The translations under genes were made by a program, and so were the position numbers. From positions 1 through 50,683 of the forward strand of contig JAJFIX010000035.1 of assembly GCA_021774575.1 (NCBI GenBank): DNA of 50,683 bases, given 5' to 3'. The DNA comes from Alphaproteobacteria bacterium. Lineage in GTDB: Bacteria > Pseudomonadota > Alphaproteobacteria > UBA6615. Below the pieces are notes generated by a model. That model had not been told where the DNA came from, made no database searches, and was given only the letters and a program-made list of their open reading frames with translations. Positions 1-50,683 of the stretch are shown in pieces. How positions within the stretch are numbered: the stretch's first letter is position 1; every line of letters starts with the position of its first letter.

Positions 1-1383
1 CCCGACACGCGGAACCCAACCCACATCACCATCCAACGGCCCGGCGAGGATCCGGTGACCATCCCGATGCCAAGCAACAGTGAGGTCATGCGCATGCTGG
101 GTCTTGATGGCGCGGCGCTGGCCGAGGCTGGGGGCGGTGCCGTCGCTGGGCCCCAGGACCGCCTGATCCTGCTAGATCGGCGGCCGGAGGGGGTGGGGGA
201 AGAGTTGGTAACGCCGCCGGTGGCTGTGCCGGACTCAGTTCCGGAGGCGGGGACTGGCTCTGATCCCGACACGATTCTCAGTCCAGGTTTTGACCCTGGC
301 ACTGGACGAGATTTCACCCTCAACCCGGATCTTAATCCAGACCCTGATCGTGACACAATTCTTAGTCCGAACCCGGATAACGACCCCAGCTCCGATCCGG
401 GCACTGACCCAGACCCTGCTCTCCAGCCAACGCCTGACTCTGATCCGAACTTGGGACCAACTGATACGGGGGATCCAAGTGGATCGGAATTGACGGAAAA
501 CGAACGGGAAAATATTACCGAGAACCAGTCTGAGTTGGAGGTGCTGCGTCGCTTTAATGACGGCCGCAACGAGGCGAGGGTTACGGAGCTGACTTTCCTG
601 GGGGCGACTAATTTTCCAAAATTGCGACCGGATGAACTCGAGCGGCTTGCTACTATTCTTGGCCTGGGATTCGGTGCCCTAACGACCGCACAACGAACCC
701 CCACTGTATTGGCTGCTCTGTCATCGAGGCAAATAATTTCCTCTGCTATAGCAAGGGTGGGTGCTGCCGCGCTCGGGGGGCCTGTCGGGATTGCCCTTGG
801 GGTTGCTGCATTAGGTCTCGGCGTTGCGGCTTTCTTTACGCGTCGCAACGCAGGTCGCCGGAGAGAAGAGTTGGCCAACCTTGAGCACGCTTACGAGATG
901 TGGCAAGCACAAAACGATGGGAGTTTGCCAGACGGTTTTGAAATAGAGGGCCCCTTTCAAACCTTTCTCGACGGACTGTCACCGGCCGGCCAGCGGGACT
1001 ATTTCAACACCTTGATTGACGCCGGTATTATCGATCGTGATGCCCGTCTCGATCCAGGACAGGACTTGCGACCGGGCGAGGCGTTCGAGGATATGAACGA
1101 ACTGGTCATCGATTATGCGGGAAGTTTCGAAAGTGTAACGGCTCAGATCTTAAGCCAAACCATGTTTGAGCAAGTTCGATCCGAAGGCCAGTTGGGCCTT
1201 TTTCGGGGGATTCAACAGGAGCTTGAAAATTTCCGGGAGTCGATCCGCAATAGCCCGATGCTTGAGGATAAGTTTGGCGAGACCATCGATGGTAGAATAG
1301 AGCGGTTGGCTGTGGAAATTGAAAGACTTGAGATCAGGCTAGAGGTAGTTGAGGAAATTGAACGGCGTCAGAGCAGGTTATAA
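1..1383 (+). CDS. modular Asp-Pro-rich protein with hydrophobic segment, 5'-partial
   Basis: The reading frame is open from the first base of the window, so the N-terminus lies upstream; an in-frame ATG at 55 is probably not the true start. The product is not recognised. Visible parts in order: a short conserved stretch (SNSEVMRMLGLD, about 70-110) that reappears in the broken copy at 2.7 kb; a low-complexity region rich in Asp-Pro with a repeated DTILSP motif (about 256-483); a Gly/Ala/Val-rich hydrophobic stretch of about 35 residues (about 733-840) followed by basic residues; and a charged helical C-terminus that looks like a coiled coil (about 1222-1380). The hydrophobic segment suggests membrane insertion. 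It could be a surface or secreted effector or a phage-type structural protein. The convergent membrane protein gene next to it resembles colicin/immunity layouts, but that is inference only. Confidence 0.7.
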   Translation, partial: PDTRNPTHITIQRPGEDPVTIPMPSNSEVMRMLGLDGAALAEAGGGAVAGPQDRLILLDRRPEGVGEELVTPPVAVPDSVPEAGTGSDPDTILSPGFDPGTGRDFTLNPDLNPDPDRDTILSPNPDNDPSSDPGTDPDPALQPTPDSDPNLGPTDTGDPSGSELTENERENITENQSELEVLRRFNDGRNEARVTELTFLGATNFPKLRPDELERLATILGLGFGALTTAQRTPTVLAALSSRQIISSAIARVGAAALGGPVGIALGVAALGLGVAAFFTRRNAGRRREELANLEHAYEMWQAQNDGSLPDGFEIEGPFQTFLDGLSPAGQRDYFNTLIDAGIIDRDARLDPGQDLRPGEAFEDMNELVIDYAGSFESVTAQILSQTMFEQVRSEGQLGLFRGIQQELENFRESIRNSPMLEDKFGETIDGRIERLAVEIERLEIRLEVVEEIERRQSRL

Positions 1384-1469
1384 ATGGGCGCTACACAGTA
1401 AGGATATAGGTTCTTTCCCTCCTGTAGCAGTGGAACATTGCTGGAGCATTGCGCCGGATTGCCAGCCTT

Positions 1470-1958
1470 TTATGGCGGCATTCCGGCGTTATTTTTTTTG
1501 GATTTCGCCAATTTTAAGGAGGCTAATTCACAGTAGATCAAAGAAATGCCAATACCGACAAAAAAAGAAATATATATATAGCCAGATACTGACTGATCAA
1601 CAGATATTATCTCCGCAAAGGTGCCATAGATCTCATCAGTTGGGTCGCGCATCCACAAAAAGTCTAAAAGAAGATTACCGAGAAAATAATTGAGGGCCAC
1701 GCCGATAAAATCGGTCTTCCGGCCAATTCCCAAAATCGCTAACCTGACTGTGACGGCGGAGATTAGGAGCCGGGCTGTCCAATAGAAAACATCAACTTGA
1801 TATGTCTTCGTAGATAGATTCGAGACCAAAAACAAACCATCGGTCAGTAGTTTAAAGCTAAGGAGTAAAATGGCGGTGATTAAGGCCACCTTCATCAATT
1901 TCGGCCAATTCGAAAAACTTGGCCAGACCTGTTCGGGAGTTTTTTCAGTACGAAACAT
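1470..1958 (-). CDS. small integral membrane protein (about 162 aa), unknown function
   Basis: The open frame extends upstream to 2318, but its first 120 residues are antisense to the GC-rich frame at 2.1-2.7 kb and look like shadow sequence. I place the start at the ATG at 1958, directly before MFRTEKTPEQVW. From there the protein has about four hydrophobic segments (starting near KVALITAILLLSF, then FYWTARLLISAV, the LNYFLGNLLLDFLW stretch, and GYIYISFFVGIGISLIY) and a basic C-terminus. The DNA is clearly more AT-rich than its neighbours, which suggests a different origin. It is convergent with the hydrophobic-domain protein ending at 1383. No family is recognised. An immunity-type protein is one possibility. 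No strong ribosome binding site is visible, so the start is uncertain. Confidence 0.5.
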   Translation of the reverse strand: MFRTEKTPEQVWPSFSNWPKLMKVALITAILLLSFKLLTDGLFLVSNLSTKTYQVDVFYWTARLLISAVTVRLAILGIGRKTDFIGVALNYFLGNLLLDFLWMRDPTDEIYGTFAEIISVDQSVSGYIYISFFVGIGISLIYCELASLKLAKSKKNNAGMPP

Positions 1959-2025
1959 TCGGGTTTGACCATCCCATTGAAACGGATGTGGAGCAAGAGC
2001 CAAAGAAGGTATCTTCAGTATATAG

Positions 2026-2827
2026 TTGTATGATCTTGTTTCCGGCAAGAGAAATATCCTACCCACGCCGAATATCAAACTGACATCGCTCGCACCCCCA
2101 GAGCCCACCCCGGCATCAGCGTCGGCAACCCCGCCGCGCCCTCCGACCGAACGGGTCAAAAAAATGCGGGCGCTAAATAAGCAGCAGCTCCAGACCCTGC
2201 GGGCCGGCCTCGAACCCGACGTCGAAAACTTGATCATGCAAACTGTCCTGCCCGCCAAGCGGGCGGCAATTGAGGCCAGCACCGACGGCCCTAACCGCCC
2301 CGGCTTCACCGACGTCAACGACCCCTACACCCATTGCCTGCGCGAGATCGAGCGGCGCATCGACGGCACCAGTTTTGCCAATGGGGTCGACCGCGACGAT
2401 CTCACCTGCCGGGCGATCACCCAAGTCGCCTCCGAGACCGAGACGATCCGCGCCACCACCAATCCGACCGAGCGCGAGGCCATGCAGCACGCCTTGCCTC
2501 AGACGGTCATGGAGGGCTTTGTGCGCAATAAGTTCCCCGAACTGCGCCACATGGAAACCCTGCCCGGTGTGGTCATGGACCCGGCGGGCCGTCCTTTTGC
2601 GCTGGACCCAGAGATGCACGTTCGGGTTGACGTCGCCGCCGACGAGGAGGCTGGCCAAACCTCGTCAATCATCGGCGCATTTCGCAGCCGCAACCGAACT
2701 CACATCGTCAACCAATGCCCCGGCGAGGCCGGGTCTCCGCCCGACGTCAAGCAACAGCGAGGTCATGCGGATGCTCGGTCTCGATGACGCTTCACTGGCC
2801 AAGGGCGGGGGAGTGACCGAATTCTAG
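2026..2827 (+). pseudogene. frameshifted, 5'-truncated relative of the gene at the window start
   Basis: One frame is open from 2026 to 2787 with protein-like composition from about 2085 on, including LRAGLEPDVENLI and MQHALPQTVMEGF. Near its end it reads RNRTHIVNQCPGE, matching RNPTHITIQRPGE at the start of the window. A shift of frame between about 2727 and 2745 is then needed to continue into SNSEVMRMLGLDDASLAKGG, which matches SNSEVMRMLGLDGAALAEAGG at about 70-135. The frame-corrected copy stops at 2827, shortly after the shared motif, so it lacks the long C-terminal region of the first gene. Base composition changes sharply near 2085, suggesting a 5' truncation there. It could also be an intact gene with one sequencing error, but no good start is seen: the frame opens with TTG just after a stop codon. 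Confidence 0.6.
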
Positions 2828-2867
2828 GCATGGCCCCGTTTCCGATGCCGTAACCGTCAACGACACT

Positions 2868-5462
2868 TCACTCGTCGAGGAAGAAGCGTTGTCTTTGGCC
2901 TGGGGTGAAATCGCGCACGTTTCGCCGGATCTGTTCACCGGCGGAAATGGCGGTTTCGAGGTCGCCGAACACCGGGAAAATGCGGGCGGTGCCGTCGTTG
3001 GCGGCGGTGACGATGCGGGTGCCGCTGGGGTCGAAGGTGACATGGCCGACCGGTGCGGTGTGGCCGGTGAGGATGGAGAGTTGGGCGCCGGTCTGGGCCA
3101 GCCAAATGCGCGCCGTGCCGTCTTCCGATACCGTCGCTGCATAGCGGCCGTTGGGGCTGAAGGCAGCATGCCAAACTTCGCCGGCATGGCCGGTCATTAC
3201 CGCCAGCCGGTTACCCGAAATCGCATCCCATATTGCCGCAGTTCCGTCGTTTGACGCGGTGATGACGCGGCTGCCGCTCGGGTCGAAGGCAATGTGACTG
3301 AGACCCTTGGTGTGGCCAGACAGGACCGCCATCGCAGAGCCGTCGGCACCGCGCCATATGCGCCCTGTGCCGTCATTCGACGAGGTCGCAATCAGGCCAC
3401 CATCGGGGCTAATATCGATATGGCTGACATAGTCCGTGTGGCCCGACAAAACCGCAACCTGATGCCCCAAGGTGGTGTCCCACATGCGGGCTGTATTGTC
3501 CTGGGATGCGGTCAATAGCAGGGCGCCGTTCGGACTAAAGATGACATCTAGGACAGGGGCTTGATGGCCTTCATAGAGAAAAGCAAGATTGCCGCTATTG
3601 GGGTCCCACAACGCGGCCTTGCCATCGGATGAACCGCTGGCGAGCCGTTGTCCGCGGATATCGAATGCGACGGCGTTGATGCCGCCCTCGTGGCCCTGCA
3701 TGACAAAAATTTCACGCCCATCAAGGCCATTCCAGATACGCACGGTGCCGTCCTCGGACCCGGTGACGATGCGTCGTCCCTCGGGATCGAACTCGGCGTC
3801 CCAGACCGTGCCCTCGTGCCCGGTCAGGAGCGCCCCGGGACGGCCGTCGGCGGCGGTCCATAGGCTCGACGAACCATCGTAAGACGTGGTGAGAACCTGA
3901 TCCCCGGCGGGGTTGAAAAATACGTCCCGCACCGCGTCAGTGTGGCCGCGTAGCACGGCGCTCGCTTCACCGGCCGTGGCTTTCCAGATGCGCGCGGTGT
4001 TGTCGAAGGATGTGGTTATTATACGGCTGCCATCGGCGCTAAATGTTGCGCTGGCAAGTCCGGCTTCGTGGCCCCGCAGGGTGGCGATTTCGTCACCGGT
4101 TTCGGCGTCCCAAATTTTAGCCGTCCCATCGCGCGATGCGGTCAGGGCGGCCCGGCCGTCGGCGGAAAAAGCGGCGCTGGTGATGCCCTGCATATGACCG
4201 CCAAGGACATTGATCGTGCCGCCATTGGCGGCGTCCCACATGCGTGCCGTACCGTCGTCGGAGCCGGTCAGAACGATTGTTGTCGTTGGGCTGAAGGCGA
4301 CGTGCCAGATATCGTCACTATGGCCGTCTAGCACCCCGATCTCTGCGCCATCCTGGGCGCTCCAGATACGCGCCGTATCGTCGGCGGATCCGGTGACGAC
4401 GAAATCATTGTCGGGACTAAAGGCGGCCGCAAGAACCGGCCCTCGATGGCCGCGCAGAATGCCGACCGGCTCCCCGGTCAATCCATCCCAGATCCGGGCT
4501 GTGCCGTCCCCGGACGCGGTGACGATGCGCGATCCGTCGGCGCTGAAAGCGGCATCCCAGACCTGTCCGTCATGGCCGCGTAAAACCTCCATCGTTTGCC
4601 CGTTGGTGGCATTCCATAATATTGCCACGCCATCGGCGCCAGCGGTGACGATGCGGCTGCCGTCGGGGCTGAAGGCGGCTTGGTGAATGGCGTTTCTGTG
4701 GCCGCTCAAGACGCGAATTTGGCGGCCCGATGCGGCGTCCCAGAGGCGCGCCGAGGTGTCGTCGGAGACGGTCACAAAACGACTGCCGACGGGGCTGAAA
4801 AGCGCCTGCGTAACCGGTGCTTCATGGGTGTCTATGGTCCTAACCATTTGGCCGGTCACCGAATCCCAGATGCGCACAGTTGTGTCGTCGGATGCGGTGA
4901 CGACAAATGCGCCGGTCTCGGAAAAAGAGCCAGACCGCACTGTTGCCTCATGCCTTCGCAAGACGAGCTGTTCCCGGCGGAGATGAAGAGCTTGATATAG
5001 AGCGTTTTGAGCCTGGTCGATTGGCGGCGCGCCGACGCGTCCGGACAGGGCTTCGAGTGCCAGCAGGGCGCCGGTGACCGAATCGCCGTTATGGGTGAGC
5101 GTCAGTGATTGCTCTGCAAGGAAACTGGCCTTGTCTTCTGGCGACTGCAAATCGGGGCGCAATATATCCGGTTGGGCAATTGGCGCTGGGTTGGGGCCGC
5201 CAAATTGGACCGGATCGGCGGCAAAGCCCGGTTCGCCGGGCATTGGTAAATTGGGGTCTTCTTCGGCGCCGAAAAAGGGCAGGCGGTCGACAAGTGATTT
5301 CGCACCGGAGACGGCACGGCTGGCCAGAGACGGGTTGCTCGGGTCCTGCTGCGCGCATCCCGACACGGAAATCGCACAGGCGCATAGTAGAACGACACCC
5401 AAATGCCGACCGAATGGTCGTCTGTTTCGGGCCCTGTAATTTCGTAAAATATTCCGCGGCAC
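2868..5462 (-). CDS. WD40-repeat lipoprotein with 16 repeats
   Basis: About sixteen WD40 repeats of 42 residues run nearly to the C-terminus, each ending with a variant of GH and containing a D-x-T-A-R-I-W type strand; this is enough for two seven- or eight-bladed propellers. Such propellers are protein-protein interaction scaffolds. The N-terminus has a basic stretch, a hydrophobic core (GVVLLCACAISVSG) and a lipobox Cys followed by Ala, so a lipoprotein, probably outer-membrane, is predicted. The GTG at 5462 gives a signal peptide of about 35 residues. A TTG at 5543, preceded by AAGGG, would give a longer 62-residue leader, so the start is open. The C-terminal tail FTPGQRQRFFLDE resembles tails seen on other bacterial WD40 proteins. 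Partner and role are unknown. It is a lone gene, convergent with the broken gene ending at 2827. Confidence 0.85.
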   Translation of the reverse strand: MPRNILRNYRARNRRPFGRHLGVVLLCACAISVSGCAQQDPSNPSLASRAVSGAKSLVDRLPFFGAEEDPNLPMPGEPGFAADPVQFGGPNPAPIAQPDILRPDLQSPEDKASFLAEQSLTLTHNGDSVTGALLALEALSGRVGAPPIDQAQNALYQALHLRREQLVLRRHEATVRSGSFSETGAFVVTASDDTTVRIWDSVTGQMVRTIDTHEAPVTQALFSPVGSRFVTVSDDTSARLWDAASGRQIRVLSGHRNAIHQAAFSPDGSRIVTAGADGVAILWNATNGQTMEVLRGHDGQVWDAAFSADGSRIVTASGDGTARIWDGLTGEPVGILRGHRGPVLAAAFSPDNDFVVTGSADDTARIWSAQDGAEIGVLDGHSDDIWHVAFSPTTTIVLTGSDDGTARMWDAANGGTINVLGGHMQGITSAAFSADGRAALTASRDGTAKIWDAETGDEIATLRGHEAGLASATFSADGSRIITTSFDNTARIWKATAGEASAVLRGHTDAVRDVFFNPAGDQVLTTSYDGSSSLWTAADGRPGALLTGHEGTVWDAEFDPEGRRIVTGSEDGTVRIWNGLDGREIFVMQGHEGGINAVAFDIRGQRLASGSSDGKAALWDPNSGNLAFLYEGHQAPVLDVIFSPNGALLLTASQDNTARMWDTTLGHQVAVLSGHTDYVSHIDISPDGGLIATSSNDGTGRIWRGADGSAMAVLSGHTKGLSHIAFDPSGSRVITASNDGTAAIWDAISGNRLAVMTGHAGEVWHAAFSPNGRYAATVSEDGTARIWLAQTGAQLSILTGHTAPVGHVTFDPSGTRIVTAANDGTARIFPVFGDLETAISAGEQIRRNVRDFTPGQRQRFFLDE

Positions 5463-5835
5463 CGCCGAAGCCAGTTCCGTCCCACATTGCCATGTTTCAC
5501 AATGAACGCGTTGCCGCCCATTGTTGAGTCGCCAATTCGCCAAAACGTTACCCTTGTTGAGCTCGCCAGTCTTCCAGCTACATTGCTAAGTTAATTCGGC
5601 ACGAAATTATTCTATGCCAACTTGTCGCGCCGGAGCCAGTCAGCATTGCATGTTGAGGCCGTTAAGGTACTGTCCCTGGGACTCTCTGTAAAGTCGGTGA
5701 GCGCTCACGGTTGGGGCTGGAGTAATAACCGTGCGATAGTCGAACCATTCTGTTGACCCATCGGTCCGATCACCGTAAGAGGAGGCGCCCCGGCAAGGGG
5801 CCGAATGATGAACTAAATTTAGGATAGATAGACCA
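5463..5835. other. intergenic region between divergent genes
   Basis: This 373-bp gap lies between the WD40 lipoprotein and the AhpD-like gene and should hold both promoters. It contains the AAGGG that could serve a TTG start at 5543 for the lipoprotein. I see no convincing ORF, RNA gene or strong hairpin. Confidence 0.4.
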
Positions 5836-6408
5836 ATGGTAGATTTCACGATCCACACCAAGGATACCGCACCCGAAGCCTCGAAAGAATTGCTCGAGAA
5901 AATGGAAGGGGCCTACGGCTTTATTCCTAATCTGGGTGGCGTGATGGCGGAATCACCGTCGATGATCGGTTCTTTGATGGCTCTGGCGATGAATTTTGGC
6001 AAGGGATCCCTGAGCCCGGTTGAGCAGCAGGTCGTGGCAATTTCGGTGAGCGCCTATAATGGTTGCGCCTATTGCGTCGCATCTCATTCGATGGCAGCGA
6101 AAAAAGCCAGAATGAGCGACCAAGCTCTTGAAGCCGTACGGACCGGTGGTGTCATTGAGGACGCCAAACTTGAGGCTTTACACACCTTCACCAAAATCAT
6201 GGTCGAAAAGCGTGGCTGGGCGTCGGACGCTGAAGTGCAGGCAGTAATTGATGCCGGCTATACCCAGCAGAATATCCTCGACGTCAATGTTGGCATCACC
6301 ATGAAGACATTGACCAACTATACAAACCACATTGTTAAGACGCCGCTGAACGAAGCCTATGAGCCCGCCAAATGGGACACCAGCATGTATCGCGAAGCAG
6401 CCGAATAG
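5836..6408 (+). CDS. AhpD/carboxymuconolactone decarboxylase-family peroxidase-like protein
   Basis: The 190-residue protein carries the AhpD-type signature NGCAYCVASHS, with Cys77, Cys80 and His84 in CxxCxxxH spacing and a preceding Glu64. In AhpD proteins this site supports thiol-dependent peroxidase or disulfide reductase activity in the cytoplasm. The protein is all-helical in appearance and has no signal peptide. The ATG at 5836 follows a weak AGGATAG element. The gene stands alone and is followed by a good intrinsic terminator. The family also includes decarboxylases, but the CxxC pair favours a redox role. The exact substrate cannot be read from the sequence. Confidence 0.85.
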   Translation: MVDFTIHTKDTAPEASKELLEKMEGAYGFIPNLGGVMAESPSMIGSLMALAMNFGKGSLSPVEQQVVAISVSAYNGCAYCVASHSMAAKKARMSDQALEAVRTGGVIEDAKLEALHTFTKIMVEKRGWASDAEVQAVIDAGYTQQNILDVNVGITMKTLTNYTNHIVKTPLNEAYEPAKWDTSMYREAAE

Positions 6409-6430
6409 TTTTCTTGCTTCAGTTAAAATG

Positions 6431-6469
6431 AAACCGGCTTATCGGGGGCTCCGATAGGCCGGTTTTTTT
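6431..6469 (+). terminator. intrinsic terminator after the AhpD-like gene
   Basis: A stem pairs AAACCGGCTTATCGG with TCCGATAGGCCGGTT, with one mismatch or wobble, a short GGGC loop and a following T7 run. It lies 22 bp after the stop codon. Confidence 0.85.
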
Positions 6470-6505
6470 ATGTCCGCCACGCGCTAACCTAGACCACACA
6501 CTAAA

Positions 6506-6910
6506 CTAGAGATGTCCGAGTTTGAATTCCTCGCAAGATTCGCCAAGCTGGTCGAGGCCCATTTCCAAATAATCCGATAACAGCGGAATGCCGAGGAGAT
6601 AGTCTGCTGTGGGGCCGCTGCGGGCCTGGCGCGCTTGCTCGCGTGCTTCGGCAACTTCGCTTTTCTCGAAATCACCGCGGCCGATCCAGGTGAGTGCAAC
6701 CAACTCAACCTGCTCGTCTTCGTTCTGTGCGCCGATAAATTCCTTGAGTTCGTCATAGACGGCGTCGTCGTCATAATCTTCCAGCACTTCACGCATATCC
6801 TCGTCCGAAGGGTTGGATCCGGGATTAGGCTCGACAACTTCGACCTTGGCGTCGAACTCACGGGCTTTAAGCACGATAAAACAGATTTTTTCCGGCGCTA
6901 TTCTCAACAT
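6506..6910 (-). CDS. DUF3775-type protein
   Basis: A 134-residue acidic cytoplasmic protein. It looks like the DUF3775 family of small alphaproteobacterial proteins: an N-terminal segment followed by a helical domain containing YDELKEFIGAQNEDEQVELVALTW (in two parts, YDELKEFIGAQ and ELVALTWIGRGDF) and a C-terminal YLLGIPLLSDYLEMGLDQLG. The function of the family is unknown to me. The gene is monocistronic, convergent with the AhpD-like gene and divergent from the TetR operon. The family call is from recall of the sequence pattern, not a search. Confidence 0.7.
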   Translation of the reverse strand: MLRIAPEKICFIVLKAREFDAKVEVVEPNPGSNPSDEDMREVLEDYDDDAVYDELKEFIGAQNEDEQVELVALTWIGRGDFEKSEVAEAREQARQARSGPTADYLLGIPLLSDYLEMGLDQLGESCEEFKLGHL

Positions 6911-7042
6911 CGAACCTCTCCATCGGTTCTGTCCGGACGGTACTTTTCGTCCTATCCGTATCTAATTGTCGGCATTTGGTACGCGTCCCGCATTGATACA
7001 CGTCAACCACCAAGTTCCTTGACATAGCGGGGCATATTACTT

Positions 7043-7056
7043 ACTGACTAGTCAGT
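7043..7056. promoter_or_regulatory. palindromic operator candidate upstream of the TetR gene
   Basis: ACTGACTAGTCAGT is a perfect 14-bp palindrome, 34 bp before the TetR start codon. A TTGACA at 7019-7024 lies just upstream, so a bound repressor would cover the promoter core. TetR-family regulators often bind such palindromes in their own promoter, so autoregulation is likely. Confidence 0.6.
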
Positions 7057-7090
7057 CATTATAAAAACGCCCAATTGGGGGACATTTGGA

Positions 7091-7825
7091 ATGGCGCGTG
7101 CGGTTGATGTGAAAAGTGGCCGGAAGTCGGGGGCCCGCCGTGAGCAACGACTTGAGCTCCGACATGCGCCCCAAATTGGCTCCCGGCATCAACAAAGTGC
7201 GCGCGCGCGGCGCAAAGAAGCGCGGCCCGCCGAAATACTCGCGGCGGCACTGGATATTTTTGCCGCCCGAGGCTTTGCCGCCGCCAAGCTCGATGAGGTG
7301 GCCGCCAAGGCGGGGGTTAGCAAAGGCACACTCTATCTCTATTACCGGAATAAAGAGGCCCTATTCGAAGCTGTTGTGCGCGAGAAACTTGGTCCGGAAA
7401 TCGACCGAATGGAGCGAATGGTTGAGGGTTATTCGGGGTCTCCCAGTGATCTTCTCGCGATGATATTCACCCAAGTCGCAACTTTGGTGAGCCGTAAGGA
7501 AATCGCCGCCATTCCAAAAATGGTCATCGCCGAATCCGGCAATTTCCCCGATTTGGCGCAATTCTATTTTGATAATGTCATTAAGCGGGGCACGAGCATT
7601 CTCGGCCGCGTCATTGGCCGCGGTGTCGAAACCGGCGAATTCCGGGTCGTTGACGTGCCCCAGGCGGTCAAAGTTTTGATGGCGCCGATTTTGTTTTTGG
7701 CCCAGTGGCGCACGGCGTTTGAAATTCACGATGATGCGCCCTTGGATGTTAAGGCGTTTTCCCGGGCCCATGTCGATCTGGCCCTGGCGGCATTGCGGCG
7801 CCCGAACGAAGGTGAGGCGGCATGA
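7091..7825 (+). CDS. TetR/AcrR-family transcriptional regulator
   Basis: A canonical TetR N-terminal helix-turn-helix lies at about residues 45-95 (ILAAALDIFAARGF, then VAAKAGVSKGTLYLYYRNKEAL in two adjoining parts), followed by a helical ligand-binding domain. It is probably a repressor of the downstream exporter genes, since its stop overlaps the next start by 4 bp (ATGA) and a palindrome sits in its promoter. The N-terminus before the HTH is long (about 45 basic residues), so a later start is possible; the ATG at 7091 was kept because it is the first clear one. The ligand is unknown. Confidence 0.9.
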   Translation: MARAVDVKSGRKSGARREQRLELRHAPQIGSRHQQSARARRKEARPAEILAAALDIFAARGFAAAKLDEVAAKAGVSKGTLYLYYRNKEALFEAVVREKLGPEIDRMERMVEGYSGSPSDLLAMIFTQVATLVSRKEIAAIPKMVIAESGNFPDLAQFYFDNVIKRGTSILGRVIGRGVETGEFRVVDVPQAVKVLMAPILFLAQWRTAFEIHDDAPLDVKAFSRAHVDLALAALRRPNEGEAA

Positions 7826-8778
7826 CGAAATTGAGATTAGCGACGGCCCTGTTCGCGTTGACGCTGACCGCTTGCGATGATACCGAGCCTGCGTTCTATC
7901 AAGGCTATGTGGAAGGCGAATTTGTCCGGGTTGGGGTGCCCGAACCTGGCATCCTTGAAGACCTTTTTGTGACAAGAGGGCAGCTTGTCGATGTCGGTGA
8001 CATACTATTTTCCCTCGAAAGCGGACGCGAACAAGCTGCACAAGACGAAGCGGTGGCGCGGGTCGCACAAGCACAGGCCAACGTTGAAAATATTGCCAAG
8101 GGCAGTCGCGATCCCGAAATTGATATGCTGGTGGCTGAGTTAAGCGGCGCCCAGGCCGACTTGGAATTGGCGCAAATTAATCTCGGGCGGCAGCATGACC
8201 TGGCCGCGCGGAATTTTGCCAGCACTCGGTCCGTCGATGAGGCCCGGACCACTGTCGGTCGCTGGGAAGCTCGGGTAGCTGAAATTCGATCACGCATAGA
8301 ATTTGCCGAATTGGGCGGGCGAGCCGATGAGATTATCGCCACCGAGGCGGTTCTTGCCGCCGGTCAAGCCGCCCTGGCGCAAACCGATTGGCGATTGGAG
8401 CGCCGCCGGCCCCAAGCTTTAGGCGCTGCAAGAGTGCAAGATACGCTCTATCGACCCGGCGAATTTGTCCCGGCGGGCAGCCCTGTGGTCACATTACTGC
8501 CGCCAGAAAATGTGCTGGCGCGGTTTTTCGTGTCCGAAACGGTTCTCGGCGGTATCGCCCATGGCGACGCCGTGATTTTGCGCTGCGATGGCTGCCCGGC
8601 CGATATTTCCGGTCATGTCACCTTTATCTCCGGCGAGGCCGAATACACGCCCCCGGTCATTTATAGCCGCGACAGTCGGGCGAAACTCGTATTTCTGATC
8701 GAGGCCCACCCCGACGACCCGACCCAAGGACTGCGCATGCGCCCCGGTCAGCCCATCGATGTGTATCTCGTGCCATGA
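7822..8778 (+). CDS. HlyD-family periplasmic adaptor lipoprotein of ABC exporter
   Basis: A membrane-fusion protein: biotinyl-lipoyl-like halves (GILEDLFVTRGQLVDVGD near the N-terminus and YRPGEFVPAGSPVVTL later) flank a long Ala/Glu/Gln-rich coiled-coil hairpin, with a beta-barrel region at the C-terminus. The layout resembles YbhG/YhiI adaptors. The lipobox LTACDD places the lipid on Cys18; Asp at +2 is the classic inner-membrane retention signal in E. coli, which fits an adaptor linked to an inner-membrane pump. It overlaps the TetR gene and the ATPase gene by 4 bp each, so translation is probably coupled. The transported substrate is unknown. Confidence 0.9.
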   Translation: MTKLRLATALFALTLTACDDTEPAFYQGYVEGEFVRVGVPEPGILEDLFVTRGQLVDVGDILFSLESGREQAAQDEAVARVAQAQANVENIAKGSRDPEIDMLVAELSGAQADLELAQINLGRQHDLAARNFASTRSVDEARTTVGRWEARVAEIRSRIEFAELGGRADEIIATEAVLAAGQAALAQTDWRLERRRPQALGAARVQDTLYRPGEFVPAGSPVVTLLPPENVLARFFVSETVLGGIAHGDAVILRCDGCPADISGHVTFISGEAEYTPPVIYSRDSRAKLVFLIEAHPDDPTQGLRMRPGQPIDVYLVP

Positions 8779-9701
8779 ATGGGGAACTAGTTATTGACGT
8801 CGAGGGGATGTCGAAAAGTTTCGGCCCTCACAAGGTAGTAAATAATTTTGGCATCCAGGTGCCGAAAGGCTGCATCTACGGATTTCTCGGCCCCAACGGC
8901 AGCGGCAAGACGACAACGATTAGGTTGCTCTGCGGATTGCTCACTCCGGACGCGGGCTCGGGCACGTGCCTCGGTTATGACGTTATTCACGAGACCGATC
9001 TGATCAAGCGCCAGGTTGGCTATATGACCCAGCGCTTCAGCCTTTATGACGATCTATCGATTGAGGAAAACCTGACCTTTGTAGGGCGTATGTATGGCAT
9101 GGCCGATCGAGCGGCCAAGGTCACCGATACCTTGGAGCGGTTGGGCCTGGTTGCCCGGCGCAAACAATTGGCGGGAACTCTTTCAGGTGGCTGGAAGCAA
9201 CGTCTGGCCCTTGCGTCTTGCATCATGCATGCACCAAAATTGCTGCTCCTTGACGAGCCGACTGCCGGTGTAGATCCGCAGGCCCGGCGCGATTTCTGGG
9301 ATCAGATCCATATTCTTGCCGATCAGGGGCTCACTATTTTGGTCAGCACACACTATATGGACGAGGCCGAGCGCTGCCACCAAATCGCCTATATCGCCTA
9401 TGGCGAACTCCTGGTTCATGGGCCGGTGGGCGAAATTGTCGCTGGATCGGGTATCGCTACATGGTCGGTCGAGGGCAAGGATCAAATCAGTTTGGCATCG
9501 GAGTTACGGCACCTCACCGGTGTGGACCGGGTGACCGCGTTTGGCCGGAGCTTGCATGTTAGCGGCATTGATGCGGCCGCGTTAGAGACGGCTATTGCGC
9601 CTTACCAAATCCGCCCTGGTCTAACTTGGACTCGGGGCGAAACCAGTTTGGAGGATGTATTCATCCATTTGATGAGCCAGGCAACGGACAATATACAATG
9701 A
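8775..9701 (+). CDS. ABC transporter ATP-binding protein (ABC-2 exporter)
   Basis: A single-nucleotide-binding-domain ATPase of 308 residues. Walker A is GPNGSGKT (39-46), the signature LSGGW (136-140), and Walker B LLLLDEP (156-162), followed by a switch histidine in VSTHYMDEAERC. The C-terminal extension of about 80 residues is usual for drug or polysaccharide exporters of this type. It would power the permease encoded at 10443. The stop overlaps the next start (ATGA), but the next gene is a lysozyme-like protein, not the permease. Confidence 0.93.
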   Translation: MNGELVIDVEGMSKSFGPHKVVNNFGIQVPKGCIYGFLGPNGSGKTTTIRLLCGLLTPDAGSGTCLGYDVIHETDLIKRQVGYMTQRFSLYDDLSIEENLTFVGRMYGMADRAAKVTDTLERLGLVARRKQLAGTLSGGWKQRLALASCIMHAPKLLLLDEPTAGVDPQARRDFWDQIHILADQGLTILVSTHYMDEAERCHQIAYIAYGELLVHGPVGEIVAGSGIATWSVEGKDQISLASELRHLTGVDRVTAFGRSLHVSGIDAAALETAIAPYQIRPGLTWTRGETSLEDVFIHLMSQATDNIQ

Positions 9702-10462
9702 GTGTGCCCAAAATTTGGTTGCAGCCGATTGGCGCCGGTCTTTCGGTCGCTTTTATACTGGCCGTTGGTCTCTATTTTGCTCTCAACATCGGTTTACTGC
9801 GCTTTAACTATCCCGATCGCGTGCAATTTCCGATACGTGGAATAGATATCTCTCATCACCAGGGGCAGATTGACTGGCGGTCCGTCGCCGCCACCGAAAT
9901 TGAATTCGTATTTATCAAGGCGAGCGAAGGTGGTGATTTTGTCGACCCCCGGTTTGCCGATAACTGGCATCATGCAAAGTCCAATGGCCTCCTGGTTGGA
10001 GCTTATCACTTTTTTACCTTGTGTCGTTCCGGCGCTGAACAGGTAGCCAATTTTTTGCAGGTTGCGCCGATCGCGGATAGCAAAATGCCGCCCGTCGTCG
10101 ATTTAGAGTATGGCGGCAATTGCTCGGCGCGACCGGACAAGGCGGATTTTCTGGCCGAACTTGGTGCGTTTCTCTCACCGGTCGAGGCGATGGTTGGGCG
10201 GCCCGTTTTGCTCTACGTCACCGAGCCGTTTTATCAGGATTATTTGCTGGGCCAAGTGCCGACAAACCCGCTTTGGGTTCGTAATATCTTTCATCAACCA
10301 CGTTTGCCGGATGGGCGCAGCTGGGCGTTCTGGCAATTCACAAACAGGGGCCGAATTGACGGCATTGCCGGTCCGGTTGACTTGAACATATTTAGCGGTG
10401 ATGCGCAGGCGTTATCAGAATTTTTGAATTTGGCAGGGACCGATGCGACTGATATCGATTAA
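9698..10462 (+). CDS. membrane-anchored GH25-family lysozyme (muramidase)
   Basis: The start is the ATG at 9698, overlapping the stop of the ATPase gene; upstream frame sequence is shadow. An N-terminal hydrophobic helix (about residues 12-32) should anchor the protein in the inner membrane with its domain in the periplasm. The domain shows GH25 hallmarks: GIDISHHQGQIDW, FIKASEGG, the acidic pair in VVDLEYGG, LWVRN, and the closing WQFTNRGRIDGI with VDLNIF. GH25 enzymes cleave the MurNAc-GlcNAc bond of peptidoglycan. The gene lies between the ATPase and permease genes and overlaps the permease start by 20 bp, so it belongs to the operon. A role in opening the wall for the exporter is inference. 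Confidence 0.9.
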   Translation: MSVPKIWLQPIGAGLSVAFILAVGLYFALNIGLLRFNYPDRVQFPIRGIDISHHQGQIDWRSVAATEIEFVFIKASEGGDFVDPRFADNWHHAKSNGLLVGAYHFFTLCRSGAEQVANFLQVAPIADSKMPPVVDLEYGGNCSARPDKADFLAELGAFLSPVEAMVGRPVLLYVTEPFYQDYLLGQVPTNPLWVRNIFHQPRLPDGRSWAFWQFTNRGRIDGIAGPVDLNIFSGDAQALSEFLNLAGTDATDID

Positions 10463-11576
10463 TCGACTTGCCGCCATGATGAGCAAGGAGTTCATCCAGA
10501 TGCGCCGCGACCGGCTGACATTTGCCATGATGGTCGGCGTTCCGGTGATGCAATTGTTGCTGTTTGGCTTTGCGATCAACGCTGACCCCCGTGGTTTGCC
10601 GGTCGCGGTAATGAGCGCCGATCAGAGCGAATTCTCGCGCAGTTTTGTCGCGGCGTTGGAAAATTCCGAGTATTTCCGTATCGCCAATTATCCCGAAACC
10701 GAAGTCGAGGCCGACCGATTGTTGCGGGTCGGCGCGGTTCAGTTTGTCATCAATATCCCAGAAGATTTTTCGCGCGAATTAATGCGCGGTGCCCGGCCTA
10801 GCCTGCTGGTGGAAGTTGATGCGACCGACCCGGCGGCAGCTTCGAATGCGCTGGCCACCTTACAAGTGCTTGGCAACCGGGCGCTAAACCATGATCTCGA
10901 TGGCCCGCTTCAGGATTTGCGTGCGACGCCGCCGCCCTTCGAGCTGGTCGTTCATCGGCGCTATAACGAGGAAGGTATTACGCAATATAATATCGTCCCC
11001 GGCCTGATGGGGGTCGTCTTGACCATGACGATGGTGATTATGACGTCGCTCGCCGTCACCCGTGAGACCGAGCGGGGGACGATGGAGTCCCTGCTCGCAA
11101 CACCGGTCACACCGCTGGAGGTAATGATAGGCAAGATCGTGCCTTATATTTTGGTCGGTTATGTCCAGGTGGCGCTGATCCTCATTGCAGCCAAATTTAT
11201 CTTCGGTGTACCTATGGAGGGGAGCTTGCTCCTTCTCTCTTTGGTGCTGATCGTTTTTGTAGCGGCAAATTTAGCTGTTGGATTTACCTTTTCGACACTT
11301 GCCGGCAACCAATTGCAGGCCATGCAGATGGCGTTCTTTTTCTTCCTGCCGTCCCTTCTCCTATCGGGTTTTATGTTTCCGTTTCGCGGCATGCCCCTAT
11401 GGGCCCAATGGCTCGGTGAAGTTTTCCCTCTCACCCATTTCCTGCGGGTCGTGCGCGGAATTTTATTGAAGGGCAATGGGGTCGCTGATATCGCCGCCGA
11501 AACTGGCTATATGGCGCTCTTCTTGATTGTTGCGTCGACCCTAGCGATGCTTCGTTATCGCCGGACGTTAGATTAG
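10443..11576 (+). CDS. ABC-2 type permease
   Basis: A 377-residue inner-membrane protein of the ABC-2 permease family (YhhJ/YbhR-like): an N-terminal helix after MSKEFIQMRRDRLTFAMM, a large periplasmic domain (about residues 45-175), then five C-terminal helices with NIVPGLMGVVLTMT and RETERGTMESLLATPV. Exporters of this class often have two permease genes; only one is present here, so it may work as a homodimer. It starts inside the lysozyme gene (20-bp overlap). It is the last gene of the operon; the following gene is 109 bp away. Confidence 0.92.
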   Translation: MRLISINRLAAMMSKEFIQMRRDRLTFAMMVGVPVMQLLLFGFAINADPRGLPVAVMSADQSEFSRSFVAALENSEYFRIANYPETEVEADRLLRVGAVQFVINIPEDFSRELMRGARPSLLVEVDATDPAAASNALATLQVLGNRALNHDLDGPLQDLRATPPPFELVVHRRYNEEGITQYNIVPGLMGVVLTMTMVIMTSLAVTRETERGTMESLLATPVTPLEVMIGKIVPYILVGYVQVALILIAAKFIFGVPMEGSLLLLSLVLIVFVAANLAVGFTFSTLAGNQLQAMQMAFFFFLPSLLLSGFMFPFRGMPLWAQWLGEVFPLTHFLRVVRGILLKGNGVADIAAETGYMALFLIVASTLAMLRYRRTLD

Positions 11577-11685
11577 TTTAGGAGGTCAGGCATTGCGGTT
11601 TCTGAGCATTGTCCTTGTCCACCGGCCTCAGTTTTCCGACCCTGCCAGAGCTAATTTATCAAGGAAATGATGGATATGCGAGAAT

Positions 11686-12813
11686 ATGGCTGAGCCTTTT
11701 AAGAATGCCTTTAATGAAGCGCTTATCCAATCTATGGGCCTACATTTTCACAAGGCATACCCAAATTTTGACCAAAAAGGATTTACCGCGCGAGCGTCGG
11801 TTGGATTGGAAAAACTGGAACTCAAAGATAGGTCGGCACAAATCGCGACTGCGATGGCGGAGTATCTGCCAAAGGATTTTGAGATCGCCGGCGCCATATT
11901 AATGGCGAGCCTATCTCAAAATGAAGATGCCGGTGTCACTGGGTCGGAGTTTATGGCCGACGGGATTGCTGGTTGGGCAATCATGCCAATGACTTACTAT
12001 GTGGGCCTGTTTGGACTCAATAATTTTTGTCAGTCGATGGCGCTTCTGCGAGAAATGACAAAACGATTTAGCTCGGAATTTGGAATTCGGTTTTTCCTAT
12101 TGTGCGATCCGGATCGTACATTGGAGATTCTTACTGAATGGGCATATGATCCGAACCGGCATGTTCGGCGCCTTGTATCCGAAGGTACGCGCCCGCGCCT
12201 GCCTTGGGCACAGCGGTTGCCCGGATTTATTGCCGACCCGTCTCCCATCTTGCCGCTTCTGGATGTCCTCAAGGATGACGACGAAGAATATGTACGTCGC
12301 TCAGTCGCAAATAACCTCAACGACATTGCCAAGGACCACCCGAATTTGGTCGCTAGTATCGCCGGGCGTTGGATCGCCGAGGGTGGCCGGAATAGGGAGA
12401 GGTTAGTTCGACACGCGTGCCGGACCTTGGTCAAACAAGGCCATACCGGCGCGCTGAAAGTCTTGGGGTATGATAGACCGAAAGTCGATATGGAGCGCCT
12501 TGAAATCTTGACGCCGAAGGTCGATTTTGGTGAGGCACTGGAGTTTGATTTGGCCCTGGTTTCAACCGGCGAGGATCCCCAGCCATTGATTATCGACTAT
12601 GCGATCCATCATCGCAAAGCCAATGGGAAAACATCCCCCAAAGTATTCAAGTGGAAATCGATCCAGCTTGGGCCGAAGGAAACTCACAAGGCGAAGCGTA
12701 ATCACTTCTTTAGAAAAATTACCACTCGGACCTATTATCCTGGACCTCATAAATTGGAAGTTTTCATTAATGGCGTGTCGAAGGGCGTACGAGATTTCGA
12801 GCTCGTAATGTGA
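11686..12813 (+). CDS. AlkC-like DNA alkylation repair protein
   Basis: A 375-residue protein with ALK/HEAT-like helical repeats. MPMTYYVGLFGL, a run of repeats such as WAYDPNRHVRRLVSEGTRPR, and DDDEEYVRRSVANNLNDIAKD fit the AlkC branch of DNA glycosylases, which remove alkylated bases such as 3-methyladenine without base flipping. The C-terminal part (from about residue 265) reads as a beta-rich domain, which AlkC-type proteins can carry (Ig-like). The ATG at 11686 is the first in frame. It lies 109 bp after the exporter operon, so it may have its own promoter. Confidence 0.85.
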   Translation: MAEPFKNAFNEALIQSMGLHFHKAYPNFDQKGFTARASVGLEKLELKDRSAQIATAMAEYLPKDFEIAGAILMASLSQNEDAGVTGSEFMADGIAGWAIMPMTYYVGLFGLNNFCQSMALLREMTKRFSSEFGIRFFLLCDPDRTLEILTEWAYDPNRHVRRLVSEGTRPRLPWAQRLPGFIADPSPILPLLDVLKDDDEEYVRRSVANNLNDIAKDHPNLVASIAGRWIAEGGRNRERLVRHACRTLVKQGHTGALKVLGYDRPKVDMERLEILTPKVDFGEALEFDLALVSTGEDPQPLIIDYAIHHRKANGKTSPKVFKWKSIQLGPKETHKAKRNHFFRKITTRTYYPGPHKLEVFINGVSKGVRDFELVM

Positions 12814-12956
12814 GCCCTTTGTCTTTTCCGACGTTTCCCGCTCATATTTCCAGCCAATGACCATAAATATCGAGCGGTTCAATTAAATCGCTAAAAATGA
12901 AAAAAACAGTGAAACTGGGCCCAGTTTACGGACTGTATGAATTCGGATCCCGCTGC

Positions 12957-13505
12957 TTAAGTTAGAGGATCGGGGTGACCCTCGGGCACGGGCAGGCGAA
13001 AGACGTTCAGGGTCATCGCCGCCATCGTATAATAGCCGACAATGCAGGTTAGCTCCGCAACACCGGCTTCGCCAAACGCCGCCAATGCGCGGGCATAGGT
13101 GTCGTCGCTGACCTCGCGCCAGCGGTGAAGTTCTGTGACGAAATCAAATAAGACGCTTTCGTCGTCATTGTCGAATACCGGTGTGACGTCGGCGGCAAGA
13201 TCGGCGATGACATGGTTGGCTAGCCCAGCCTCCCTGGCTGGTCCTTCATGGGAATACCATTCAAATTGGGCCGTCCAGTGGCGGGCAACGATGAGAATGG
13301 CCAGCTCCGACAGGCGCGGCCCTAGCGATGTTTTATAGCGCACATATTCGCCGAGTTTTTGGGCCCTGTCGGCGAGATCCGGCGCGCGTAGCCAGGGCTG
13401 AAACAGCACCGGCACTTCGCCGCGCGGTCCCGACGTGATGCTCTCCACCACCGATTTCTGATCTTGCGTCATTTCATCTGGTTGCAGTGTTCTTATCCGC
13501 TGCAT
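12957..13505 (-). CDS. carboxymuconolactone decarboxylase-family protein
   Basis: A 182-residue all-helical protein of the carboxymuconolactone decarboxylase family. GPRLSELAILIVARHW, then the E-W-x-x-H motif in FEWYSHEGPAREAG, and a closing YYTMAAMTLNVFRLPVP are typical. Unlike the protein at 5836 it has no CxxC pair, so a decarboxylase or isomerase-like role is more likely than peroxidase activity. It is divergent from the GST gene, with 54 bp between starts, so the two probably share a control region. Substrate unknown. Confidence 0.85.
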   Translation of the reverse strand: MQRIRTLQPDEMTQDQKSVVESITSGPRGEVPVLFQPWLRAPDLADRAQKLGEYVRYKTSLGPRLSELAILIVARHWTAQFEWYSHEGPAREAGLANHVIADLAADVTPVFDNDDESVLFDFVTELHRWREVSDDTYARALAAFGEAGVAELTCIVGYYTMAAMTLNVFRLPVPEGHPDPLT

Positions 13506-13559
13506 CTTGTTTCCTCTATGCTATATATTTGCCGCTCAGCTTAATGATGGAGAGACGGT

Positions 13560-14246
13560 ATGGCGATTACCCTTTACGATCTTGTTGGTGCTCAAGACCG
13601 GTATTTTAGCCCCTTTTGTTGGCGCATCCGTTGGGCATTGGCCCATAAGGGGCTGGATGTCGAGTGCCGCCCGACCCGGTTTACCGAGATCAAGGATATT
13701 TGCGGTGGCGGTCATAGCCTTGTGCCAGTGATCGACGATGGAGGCAAGATTGTCGCCAACAGCATGGATATTGCCCTCTATCTCGATAAGGCTTACCCCG
13801 AAGCGCCGACGCTAATCCCCGGTCCGCTCGCGCAAACCAAATTCATCGAAAATTGGAGCCAGGCGACCATTCATCCCAACTTGGTTCCCATGGTGGTAAA
13901 TGACATTCACGATCATCTGACCCCGGAGGATCAACCCTTTTTTAGAGAGACGCGGGAAAAGCGTTTCGGCATGCCACTGGATCAGGTTCAGGCGGATCGC
14001 GAAGAGAAGATCGAGGCGTTTCGGGCATCCCTCGGGCCGCTCCGCGCCACCTTTGAAACGAACGATTTTCTCGGTGGCAGTGAGCCAGTATTCGCCGATT
14101 ATATTGTTGCCGGCGCCTTTCAATGGGCCCGGGTGATAAGTCCGTTCAAACTTTTGGAAGCTGGCGATCCGGTACACGCCTGGTTTGCCCGCTGTCTAGA
14201 CCTTTATGACGGGTTGGGGGCACGGATGCCCGGATATCCGATTTAA
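13560..14246 (+). CDS. glutathione S-transferase, beta-etherase (LigE)-like
   Basis: A 228-residue GST with a thioredoxin-like N-terminal domain (ITLYDLVGAQDRYFSPFCWR, VPVIDDGGKIVANSMDIALYLD) and a helical C-terminal domain. The pattern SPFCWRIRWALAHKGLDVE with the closing FLGGSEPVFADY and LYDGLGARMPG resembles LigE-type glutathione-dependent beta-etherases that cleave lignin-derived aryl ethers. Whether it does that here cannot be told; many LigE-like GSTs act on other electrophiles. It is divergent from a carboxymuconolactone decarboxylase-like gene and convergent with trmJ (18 bp between stops). Confidence 0.85.
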   Translation: MAITLYDLVGAQDRYFSPFCWRIRWALAHKGLDVECRPTRFTEIKDICGGGHSLVPVIDDGGKIVANSMDIALYLDKAYPEAPTLIPGPLAQTKFIENWSQATIHPNLVPMVVNDIHDHLTPEDQPFFRETREKRFGMPLDQVQADREEKIEAFRASLGPLRATFETNDFLGGSEPVFADYIVAGAFQWARVISPFKLLEAGDPVHAWFARCLDLYDGLGARMPGYPI

Positions 14247-14264
14247 GCTCGGTTTTGCTCAGGC

Positions 14265-15038
14265 TTACGGCTTGCCCCGGTCTCGCGGATTGATCAGGGT
14301 CGAGACGATGCCGTGCAGGGTTTGCAGTTCCGGGGTTGTGTATCGGCCGCGCTGAAAAATTGTGCGGAGTGAGCGCGCCATGGAGCCGCGTAGGGCTTCA
14401 TTGGGGAAATAGCCACGGGTTTCAAGCTCCGATTCCAGGCGTAAAATAAATGCATCGAGCTCAGCTTTGCTCGATGGCGGCGGAGTATCTTCGATAAAGG
14501 CAGCGCGACCGGCCTGATCGAAATCGGCAAAGGCCAGTTCATAACCGACCAGCAGGACCGCCTGGGCAAGGTTGAGAGACGCATAGGCGGGATTGAGGGG
14601 GATCGAGATCACCGTGTCGATATGGGTCAAATGATCATTGGTCAGACCCGACCGTTCCGGGCCGAACAAAATACCTGTTTTAACCCCTTGGTCCATTGCC
14701 GCGCGAATTTCAGCCGCCGCGTCCCGGGCGGTTAGCGTCCGTAATATCATATCGCGCGGTCGGGCGGTTGCCGCATAGACCCGTTCCAAATCGCCGACCG
14801 CGGTATCGACGGTATCGTGCAACGTCGCAGCATCGAGCACTTGGGTTGCCCCGGCTGCCATCGCCACTGCCCGCTCGTTCGGCCAGATTTCGCGAGGATT
14901 AACCAGCGCCATTTCCGTCATGCCGCAATTCAGCATGGCGCGGGCACTGGCCCCGATATTTTGCCCGAGCTGCGGCTCAACCAGGATGATCCTCGGTCCA
15001 CCTGTTTTAACTTCCTGACTGCGGTTGGTTCCGGCCAC
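14265..15038 (-). CDS. trmJ: tRNA (cytidine/uridine-2'-O-)-methyltransferase TrmJ
   Basis: A SPOUT-class methyltransferase of 257 residues. RIILVEPQLGQNIGASARAM at the N-terminus, ILFGPERSGLTNDHL and IPLNPAYASLNLAQAVLLV are the family's knotted S-adenosylmethionine-binding motifs. TrmJ methylates the ribose of nucleotide 32 in several tRNAs. It is the last gene of the five-gene minus-strand run and lies 17 bp after the citramalate synthase stop. Confidence 0.92.
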   Translation of the reverse strand: MAGTNRSQEVKTGGPRIILVEPQLGQNIGASARAMLNCGMTEMALVNPREIWPNERAVAMAAGATQVLDAATLHDTVDTAVGDLERVYAATARPRDMILRTLTARDAAAEIRAAMDQGVKTGILFGPERSGLTNDHLTHIDTVISIPLNPAYASLNLAQAVLLVGYELAFADFDQAGRAAFIEDTPPPSSKAELDAFILRLESELETRGYFPNEALRGSMARSLRTIFQRGRYTTPELQTLHGIVSTLINPRDRGKP

Positions 15039-15055
15039 GTGGGTGATTTATCCTG

Positions 15056-16663
15056 TCACGCGACGGCGCGATCGCTGACCCGGGCTCGGTAGAGCTTATG
15101 GGTGATGGCGTCGCTCAATGCCTCATAGGCTGCATCGATAATATTGGGTGAAATACCGACCGTTGTCCAACGCTGACCCTGGTCATCGGCGCTTTCTATC
15201 ATCACCCGGGTTATTGCCGCCGTTGCACGCTGGGGTGTGAGAATGCGGACCTTGAAATCAGAAAGTCGAACCCGGTCAAGTTCGGGATAGGCGGGCAGTA
15301 ACGCGGCGCGCAAAGCGGCGTCCAAAGCGTCGACGGGGCCATTTCCTTCGGCGACTTTCATGATCTCGGTGCCGGCAACATTTATTTTGATGACCGCCTG
15401 TGAAACCGAAACCAGTTCACCTTTGGCATTGTGGCGCCGTTCAACCTCGACCCGCAAACTGGTGACATCGTAGAAATTCGGCACGTCGCCCAGGGCGCGG
15501 TGTGCCATGAGCTCGAAACTCGCCTCGGCGCCGTCATAAGTATAACCCTGATGCTCCTTGGATTTCACATCCTCGACCAGCCGAGTGATGCGCTTATCTT
15601 TGGGGTCAATGGTCAGGCCGATCGCCTCAAGTTGAGCGACGACATTGGCTCGCCCGGCCTGATCGGAGACAACGATGCGACGGCGATTACCGATGAGTTC
15701 GGGCTCGATATGCTCATAGGTGCGCGGGTCTTTTTGCACCGCCGAAACATGGACGCCGCCCTTGTGACTGAACGCGGCGTCGCCGACATAAGCCGCATGG
15801 CTGTCGGGCGCCCGATTGAGAATTTCGTCCAGCAGTCGGGATACGCCGGTCAGGTGCGTGAGCCTATCGGCATCGATACCTGTCTCATATGCGCCCTGAT
15901 ATTTATGGGCCAGGGTCGGAATAACCGAAATGAGATTGGTGTTGCCGCATCGCTCGCCAACCCCATTGATGGTGCCTTGGATTTGAGCTGCCCCGGCCTC
16001 AATCGCCGCCAATGAAATGGCAACGGCATTGCCCGTATCGTTATGCGCGTGGATGCCCAACTTGTCGCCGGGGATGGCCTTGGCAATTTCGGTTACGATG
16101 GCAAAGACTTCACTGGGCAGGGTGCCACCATTTGTATCGCAGAGGGTAATCCAGCGTGCCCCCGCGTCATGGGCAGCGGTAATGCAAGCGACTGCGTAAT
16201 CGGAGTTGGACTTATACCCGTCGAAAAAATGTTCCGCGTCAAAGACGATTTCTTTGCCGAGGCCCACACCGTGGGCGACGCTATCGCCGATCATCGCGAT
16301 ATTTTCTTCGTGGGGGATTTCTAGTGCGACATCGACTTGAAAATCCCAGCATTTGCCGAATAAGCAGACTGTATTGGTCCCACCGGATAGAACACCTGTC
16401 AGGCCGGGATCGTTGGCCGCACTACGTCCGGCTCGCCGGGTCATGCCAAAGGCGGTTAGGGCCGCGGTTTTGAGTGACGGCGGATTGGCGAAAAAATCAT
16501 CGTCGGTCGGATTTGCACCGGGCCACCCGCCTTCGACATAGTCGAGACCGAGGTCATCCAGGGCGCGGGCAATAGCAATTTTATCGCTGGCTGAAAAATC
16601 CACACCTTGGGTCTGCGCGCCATCGCGCAGCGTCGTGTCGAACAGATAGATCCGTCGTGCCAT
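15056..16663 (-). CDS. cimA: (R)-citramalate synthase
   Basis: A 535-residue HMGL/LeuA-like enzyme: FDTTLRDGAQTQGVDFS at the N-terminus, the metal-binding IHAHNDTGNAVA, and a C-terminal regulatory domain ending near HKLYRARVSDRAVA. Length and the TQGVDFS variant fit the citramalate synthase branch, which condenses pyruvate and acetyl-CoA to citramalate, giving a threonine-independent route to isoleucine. The ATG at 16663 was chosen because it directly precedes MARRIYLFDTT and lies just after the cysS stop; a longer frame from 16687 would overlap cysS. The C-terminal domain may give isoleucine feedback control. Confidence 0.88.
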   Translation of the reverse strand: MARRIYLFDTTLRDGAQTQGVDFSASDKIAIARALDDLGLDYVEGGWPGANPTDDDFFANPPSLKTAALTAFGMTRRAGRSAANDPGLTGVLSGGTNTVCLFGKCWDFQVDVALEIPHEENIAMIGDSVAHGVGLGKEIVFDAEHFFDGYKSNSDYAVACITAAHDAGARWITLCDTNGGTLPSEVFAIVTEIAKAIPGDKLGIHAHNDTGNAVAISLAAIEAGAAQIQGTINGVGERCGNTNLISVIPTLAHKYQGAYETGIDADRLTHLTGVSRLLDEILNRAPDSHAAYVGDAAFSHKGGVHVSAVQKDPRTYEHIEPELIGNRRRIVVSDQAGRANVVAQLEAIGLTIDPKDKRITRLVEDVKSKEHQGYTYDGAEASFELMAHRALGDVPNFYDVTSLRVEVERRHNAKGELVSVSQAVIKINVAGTEIMKVAEGNGPVDALDAALRAALLPAYPELDRVRLSDFKVRILTPQRATAAITRVMIESADDQGQRWTTVGISPNIIDAAYEALSDAITHKLYRARVSDRAVA

Positions 16664-16668
16664 GATGA

Positions 16669-18060
16669 TTAAGCCCTGCGCCGCCAATCCGTGGTGCCGT
16701 CTGGCCGGTCCTCCAAAATGATGCCTTGCTCGACGAGACTATCGCGAATTCGGTCGGCTTCGGCAAAGTTTTTAGCGCTCCGCGCCGCAATACGCTCGGC
16801 AATCATCGTCTCGATTGCCGTATCGTCCTTGCTGGGTGCAGAGCCACGGCGCCAGGCCTCGGGGTCCTGGGTCAGCAGACCCAAAAGGGCACCGCCGGAA
16901 ATCAGCTGACCTTTTAGTTCGGCGATTTCTTCGTTTGGATTGTTGGGATCGCAGCTATTGAGCTTGGTGCGCAATTGATGGAGGTGGGTCAGGGCAGACG
17001 GCGTGTTGAGGTCGTCGGCAACGGCCGCGAGCACCTCATCTGCCGTGACTGTCGCGGCGGTGACATCAGCAAATTTATGCAATGTGCCATAAAAACTATC
17101 GAGTTCGGATTTTGCCGCAGTCAATCCGGCCTTGGTAAAATCAATCGGTTGGCGGTAATGGGTTTTCAGCAGTGCCAAACGCAGGGCCTCACCGGGAAAT
17201 TCTTCAAGCAGGTCGCAGACCAGATAGAAATTGCCGATGGATTTCGACATTTTCTCACCTTCGGAGGTGAGGTAGCCGTTATGCACCCAGTAGCGGGCGA
17301 ATCCGTGATCGGGATCGCCGCAGCGGCTCTGGGCGATCTCGTTTTCATGGTGGGGGAAGACGAGATCCAACCCGCCACCGTGAATGTCAAAATCGGGCCC
17401 GAGATATTTGACGCTCATTGCCGAGCATTCCAGATGCCAGCCCGGGCGACCATGCCCCCACGGACTGTCCCATCCCGGTTGGCTGTCGGTCGAGGGTTTC
17501 CACAAAATAAAATCGGCGGGGTCATTTTTATAGGGCGCAACTTCAACCCTTGCCCCGGCAACCAGCGCGTCGCGATCAAGGCCCGATAGGCTTCCATAAT
17601 TGGGCATTGTCGGAACATCGAACAGCACATGCCCCTCGGCCTCATAAGCATGGCCTTTGGCAATCAGGTCTTTAATTAGCTGGACCATCTCGGCGATATG
17701 GTCGGTAGCCCGTGGCTCAATTGTGGGCACCAAATTGCCAAGGGCCGCCGCATCTTGCTGGAAAAATTCCGTCGTTTGCTTGGTTAGTTCGCCGATCGGT
17801 ACGCCGCGTTCGGCGGCCCTGGCATTAATTTTGTCATCGACATCGGTGATGTTGCGGACATAAACCACCTCCGGATAGACCGCGCGCAACAGGCGATAGA
17901 GGATATCAAAAACAACAAACATCCGCCCATTGCCGATATGAATGCGGTCATAGACTGTTGGCCCGCAGGCATACATGCGAACCCGGCCTGGCTCCAATGG
18001 TTCAAAGGAGCGCTTGGTGCGGGCGGCGGTGTCATAAAGGGAAATTTCTACGGAGGTCAT
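16669..18060 (-). CDS. cysS: cysteinyl-tRNA synthetase
   Basis: A 463-residue class I synthetase. The HIGN version of the HIGH motif is at residues 41-44, the zinc ligand Cys32 is in YACGPTVYD, and the KMSKS loop appears in GEKMSKSIGN. It charges tRNA-Cys with cysteine in the cytoplasm. The start overlaps the nadE stop by 4 bp, which implies translational coupling, and citramalate synthase follows within 6 bp. Confidence 0.97.
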   Translation of the reverse strand: MTSVEISLYDTAARTKRSFEPLEPGRVRMYACGPTVYDRIHIGNGRMFVVFDILYRLLRAVYPEVVYVRNITDVDDKINARAAERGVPIGELTKQTTEFFQQDAAALGNLVPTIEPRATDHIAEMVQLIKDLIAKGHAYEAEGHVLFDVPTMPNYGSLSGLDRDALVAGARVEVAPYKNDPADFILWKPSTDSQPGWDSPWGHGRPGWHLECSAMSVKYLGPDFDIHGGGLDLVFPHHENEIAQSRCGDPDHGFARYWVHNGYLTSEGEKMSKSIGNFYLVCDLLEEFPGEALRLALLKTHYRQPIDFTKAGLTAAKSELDSFYGTLHKFADVTAATVTADEVLAAVADDLNTPSALTHLHQLRTKLNSCDPNNPNEEIAELKGQLISGGALLGLLTQDPEAWRRGSAPSKDDTAIETMIAERIAARSAKNFAEADRIRDSLVEQGIILEDRPDGTTDWRRRA

Positions 18061-19730
18061 GTTTTCGTCCGGTAAGCATTGGTGATCGGATAACGCCGGT
18101 CGCGGCCAAAGGCCCGGCCGGTGAGTTTAACGCCGGGTGGTGCCTGACGGCGTTTATATTCGGCTAATTCCAGCATCCGCCAAATCCGGGCCGTTTCGGT
18201 CGCGTCATGACCACGGGCGACAAGATCGTCGACGCCGAGATCTTCTTCTATAAGGCCCTTGAGCATCTGGTCGAGTTCATCGTAGGAGGGCAACGAGTCT
18301 TCGTCTTTTTGATCGGGCCGCAGTTCTGCAGATGGCGGTTTGTCGATGGTACGCTGTGGAATGGGGGCGGCCACCGGGTTTAATGCGAGGCTTGGGATAT
18401 TTTCATTGCGCCAGCGCGATAGGCCAAAGACATCTGTTTTATAGATATCTTTCAAAACCGAAAAACCGCCATTCATATCGCCGTATATGGTTGCGTAACC
18501 GACCGACATTTCCGATTTATTGCCCGTGGTGAGTAACATCGCACCGGTCTTATTGCTGATTGCCATCAGGGCAAGGCCCCTGGAACGGGCCTGAATGTTT
18601 TCGGCCGTGACGCCTTCAACCGGCTCATTGAAAGTCGATGTCAGCATTTTATCGAACGCTGCCATCGCCGGATCAATAGCCATTGTATCAAGGCGCGCGC
18701 CCATGCGCGACGCCGCGTCTTTCGCATCTTCTAAACTTTCGATGCTGGTGTAGGGTGACGGCAACAACACGGTGTGAACCCGGTCGGCGCCCAGTGCATC
18801 GACGGCGACGGCGGCGGTCAGGGCTGAATCAATTCCGCCCGAAAGGCCGAGGATGACACCGGGAAATCCATTTTTCTCGACATAGTCGCGAAGGCCCAAA
18901 ATCATCGCGTTATAGATCGCAGGATAGCCTTGGCTCATCGGCGCAATCGGGCCAGCCTCACACAAAGGCGCACCATCATCGCCGGTTACCCAACTCGTGA
19001 TCAATAAATCTTGGGTAAAAAACGGTGCCGCTGCCGCCAGCCTGCCATCGCCATTGAGTACAAAGGACCCGCCGTCAAAAACCAGCTCGTCCTGACCGCC
19101 GACTTGGTTCACATAAATGAGCGGCAAGGCCGTCTCGCCAACCCGGTCCATGGCAATGGCGCGCCGCTGATCGGCCTTCTCGTGATCGAAGGGGCTCGCA
19201 TTAACGACGATCAGCAGATCGGCGCCGCCATTTTTGAGTCCCTTGCAAACAGATGGCACCCAAATGTCTTCGCAAATACATAGGCCCAATTTGATGCCGC
19301 GAAAATTAATCGGCGGGCAATCGGTGCCCGAATGAAAAACACGTTGTTCGTCAAACACCCCGTAATTGGGCAGTTGCTGTTTGGCGACAATGGCCGAAAT
19401 CTTGCCGTTATCGAGCAGCAAGGCGGCGTTGACCGGTTTTTCATTCAGCTCTTCCCCCTGCCACGGGGCACCGATGATTAACGCCGGTCCGCCATCTGTG
19501 GTCTCTTGCGCCAATTTTTCTATGCGCCTGGCGACAGCCGCAACGAAGCTGGGTTTTAACACCAGGTCTTCTGGGGGATACCCCGAAATCCCCAATTCGC
19601 CAGCGACCACGAGATTGGCGCCTTGGGAAGCGGCATCCGTTCGGGCAGTCTTGATCTTCTCGACATTTCCATCGAGGTCGCCGACATGCGGATTTAGTTG
19701 TGCCAGCGCAATTCTAAGGCTTTGGCTCAT
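18057..19730 (-). CDS. nadE: glutamine-dependent NAD+ synthetase
   Basis: A 557-residue two-domain enzyme. The N-terminal nitrilase-like glutaminase (about residues 1-270) has the Glu in GELGISGYPPEDL and the nucleophile Cys in LGLCICEDIW. The C-terminal synthetase has the PP-loop LGLSGGIDSALTA and TTGNKSEMSVGYATIYGD. It amidates deamido-NAD with glutamine-derived ammonia, the last step of NAD synthesis. It lies 32 bp downstream of the DAHP synthase gene and overlaps cysS. Confidence 0.96.
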   Translation of the reverse strand: MSQSLRIALAQLNPHVGDLDGNVEKIKTARTDAASQGANLVVAGELGISGYPPEDLVLKPSFVAAVARRIEKLAQETTDGGPALIIGAPWQGEELNEKPVNAALLLDNGKISAIVAKQQLPNYGVFDEQRVFHSGTDCPPINFRGIKLGLCICEDIWVPSVCKGLKNGGADLLIVVNASPFDHEKADQRRAIAMDRVGETALPLIYVNQVGGQDELVFDGGSFVLNGDGRLAAAAPFFTQDLLITSWVTGDDGAPLCEAGPIAPMSQGYPAIYNAMILGLRDYVEKNGFPGVILGLSGGIDSALTAAVAVDALGADRVHTVLLPSPYTSIESLEDAKDAASRMGARLDTMAIDPAMAAFDKMLTSTFNEPVEGVTAENIQARSRGLALMAISNKTGAMLLTTGNKSEMSVGYATIYGDMNGGFSVLKDIYKTDVFGLSRWRNENIPSLALNPVAAPIPQRTIDKPPSAELRPDQKDEDSLPSYDELDQMLKGLIEEDLGVDDLVARGHDATETARIWRMLELAEYKRRQAPPGVKLTGRAFGRDRRYPITNAYRTKT

Positions 19731-19762
19731 ATCGTTTAGAACTCCCAGCCGAGGCCTAAGTG

Positions 19763-21154
19763 TTAGGACGCAGCGGCAATACCCCCAAATATATCCGTAT
19801 TGCGGTCACGAATATTGCGCAAGCTGTCGGAAATCAGGAACGATAATTCCAGCGACTGGCTAGCATTCAGGCGCGGATCGCAATGAGTGTGATACCGGTC
19901 CGATAGACGTTCCTCGGTGATTTCTTGCGCCCCGCCAATACATTCGGTCACATCCTGGCCGGTCATTTCAAAATGCACGCCGCCGGGATGGCTGCCCTCG
20001 GCCTGGTGAATTTCAAAGAACGATTTGACCTCGGACAAAATGCGGTCAAAGGGCCGTGTTTTATAGCCGTTCGATGTCTTGATAATATTGGCGTGCATCG
20101 GGTCGCACGACCAGACCGGGGTGCGCCCGGCTTTTGTTACTGCCCGGATCAGCGGTGGCAGTTTGTCACCGACATCGTCGGCGCCCATACGGGCGATAAT
20201 GGTCAGGCGACCGGGATCGTTTTCCGGATCAAGCGTATCCATCAAACGCAACAAATCGTCGACGTCCATGGTCGGTCCGGCCTTAAGGCCGATGGGGTTT
20301 TCGACACCTCGGAGGAATTCAACATGGCCACCGTCGGCCTGGCGCGTCCGGTCGCCGATCCACAGCATATGGGCGCTGACATCGTACCAACGTCCGGTCA
20401 GACTGTCTTGGCGCGTCAGTGCCTCCTCGTAGGGTAAAAGCAGGGCTTCATGGGATGTATAGAAATCGGTCTCGGCAAGCTGCGGTGTCGAGTCCGGCGT
20501 TATGCCGCATGCCGCCATGAACCGCAGGGCCTCGTCAAGGCGATCGGAAATCTCCGAATATTGTGCCCCTTGGGCGCTTTCGGCGACAAAATCGAGGTTC
20601 CAGCGATGAGTCTTATGAAGGTCGGCAAACCCACCCTGGGCAAAGGCCCGGAGGAGGTTGAGCGTTGAAGCGGCCTGGTTATAAGCCTGAACCATGCGTT
20701 CGGGGTCGGGCACCCGTTCAGCCTCGGTGAACTCAATTCCGTTGATGATATCACCGCGATAGCTCGCCAATTCGACGCCGTCTATCGTTTCGGTGTCGGA
20801 CGAGCGCGGTTTGGCAAATTGGCCAGCGAGCCGCCCGACTTTAACCACCGGGACGCTTCCGGCGAAGGTCAAGACCAGCGACATCTGCAGCAGCACCTTA
20901 AACGTGTCGCGAATATTGTCGGGGTGGAACTCTTTAAAACTCTCGGCGCAATCGCCACCCTGCAGGAGAAATGCCTCGCCGACCGCCGCCTTGCCCAGCG
21001 CGTCGCGCAGGCGTCGGGCCTCGCCGGCAAAGACCAATGGCGGGTAATTGCTCAAACGTGCTTCGACCTCATTCAAATGTTGGGTGTCGGGGTAATCCGG
21101 CAACTGTTGAATCGGGAGATCGCGCCAGCTTTTCGGAGTCCAGTCGTTGGCCAT
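19763..21154 (-). CDS. 3-deoxy-7-phosphoheptulonate synthase, class II
   Basis: A 463-residue plant-type (class II) DAHP synthase: [78 protein letters not shown] and [16 protein letters not shown] are diagnostic. It joins phosphoenolpyruvate and erythrose-4-phosphate as the first step of the shikimate pathway. The ATG at 21154 was chosen because AAGGAA precedes it and [10 protein letters not shown] matches the usual N-terminus; the frame extends upstream to 21295 without homologous sequence. It is the first gene of the run ending with trmJ. Confidence 0.95.
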
Positions 21155-21280
21155 TTTCGTTCCTTGTCTCGGCTGCATATGGTGTGTCCAATTGCGGGAG
21201 GCGGTATACTCCCAAATCAAGGAATTTGTAAGCAAAAAGCGGTTTATCGCGCAAAATTCGGTGCGATTAGAAGGATTAAT

Positions 21281-21913
21281 ATGCATAAGCCACAAGCTTT
21301 TCAGGAGAATGAGATAGCGGCGCTACACGCCGATATCGAAAAGATCGCCTTCGGCACACTGGTGACCCTGACTGGCAAAGAGATTATTGCGAGCCACGTT
21401 CCGATGATCTTGGAGCGGCGGTCGGGTTCAAAGGGCGTCTTGCGCGGTCATATTGCCAAAGCAAACGGGCAATGGCGTGGTAGCGATCCCGACAGTCCGG
21501 CCCTGGCGATATTCAACGGTCCGGGCGCCTACATATCGCCGGCCTGGTATCCGTCAAAAGCCGAACATGGGAAGGTAGTGCCAACCTGGAATTACGTTGC
21601 CGTTCAGGCACACGGATCCATCAACTGGACCGATGATCCGGCCCAATTATGGGCGATCGTCAGCGGCTTAACGGATTTGCATGAGGCCGGGCGACCGGAC
21701 CCCTGGCAGGTAGCCGATGCGCCGCCCGCTTTCATTGAGGCACAGTTGAAAGGGATCATCGGTTTTGAAATCGAGATAGATCGTCTCGAAGGGGTCAAGA
21801 AACTCAGTCAGAATAGGACTGCTGCTGATCGCACGGGCGTTGAAAGGGGGCTGGCCGAGAGCACCGACAGTCAGGCGCAGATCATCGCTCGGATGATGCG
21901 GGACCTGGACTAG
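21281..21913 (+). CDS. PaiB-like FMN-binding split-barrel protein
   Basis: A 210-residue protein of the PaiB (FMN-binding negative transcriptional regulator) family. [43 protein letters not shown] and [13 protein letters not shown] give the flavin split-barrel pattern. The family is related to pyridox(am)ine oxidases; despite its name its role in gene control is poorly established. The ATG at 21281 follows AGAAGGA at good spacing. It is divergent from the DAHP synthase gene and convergent with the JmjC gene, whose stop is 5 bp away. Confidence 0.88.
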
Positions 21914-21918
21914 AGCAT

Positions 21919-23277
21919 CTAATTGGGCCCAGCCATGACCAATCCTTCGCGCACCAATCGGGTGATCAGCGTCACCTTGCCCTCATCGTCCAAATCGCCT
22001 GGCAAGTCACCAATCCGGTAGCGCTTTGTCGACAGCGCATAGCGCACCGCCGACCCGGCAAAACTGGGAAAGGCTATCTCTTTGCCCGAGATACTGATGA
22101 CAAACTGCCCATTTCCGCGCAGCATATTGTAGATCAGTGCTGGACGCGGCTGGATGACACTTTTGACCGAAAGGGCCGCAAGCTGCTCGACTTGCGCCAT
22201 TTGACCGCTGAGCACCGGCCGATGGCCAGCGGTGATGCGGTCGGCAAATTGATCCAGCGCTTCTTCGAAATCTGCCGAGGTGGCAAATTTTCGGACCAGG
22301 GATTTGAACTCTTCCTTGGCTTTGGTGCGCCGATAACCGGGTTTGGCATAGCCGATAGGCAGAGATCGCCGGAAATCCGAATTCTTGAGGCTGACCGTCG
22401 ACATTGCCTCTAGCATCAAATCCGTCCAGGTGTAGGCGAGGGCGCCAACGGTAATATGCAATGACGTGCCTTTTTGTTTTTGCGCATCGGCATCGTGCAT
22501 AATACCGCGCGGGATATAAACCATATCGCCGGGTTTGAGTTTGAACGTCTGGGTAACTTCGCCCTTAGGCGTGTCTTCGGCGACAAAACGCTGGCCACGA
22601 TGCGGCAGATCAACCGGCGTATTATAGATCCGCCAGCTTTTTGTGCCCGCGATTTGCAGCACGAAAACATCATGGGTGTCGTAATGGGTGCGAAACCCTT
22701 GGGCATTTTCCGGCGTCAGGTAAATATTGGTCTGGTAGGGCATGGAAAAATCATGCTCCATACCGCGGCAGAACGCAGCCAGGCCGGGCAGGCGTCGGTG
22801 CAAATGGGGTAGGATGACAGTCGCGCCGTTGGCAAACAGGTCATAGAGCTTGGCGACGTCGATACGGTTATTGCCCCTGGTATATTGGTTGCGAGAAATC
22901 GCTTCTTTCGCATTGGTCAACTCGATTTCCGGAAACGGCAAGTTCATCGAGGTGATAACTTGATCGATATCTTCCAGGGTCAGCAATTCTTTATAGTAAT
23001 TTGGATTGCGTCGGTTGATCACCAGCGGCTTCTTTTCCCAATAACTGCGAAAAAAAACTTTCGGTGAAATTGGGCTGATAACCTGTTCGAGGCGAAAATC
23101 AGTACCACGGGTGGCAAAGAGCGTTTTACCACTGGCTCTACCGCCGGCTGATTTTGGTGCCTTACCGTTCAGACGCGCTGATTTCTTCTTTGGTGCTTTT
23201 TTGGCGGCTGCCGCTGCGCTAGCTTTTGGAGCTTTTTTTGTCTTCTTCGATGCGGTCGAAGTCGTCGCCTTGGCCAT
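21919..23277 (-). CDS. JmjC/cupin ribosomal-oxygenase-like protein with basic N-terminal tail
   Basis: A 452-residue protein whose residues 1-50 are almost only Lys, Ala, Ser and Pro, like a histone-H1-type tail, followed by a JmjC fold. The iron ligands are visible as His198-x-Asp200 (THYDTHDVF) and His261 (IPRGIMHDADA), with KSWRIY after the first motif, as in 2-oxoglutarate-dependent protein hydroxylases such as RoxA/YcfD. A winged-helix-like C-terminus follows. The likely substrate is a ribosomal or other basic protein, but this is inference. The ATG at 23277 follows GAGGGG closely; a TTG at 23289 is less likely. Confidence 0.85.
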   Translation of the reverse strand: MAKATTSTASKKTKKAPKASAAAAAKKAPKKKSARLNGKAPKSAGGRASGKTLFATRGTDFRLEQVISPISPKVFFRSYWEKKPLVINRRNPNYYKELLTLEDIDQVITSMNLPFPEIELTNAKEAISRNQYTRGNNRIDVAKLYDLFANGATVILPHLHRRLPGLAAFCRGMEHDFSMPYQTNIYLTPENAQGFRTHYDTHDVFVLQIAGTKSWRIYNTPVDLPHRGQRFVAEDTPKGEVTQTFKLKPGDMVYIPRGIMHDADAQKQKGTSLHITVGALAYTWTDLMLEAMSTVSLKNSDFRRSLPIGYAKPGYRRTKAKEEFKSLVRKFATSADFEEALDQFADRITAGHRPVLSGQMAQVEQLAALSVKSVIQPRPALIYNMLRGNGQFVISISGKEIAFPSFAGSAVRYALSTKRYRIGDLPGDLDDEGKVTLITRLVREGLVMAGPN

Positions 23278-23310
23278 ATCCCCTCGCAAAAATCATGAGC
23301 CCAATGTTTG

Positions 23311-23853
23311 TCAGTCTTGATCTGCAGTATCGGCACGCCTGGAGAGATCGGCATCGCCGCCGGTGTCGGTAGGATCGATGTCTACACGAGGCACAGGATC
23401 GCCGCGTTGAGATATATCAATGTCGGCGCTGTCGGAGGCGCCGCTTGTTTTTCGGTCGGCAATGGCCGGCGTATCCGTATCGCCGGGGTCGGCGAACGGT
23501 CCGACATCCTCATCGGCAAGATCGCCGACGGTGGTAATGTCGTCGTCAAAGCCTGCGGGCAGGTCGCTGGCCACGCTGATATCTGTATCAGCCGCCCGGT
23601 CGGCCCCGGCCCCGGTATCGGCGTCGGCTAGTGGATCGCCGGGGCGCGTTACATCGTTGGCATCAATAGTTTGCCCCCGCGCCAATTTAGGGGTGATTCC
23701 CCCAGCAATGCCGCCACCGACGAGGCCGCCAATTACACCAAGCGCGGAGCGTCTGGGAATAGGCTCGCGGGTGACAATATCACTTCGGTTCAGCGATTTT
23801 GCGCGTCGTTTCGCCGGCGGTTCAATCCGGTCTTTATTCTCGTCCTTAGCCAT
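23311..23853 (-). CDS. Asp-rich putative Tat-exported protein, unknown function
   Basis: A protein of about 180 residues. After a charged N-terminus comes a twin-arginine-like signal, PRRSALGVIGGLVGGGIAGG, then an extremely acidic low-complexity tail of Asp, Thr, Ala and Gly with many DxD and GDP patterns. Such tails may bind calcium. No family is recognised. The ATG at 23853 is preceded by GGAG; a GTG 9 bp further upstream is an alternative. Open frames on the other strand exist but have no plausible domain, so this strand is preferred with moderate confidence. It is 33 bp upstream of the JmjC gene in the same direction. Confidence 0.55.
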   Translation of the reverse strand: MAKDENKDRIEPPAKRRAKSLNRSDIVTREPIPRRSALGVIGGLVGGGIAGGITPKLARGQTIDANDVTRPGDPLADADTGAGADRAADTDISVASDLPAGFDDDITTVGDLADEDVGPFADPGDTDTPAIADRKTSGASDSADIDISQRGDPVPRVDIDPTDTGGDADLSRRADTADQD

Positions 23854-23995
23854 CGTCTCCACGTCCCCGATTACCGGTATCCAGTTATGGATGTCGTCGC
23901 CAATTGTGGCCTTACTATAACGACTTTCAAAGGAATATCATGGTGTTGGCGCGCAAATGAGGGCATTTGAGCCCCAAATGGTCCATTTGCCTCGA

Positions 23996-25363
23996 TCATG
24001 GGGCCGGTTCGGCGGTGCGCATCGTGACAAATTCCTCAGCGGCGGTTGGATGAATGCCAATAGTCCGGTCGAAATCGGCCTTGGTCGCGCCAGCCCGTAT
24101 GGCGATGGCAAGACCCTGTACGATTTCCCCGGCATGGGCGCCAGCCATATGAATACCGATCACCCGATCGGTTTCCCGATCGACAATTAGCTTCATGAAC
24201 GTCCGCTCCTGACGGTCGGTCAGGGTCAGTTTTAATTCGCGGAAGGCGCTTTTATAGACATCGATTGCCGCATAGCGCTCGCGCGCCTCGGTTTCGGTTA
24301 GGCCGACCGTGGCGACATTTGGGTGACTGAAGACTGCGGTGGCGATATCAGAGTAATCGACACTGGTTGGCTCGTTGAGAAACAAGGTGCGGGCAACTGC
24401 CATGCCTTCGGCCAGCGCCACTGGTGTCAGTTGCATGCGGTCAATGACATCGCCCAAAGCATAAATAGAGGGCTGGGAGGTCTGAAAATAATCGTCGACC
24501 TTGATGGCGCCGCGTTCATCGGTTTCAACACCGGCAGTTTCTAAACCCAGCTCGTAGCTATTCGGGTGGCGCCCGGTTGCAAACAGGGCGACGTCGGCGT
24601 CCATGGTGTCGCCATTGCTCAGTTTGACCGTGTATCTTGAATCGCCGTCGGCCGCTTCGGCCATTTCCGATATAGTCGCGTCGAAAACGAGATTGATACC
24701 CTTCTTGGTCAGCTCATCGACCAAATGGTGGCGAATGTCATCGTCGAAGCCTCGCATGAAAAGGGGGCCGCGATAAACCAAGGTTGTTTCCACACCGAGC
24801 CCGGAGAAAATACCGGCAAATTCAACTGCAATATAGCCGCCGCCGACCACGATTGCTTGTTTTGGCAGCTGATCGAGATAAAAGGCCTCGTTCGACGTAA
24901 TCGCATGTTCTTTTCCGGCAAAATCGGGCACCGTCGGCCAGCTACCGGTTGCCACCAGAATATATTTACAGGAATATTCCTTGTCGCCTACCTTGACCTG
25001 GTGCGGTCCGACAATGGTTGCCCTCGCGGCGTGAATTTCGACCCCGGCATTGGTTAGAAGTCTGTCGTATATGCCGTTCAGCCGTTCAATCTCTTTATCT
25101 TTATTGGCGACGAGGGTCGGCCAATCGAAACCGTCCGGCGTGACTTTCCAGCCATAGGACCGTGCATCTTCGAAATCCTCGGCATAGTGGGCGCCATAGG
25201 AAAACAGTTTTTTCGGAATGCAGCCGACATTGACGCATGTTCCGCCCAGATACCGTTCTTCGGCAACAGCCACCCGCGCGCCATAGGAGGCGGCCATCCG
25301 GCTGGCCCGAACACCGCCGGACCCGGCGCCGATCACATAGAGGTCATAGTCGAAATCTGTCAT
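23996..25363 (-). CDS. gor: glutathione-disulfide reductase
   Basis: A 455-residue class I pyridine nucleotide-disulfide oxidoreductase. The FAD-binding [14 protein letters not shown], the redox pair Cys43-Cys48 in [13 protein letters not shown], the NADPH-binding [13 protein letters not shown], and the C-terminal dimer motif [15 protein letters not shown] are present. It regenerates glutathione from its disulfide using NADPH in the cytoplasm, which fits the GST encoded at 13.6 kb. It is divergent from hemA across a 363-bp gap. Confidence 0.96.
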
Positions 25364-25726
25364 GAATTATTGGCCTATTCCTAAATTGGGTGTACATGAT
25401 CCCCGAGTATTTGACCTGGGTCATTTCGTGTAGAGCTGATTTAGGTGATTTTTGCCCTATTATCGACCCCTATTTCGCCATATTTTCGGAATAGCTCTTG
25501 CGATGATAAGGCCGCAGCAACATGGTGACGTAAATGATGTTTTGGGGGAAGAACACTTGAATGCTGCGACTTTGCGCCGCGCATAGTATGTTTGTACCAA
25601 GTTTTCCGACCGTGCATGAACAGGGTAATTCGAGAAGGTTTTCCGACCTGTATTATGTCTCGGGTTTAGGTTGTGACCGGCAAAAGGCCTCGCTTACTAT
25701 ACGGGGCGTTATTTGAAAGCGGATCG
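25364..25726. other. divergent promoter region between gor and hemA
   Basis: A 363-bp non-coding gap. It contains an imperfect inverted repeat TGACCTGGGTCA (25412-25423) and two copies of GTTTTCCGACC (25601-25611 and 25638-25648), the second next to a TATTAT at 25651. No ORF or RNA gene is evident. Confidence 0.45.
25601..25648. promoter_or_regulatory. direct repeat pair upstream of hemA
   Basis: Two identical copies of GTTTTCCGACC start 37 bp apart, about 80-125 bp before the hemA start. A possible -10 element TATTAT lies 2 bp after the second copy. This looks like a pair of regulator sites, but the binding protein is unknown. Confidence 0.35.
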
Positions 25727-26938
25727 ATGGATTACGAAAATTTTTTTGCAGATACACTGAGTGGCCTCAAAGCCGAAGGCCGATACCGTATTTTTGCCGA
25801 GCTGGAGCGCCACGCGGGTGATTTCCCCCATGCGACCCATTATCACGGCGATACGACCGATGCGGTAACCGTCTGGTGTTCCAACGATTATTTGGGCATG
25901 GGCCAGGACCCCCGTGTTCTGTCAGCAATGCAAGACGCAATCGCCGAATGTGGCGCTGGGGCCGGTGGTACGCGCAATATCGCCGGAACGACACATTTGC
26001 ATGTGCTGCTGGAAAATGAATTAGCGGACCTGCACAATAAGGAAGCCGCGCTTTTATTCACCTCCGGCTATGTGGCAAATCTGACGACTTTATCGACCTT
26101 GGGCTCTCAATTGCCCGATTGTGTCATCCTGTCGGATGCTCTCAACCATAATTCGATGATCGAGGGTATTCGTGCCGGACGGTCGGAAAAACTCATCTTC
26201 CGCCATAACGACCCGAAACATTTGGATGAACTGCTTTCCGGTTTCGATCGTTCGAGGCCTAAGATCGTCGCTTTTGAATCCGTTTATTCAATGGATGGCG
26301 ATATCGCCCCAATCGGTGAGATGTGCGACGTGGCGCAAGCCCATGGCGCTCTGACATTTCTCGACGAAGTGCACGCCGTTGGCATGTATGGGAATCGGGG
26401 CGGTGGTGTTGCCGAACGCGATGGGGTTATGGACCGCGTTGATATTGTGCAGGGCACATTGGCCAAGGCCTTTGGCATAATGGGCGGCTATATTTCGGCG
26501 TCCCGTCAGCTGGTGGATTTTGTCCGCTCCAATGGGGCCGGTTTCATCTTTACCACGGCTTTGCCGCCAGCCTTGGCAGCTGGTGCTTTGACCAGCATTC
26601 GTTTGGTTCGACCCGATAATGATCTGAGGGCCCGCCATCAAGAGCGCGCAGCAACCCTAAAACGCCGCCTTGCGGAGACCGGCCTGCCAGTGATGCCGTC
26701 CGAGTGCCATATTGTGCCAATACTCGTCGGCGACGCCCGTTTGTGCAAAGAGGCGACCGATTTGCTGCTCGAACATCACAATATTTATGTGCAGCCGATC
26801 AATTATCCCACAGTACCGAAAGGCACCGAACGGCTCCGTTTGACCCCGTCACCGATTCACGATGATGGGGCGATGGACGAGCTGATCGATGCACTTTTAG
26901 ATGTCTGGAACCGGCTTGAGCTAAAAAAAGCCGCCTGA
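25727..26938 (+). CDS. hemA: 5-aminolevulinate synthase
   Basis: A 403-residue PLP enzyme of the alpha-oxoamine synthase family. [57 protein letters not shown], the Schiff-base Lys in [13 protein letters not shown], and [15 protein letters not shown] are all typical. It makes 5-aminolevulinate from glycine and succinyl-CoA, the C4 route to haem used by alphaproteobacteria. The ATG at 25727 (MDYENFF) matches the usual N-terminus; the frame begins upstream at 25673 without support. It is convergent with the next gene, one base apart. Confidence 0.97.
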
Positions 26939-26939
26939 T

Positions 26940-27314
26940 CTAAATTTTGGCGGGGCGGCAACTGGTCACGCGAAAAGGCCGCGTCTCGCCGTCATGTTCG
27001 GTGATCGAGACATATTCTCCCTGGCTGAAGGCATGGCTCGAGAACTTGAACCCCGATTCGTCGTCGGGCTCCGTTTTATCGAGATCATAATGAAAGGCCC
27101 ATTGGCGACCTTGGGTATGGACAAGGTGGCCGATTTCAGCCGGCTCGCCGGGGGCGTGTCGACGCACGGTGCACTTGTTGCGGACATCACGCCAGGCCTC
27201 AGAATCCAGCATTCCTTGACCGTCCAGCGGGGCAATGAAATCGTATCCATGTCCGCTATCGCCAATCGGATGATCGGGGGTACGGGCCATTTCAAGCTTG
27301 ATCTGATAAAGCAT
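26940..27314 (-). CDS. conserved-looking hypothetical protein (124 aa)
   Basis: A small soluble protein beginning MLYQIKLEMARTPDHP, with GDSGHGYDFIAPLDGQG and WAFHYDLDKTEPDDESGFKF. It has many aromatic and charged residues and no signal peptide or membrane segment. I do not recognise a named family. The ATG at 27314 follows GGAGG at 7 bp, a strong ribosome binding site. It lies 57 bp downstream of the cation efflux gene and may be the last gene of the pdxH-efflux transcript. Confidence 0.75.
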   Translation of the reverse strand: MLYQIKLEMARTPDHPIGDSGHGYDFIAPLDGQGMLDSEAWRDVRNKCTVRRHAPGEPAEIGHLVHTQGRQWAFHYDLDKTEPDDESGFKFSSHAFSQGEYVSITEHDGETRPFRVTSCRPAKI

Positions 27315-27371
27315 AGCCGCCTCCAATAGGACGTTATCAATATATAGAATAAGCCTTAAAATTTCGTCGCA

Positions 27372-28340
27372 CTAATGCTCTTTTAGGACCGGGTGGTTTT
27401 CTTCGAGCCCTTCGGGGTCTTGGTGAATTATGATTTCGGCGCCTGGAAAAACCGCGATTAACTTGGCTTCAACATCATCGGCGATTTCATGGGCATGTTG
27501 CAACGTCATTGCGCCATCCATCTCTAGGTGGAATTGGATGAAACGGTCGGGACCGGACTCCCGCGTTCGCAGCTCATGAACATTGCTGACCTCGCCGTGA
27601 GTTCGAGCTGTCTTGATGATCAGCTCTCGGTCAGCGTCCGAGAGTTCTCGGTCCATCAACATTGCCAATGCTCTTTGGCCAATGCCCCAAGCATTATAAA
27701 AAAGGAACAACCCAATCGCTGCGCCGAATAGCGGGTCGATCACGGTCCATCCGAGGGATGCGGTCAGGAGCAGACTGATGACAACGCCGATATTGGTCAA
27801 TAGGTCACCGGCGTAATGGACGCTGTCGCCGGCAATGGCCAGGGATCCCGTCCGCTTGACCACATAGCGTTGGAATATCACCAGACCCAGGGTCGCGATG
27901 ATTGCGATGGCGATAACGATCAATCCGATTTCGGTGTTTTCGATCGGCGTCGGGCGGATGAGGCGTCGTGCGGCTTCAATCAGGATCAGGGTTGAAGAAC
28001 CGGCAACGAACGTCGCTTGGCCGAGACCGGCAATTGCTTCGGCCTTGCCGTGACCAAATCGATGCTCCCGATCCGCTGGCGTCAAGGCGTGGCGAACAGC
28101 AAATAACGTAATCAGGGAGGCCACCAGGTCGAGCATCGAATCGACCATCGAAGACAGCATGGCCACACTGTCCATCGATAACCAGGCGCCGAGTTTGATA
28201 ACGACGAGGAAAATCGCCACCGCGACCGAGGCATATGTCGCGCCCGCCAGCAATTTTGCATGTTCACCGCGATCTAGCGTTCGATCTGCCGCAGGCGCGA
28301 CATGGGCGTGACCGGGCAAAAAATGGCGCAACAGGCTCAT
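27372..28340 (-). CDS. cation diffusion facilitator family metal efflux protein
   Basis: A 322-residue CDF protein with about six transmembrane helices and a C-terminal cytoplasmic ferredoxin-like domain. The metal-site residues follow the FieF pattern: the SSMVDSMLD Asp pair in helix 2 and HYAGD in helix 5. FGHGKAEAIAGL is the helix 2-3 loop signature. It would export Zn2+, Fe2+ or a related divalent ion with proton antiport; the metal cannot be assigned. The N-terminus has several His residues. It overlaps the pdxH stop by 4 bp. Confidence 0.92.
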   Translation of the reverse strand: MSLLRHFLPGHAHVAPAADRTLDRGEHAKLLAGATYASVAVAIFLVVIKLGAWLSMDSVAMLSSMVDSMLDLVASLITLFAVRHALTPADREHRFGHGKAEAIAGLGQATFVAGSSTLILIEAARRLIRPTPIENTEIGLIVIAIAIIATLGLVIFQRYVVKRTGSLAIAGDSVHYAGDLLTNIGVVISLLLTASLGWTVIDPLFGAAIGLFLFYNAWGIGQRALAMLMDRELSDADRELIIKTARTHGEVSNVHELRTRESGPDRFIQFHLEMDGAMTLQHAHEIADDVEAKLIAVFPGAEIIIHQDPEGLEENHPVLKEH

Positions 28341-28921
28341 GGAAAAAGCGTTTCCTTGGTCCAGTCATTGCCGCCTCCGGTAAAAACCAGGCGGTCGTGC
28401 AAACGGCTTTCATGCCCCTGCCAGAATTCGATGCGATCTGGAACGACACAAAATCCCGACCAATGGGGCGGCCGGGGAACCGGCCCGTCGGCAAATTTTT
28501 TGGTAAATTCGCCAACTCGAATTTCCAGGGCGTCCGGAGGGGTCATGGCGTCCGATTGCCGTGATGCCCAAGCGCCAATTTGCGAGCCGCGGGGGCGGCT
28601 GGCGAAATAGGCATCGGCGGTTGCCGCATCGACAGGTTCGGCGTTGCCCTGAATGGTGATTTGGCGTTCCAGGGCTTTCCAATGCAGGCAAAGCGAGGCT
28701 CGGCCCGACAAGGTAAGGTCCCGGCCCTTGCGGCTCTCCAAATTGGTATAGAAAACGAACCCTTGCCGATTATAATCCTTTAGCAACACCATGCGTGAGG
28801 AGACGGTACCGTTTTTGGCCACTGTCGACAGACACATTGCCTCGGGCATATTGGGTTCGGCCTTGATCGCCTCTTTCATCCAGCTATTGAAAAAATCAAA
28901 CGGGTCGGATTGGTCCATCAT
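28337..28921 (-). CDS. pdxH: pyridoxamine 5'-phosphate oxidase
   Basis: A 194-residue FMN enzyme. MCLSTVAKNGTVSSRMVLLK, FYTNLESRKGRDL, SLCLHWKALERQITIQG, ASRPRGSQIGAWAS and the C-terminal WSGFCVVPDRIEFWQG with RLHDR are diagnostic. It oxidises pyridoxine or pyridoxamine phosphate to pyridoxal phosphate, the cofactor of the nearby aminolevulinate synthase. Two adjacent ATGs at 28921 and 28918 are possible starts. It is the first gene of a run with the cation efflux gene. Confidence 0.95.
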   Translation of the reverse strand: MMDQSDPFDFFNSWMKEAIKAEPNMPEAMCLSTVAKNGTVSSRMVLLKDYNRQGFVFYTNLESRKGRDLTLSGRASLCLHWKALERQITIQGNAEPVDAATADAYFASRPRGSQIGAWASRQSDAMTPPDALEIRVGEFTKKFADGPVPRPPHWSGFCVVPDRIEFWQGHESRLHDRLVFTGGGNDWTKETLFP

Positions 28922-29057
28922 CTTCAGGTCTCATTCATTTTGCTTGTCTACAATTAGGTGTTATGCCGCAGCTATTATTGCTGGTGGTCCCGGTCATAGT
29001 TTGTAGTGTAAACTGCGGTCTATCAGATTTTGAAGATCTAAGAGAGGTAATTGAGCG

Positions 29058-29537
29058 ATGAATATCAGCATGAAATATGTAGCCCCGATCTTTGCCGTTG
29101 GCTTGATGGTAACGGGGTGTGCCAATACCGGCGCGAAGCAGGGCGCAGGTACGGTTATTGGCGCGGGCCTCGGCGCGCTTGCCGGCTCGCAAATTGGCTC
29201 CGGCCGGGGACAGCTGGCGGCGATTGCTGTCGGCACCCTACTTGGCGCGGCAATTGGTAACGAAATGGGCGCATCGCTGGATTCGGCGGACCGGGCGGCC
29301 TATCAGGGCGCCGAAACCCAAGCCCATAGTGCACCGATTGGCGAGCCGATTACCTGGGAAAACCCGGAAAGTGGCAATCACGGCACGATCACGGCGATTA
29401 ACGAGGGTACATCCGATAAATCCGGTGACTATTGCCGCGAATATCAGACCGAAATCATTGTCGGTGGAAAAATCGAACAAGGTTACGGAACCGCCTGCCA
29501 GCGTCCTGACGGTAGCTGGGAAATCGTCGAGAGCTGA
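29058..29537 (+). CDS. glycine-zipper outer-membrane lipoprotein (17-kDa surface antigen type)
   Basis: A 159-residue lipoprotein: signal MKYVAPIFAVGLMVTGC with the lipid on Cys21 and Ala at +2, favouring the outer membrane. Next is a glycine-zipper region (GTVIGAGLGALAGSQIG and LLGAAIGNEMG), then a C-terminal domain with DYCREYQTEIIVGGK and GTACQRPDGSWEIV, as in the rickettsial 17-kDa antigen family. The role is structural or envelope-related and not well defined. AGAGAGG precedes the start, and a strong terminator follows. Confidence 0.88.
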   Translation: MNISMKYVAPIFAVGLMVTGCANTGAKQGAGTVIGAGLGALAGSQIGSGRGQLAAIAVGTLLGAAIGNEMGASLDSADRAAYQGAETQAHSAPIGEPITWENPESGNHGTITAINEGTSDKSGDYCREYQTEIIVGGKIEQGYGTACQRPDGSWEIVES

Positions 29538-29556
29538 TTTTTCGTCAAATCTCCTA

Positions 29557-29587
29557 AAAGGCGCGCCGTTTCTTGGCGCGCCTTTTT
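29557..29587 (+). terminator. intrinsic terminator after the lipoprotein gene
   Basis: GGCGCGCC and its exact repeat pair across a GTTTCTT loop; flanking AAA and TTT extend the stem, and a T run follows. It begins 20 bp after the lipoprotein stop and also faces the gentisate dioxygenase gene, so it may serve both directions. Confidence 0.88.
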
Positions 29588-29592
29588 CGTTT

Positions 29593-30624
29593 TTAGCTCC
29601 GTATTTCGCGCCAAATCCCCAGTTTATGCTGCACGATTTGGTCCGAAAAGCTGAAAATGACCGCATCTTCATGGGCCTCGAACTTGTGTTCGGCCCAGCC
29701 GGGGATGGCGAAATGGTCCTTTGGCCCCCATTCCATGACCGTCGCGTCGGTCTCACCGACGGTCACCGTCCCACGTCCCTCAACCACTGAATAGACCGTA
29801 TGATCGGTCGCCCGGTAGGGTCGGGAGGTAAACCCCTTGGGCAAAAATTGCAGGAAAGTCGAAATGGTCGACATGGCCGATTTTCCGGTCAACGGATTGA
29901 TATATTCCAGCTTTATTCCGTGATGCGCGTCGAGGTCTTGCGCGGCATGCATCTGGGCCAGGGCCTCGCGGCTCGCAGAATAAGGGTAGCTGAATATCGG
30001 TGATGTCGCGCCCTCGATATCGTCGCCAAAGGGTTTCATATTGGCGCCATAACGGGCCCGGGTGTAGCCGGAGGGTTTGTTGGTCGCAAATTTCTGTTGC
30101 GCATAGGTCTCGGCAAAAGATGCGCCGTAAAACTGGATCATCGGGACGTCCAGCCCGTCCAGCCAAATTACCGGCTCACTGCCTTCATGGCCGTGATCAT
30201 GCCAGCCCCAGCTCGGCGTGATGACGAAATCGCCGGGCTCCATATAGGTTTTTTCGCCGTCGACGGCGGTATAAGCGCCGCTGCCTTGAATCAAAAAACG
30301 CAATGCAGATGCCGTGTGACGATGGGCCCGGGCGACCTCGCCGGGTAAGATGAGCTGCAAACCGGCGTAAAGCGTGTCAACAGCCTTTGCCTGCCCCGGC
30401 ATTGCCGGGTTTTCCAAAATCAGCACCCGCCGTTCGGCTTCTTCGGCAGATATAAGGTCGCCACTGGCCAAGACGTGGGGCGATACCGCGTCCCAGGCCC
30501 AAAGGTGCGGCGCCGCACGAGGTGCTGGTTCACGGGCGACCAATTTGTGAAGCACTTCCCACAGCGGCGCGAGCTGCTCTTTACCGATTGTCTCGTAAAA
30601 CCGTGTACGCTCGGCATTGCCCAT
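29593..30624 (-). CDS. gentisate 1,2-dioxygenase
   Basis: A 343-residue bicupin. The first cupin has the His ligands in ARAHRHTASALRFLIQG, followed by GDFVITPSWGWHDHGHEG and VIWLDGLDVPMIQFY; the second, degenerate cupin holds RATDHTVYSVVEGRG. This matches gentisate dioxygenase, a non-haem Fe(II) enzyme that opens gentisate to maleylpyruvate. The usual pathway partners, maleylpyruvate isomerase and fumarylpyruvate hydrolase, are not adjacent. It is divergent from a CoA-transferase gene, so a shared aromatic-degradation role is possible but unproven. Confidence 0.9.
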   Translation of the reverse strand: MGNAERTRFYETIGKEQLAPLWEVLHKLVAREPAPRAAPHLWAWDAVSPHVLASGDLISAEEAERRVLILENPAMPGQAKAVDTLYAGLQLILPGEVARAHRHTASALRFLIQGSGAYTAVDGEKTYMEPGDFVITPSWGWHDHGHEGSEPVIWLDGLDVPMIQFYGASFAETYAQQKFATNKPSGYTRARYGANMKPFGDDIEGATSPIFSYPYSASREALAQMHAAQDLDAHHGIKLEYINPLTGKSAMSTISTFLQFLPKGFTSRPYRATDHTVYSVVEGRGTVTVGETDATVMEWGPKDHFAIPGWAEHKFEAHEDAVIFSFSDQIVQHKLGIWREIRS

Positions 30625-30750
30625 GACGCACTCCTGAGTTTATTTTGGGTCAATGCTAGGCTGGGGGGCGGACCCTCGCAAGGTTGGAATAAGCCCAAAT
30701 CTCGCGACATAGCGGGTAACGGGCAAGGATCGGGTCGAAGGGAATGAGAT

Positions 30751-31971
30751 TTGAACGAAAATAGCGGGCCGCTTGCAGGCATAACGGTGCTTGATCTTAG
30801 TCGCGTCCTAGCCGGGCCGTCTTGCACCCAAGTTCTTGGTGATCTCGGTGCCGATGTGATCAAAGTCGAGCGGCCCGGACGCGGCGATGACACAAGAGGC
30901 TGGGGGCCGCCCTATCTGAAAGATGGAGACGGCAACGATACTTCCGAGGCCGCCTATTATCTCAGCACCAACCGTAATAAGCGTTCGGTGACGATTGATC
31001 TCGCCCTGCCGCAGGGTCAGGATCTGATCCGGCAATTGGCGTCGCAATGTGATGTTTTGGTCGAGAACTTCAAGGTTGGCGGGTTGGCCAAATACGGTCT
31101 CGATCATCAGGCAATCTGCGATGCCCAGCCCGAACTCGTTTACTGTTCGATCAGCGGGTTCGGCCAAACCGGACCTCGGGCGGCTGCTCCGGGTTACGAT
31201 TTTATGATCCAGGGCATGGGCGGTATCATGAGCTTAACCGGCGACCCCGATGGTCCACCGACCAAAGTCGGGGTGGCGATTGCCGATATCATGTGCGGAA
31301 TGTATGCGTCGGTTGCGATATTGGGCGCGCTTTTTCATCGCAACCAATCCGGCGTCGGCCAGCATATCGACCTTGGTTTGATGGACACCCAGGTTGGTTG
31401 GCTGGCCAACGAGGCTTTAAACTATTTTACCTCCGGCAAAGTGCCGCACCGCATGGGCAACACCCACCCCAATTTAGTGCCTTACCAGGTATTTTCGACC
31501 AGCGACGATGACATCGTGGTGGCGGTCGGAAACGATGGGCAGTTTGCCCGTTACTGTAATTTTGCCGGTCGGCCGGATTTGGCCGAAGACGAGCGTTTTT
31601 CGACCATGCGCGGGCGCATTGTTAATCGGGACATCCTCGTGCCGATGCTCGAAGACGCCATGAGGACTAAAAGCGCTGATGAATGGATTGCGGGCCTGGA
31701 AATCGCTGGGGTTCCTTGTGGGCCGGTGCGCGATCTAGCCCAAGTCTTTGATGACCCGCAAATAGCAGCGCGGGGCATGAAAATTGAAATGCCACATGAG
31801 GCGGCCGGTGTTGTGCCGCTGGTCGGCAATCCGATCAATTATTCGGCGACACCGGTAAGCTACCGCCATCCGCCGCCGATGCTCGGTCAACATACTGATG
31901 AGATCTTGCAAGAATTGCTTGATTTACCCGGCGCCGAGCTAGACCAGTTGCGCGAAGACGGCGTTATCTAG
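30751..31971 (+). CDS. class III CoA-transferase (CaiB/BaiF family)
   Basis: A 406-residue family III CoA-transferase: GITVLDLSRVLAGPSCTQVL, LGADVIKVERPGRGDDTRGW, NRNKRSVTIDL, LVENFKVGGLAKYGLD, and the catalytic Asp in HIDLGLMDTQVGWL. These enzymes move CoA between carboxylic acids; the acids here are unknown (succinyl-CoA or formyl/mesaconyl-type donors occur in the family). The start appears to be TTG at 30751, preceded by AAGGGA; no in-frame ATG fits. It is divergent from gentisate dioxygenase. Its stop overlaps that of the next gene in a shared CTAG. Confidence 0.9.
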   Translation: MNENSGPLAGITVLDLSRVLAGPSCTQVLGDLGADVIKVERPGRGDDTRGWGPPYLKDGDGNDTSEAAYYLSTNRNKRSVTIDLALPQGQDLIRQLASQCDVLVENFKVGGLAKYGLDHQAICDAQPELVYCSISGFGQTGPRAAAPGYDFMIQGMGGIMSLTGDPDGPPTKVGVAIADIMCGMYASVAILGALFHRNQSGVGQHIDLGLMDTQVGWLANEALNYFTSGKVPHRMGNTHPNLVPYQVFSTSDDDIVVAVGNDGQFARYCNFAGRPDLAEDERFSTMRGRIVNRDILVPMLEDAMRTKSADEWIAGLEIAGVPCGPVRDLAQVFDDPQIAARGMKIEMPHEAAGVVPLVGNPINYSATPVSYRHPPPMLGQHTDEILQELLDLPGAELDQLREDGVI

Positions 31972-32816
31972 GCCGCTTCATCTTGGCGCGTCGCTTCCCA
32001 GGCGAGCATTAAGCGTTTGCGGTTTGGCCCCCAGCGATAGCCGCTGATGGCGCCGCCGGCGCGCAAAACCCGGTGGCATGGGATCAGCCAGGAAACGGGA
32101 TTTCGGGCAACTGCTGAGGCAACGGCACGCGCCGCGCTTGGTTGCCCCAGATGTGCCGCCAGTCCGCTATAGCTGGTGACGGCGCCGGGCGGAATGCGCA
32201 GCAGCGCTTCCCATATTTTGAGCTGGAACGGCGTCCCTTTGAGGACGAGGTGCAAATTCTCCGTCGCGCGTCCGAATGCCGCAGCGGCGTGTGGCGCGGT
32301 CGCTTGTTGGTCCAATTCAATGTGTGCCTCACCGAATGGCCCGGCCAAATCGGCGAAGGTCGCTTCGCGCTGGATCGTGTCGTGGTTGAACCCGGCGAAC
32401 CCCAGGGCGCAAACCCCCCGATCGGCGGCAATGATGAGGCAATCGCCAAATGGGCTCTGGTGCCAGCCATACTGCAGGGCCATTCCGGCCGCCTCGGTTT
32501 TCCATTGGCCTGGCGTCATTGCCTCATGGGTGACAAATAGGTCATGTAGGCGACCGGGGCCCGATAGGCCGGCGTCGAAACTGGCGTCGAGCACGCTATC
32601 TTCGCGGGCGAGGCTTTCCTTGGCCCGGTCAATAGCTAGTTTGGCCAGAAATTTTTTCGGGCTGACGCCGACATGGGCTGAAAATACCCGCTGAAAATGA
32701 TGGGGACTCATGCCTGCCCGTGCGGCAACATCGTCGAGACTGGGTTGGTCTTGATAATTCTCGGCCAGCCAAGCAAGGGTTTCACCAATTATTTGATAGG
32801 TCTGATTTTGGTCCAT
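31968..32816 (-). CDS. Ada-like methyltransferase with AraC-type HTH domain
   Basis: A 282-residue fusion: an AraC-type helix-turn-helix region (about residues 20-105, with VAARAGMSPHHFQRVFSAHVG) and a C-terminal methylated-DNA-protein-cysteine methyltransferase with the acceptor Cys in WLIPCHRVLRAGG and the following ISGYRWG. It repairs O6-alkylguanine by irreversible transfer. It lacks the N-terminal zinc domain of E. coli Ada that senses methyl phosphotriesters, so activation by methylation may differ. It is convergent with the CoA-transferase gene. An AlkC-like repair protein is encoded 20 kb away. Confidence 0.9.
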   Translation of the reverse strand: MDQNQTYQIIGETLAWLAENYQDQPSLDDVAARAGMSPHHFQRVFSAHVGVSPKKFLAKLAIDRAKESLAREDSVLDASFDAGLSGPGRLHDLFVTHEAMTPGQWKTEAAGMALQYGWHQSPFGDCLIIAADRGVCALGFAGFNHDTIQREATFADLAGPFGEAHIELDQQATAPHAAAAFGRATENLHLVLKGTPFQLKIWEALLRIPPGAVTSYSGLAAHLGQPSAARAVASAVARNPVSWLIPCHRVLRAGGAISGYRWGPNRKRLMLAWEATRQDEAA

Positions 32817-32865
32817 ATTGGGACCTTATCGAGCTCTGATGGGGCCAGGCCACCCGATTCTTGCT

Positions 32866-33657
32866 TTACAGGCTAATTTGGCCGATCAGCACTTCAACGG
32901 CATTACCGCCGATATCGACACGTTCACCGTTGGCGCGGCAGTAAATGGTGCCACCCCGTCGCGAAATCTGGCGGGCAACCATCTCCGTCTTGCCAAGGCG
33001 CTCGGACCAATAGGGAATGGCTGTGCAATAGGCGGACCCAGTGACCGGGTCCTCATCGATACCCATCCGGGGGGCAAAGAACCTGGTGACAAAATCATCG
33101 GTGTCGCCGGGGGCCGTCGCGATGACACCGAATGTGTCTACCTGCTCCAAGCGTCTAAAATCCGGCGTAAGATCCAGCAAAGATTTTTCGTCGGAAAAAA
33201 CAGCTAAAAGGTCGCGGCCCGGCGAAAGTATTTCGTCGGGCACCGCGCCCAACGCGTCGGCGAGGCCGTCGGGGGCTTCGATTTTTGATGGCCGCCATGC
33301 GGGAAAATCAAGCACCAGCCGATCCCCGTCGCGGGTCACGACGAGTTCGCCCGACTGAGTGCGGAACTGCACTTTCGCCCGACCGGGCTCAAGATGGTTG
33401 AAGATCACATATGCGCTGGCCAATGTTGCATGACCGCAGAGATTGACCTCGGTCGTCGGGGTGAACCAGCGCAGCGCGTAACTGTGACCGGCGGCACCCT
33501 CAGCGACAAAAAAGGCCGTCTCCGGCAGATTATTCTCGGCGGCAATTTGCTGCATTGTTTCGTCGGATAGCCAGTCATCCAGCGGGCAAACCGCAGCCGG
33601 ATTGCCGCCGAAACGCGTGTCAGTAAAGGCATCAATTTGGTAAAGCGGTACACGCAT
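32866..33657 (-). CDS. PhzF-family isomerase/epimerase-like protein
   Basis: A 263-residue protein with the two-lobed diaminopimelate-epimerase fold of PhzF: YQIDAFTDTRFGGNPAAVCPL at the N-terminus (20-residue limit, start of the motif YQIDAFTD), the Glu in AENNLPETAFFV, LRWFTPTTEVNLCGHATLA, and EDPVTGSAYCTAIPYW. PhzF itself isomerises a phenazine precursor, but most homologues have unknown substrates, and no phenazine genes are nearby. It sits 81 bp after thiD in the same direction. Confidence 0.88.
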   Translation of the reverse strand: MRVPLYQIDAFTDTRFGGNPAAVCPLDDWLSDETMQQIAAENNLPETAFFVAEGAAGHSYALRWFTPTTEVNLCGHATLASAYVIFNHLEPGRAKVQFRTQSGELVVTRDGDRLVLDFPAWRPSKIEAPDGLADALGAVPDEILSPGRDLLAVFSDEKSLLDLTPDFRRLEQVDTFGVIATAPGDTDDFVTRFFAPRMGIDEDPVTGSAYCTAIPYWSERLGKTEMVARQISRRGGTIYCRANGERVDIGGNAVEVLIGQISL

Positions 33658-33738
33658 GAATTTATACTTTTTTGAGGAGTCCGAGCGCCTCGATAAAGCC
33701 CAGCGGTACCCCGGACGTCAAGCCATTTAACCGATGCT

Positions 33739-34527
33739 CTAGATATGAACGGCGTGATTTAGCGGCCCGTGCCCGTTGCCAATATCGGGCGCCTGGGCTA
33801 TCGCTGCGGCGACATATTTATGGGCCCGTGCTACCGCGTCGCGGAGGCTCAATTTTTGGGCCAACCCGACGGCAATCGCCGACGCCAGGGTGCAACCGGT
33901 TCCGTGGGTGTTTTGGGTGTCGATGCGCGGGCTTTCGAAGATAAATTTCCCGTCCGATGTCACTAAAACGTCGCGAATCGTCGATCCATCAATATGCCCA
34001 CCTTTTATCAGCGCCGCACCGGCCCCCATTTTTAGGAGCGCGATACCGGCGGCGTGTTGGCTTTCGGGGTCTTGCACGTCAATCCCGGTCAAGGCCATCG
34101 CTTCCGGCGCATTCGGCGTTACCAGTGCTGCCATTGGGATCAATGTTTGCGCGGAGGTAGAAACGGCGTCGTCTTCAAGCAATGGTGCGCCGCCTTTGGC
34201 GATCATTACTGGGTCGACAACCAGGGGCGTAAACGGCGCAAATTCAGCGAGACAGTCGGCAACGGTCTGGATCACAGCTGTTGAATGCAACATGCCGGTT
34301 TTAATGCAATCGGCACCAATATCGGCAAGAACCACTTTCATTTGCTGGGCGATAAAACTCGGGTCAACGGGCTGGATGGCTTCAACCCCAAGCGTGTTTT
34401 GGGCGGTCAGGGCGGTTATGGCTGTTGCCGCGTATCCTTCCAAGGCGGTCACGGTTTTGATGTCGGCCTGAATACCGGCGCCGCCCCCTGAATCGGATCC
34501 GGCAACTATGAGCACGCGTCCTTGCAT
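33739..34527 (-). CDS. thiD: hydroxymethylpyrimidine/phosphomethylpyrimidine kinase
   Basis: A 262-residue ribokinase-like kinase: VLIVAGSDSGGGAGIQADIK at the N-terminus, CIKTGMLHS, VVDPVMIAKGGAPLL, and the anion-hole motif NTHGTGCTLASAIA. It phosphorylates HMP and HMP-phosphate in thiamine synthesis. The ATG at 34527 (MQGRVLIVAG) was chosen: it has GAGG upstream and lies just beyond the glmM stop, whereas a longer frame starts with TTG inside glmM. Confidence 0.94.
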   Translation of the reverse strand: MQGRVLIVAGSDSGGGAGIQADIKTVTALEGYAATAITALTAQNTLGVEAIQPVDPSFIAQQMKVVLADIGADCIKTGMLHSTAVIQTVADCLAEFAPFTPLVVDPVMIAKGGAPLLEDDAVSTSAQTLIPMAALVTPNAPEAMALTGIDVQDPESQHAAGIALLKMGAGAALIKGGHIDGSTIRDVLVTSDGKFIFESPRIDTQNTHGTGCTLASAIAVGLAQKLSLRDAVARAHKYVAAAIAQAPDIGNGHGPLNHAVHI

Positions 34528-34540
34528 TGTTGCGCGGGCC

Positions 34541-35908
34541 TCAGCCCGAAATGCGGGCAATTGTCCCGGCAAGCTCTTCGGTGATCGTGCCGATAATTTC
34601 GCTATCGAGCCCTTCGGCCATGACCCGGATGATTGGCTCGGTTCCCGATTTGCGGATCAGCAATCGCCCGTCTTTGCCGAGCTGTTCTTCGGCTGCGATG
34701 ATTGCAGCTTTCACCTCGCCATTGTCCAATGTCTGGGCGATATCGCCGTTATTGACGCGGATATTGCGCAAAATTTGCGGATAGGGGGTGAAAACTTGAC
34801 CGATTTCATGCATCGGTTTGTCTGACTGAACTAACACAGCCAGGACCTGCAAGGCTGCGATCAACCCGTCGCCGGTTGTCGAAAAATCGGTCAGAATGAT
34901 ATGGCCCGATTGCTCGCCGCCTATGTTGAATCCGCCTCGGCGCATGTGTTCAAGCACGTAACGGTCACCGACTTGCGTTCTGTGCAGGGTTATACCTTGA
35001 CCTGCAAGGTGGCGTTCGAGGCCGAGATTGGACATTACCGTGGCGACCACGCCGTCACCGCGCAACTTGTTTCCAGCCTGCCAATGGCCTGAAATGACCG
35101 CCATCAACTGGTCGCCGTCAATTATTTTTCCCGTATCGTCGGCGACAATGATCCGGTCGGCGTCGCCATCGAGTGCAATGCCGAGATCGGCACCGGTCTC
35201 GACGACTTTTTGCTGCATGGTAGTTGTCGCCGTGGCGCCGCAATCGGCGTTGATATTCGTGCCGTTGGGCGAAATGCCAATGAGTTCAAGGGTCGCGCCC
35301 AATTCTGAAAGTACGGCGGGGGCAACCTTGTAAGCGGCACCATGGGCGCAATCGAGAACGATCTTCAGCCCGTCAAGGCGCGCGCCCCGAGGAAAGGTCT
35401 GTTTCACGTATTCGATATAGCGACCGGGCGCGTCGTCGACACGCCACGCCCGGCCAAGGTCTGCCGACTTCGCCAGATCGGCGCGCATCGCGCTCGGTTT
35501 CTCCTCGGCTTCCATCAATGCTTCTATTTCGAGTTCGACCGCATCTGAAAGCTTGTACCCGTCGGGGCCGAATAGTTTAATGCCGTTATCTTCAAATGAA
35601 TTATGAGACGCCGATAGCACGACACCGAGATCGGCCCGCAAGGACCGGGTCAGCATGGCGACGCCCGGCGTCGGCATCGGCCCAACCAGGACCACATCCA
35701 TACCCATTGAGGCAAACCCTGCCTGCATCGCCGGCTCCAGCATATAATTGGAAAGCCGGGTGTCCTTACCGATGATCACCTTGTGACGGTGATCTCCGTT
35801 TTTGAAATAGCGCCCGGCCGCCATCGCCACACGCAGGGCGGTTTCTGCCGTCATCGGCTCGATATTTGCCGTGCCGCGAATGCCATCAGTGCCGAAAAGT
35901 TTACGCAT
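34541..35908 (-). CDS. glmM: phosphoglucosamine mutase
   Basis: A 455-residue alpha-D-phosphohexomutase. [15 protein letters not shown], the phosphoserine loop [15 protein letters not shown] with Ser101 as the likely phosphorylated residue, the metal loop ALDGDADR, and [15 protein letters not shown] are present. It converts glucosamine-6-phosphate to glucosamine-1-phosphate for cell-wall and LPS precursors. The start at 35908 gives the standard N-terminus; the open frame extends to 36178 inside folP without homologous sequence. It follows folP, as is common in alphaproteobacteria. Confidence 0.97.
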
Positions 35909-35987
35909 TCCGTTTTCCCGCCGGTTTCGATGCGCCCTATATACCAACATCCGGTATAAAATTGAACGGGCTGATGAGGTTAAAGTG

Positions 35988-36812
35988 TCATCGGTCTCTG
36001 ATTGCCCGCCACATGGTAATCGCTTGGACCGTTTCCGCCACATCGTGAACCCGCAAAATTTGTGCCCCATTATCGAGGGCGGCCAGTCCGGCCGAAATTG
36101 AGCCTGCAAGCCTGTTTCTTGGTTCGTTTTCACCCGATATCGCCGAAATGAAGCTCTTGCGCGACACACCGATGGCAATTGGTAAGTCGAGTTTTTGGAG
36201 GGTGGTCAAATTCGCGATGATGTCGAGATTGTGGTTCGGACTTTTGCCAAACCCAATGCCCGGATCAATGGCGATCGACCTGCGAGAAACACCGGCAGTT
36301 TCACAAGCTTGAATGCGCCCGGCGAAAAATTCCATAATTTCGTCGGTAATATTCACATAGGTCGGCGCGTCCTGCATGGTCAGCGGATCGCCCTGCATAT
36401 GCATCAAGATGACATGGGCGCCAAATTCAATAACCGTGTCGAGGGCAGCGCCATCGCCGGTGAGTGCGGTAACGTCATTGATGATTGCCGCGCCCGCCTC
36501 CATTCCGGCGCGCATGACGGCAGCTCGGCGCGTATCAATAGAGATCGTATGGCCTTTGGCCGCAAGGGCGGCAACAACCGGGATGGTGCGGGCACATTCT
36601 TCCTCAACGCTTGGACTACGGGCGCCAGGGCGGGTGGATTCGCCGCCAATATCGAGAATGTGTGCACCAGCGTCGGCCAACGCCTCGCCATGGGAGATGG
36701 CCGCTGCGGTATCCAGAAAATTGCCGCCGTCGGAAAAGCTATCCGGAGTAACATTGACGATGCCCATCACTGCAATATCCGGCAAATTTAGCGCCGGAAA
36801 AAGCGGCGGCAA
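35988..36812 (-). CDS. folP: dihydropteroate synthase
   Basis: A 274-residue TIM-barrel enzyme: [57 protein letters not shown], and the closing [17 protein letters not shown]. It condenses p-aminobenzoate with the pterin diphosphate in folate synthesis and is the sulfonamide target. The probable start is TTG at 36812, two bases after the ftsH stop, since an internal ATG at 36767 would begin exactly at the first conserved strand. It is translationally linked to ftsH. Confidence 0.94.
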
Positions 36813-36814
36813 TA

Positions 36815-38746
<1,932 letters not shown>

Positions 38747-38931
38747 TGAATGCCTCCGCTAGGAACGGGGCGGGAGCTTGCCCGCCTTCAAAATCAGATT
38801 TCATATAACACCAAGTTAGGCAAACCCAAGAGAATATCCCGTTTTTGACCGAAATACCAGCATAGAGCCCGGTCCTTTCAATTCGGTTGACGAAGACATA
38901 GGCACGAAAGGGGGGTATGGCAATGCGCCAT

Positions 38932-40266
38932 TTACGAAATCTCCGGTTCGGGAAATATTTCGGTCAATGGCCGGGTTGGCCTGAAGGTGATAGTTAGATT
39001 GTCTGCAGCCTGCTGAACGGCTCTGTTGACGGAGCCCGATAGTTGTCCGTTCAGATTGGTTGCCGAGCGAAAAATGCGGGGGATATATACCGAATTGCCA
39101 TTTGCTAAAACCGGCAGTGTGGAAATGGCCCGGGCCGGCAGATCGGGGCGCAGAATTTTGCGGGCTGTTTTGCTGTTGCCTGGTGCTAGCGCACCAAGTG
39201 CTCCCATGCGGAGATTGGCGGGCAGATTTTTAAGGGGCCGTATTTCGAACCGATGATCCCAAGTTTGATTTTGTCCCGGCGTAACGTCAATTGGGGGAGC
39301 TGTGGCGGAAAGCTCCCGGATGATGAGGAGCGTTGCCCCCTTCGGTCCCGAAGCGGTCACACTACAGCCGGCCAGCGTTCGTCCGCCAGACGTTGCCGGT
39401 TTTTGCCAAGCTTCCAGAAGCCGTGCCAACGCATCCAGGCGCGGCGCGTAGGGTTGTCCTGAAACAGTGGTTAAGCATCGCGCCATTATGCGTAGGGCAA
39501 GTTCGTCGGGCTGCCTGGAAATGATGGCGCGTGATAGGCGAATAAACCCGCCAGTATCGCAAATTGCGCCGCGGGCCAGAATTGCCGCAACATTCAGGTC
39601 TAGAGCATGGCGGGTACGAGCCATGGCGGTCGCGGTGCGTCCAAGTCTGTGTGTTGCCAATTTCTCATCTTCAATGGTCGTTAAAGCCGTGCGCAGTTTT
39701 ACCCGGCTATAGCGCGGGTCCATGTTGCTTGGATCCTTTACCCATAACTGGTCGGCGCGCTTTAAGGTGGCCTCCAGGCGTAATTTGGACACCTCCAACA
39801 GAGGGCGAAGAATGCGGTAGTTGGCGCGCTCGGAAATTGCCGACATGGAAGATAGACCGTCGACGCCGCTGCCTCGCCCGAGCCGAAGGAGAAATGTCTC
39901 GACCTGATCATCCAGATGGTGACCGACCAGGAGGTGTAGGACGCCCCTGGTTCGACACCAATCGCCAAGGCATTGATAACGACCGGTACGGGCTTGATTT
40001 TGAATGTCGGTGTGCGGCGCCCGACCCGGCCAATTTAATTTTAGAATGTGATGGTCGATACTGTGTGAGCTGAGCCAGTTGCCAACCTGGCGCGCCTCTT
40101 TGGCCGACCCGACGCGCAGGCCATGGTCTACGGTCAGTCCAATCACACGGCCGCCTCGGCGGGTCGCCCAGCGCGCGGCAAGCAATGCCAGTGCTAGGGA
40201 GTCGGGGCCGCCGGAAACAGCGACGGCAATTTCGGGGTTTGGCTCGAACGGTAAAAAAGGAGCCAT
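38932..40266 (-). CDS. tilS: tRNA(Ile)-lysidine synthetase
   Basis: A 444-residue N-type ATP pyrophosphatase. The PP-loop SGGPDS is at residues 18-23, followed by GLTVDHGLR, the QNQARTGRYQ helix and LLVGHHLDDQVETFLLRLGRGSG. It attaches lysine to C34 of tRNA-Ile(CAU), changing its codon reading from AUG to AUA, and is essential. The C-terminal half is divergent, as usual for the family. It lies between cpoB and ftsH, the classic alphaproteobacterial order. Confidence 0.94.
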   Translation of the reverse strand: MAPFLPFEPNPEIAVAVSGGPDSLALALLAARWATRRGGRVIGLTVDHGLRVGSAKEARQVGNWLSSHSIDHHILKLNWPGRAPHTDIQNQARTGRYQCLGDWCRTRGVLHLLVGHHLDDQVETFLLRLGRGSGVDGLSSMSAISERANYRILRPLLEVSKLRLEATLKRADQLWVKDPSNMDPRYSRVKLRTALTTIEDEKLATHRLGRTATAMARTRHALDLNVAAILARGAICDTGGFIRLSRAIISRQPDELALRIMARCLTTVSGQPYAPRLDALARLLEAWQKPATSGGRTLAGCSVTASGPKGATLLIIRELSATAPPIDVTPGQNQTWDHRFEIRPLKNLPANLRMGALGALAPGNSKTARKILRPDLPARAISTLPVLANGNSVYIPRIFRSATNLNGQLSGSVNRAVQQAADNLTITFRPTRPLTEIFPEPEIS

Positions 40267-40313
40267 CGCCTGGTCGAACCTAGCAGCGGAGACAGTTTTT
40301 ATCGGGTTTTTGG

Positions 40314-41219
40314 TTAGCAGGGCAGAAGCGATCTTTCGCGAGTGGCTCGTTCGCGAACGCTGTTGGGGGCCTGGGGAAAATCGTCCAAAAGCATATTAAA
40401 TGTATCGCAGGCATTTTGGTCCCGGTCGAGCCGGGCCAGTGATATACCCAGTTTTAGCAGATTGTCGGTTACCTTGCTGCTGTCGGGATAACGCTCGAAA
40501 CCGCGCGCAAATGCTCGCGAAGCGGATTCAAACTGCCCCCGTGCAAAAAAAGTTTCGCCAATCCAATATTGACTGTTACCGGCCAGCGGGTCGTCCGGGT
40601 GGGCCTCAATAAAGGCTTCAAATGCCGACTGAGCTTCGGGAAACAACCCGTTGAGCACAAAATTATAGGCAAAATTGTACTGAATCTGTGGACCTCCGTC
40701 AGGCAAGACCGTTAGGGGGCCGGCTGACGCAACTTGTGGTGTGGTTTCGTCGGGTTGGGTCGGGCCTTGGCCAACTGGACCCGGTAACGCAGTTTGGCTG
40801 TTTTCTTCAATTGTTTTGAGTCGGAAATCGAGATCGCCGAGCGTGCGGTCGATGAAATCATTTTGCCTGTTTAAGGCATTTTCCAAAGTCTCGAGGCGAC
40901 CGGTAATTCCACGTAATTCTAATTCAAGTTCGTTGATCCGAATGAGTAGAAGGGCTGCATTATTTGGCGTCCCTGCATTGGCTTGCGCGAGCTCTACCGT
41001 ACTGGTGCGACCTTGATAGACATCGCGTTCCACCGCCGCTAACTGCAGTTCAAGTCGTCGGACATTTTCGATGAGCCTTTGCACTTCAATCGACTGTGCT
41101 TCTGCTTGGCGCGGTGCCGCAAATACGGCAATGAGGGCAGCGAGTAGAAGCACTCCGAGAAACTGATAGGATTCAGGCCTACGAGCGGAAGTTCTGCAAA
41201 TGAGTCGGATCGGTTGCAC
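40314..41219 (-). CDS. cpoB: Tol-Pal system protein CpoB (YbgF)
   Basis: A 301-residue periplasmic protein: a signal peptide (about residues 18-41, ending FAAPRQAEAQ), an N-terminal coiled coil for trimerisation, a Pro/Gln-rich linker, and a C-terminal TPR region (YNFAYNFVLNGLFPEAQSAF, QYWIGETFFARGQFESASRAF). CpoB links peptidoglycan synthesis with outer-membrane constriction by the Tol-Pal machine. It lies downstream of two pal genes and 47 bp before tilS. Confidence 0.92.
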   Translation of the reverse strand: MQPIRLICRTSARRPESYQFLGVLLLAALIAVFAAPRQAEAQSIEVQRLIENVRRLELQLAAVERDVYQGRTSTVELAQANAGTPNNAALLLIRINELELELRGITGRLETLENALNRQNDFIDRTLGDLDFRLKTIEENSQTALPGPVGQGPTQPDETTPQVASAGPLTVLPDGGPQIQYNFAYNFVLNGLFPEAQSAFEAFIEAHPDDPLAGNSQYWIGETFFARGQFESASRAFARGFERYPDSSKVTDNLLKLGISLARLDRDQNACDTFNMLLDDFPQAPNSVRERATRERSLLPC

Positions 41220-41323
41220 GGCGATATCCCTTCAAACAAACGCTCAGTTAACGCTCAATTACGGTGTGATTCATATATGGTGCGGCCCGTGTTAAAATCA
41301 GGGCGAATTTTGTGTTAAAACGC

Positions 41324-41355
41324 AAAAACGGCGGCCGCTCAAAGCGACCGCCGCC
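41324..41355 (-). terminator. candidate terminator between pal and cpoB
   Basis: Read on the minus strand, GGCGGTCGCT pairs with AGCGGCCGCC around a TTTG-containing loop and is followed by GTTTTTG. It is 26 bp after the pal stop and could separate or attenuate transcription into cpoB. Confidence 0.7.
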
Positions 41356-41381
41356 AAATCCGAGCCAAATCTGAGGCGTCG

Positions 41382-41861
41382 CTAGTTAAGGACGAGAACG
41401 CCGCGCCGGTTTTGCGCATAGGCTTCTTCCGATGAGCCCATAACCGCCGGTTGCTCTTTGCCAAAGGAAACGGTTGAAAGACGGTCGGATGCGATGCCAA
41501 GGGCGCTCAAATATTCCTTGGTGGCATTGGCCCGACGCTCGCCGAGAGCAAGGTTATATTCGCGGGTGCCGCGCTCGTCGGCATGACCTTCGATGGTGAA
41601 TTCCGTCTGCGGAAATTCTTCGGCATAAGTTGCCCAACCCTCGATCACTGCGCGGGTCTTGGGCGACAGGTCGTACCGATCATAGCCAAAGAGCACAACG
41701 TCCCCGTAATTCCTGACGATATGCTCTTGAGACTGGGGATTGATTCCACCGTTGTCGGTGTTAGCGCCGCCGGCCGTGCTACCGCTTGAGCTGGGGTCGT
41801 TACTCGCGCAAGCGGAGAGAATGAAGGCAGTGGCGATGACGCCGAGAAATTTTAAATACAT
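41382..41861 (-). CDS. pal: peptidoglycan-associated lipoprotein Pal (copy 1)
   Basis: A 159-residue OmpA-like lipoprotein. The lipobox LSACAS puts the lipid on Cys18; a Ser/Gly linker leads to the peptidoglycan-binding domain with FGYDRYDLSPKT and the signature EGHADERGTREYNLALGERR, ending NRRGVLVLN. Pal tethers the outer membrane to peptidoglycan and works with TolB. It lies directly downstream of a second pal-like gene (55-bp gap) and upstream of cpoB. tolB, normally just before pal, is absent here. Confidence 0.95.
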   Translation of the reverse strand: MYLKFLGVIATAFILSACASNDPSSSGSTAGGANTDNGGINPQSQEHIVRNYGDVVLFGYDRYDLSPKTRAVIEGWATYAEEFPQTEFTIEGHADERGTREYNLALGERRANATKEYLSALGIASDRLSTVSFGKEQPAVMGSSEEAYAQNRRGVLVLN

Positions 41862-41916
41862 TGATAACTCCTTGGTGAACTTATTTTGTTAGGTCTCGGA
41901 TGATACGCACCCAAAC

Positions 41917-42438
41917 TTATCTGGGACGCAAAACCCCTCGTCTGTTTTTGGCATAGGATTCTTCGATAGATCCCACCGCAACAGGTCGTTCTTTGCCGTA
42001 GGTAACGGTCGAAATTCGGTTGGGCGCAACACCCAGTGCAGTTAAGTATTCCTTGATCGAATTGGCCCGCCGCTCGCCCAGGGCGAGGTTATATTCGCGG
42101 GTGCCACGCTCATCGGCGTGACCCTCGACACTGAATACCATTTGAGGGAAATCACCAGCATATTCGGCCCAGCCTTCAACAACCGTGCGCGCCTGGGGCA
42201 CTAGGTCGATACTGTCATAGCCGAAATATACATATCCGTATTTTTGTTCGATATAGGCATCGGTTCGCGGATCCAGGTCGCCAATGGAAACACCATCGCG
42301 GCCAGCCGTGGACCGATCACTGCTCCGATCACTATTATTGCCGCCGACCTGGGTTCTGCCAACGGTGTCCGGTTGGCTGCTAGAGCAAGCGGTAAATAAG
42401 ATAGCAGCGGCAAAAATGGTCAGAACTTTAAGGTACAT
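41917..42438 (-). CDS. peptidoglycan-associated lipoprotein Pal (copy 2)
   Basis: A 173-residue Pal paralogue with lipobox FTACSS (Cys18), a longer Ser/Asp/Arg linker, and the same binding signature EGHADERGTREYNLALGERR; differences include FGYDSIDLVPQA and the end NRRGVLRPR. It probably serves the same tethering role, or a variant one. The ATG at 42438 was chosen because GGAG lies 7 bp upstream; another ATG at 42450 contains that GGAG. Having two tandem pal genes is unusual. Confidence 0.93.
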   Translation of the reverse strand: MYLKVLTIFAAAILFTACSSSQPDTVGRTQVGGNNSDRSSDRSTAGRDGVSIGDLDPRTDAYIEQKYGYVYFGYDSIDLVPQARTVVEGWAEYAGDFPQMVFSVEGHADERGTREYNLALGERRANSIKEYLTALGVAPNRISTVTYGKERPVAVGSIEESYAKNRRGVLRPR

Positions 42439-43002
42439 TGAGGGCTCCATATGTACGTTACTATTGCGTTGCGAAACTGCTGCGTTCCGAGGTTACATGT
42501 ACACTTGCACTACGAGATATTATGTAACGAGATCTGCGCGTCAAAAATTTGCTTTGCCAGTTTTGCCGTGCCTCTATCCTGCCGGATAATCGTCAGTTGG
42601 GCCAGCGCGCCTATATCGTTCAATTTACCTACTCCACGTACTGTTCATTCACGTCCAAGCCAACATCTGCGCCTGTATCAGCGTATAACGCAGAACCGCA
42701 ACATCTCAAACTTACCTATTACCTATGCATATCTAGCGAACCGTTACCGATCTGGTCGGAGGCCGCTATCTGTCAACAATATCAGCGCAAACTATAATGG
42801 TGGCACCGAGCCTATGCAAGCGCCGGTAATGTCCTATTTTTAGGTATTTTCGGCGAGTTACGATTGCTTTGGCGGGACGGTAAAACGGCAGTTTGTGATA
42901 GGTTGATGCCCTGGCGGCCTATGGTATAGGTTTCAGGGCATAATTTTGTACTTGGCTTGGCACCTCGTCTGATCGACGTTCGAGGGGGGAACCTATCTGG
43001 AA
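42439..43002. other. AT-rich divergent intergenic region
   Basis: A 564-bp gap between the second pal gene and the polysaccharide dehydratase gene. The frames within it are Cys/Arg/Ser-rich nonsense-like sequence without starts supported by ribosome binding sites. It should hold divergent promoters. Remnants of tolB were looked for by eye and not seen. Confidence 0.4.
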
Positions 43003-44928
43003 ATGCGTAGACTGAACCACAGCTATTTCGCTTACACTCATGATGTCGCCATGACGGCGGCATCGGTGCTGGTGGCGCTTTACCTGCGGCTCGGTGAGGC
43101 GATATTCGATTTACCGTTGAATTTCATTTTGTTGAGCGCCGCAACATTTGGCGGTCTTGCCCTGGTGACCTATGGGCCGATGGGGCTTTACCGGGGCATC
43201 TGGCGCTATGCGTCGATGAACGATCTCAAACAGATAACCAAGGCTGTAACGGTCGTCTGCATTCTGTTTGTGCCGATCATGTTCATGATTTCCAGGGCTG
43301 AATTATTGCCCCGGTCGCTGCCTCTGATAAATTGGTTCGTGCTGATGATAATGCTCGGCGCGCCCCGTTTTGCCTATCGTCAATTTCGCGATGGCCGTGC
43401 CAGTACTGTCGCCGCTCAAGCCCAGGCGGCCGCGGTCCCCGTTATGTTAATCGGTGCCGGAGATGCGGCGGAGACATTCATTCGCGCCATCCAGCGTACG
43501 GTTAATGCGGATTATAGAATTGTTGGCGTACTCGACGAAAAAGGTAGCCGCGTTGGGCGACGTATTCACGATGTGCCGATATTGGGGAAGCTGGATCAGC
43601 TCGAGGAGGTTGTCGCCGAGTTGAGCACCAAGCAGCGCCAGCCGCAGAGGTTAATTGTCACCAAGCAGGAGCTTGGTGGCGAGCGCATCAGGGATTTGCT
43701 TGACCGGGCTGACCGTCTCGGCATTACATTGGCTAGGTTGCCGGAGCTAACCGATTTCAAAACCGGCGAAATCGACAAATTTGATGTGCGGCCGATTGAT
43801 GTCGAAGATTTACTTGGTCGCGCCCAAGCCCGCCTAGACAGAGCTGCAATGCGCGAATTGGTCAAAGGGCAGGCGGTTTTGGTGACCGGTGCGGGCGGGT
43901 CGATAGGCTCAGAGCTGGTGCGCCAAATTTCGGCCTTAAAGCCAGCGCATATCGTGCTCCTCGATAATTCCGAATTCAATCTCTATACGATCGATATGGA
44001 ATTGTCGGGTCTGGCACCGGACCTTGACCGGGTTTCCATCTTGCTTGATGTCCGCGACAAAGATCATATTGATCGGGTGATGAGCGAGGTGCAGCCCGAC
44101 CTTGTCTTTCACGCCGCAGCACTCAAGCACGTCCCCCTCGTTGAGACCAATCCTTGCGAAGGCATGCTGACGAATGTCATCGGTACCGCAAATGTTGCCG
44201 AGGCCTGCCGCAAGGCCGGCGTAAAGGCGATGGTGCTGATTTCGACCGACAAGGCAGTCAATCCGTCAAACGTGATGGGTGCAACAAAACGAGCAGCGGA
44301 AGCCTATTGCCAAGCTTTGGATTTAGACTCCGCAGCGGCAACCGCGGGCCAGTCAACACGGTATGTGATTGTTCGGTTTGGAAATGTGCTGGGGTCCACG
44401 GGTTCGGTTGTCCCGTTATTTCAAAAGCAATTGGCGGCGGGCGGACCAATAACCGTGACCCATCCCGACGTCAGCCGCTACTTTATGACCATTCGAGAGG
44501 CGGTCGAGTTGGTTTTGCAGGCGTCGACTTTGCATCACTCAAATGCCGGCCATGTACATGTGCTTGATATGGGCGAACCGGTAAAGATTATCGATCTCGC
44601 TCGCCAGATGATCCGGTTGGCTGGGCGCCGTCCCGGTGAAGATGTGGAAATCCAAATTACCGGTTTGCGTCAGGGTGAAAAATTGCACGAACATTTATTT
44701 CACGAAGAAGAGGAATTACAGCCGACCGGCGCCGATGGCGTATTGCTGGCTGCGCCTCGGGCTGCTGATCTGAAAGTCCTTCGAAATTTGGTGGCTGATC
44801 TCGCCGAAATTGTCCGGCGCGGCGAGGCTGAGCCGGCGATCGGTATTTTGCGCGAAATTGTGCCCGAATTCAGTCCGCAATTGGATTTTGGCGTGCCCTC
44901 AATTCGCATGGCAGTGTCGAACGACTAG
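43003..44928 (+). CDS. membrane-bound nucleotide-sugar 4,6-dehydratase/epimerase (CapD/WbpM type)
   Basis: A 641-residue protein: four N-terminal transmembrane helices (residues about 10-120), a first Rossmann-like domain with [15 protein letters not shown], and an extended SDR domain with [47 protein letters not shown] and [15 protein letters not shown]. The Met-x-x-x-Lys variant of the usual Tyr-x-x-x-Lys is typical of the FlaA1/WbpM group of UDP-GlcNAc 4,6-dehydratases. It would make a dideoxy sugar precursor for O-antigen or capsule. No glycosyltransferase genes are nearby. Confidence 0.92.
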
Positions 44929-45026
44929 TCGCTTCATGTTTGCTGGAATTTGACCAAACCGGAGCCCGAATCGGATGGTCCCTGCTATGCAGCTCCTCCA
45001 ACACATATAATGAAAAGAGGCGTCCA

Positions 45027-46673
45027 TTGACCGACCAGATAGCTGTCGACCCGGCGGTGGTATCTCGGGCGCTCATTTCCGTTTCCAACAAGGATGGCTT
45101 GGCCGAACTTGCGGCGGCATTGAGTGCGTTCGACATTGAAATCCTGTCGACCGGTGGGTCCGCCGCTTTCCTTCGTCAGGCGGGCGTCGAGGTAATTGAT
45201 GTGTCCGAGCATACGGGCTTTCCCGAGATAATGGGCGGGCGGGTAAAAACCCTGCATCCAAAAATTCATGGTGGAATTCTCGGACGGCGCAACGAGCCGG
45301 GTGACCGCGCCGCGATGGAGGAGCACACCATCCCGCCGATCGATCTGGTTGTGGTCAATCTTTATCCCTTTGCCGAGACGATTGCAAAACAGCCGGGCGC
45401 GAAAAACTCTGGAACAGGAGGCACCGACTTCGACGAGGCGATCGAGAATATTGATATCGGTGGCCCGGCCCTCATTCGCGCTGCCGCAAAAAACCATGCC
45501 CATGTCGGGGTGGTCACCGATCCGGCAGATTATCAGGAGGTCATAGCGGCTTTGAGCGCCCATGGCGGCAACTTGCCTGCCGCCTTAACCCGGCGGTTGG
45601 CTGCCAAGGCATTTGGTCATACTGCAGCCTATGATGGCTTGATCAATGAATGGCTAAGCGCCCAGGCAGGTCTAGACTTTCCCCATCGGATGACGATTGC
45701 CGGAACCCTGTCGCGGGAATTGCGATACGGCGAAAACCCCCATCAGCGCGCCGCCCTTTATTTGCCGGTCAGTCCCAACGGGCAGGGCGGCGTCGCGCAG
45801 GCGCAGCAAGTTCAAGGCAAGGAGCTGAGCTACAATAATTTGAACGATGCCGACGCCGCTTGGGCGTTGGTGTGTGAATTTGAGGCCCCGGCTGTCGCCA
45901 TTATCAAACATGCAAATCCCTGCGGTGTTGCCCGGGTGCCGGACGCCGACAAAGCCGAGGCGGGCCTGATGAAGGCATATGAAGCTGCTCTTGCCTGTGA
46001 TCCGGTGAGCGCATTTGGTGGTGTGGTGGCGGTGAACCGGGTGTTGGACGAAGAGCTGGCGCAGGCTATCACCGCGATCTTCACCGAGGTGGTGATTGCA
46101 CCGGCCGCCGATGACGCGGCAATCGCTGTCTTTGCAGCCAAGAAAAACCTGCGGCTCCTGTTGACCGGAGCGACAGAAGTGAACCAAGGCCCGGCGCGCC
46201 GCGTCAGCCAGCTAGCCGATGGGTTTCTTGTGCAAGATTTCGACGATGGTATGCCGGCCGAGCTTCAAGTCGTGTCGGATCGTTCTCCTAGCTCGGTCGA
46301 GCTGGCGGACATGGATTTTGCCTTCCGGGTGGCAAAGCATGTCAAATCAAATGCAATTGTTTATGCCAAGAATTTGGCGACGGTCGGTATCGGTGCAGGC
46401 CAAATGAGCCGCGTCGACTCTGCTCGCATCGCCGCGACAAAGGCCATTGATGCCGCTGAGAAGGCCGGGTCCGAACAACCTGGAACCGTTGGTTCGGCAG
46501 TTGCCTCGGACGCCTTTTTCCCTTTCGCAGACGGGTTAACGGCGGCGATTGAGGCTGGCGCAGTCGCGGTTATTCAGCCAGGCGGCTCGGTGCGCGACAA
46601 CGAAGTGATCGCCGCGGCAAATGACGCTGGTATTGCCATGGTGTTTACCGGAATGCGGCATTTTCGGCATTAA
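45027..46673 (+). CDS. purH: bifunctional AICAR formyltransferase/IMP cyclohydrolase
   Basis: A 548-residue enzyme: an N-terminal MGS-like cyclohydrolase ([52 protein letters not shown]) and a C-terminal transformylase ([41 protein letters not shown]). It catalyses the last two steps of IMP synthesis. The start is taken as TTG at 45027, preceded by AGAGG, since the sequence upstream does not resemble the family and the conserved start of the domain follows soon after. It lies 98 bp after the dehydratase gene. Confidence 0.95.
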
Positions 46674-46680
46674 GTCGATA

Positions 46681-46748
46681 CCCATAAAAACTGATCTCCC
46701 ATAAAAACTGATCTCCCATAAAAATTGATCTCCCATAAAAATTGATCT
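46681..46748. repeat. four tandem copies of a 17-bp repeat
   Basis: The unit CCCATAAAAACTGATCT occurs four times head to tail; the last two copies have T instead of C at position 11. It fills the gap between the convergent purH gene and the next gene and reaches the latter's stop codon. No hairpin or spacer is present. Confidence 0.9.
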
Positions 46749-47368
46749 CAATGGGCAAGGAATAGCAACGGGAACAGCAGATACTCGAGCCCCGACCCTG
46801 CACCGTGGCGGTGATCGGCGGTATCGGGTGATGGATATTGCGGCGTCGACGCCGAAGACATGGATGCCGTGACATTTGGTTGGGAAATAAACGGGCCGGA
46901 AAATAATGGTATCTGCGTGGCAACACTTTGTTGCAACTCTGCCGCAGCCAGCAGGGTGTCAAATTCTTCGAAATTAAGCACGAGGAAATTACCGACAATA
47001 GCCATCTGCAAGTGCCGGGCGCAGGCCTCAATGTCTATCCCGGAAAAAATCAACCTACTTATAAATGCGTTGATATTGCCGAATTGCTCAAATCCAGATG
47101 CGGAACATGCCATGTGATTGGCCTGATCGGCAGGAATCTGGGCGAGTTCGCTCTGATAATCATGGGTCTGCGCGCTGTTCGTTTGGGCCTGGGCACCGGT
47201 GGTTCGCGCAAATTCTCGCTGATAGTCATATTGATAGTCATGCTGATAGTCGTGGGTCCGCGCGTCGAGAAATTGTGCTTGGGCCCCGTTTGAATGAACT
47301 GATGGCCCGAAAACAAAGATCAACGTCGCAAATAGAACGACGATCCCATGTTGGGATAGCTGTTTCAT
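46748..47368 (-). CDS. secreted protein of unknown function with DYQ repeats
   Basis: A 206-residue protein with a clear signal peptide (MKQLSQHGIVVLFATLIFVF, ending near SNGAQAQ), a short repetitive region with several copies of DYQ (HDYQHDYQYDYQ and THDYQ), a helical part with two Cys, and a Ser/Pro-rich end. The last residues (LEYLLFPLLFLAH) are hydrophobic. No family is recognised. The ATG at 47368 follows GAGGA; the frame extends upstream without support. It is convergent with purH. Confidence 0.6.
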   Translation of the reverse strand: MKQLSQHGIVVLFATLIFVFGPSVHSNGAQAQFLDARTHDYQHDYQYDYQREFARTTGAQAQTNSAQTHDYQSELAQIPADQANHMACSASGFEQFGNINAFISRLIFSGIDIEACARHLQMAIVGNFLVLNFEEFDTLLAAAELQQSVATQIPLFSGPFISQPNVTASMSSASTPQYPSPDTADHRHGAGSGLEYLLFPLLFLAH

Positions 47369-47676
47369 CGATAATAGTCCTCGCCGGTACAAACGCGACA
47401 AATAATGCCAGTGCGACGTCCAGCGCCAAGTCATGTGCACGGTTCCGAAGTTTTGCCAGGGTCGGGACCGCCATATCGATCAGACTTGGCGTTTGAAATA
47501 TCGCGTCTTCATAATGACCAAATATTCGTTAAAAAATCGCTAACCCGTGGTGACCGATTGCGGTCGATACCTTTTTTGTTGGTTTTGTCTCAAGTCGCCG
47601 CTGGTGTCGGCTTGTCCGGGCATGGCTTTGTTGCAAAACAGCAACATTTGCCGGGTTAGACACAACCCAGGCCGGG

Positions 47677-47803
47677 TTTTCCACAGATATCTCATTTTGT
47701 CCACAAGTAGGCTGGTCGAAATTGCTGTAATACGAAGTTATTCCTGTGGAAACACAAGAGATTGCGGTGATTAAGGATAATATGTGCACAGAATTGTGGA
47801 TGT
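47677..47803. promoter_or_regulatory. cluster of DnaA-box-like sites, possible origin or DnaA-regulated region
   Basis: Compared with the consensus TTATCCACA there are TTTTCCACA (47677-47685) and TTGTCCACA (47697-47705) on the plus strand, each one mismatch away, and TGTGGAAAC (47745-47753) and TGTGGATGT (47795-47803) on the minus strand, each two mismatches away. AT-rich sequence lies between them. The usual alphaproteobacterial origin neighbours are not seen, so origin function is only a possibility. Confidence 0.3.
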
Positions 47804-47969
47804 TTTTGGCCTCTGGCAAGGCGGCGCGATTGAGGATCTGGCTTAGCGGCGAATTTAGTCATGACCAACACCGGCCGAAGCGCTGGAACACCGCATAGCG
47901 GGTTAGGTCCGTGGCGAGTCTGGCAAACAGCGTAATTACGCGGCGAAAATATACTGCGCCGTGGATATT

Positions 47970-47978
47970 GGGGGGGGG
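47970..47978 (+). repeat. run of nine G immediately before the porin start codon
   Basis: Nine consecutive G residues end at the base before the ATG at 47979. Such tracts are prone to slippage. They may act as the ribosome binding site or as a phase-variation switch. Confidence 0.7.
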
Positions 47979-49223
47979 ATGCGCAATAAATTGAATCGGA
48001 CGACTGTTCTCACCGGTGTTGCAATTCTTATGCAATTGGGTGCCGTGTCGATAACGGTTCGCCCGGTTGATGCGCAGGACGTAACTGTCGATGCTGGCGA
48101 AGCCTATAGTATCGCCCAGGATACTCGCGAACGTCTCTCACCAGTTATAGAGCAATCGGTGGATTTCAGGATTGAGTTGGCAGGTGTTTTTCGTACCGAC
48201 GGGCAAGCGATACGTCAGAAAATTAAGGGGGGTGCACAGTCCTATTCTTATTTCGATAACCGGCGCGATCTGGCTGTTTTTGGCGAGGCGACCACCCGCC
48301 GGGGTCTGGTTTACGGTTTTGAATATGACATCGATGCAGACCGGGCTCGGCTCCATCTTTCGTCGGGATATTACGGTCGGGTCGAAATGGGAAATGCCGA
48401 TACGGCGACCGAGGCTCTAGAAGTTAGGGGCGACGACGCCATGGTCGGGCGCGGTAGTTGGTCTTTGGGGGGCGGCAAGGGCGTCAATACCGGTGGCATC
48501 AGCGGTCTCGGTTTCGTCAGTGCGCAAAATAACGCCAATTCCACCGCTGGTCTCAGCGCGGATTTTGGGTTTGGCACAGTGCGTTATACGTCGCCAAATT
48601 TTGGCGGTCTCACGGTGGCGATCAGCTACACCGAAGAGACCGATAACGATATGATCGACGGCACGAATACGCCGACTTTTAGCGAGGACGTATTGTCCTT
48701 TGCCGGGCAGCTTACGACCTCATACGGGAATTACACCACTACCTATTATGCTGGTTTCGAAACCAGCAATAATGCAGCCCTTGGCGGGGCGTTGGAAGAT
48801 CAACGATACGCGTCTGCTGGGTATTTGGTGCGTGGGGAGGGCATGGTTTTCGGTGTTGCAGGCGGTTGGAATCATAACGACATATTGAGCACCGTGACGG
48901 CACATCACGAAAATCGATATTGGGTCGATACTGGTCTTTCATTCAGTGCCGACCCTTGGGCGGTTGCAATCGGCGGGGCTTATCTGGTCGATGAGCTGGT
49001 TCTATTGCTGCCAGATCTGCGGGTTATCGATACGACGATATTGGCCTTATCGGCGACTTTTAACTACCGGATGGCACCGGGGTTGGCCCTGATGGGCGGC
49101 GTCACACATTGGGATATTGGCACTGGGGATTTCTCCACATTTGCCGACGCCACGGTTGACGCCCTGGGAAAGGCCGATAACAAGGCAACTGTTTTTACTC
49201 TGTCGACACAAATGGTTTTTTGA
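47979..49223 (+). CDS. Gram-negative porin
   Basis: A protein of about 414 residues with a signal peptide (LTGVAILMQLGAVSITVRPVDAQD), then alternating beta-strand pattern throughout (YSYFDNRRDLAVFGEATTRR, LVYGFEYDID, GGLTVAISYTEET, WAVAIGGAYLV), ending with the outer-membrane-insertion signal of terminal Phe (STQMVF). It fits the trimeric general-porin type of alphaproteobacteria, allowing small solutes through the outer membrane. The ATG at 47979 follows a run of nine G; a GTG at 47961 in the same frame would read through the tract as three Gly. Confidence 0.85.
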   Translation: MRNKLNRTTVLTGVAILMQLGAVSITVRPVDAQDVTVDAGEAYSIAQDTRERLSPVIEQSVDFRIELAGVFRTDGQAIRQKIKGGAQSYSYFDNRRDLAVFGEATTRRGLVYGFEYDIDADRARLHLSSGYYGRVEMGNADTATEALEVRGDDAMVGRGSWSLGGGKGVNTGGISGLGFVSAQNNANSTAGLSADFGFGTVRYTSPNFGGLTVAISYTEETDNDMIDGTNTPTFSEDVLSFAGQLTTSYGNYTTTYYAGFETSNNAALGGALEDQRYASAGYLVRGEGMVFGVAGGWNHNDILSTVTAHHENRYWVDTGLSFSADPWAVAIGGAYLVDELVLLLPDLRVIDTTILALSATFNYRMAPGLALMGGVTHWDIGTGDFSTFADATVDALGKADNKATVFTLSTQMVF

Positions 49224-49241
49224 CGGCGGACGACGAGACGA

Positions 49242-49294
49242 CCACGCATGTAGCGTGGGCCCGCAGGTAGCGGGCAAAATTCCGCAAGCAGCGG
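49242..49294 (+). repeat. three tandem small hairpins downstream of the porin gene
   Basis: CCACGC-ATGTA-GCGTGG (49242-49258), GCCCGC-AGGTA-GCGGGC (49259-49275) and CCGC-AAGCA-GCGG (49282-49294) each form a perfect stem with a five-base loop. They begin 18 bp after the porin stop. There is no strong T run, so they may protect the mRNA 3' end or aid factor-dependent termination. Confidence 0.6.
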
Positions 49295-49503
49295 GGGCAA
49301 GCGGTCGGGTCTGTTTAGGGCGCTGATTTTATACGGAAGCCAGTTGGGGGACTGGCGGGCAGGAGAGCCAGGAAGCTCGTGCCACCGACCGCGCCACTGC
49401 CCATAAATTTACTTCATTTTCAAAATTCGAAGACGGCCATAAAATGGATTTTCTGCGTGCTGTTGAACGTGGTGCCGCCAAAATTCGTCTAGGGTGCACT
49501 ACC
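49295..49503. other. spacer between hairpins and the IS element
   Basis: About 200 bp with no supported gene or strong structure. It ends at the TA-containing CTAG where the IS630-like element begins. Confidence 0.4.
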
Positions 49504-49515
49504 TAGTGGATTGAT
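49503..49515 (+). repeat. left terminal inverted repeat of the IS630-like element
   Basis: CTAGTGGATTGAT, perfectly complementary to the right end at 50645-50657 and including the target TA. Confidence 0.85.
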
Positions 49516-50656
49516 CGGAACAAAAGAGTCCGATTTAGGATTCCCTTTTGATTGTTTCCGTGCGATTCTGATGTATGCGCAATGGAATATCATTTGAACT
49601 ATCCGGCGGCGTCCGCGAGCGATTGCGCGCGATCGTCGCCGACCCCAAGAGCCCCCAGAAACATGTTTGGCGTGCCCGAATTGTCTTGTTGAGCGACGAT
49701 GGTCGTGGGACTTCGGCAATCATGGCCGAGACCGGTAAATCCAAGACCTGTGTCTGGCGCTGGCAGGAACGGTTTATGAGTGACGGTGTGGAAGGGCTTC
49801 TGCATGACAAGTCGCGTCCTCCCGGCACAGCGCCGATCTCGCCGGATCGCGTTGCAGAGATTGTCCGCATGACCCTTGAGCCAACACCGCACGAGGCGAC
49901 CCACTGGACGTTGCGCGCGATGGCGAAGACGGCTGACGTTGCCGCATCGACGGTGCAGTCGATCTGGAAGGCGCACGGTCTCGCGCCGCACCGGTGGAAA
50001 AGTTTCAAACTCTCCAACGATCCGGCCTTCGTCGATAAGCTCACCGATATTATCGGCCTTTATGTTGCGCCGCCTGCCCATGCGGTGGTGCTGTCTATAG
50101 ATGAAAAATCGCAGATCCAGGCGCTGGACCGCACCCAACCCGGGCTGCCGTTGAAGAAGGGGCGCGGCGCGACAATGACCCACGATTACAAAAGACACGG
50201 CACAACAACCCTCTTCGCTTCGCTCAATGTTCTGGACGGGACGGTGATCGGGCAGAACATGACGCGCCATCGCCACCAGGAGTTCATCCGCTTTCTCAAC
50301 CGCATCGAGCGCGACATTCCGGCAGGGAAAATCATCCATGTCATTCTCGACAACTACGCAGCGCACAAGCACGCCAAAGTTCGCTCCTGGCTCGCCCGCC
50401 ACCCGCGTTGGACATTCCACTTCACGCCAACCTCATCCTCTTGGCTGAACGCTGTCGAGGGGTTCTTCGCCAAATTGACCCGCCGACGGCTCAAGCACGG
50501 TGTCTTCCATTCCGTAGTAGATCTTCAGGGCGCCATCAAACGATTCATCTCCGAATATAACGTCCGCGATGCAAAGCCATTCATCTGGAAGGCCGATCCA
50601 AACGACATCATCGCGGCAAGAAACAGAGGGTTCCAAATGTTGGAATCAATCCACTA
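49504..50656 (+). mobile_element. IS630-family insertion sequence, apparently complete
   Basis: The element encodes one DDE transposase and is bounded by inverted repeats of 13 bp (CTAGTGGATTGAT at 49503-49515, with its complement at 50645-50657). A TA dinucleotide lies at each edge (49504-49505 and 50655-50656), as expected for the TA target duplication of the IS630/Tc1 group. The element is about 1.15 kb. The right end lies 26 bp from the window end. Confidence 0.88.
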
Positions 50657-50657
50657 G
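49575..50657 (+). CDS. IS630-family transposase
   Basis: A 360-residue transposase: an N-terminal helix-turn-helix region (TSAIMAETGKSKTCVWRWQE, and VAASTVQSIWKAHG), then a DDE catalytic core with Asp176 (VVLSIDEKSQ), Asp259 (HVILDNYAAHKH) and Glu295 (SWLNAVEGFFAKLTRR), the DD(34-36)E spacing of IS630. The frame is intact, so the element may still be active. The stop codon TAG is formed by the TA at the right edge plus the following G. Confidence 0.95.
   Translation: MRNGISFELSGGVRERLRAIVADPKSPQKHVWRARIVLLSDDGRGTSAIMAETGKSKTCVWRWQERFMSDGVEGLLHDKSRPPGTAPISPDRVAEIVRMTLEPTPHEATHWTLRAMAKTADVAASTVQSIWKAHGLAPHRWKSFKLSNDPAFVDKLTDIIGLYVAPPAHAVVLSIDEKSQIQALDRTQPGLPLKKGRGATMTHDYKRHGTTTLFASLNVLDGTVIGQNMTRHRHQEFIRFLNRIERDIPAGKIIHVILDNYAAHKHAKVRSWLARHPRWTFHFTPTSSSWLNAVEGFFAKLTRRRLKHGVFHSVVDLQGAIKRFISEYNVRDAKPFIWKADPNDIIAARNRGFQMLESIH
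50645..50657 (-). repeat. right terminal inverted repeat of the IS630-like element
   Basis: ATCAATCCACTAG on the plus strand, complementary to the left end. Its last three bases are the transposase stop codon TAG. Confidence 0.85.
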
Positions 50658-50683
50658 CATAAATCTTGCCTGAGATCGCGACT

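Follow-up and report, generated by a model that had tools for sequence, protein, structure and literature searches.

A putative polymorphic toxin locus with an opposite-strand membrane-protein gene in an alphaproteobacterial genome

Pore-forming colicins carry a hydrophobic segment in their C-terminal domain, and their immunity protein resides in the membrane. The immunity gene of ionophoric colicins lies on the opposite strand and has its own promoter (PMC9517006, in excerpt); an opposite-strand immunity gene is also given for pore-forming colicins in part of PMC8469651. The locus described here likewise has an opposite-strand membrane-protein gene, a likeness in position, strand and hydrophobicity, with protection putative. 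In contrast to colicins, no receptor or translocation domain was recognised in it, and it belongs to a modular family within one genome that also bears lipase and other C-termini. Of the colicin-like layout proposed in an earlier reading made from the sequence alone, the convergent membrane gene stands. Membership in the pore-forming colicins is not supported, as neither Pfam nor PDB gave a colicin match; the resemblance lies in the layout and the supposed mode of action.

Polymorphic toxin systems (Rhs, CDI and others) share with the present genome a front part that is conserved, C-terminal domains that are exchanged, candidate immunity genes next to them, orphan pieces and immunity paralogues in tandem, going by the sections of PMC3482391 drawn on here. 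About a dozen related pieces are carried in this genome on two front parts, backbones A and B, neither of which, in contrast to those systems, matches a known trafficking module. The order of toxin followed by immunity gene predominates among polymorphic toxins in a count that took same-strand pairs only (same portion of PMC3482391), whereas the candidate immunity genes here are convergent at the window, C5-1, C15, C16 and C36 (C numbers denote contigs and their loci).

Among the type VII glycine-zipper membrane toxins EsxX, TelE and TspA, EsxX has the polytopic membrane immunity proteins ExiCD and TspA the membrane immunity protein TsaI; a soluble immunity pair exists for EsxX as well, and TipE, of the same kind, neutralises TelE (PMC12744356, in part). 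The window locus has in common with them a glycine zipper and, as with EsxX and TspA, a membrane immunity protein, here a candidate. According to the same partial source, EsxX and TelE are LXG proteins of Gram-positives, whereas Pfam gave no match here to the LXG domain, nor to CdiA N-terminal domains, in backbone A or the 761-aa backbone-B protein of C42, the 5′ end of the window's own gene lying off the contig. CDI ionophore toxins have polymorphic C-terminal domains that dissipate the membrane potential and a putative glycine zipper (passages of PMC11630599); the window's domain resembles them in being a polymorphic C-terminal domain with a glycine zipper and, by analogy, may cause a similar loss of potential. 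Cdz of Caulobacter is a glycine-zipper bacteriocin with a small membrane immunity protein, yet its toxins are 84–86 aa long and leave by type I secretion, while the proteins here are large and modular (PMC5380434, in part).

The locus at the start of the window

The window (the whole stretch of DNA analysed, 50,683 nt) begins at the start of contig C29, where the first reading frame is still open, its 5′ part lying off the contig. The features of the locus are:

1–1383 (+): 3′ part of a putative modular (polymorphic) toxin gene; frame open to the contig edge; start homologous to the end of the orphan copy (2689–2811)
10–134 (+): linker/junction segment with SNSEVMRMLGLD (73–108), where the shared backbone ends; 125 bp align with 2689–2811 at 77.6% identity (E 6e-21)
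181–456 (+): Asp-Pro-rich linker (residues 61–152; D or P at 36 of 92 residues)
454–1380 (+): putative membrane-acting toxin domain (residues 152–460); helical by low-confidence prediction; probable distant homologue of the C5 and C15 C-terminal domains
733–840 (+): hydrophobic segment with the glycine zipper GGPVGIALG (775–801)
1451–1500 (+): hairpin followed by a T-rich tail, which may terminate the toxin gene and overlaps the final codons of the gene convergent to it
1470–1958 (−): putative immunity gene for a 162-aa protein with four hydrophobic segments
1959–2034 (−): upstream region of the putative immunity gene, inside a stretch conserved with C17
2056–2827 (+): orphan broken copy of backbone A, without about residues 1–38, frameshifted between 2706 and 2750, and without a C-terminal domain

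The sequence-only reading had described this layout correctly: a modular protein cut by the window edge, with an Asp-Pro-rich region and a hydrophobic part (19-residue hydrophobic segments begin at residues 245 and 262); a small, AT-rich, multi-helix membrane-protein gene on the opposite strand (GC 0.417, against 0.568 for 1–1383); and a GC-rich fragment (0.640 for 2053–2827) with the junction motif of the first gene (73–108 and 2750–2785). Only the extent given to that fragment had to be revised, since it is larger: it is a copy of the backbone from about residue 39 onwards, and 670 bp of it match the end of contig C13 at 81% identity. As a bridge between the C13 backbone and the start of the first gene, the orphan copy gives an indication of the nature of the missing 5′ part but does not join the contigs. 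The copy, lying beyond the putative immunity gene, is proposed to remain from an earlier duplication or exchange of cassettes.

The locus is probably that of a polymorphic toxin whose C-terminal domain depolarises membranes and whose convergent 162-aa protein gives immunity. A conserved N-terminal backbone, off the contig, would carry a replaceable toxin domain (residues about 152–460), which would depolarise the inner membrane of a competing bacterium by inserting its hydrophobic, glycine-zipper segment there; the 162-aa protein would sit in the inner membrane of the producer and block insertion or assembly. We infer export, killing, depolarisation, protection and the choice of bacteria as the target.

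As the sequence-only reading had noted, a known toxin domain is not recognised in the first gene: the domain matched no Pfam family up to E 1, the colicin pore-forming domain included, and no PDB sequence. Two AF2 models (pLDDT 43.9 for the window's domain, and 46.0) were too poor to use, and the glycine zipper (P 0.11–0.12) is not rarer than composition predicts. The toxin might, instead of being an ionophore, use its hydrophobic helices for translocation or anchoring and hit another envelope target with its helical C-terminus, the membrane protein still serving as immunity. Such a role would suit the approximately 170 residues C-terminal to the hydrophobic segment, the separate, membrane-protein-using entry domains of CDI toxins (portion of PMC11630599) and the weak matches that link the hydrophobic region with LeoBC (PADLOC, E 0.0019) and with a phage tape-measure family (PHROG, E 0.0032), but the two catalytic motifs looked for, HExxH and GxSxG, are absent from the domain, which lacks a Pfam match as well, and all three domains of this sort have membrane-protein partners, as membrane-acting toxins do. 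We consider a non-ionophore toxin unlikely, while keeping it as the first alternative to a membrane-depolarising one.

The C-terminal domains of the window, C5 and C15, the latter two on backbone B, probably share descent, judging from sequence comparison. BLASTP of the window's domain against the C5 protein gave E 8e-7 (as a single comparison), and hhalign against a C5 + C15 profile gave probability 68 and E 4.9e-5. Alignment scores were 113 (C5) and 99 (C15), against which 1000 local shuffles reached at most 85 and 88, and 36 other window ORFs at most 52 and 57. Both loci were reached via backbone B and not chosen by score; neither came up when genomes were searched with the window protein at E 0.001 or 0.01. 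By the same measure the best weak match from 385 genomes, a Clp-like AAA ATPase, scored 106, so that searches through many proteins yield scores of this size by chance. The hydrophobic stretch of C15 has no glycine zipper, and the C5 + C15 profile found only weak PDB matches, the best being Target of Myb 1 (E 0.012), matched over a C-terminal helical stretch.

The membrane-protein gene has a truncated relative at C17 (349–501) with 82% amino acid identity over 51 codons and a dN/dS of 0.115 over the same codons; coding constraint acts on its first third. The similarity extends upstream (window 1812–2034 against C17 355–578, 78.6% match), where a scan of 1959–2034 found no sigma-70-like site. 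A PDB search with the 162-aa protein gave weak matches only (best E 0.4). The fold of 1440–1505 has an energy of −30.3 kcal/mol (z −4.2); the promoter and terminator scan of 1300–2900 returned nothing, its simple terminator search missing the hairpin at 1451–1500.

Exchanged C-termini and partner genes in the same genome

Backbone A is present at C13, C43, C16, C36, C17 and the window. On C16 it leads, across a TAG, into a lipase-like domain (GHSLG; PF01764 E 0.0045, below the cut-off), and on C17, across frameshifts, into a 403-aa frame without lipase similarity; to the window's domain it is joined only via the orphan-copy bridge. The lipase domain also occurs on backbone B at C4, where PF01764 passes the cut-off (C16 against C4: 39% over 352 aa, E 2e-54 when 13 proteins were compared), and backbone B further carries helical, HExxH-bearing (HEAFH) and unassigned C-terminal domains. 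One backbone is thus joined to different C-terminal domains, as in polymorphic toxin systems, and one toxin domain sits on different backbones, plainly so for the lipase (A and B) and probably for the helical domain. A relationship between backbones A and B was considered and dropped (hhalign probability 0.4), as was an assignment of the C17 403-aa frame to ParB-like toxins, of which we take its SLDHRRLYA stretch to be reminiscent; this frame had no PDB sequence match. In PDB, the best hit of the C16 lipase was a T6SS lipase effector at E 0.43, and that of a 304-aa protein had E 0.92.

The upstream part did not turn out to be a known structural family, the outcome that would have spoken against the sequence-only reading: backbone A had no match in Pfam, none in PADLOC or PHROGs at E 0.1, none in PDB at E 1 as a profile, and in NCBIfam a best E of only 0.14 (0.11 for the C17 copy). 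Backbone B gave weak PDB matches (best E 0.7), and six proteins of its loci weak NCBIfam matches only. The first residues of backbone B presumably resemble phage virion proteins; phage origin was dropped, as neither backbone matched a phage protein at E up to 1. These results bear on the possibility that the repeated proteins are no toxins but belong to a family of structural proteins, of the surface or derived from phages, that is decaying, and that the convergent genes beside them are unrelated. In its favour, of the eight copies of backbone A seven are broken or truncated (the window gene may accordingly be broken upstream too), the lipase is the sole recognised toxin or secretion family, and there is the PHROG tape-measure match already given. 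Yet lipase-like and HEAFH-bearing C-termini are exchanged on the backbones, convergent membrane-protein genes occur at three loci and intact tandem paralogues adjoin the lipase copy, and together with the missing phage match this makes a structural family very improbable.

A small membrane-protein gene is convergent to the helical toxin domain at all three loci that have one: the window, C5 (109 and 101 aa) and C15 (103 aa). At C5 and C15 the nearer gene lies 1–2 bp from the toxin's stop. Homologues lacking the membrane neighbour, the second adverse outcome foreseen by the sequence-only reading, were not seen, since both probable homologues have a convergent membrane-protein gene. Convergent orientation is not confined to the helical class and recurs next to the lipase genes of C16 and C36. 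Alongside the C16 lipase toxin stand five convergent paralogues in tandem whose start resembles a signal peptide, and dN/dS over these and the C36 copy is 0.22–0.36; a dN/dS value for the lipase against a C36 piece was left out, as that piece contains an in-frame stop and its codons fell out of register. Candidate immunity genes next to toxin domains were placed by position only. Sub-threshold Pfam/NCBIfam families for the small membrane proteins (best EpsG, E 8e-4, and VirB4_plasma, E 0.003) were dropped. That the membrane gene is an accidental neighbour of a genuine toxin and not its immunity gene, for which the dissimilarity of its protein to those of C5 and C15 might speak (E 7 or worse, homology dropped), is barely credible, given the same position, orientation and kind of protein at every such toxin and the C17 relative, beyond which a backbone fragment likewise lies, oriented to it as in the window.

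Orphan fragments, either of a backbone or of a toxin, lie downstream at the window, C36, C17, C5 and C15, as the sequence-only reading had expected of polymorphic toxins. Modular gene structure, exchanged C-termini, three convergent membrane-protein loci and orphan fragments are shown, and they support the toxin/immunity-like reading, of which toxicity and protection are the conjectural part. As a set, the loci look like a polymorphic toxin arsenal.

Relatives in other genomes and delivery

Backbone A was found in its own genome only, in searches of 191 genomes and, as a profile, of 385 genomes of the class; backbone B likewise among 289 genomes. The window's toxin domain had weak matches in 11 others of the 385 genomes (E 5e-4 to 0.009), scoring 77–106 against the window's domain, which overlaps the C5 and C15 scores, and 34–53 against the C5 and C15 domains. 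Pfam, applied to five of these 11 loci, identified a Clp-like AAA ATPase (the best match), an ABC-2 membrane protein and a NusA-like protein, and left two without a family. The membrane protein had matches in four others of 191 genomes (E 1.8e-4 to 0.009); two of five weak loci scanned with Pfam were of MMPL type and a permease protein. Except for the two without a family, we take the weak matches of both proteins as chance or general membrane similarity. This check lowered our confidence in the membrane-depolarising toxin, and in the two-backbone proposal below, very slightly, and raised that in two alternatives by still less. The lipase domain matched in two others of the 385 genomes (E 3e-4 and 6e-4).

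Scans of GTDB contigs with backbone A and the toxin domain, and of viral contigs, plasmids and phages, yielded no relative. The GTDB and viral scans used short peptide patterns, which reach mostly close relatives and may leave out own-genome records; absence here means absence in the samples searched. In the other genomes searched, neither backbone has a convincing relative, nor does the window's toxin domain.

VipB (PF05943, T6SS), the contractile sheath and VirB4 (VirB T4SS), one marker per system, had no match in the 96.9% complete assembly; by comparison, 1, 3 and 1 of the 14 control genomes, respectively, had a match to these families. We tentatively suggest, as a possibility rather than an expectation, that two undescribed, mutually unrelated backbones draw on a shared pool of toxin domains, among them a new family of ionophores whose membrane immunity is encoded on the opposite strand, and that their route is neither T6SS, contractile injection nor a VirB-type T4SS.

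Polymorphic toxins are already known as a kind and are usually identified through their delivery modules; the two front parts here match no library searched and yet carry the usual exchanged domains, with no claim made that they are unpublished. Within the genome there is a contrast between the helical domains, with an opposite-strand membrane gene in every case, as in ionophoric colicins, and the candidate partner on the same strand at 5 of the 10 toxin loci seen. The set offers candidate toxin–immunity pairs that are directly testable.

Layout of the putative toxin locus and its orphan backbone

The draft genome comprises 3.50 Mb in 46 contigs, the window being the whole of contig C29 (1-50,683). 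For its start, the sequence-only reading had described a modular Asp-Pro-rich first gene, an opposite-strand membrane gene and a GC-rich fragment with junction similarity, and this architecture had been read correctly.

1-1383, plus strand: first gene, 5' end off the contig, 460 residues visible
1470-1958, minus strand: membrane gene, convergent to the first gene, 162 residues, four hydrophobic segments
2056-2827, plus strand: orphan backbone fragment

The visible 460 residues of the first gene run from a junction segment through an Asp-Pro-rich linker into a region of approximately 309 residues with a hydrophobic part (the window domain). The G+C content was 0.417 in the membrane gene vs. 0.568 in the first gene and 0.640 in 2053-2827. 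Between the two convergent genes, the sequence can form a stable hairpin, which has a T-rich tail and overlaps the last codons of the membrane gene. A truncated relative of the latter (82% identity over 51 codons) is present on contig C17, adjoining what we take to be the end of an insertion-sequence integrase. DNA similarity to C17 continues upstream of the membrane gene as far as 2034. In the first third of the gene, which was compared, the differences by codon position were 9, 5 and 16, mostly third, with a dN/dS of 0.115; this third-position bias and low ratio argue that the membrane gene is a real gene. Directly after the toxin locus, 2868-5543 (minus strand) encodes an intact 891-aa protein with repeats that read as WD40-like.

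The third element is an orphan copy of backbone A, one of two conserved front parts (A and B) with exchanged C-terminal domains. Contig C13 ends in an open frame of 287 residues, and positions 2056-2706 match residues 39-255 of it (81%). Positions 2689-2811, in turn, match the beginning of the first gene (77.6% over 125 bp), so that the fragment ties the C13 backbone to this gene. About 38 residues are missing from the front of the copy, its frame shifts between 2706 and 2750, and it ends at a stop at 2827 without a C-terminal domain. The C13 end and the window start have 11 bases in common, in matching frame, and a mismatch at the last base of C13; C13 and C29 were kept as separate contigs.

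Two backbones and their C-terminal domains

Besides the window, backbone A was found on C13, C43, C16, C36 and C17, and is broken or truncated in seven of eight copies, the exception (C13) running off its contig. On C16, it continues beyond an in-frame TAG as a lipase-like domain containing GHSLG. Five genes in tandem, each for a 304-305-aa protein whose start is hydrophobic and signal-peptide-like, are convergent to this one; these paralogues (L011:3204-8038) form a candidate homogeneous polyimmunity array beside the TAG-interrupted toxin copy. On C36, lipase-cassette remnants, a single convergent member of the 304-aa family and a backbone without its N-terminus lie in the order of elements seen in the window. 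Across all 15 pairs of the six family copies, dN/dS was 0.22-0.36. Near the C36 remnants, two divergent large proteins (L012:3697-7882) have common repetitive sequence that reads as beta-helix-like. On C17, a frameshifted backbone A copy is followed by a different 403-aa frame (L013:4429-5640), with a C-terminal stretch around SLDHRRLYAYR, and, after another 332 bases, by a same-strand 120-aa gene.

A relative of the C16 lipase domain on C4 (39% over 352 aa) is attached to another front part, backbone B. The latter occurs on C4, C5 (twice), C42, C15 and C8 (stretches L066, L073, L074, L075 and L076, respectively, for C4, C5, C42, C15 and C8), with candidate immunity genes at C4, C5, C42 and C15. 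Its C-termini include a lipase (C4), a HEAFH-bearing protein (second C5 copy), an unassigned domain (C42) and helical-type domains (first C5 copy and C15), 42% identical to each other. Convergent to the helical-type toxins are small membrane-protein genes of 109 and 101 aa on C5 and one of 103 aa on C15, the nearest lying 1-2 bp from the toxin stop. Downstream follow backbone B without its start on C5 and a toxin-domain remnant on C15. Elsewhere on C4 (L066:5378-6637), a further protein is represented by an open-ended 419-aa C-terminal part, which precedes a same-strand 131-aa gene; the two are possibly another toxin-immunity pair.

Among ten toxin loci with visible neighbours, partners assigned by position were convergent at five (window, first C5 copy, C15, C16, C36) and same-strand at five (two on C4, second C5 copy, C42, C17). 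Helical domains had a convergent partner in three of three cases; the lipase had one on C16 and C36 and a same-strand partner on C4.

Probable kinship and candidate action of the window domain

The C5 (first copy) and C15 domains were arrived at via backbone B, not selected by score. The window domain matched the C5 protein by BLASTP with an E-value of 8e-7 (single comparison) and a C5 + C15 profile with a probability of 68 (E 4.9e-5). Alignment scores were 113 (C5) and 99 (C15), against at most 57 for 36 other window ORFs. None of 1000 shuffles reached either score; after masking of the hydrophobic part, 0/1000 (C5) and 2/1000 (C15) did. With the window protein as query, genome searches listed neither C5 nor C15, and weak matches picked from 385 genomes scored 77-106 by the same measure, the best being a Clp-like ATPase. 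Homology of the three domains, as judged from these alignments, is probable, albeit not proven.

The window domain has a strict glycine zipper (GGPVGIALG) in its hydrophobic part, as does the C5 domain (GAVIGGPVG); the C15 domain lacks one in this part. Since composition alone predicts a strict zipper about one time in nine, this is suggestive only; a broader-pattern zipper fell in a hydrophobic stretch in one of 36 other window ORFs. EsxX is described in PMC12744356 as a glycine-zipper toxin with membrane-depolarising activity, against which polytopic membrane proteins act on the outside. In ionophoric colicins, the immunity gene lies on the opposite strand (PMC9517006; PMC8469651, on cbi and cmi); the convergent layout of this genome's membrane-toxin class is alike. 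Given this precedent and layout, the favoured reading is that the window domain would be a membrane-depolarising toxin and the convergent membrane protein its immunity protein.

Distribution and extent of the probable arsenal

The delivery markers VipB, phage sheath family and VirB4 had no match in the genome. No convincing relative was found for backbone A in the genomes, plasmids, phages and viral contigs searched, nor for the window domain in the genomes and plasmids searched. Backbone B was found only in its own genome among 289 and had no match in phages. Backbone sequence is cut by seven contig ends (the ends of C13, C43, C16 and C15 and the starts of C29, C5 and C8), so the assembly was probably interrupted at these repeats, and its gaps may conceal further toxin genes. 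Overall, the locus is probably part of a polymorphic toxin arsenal of a known kind, with two backbones that are unmatched in the libraries searched.
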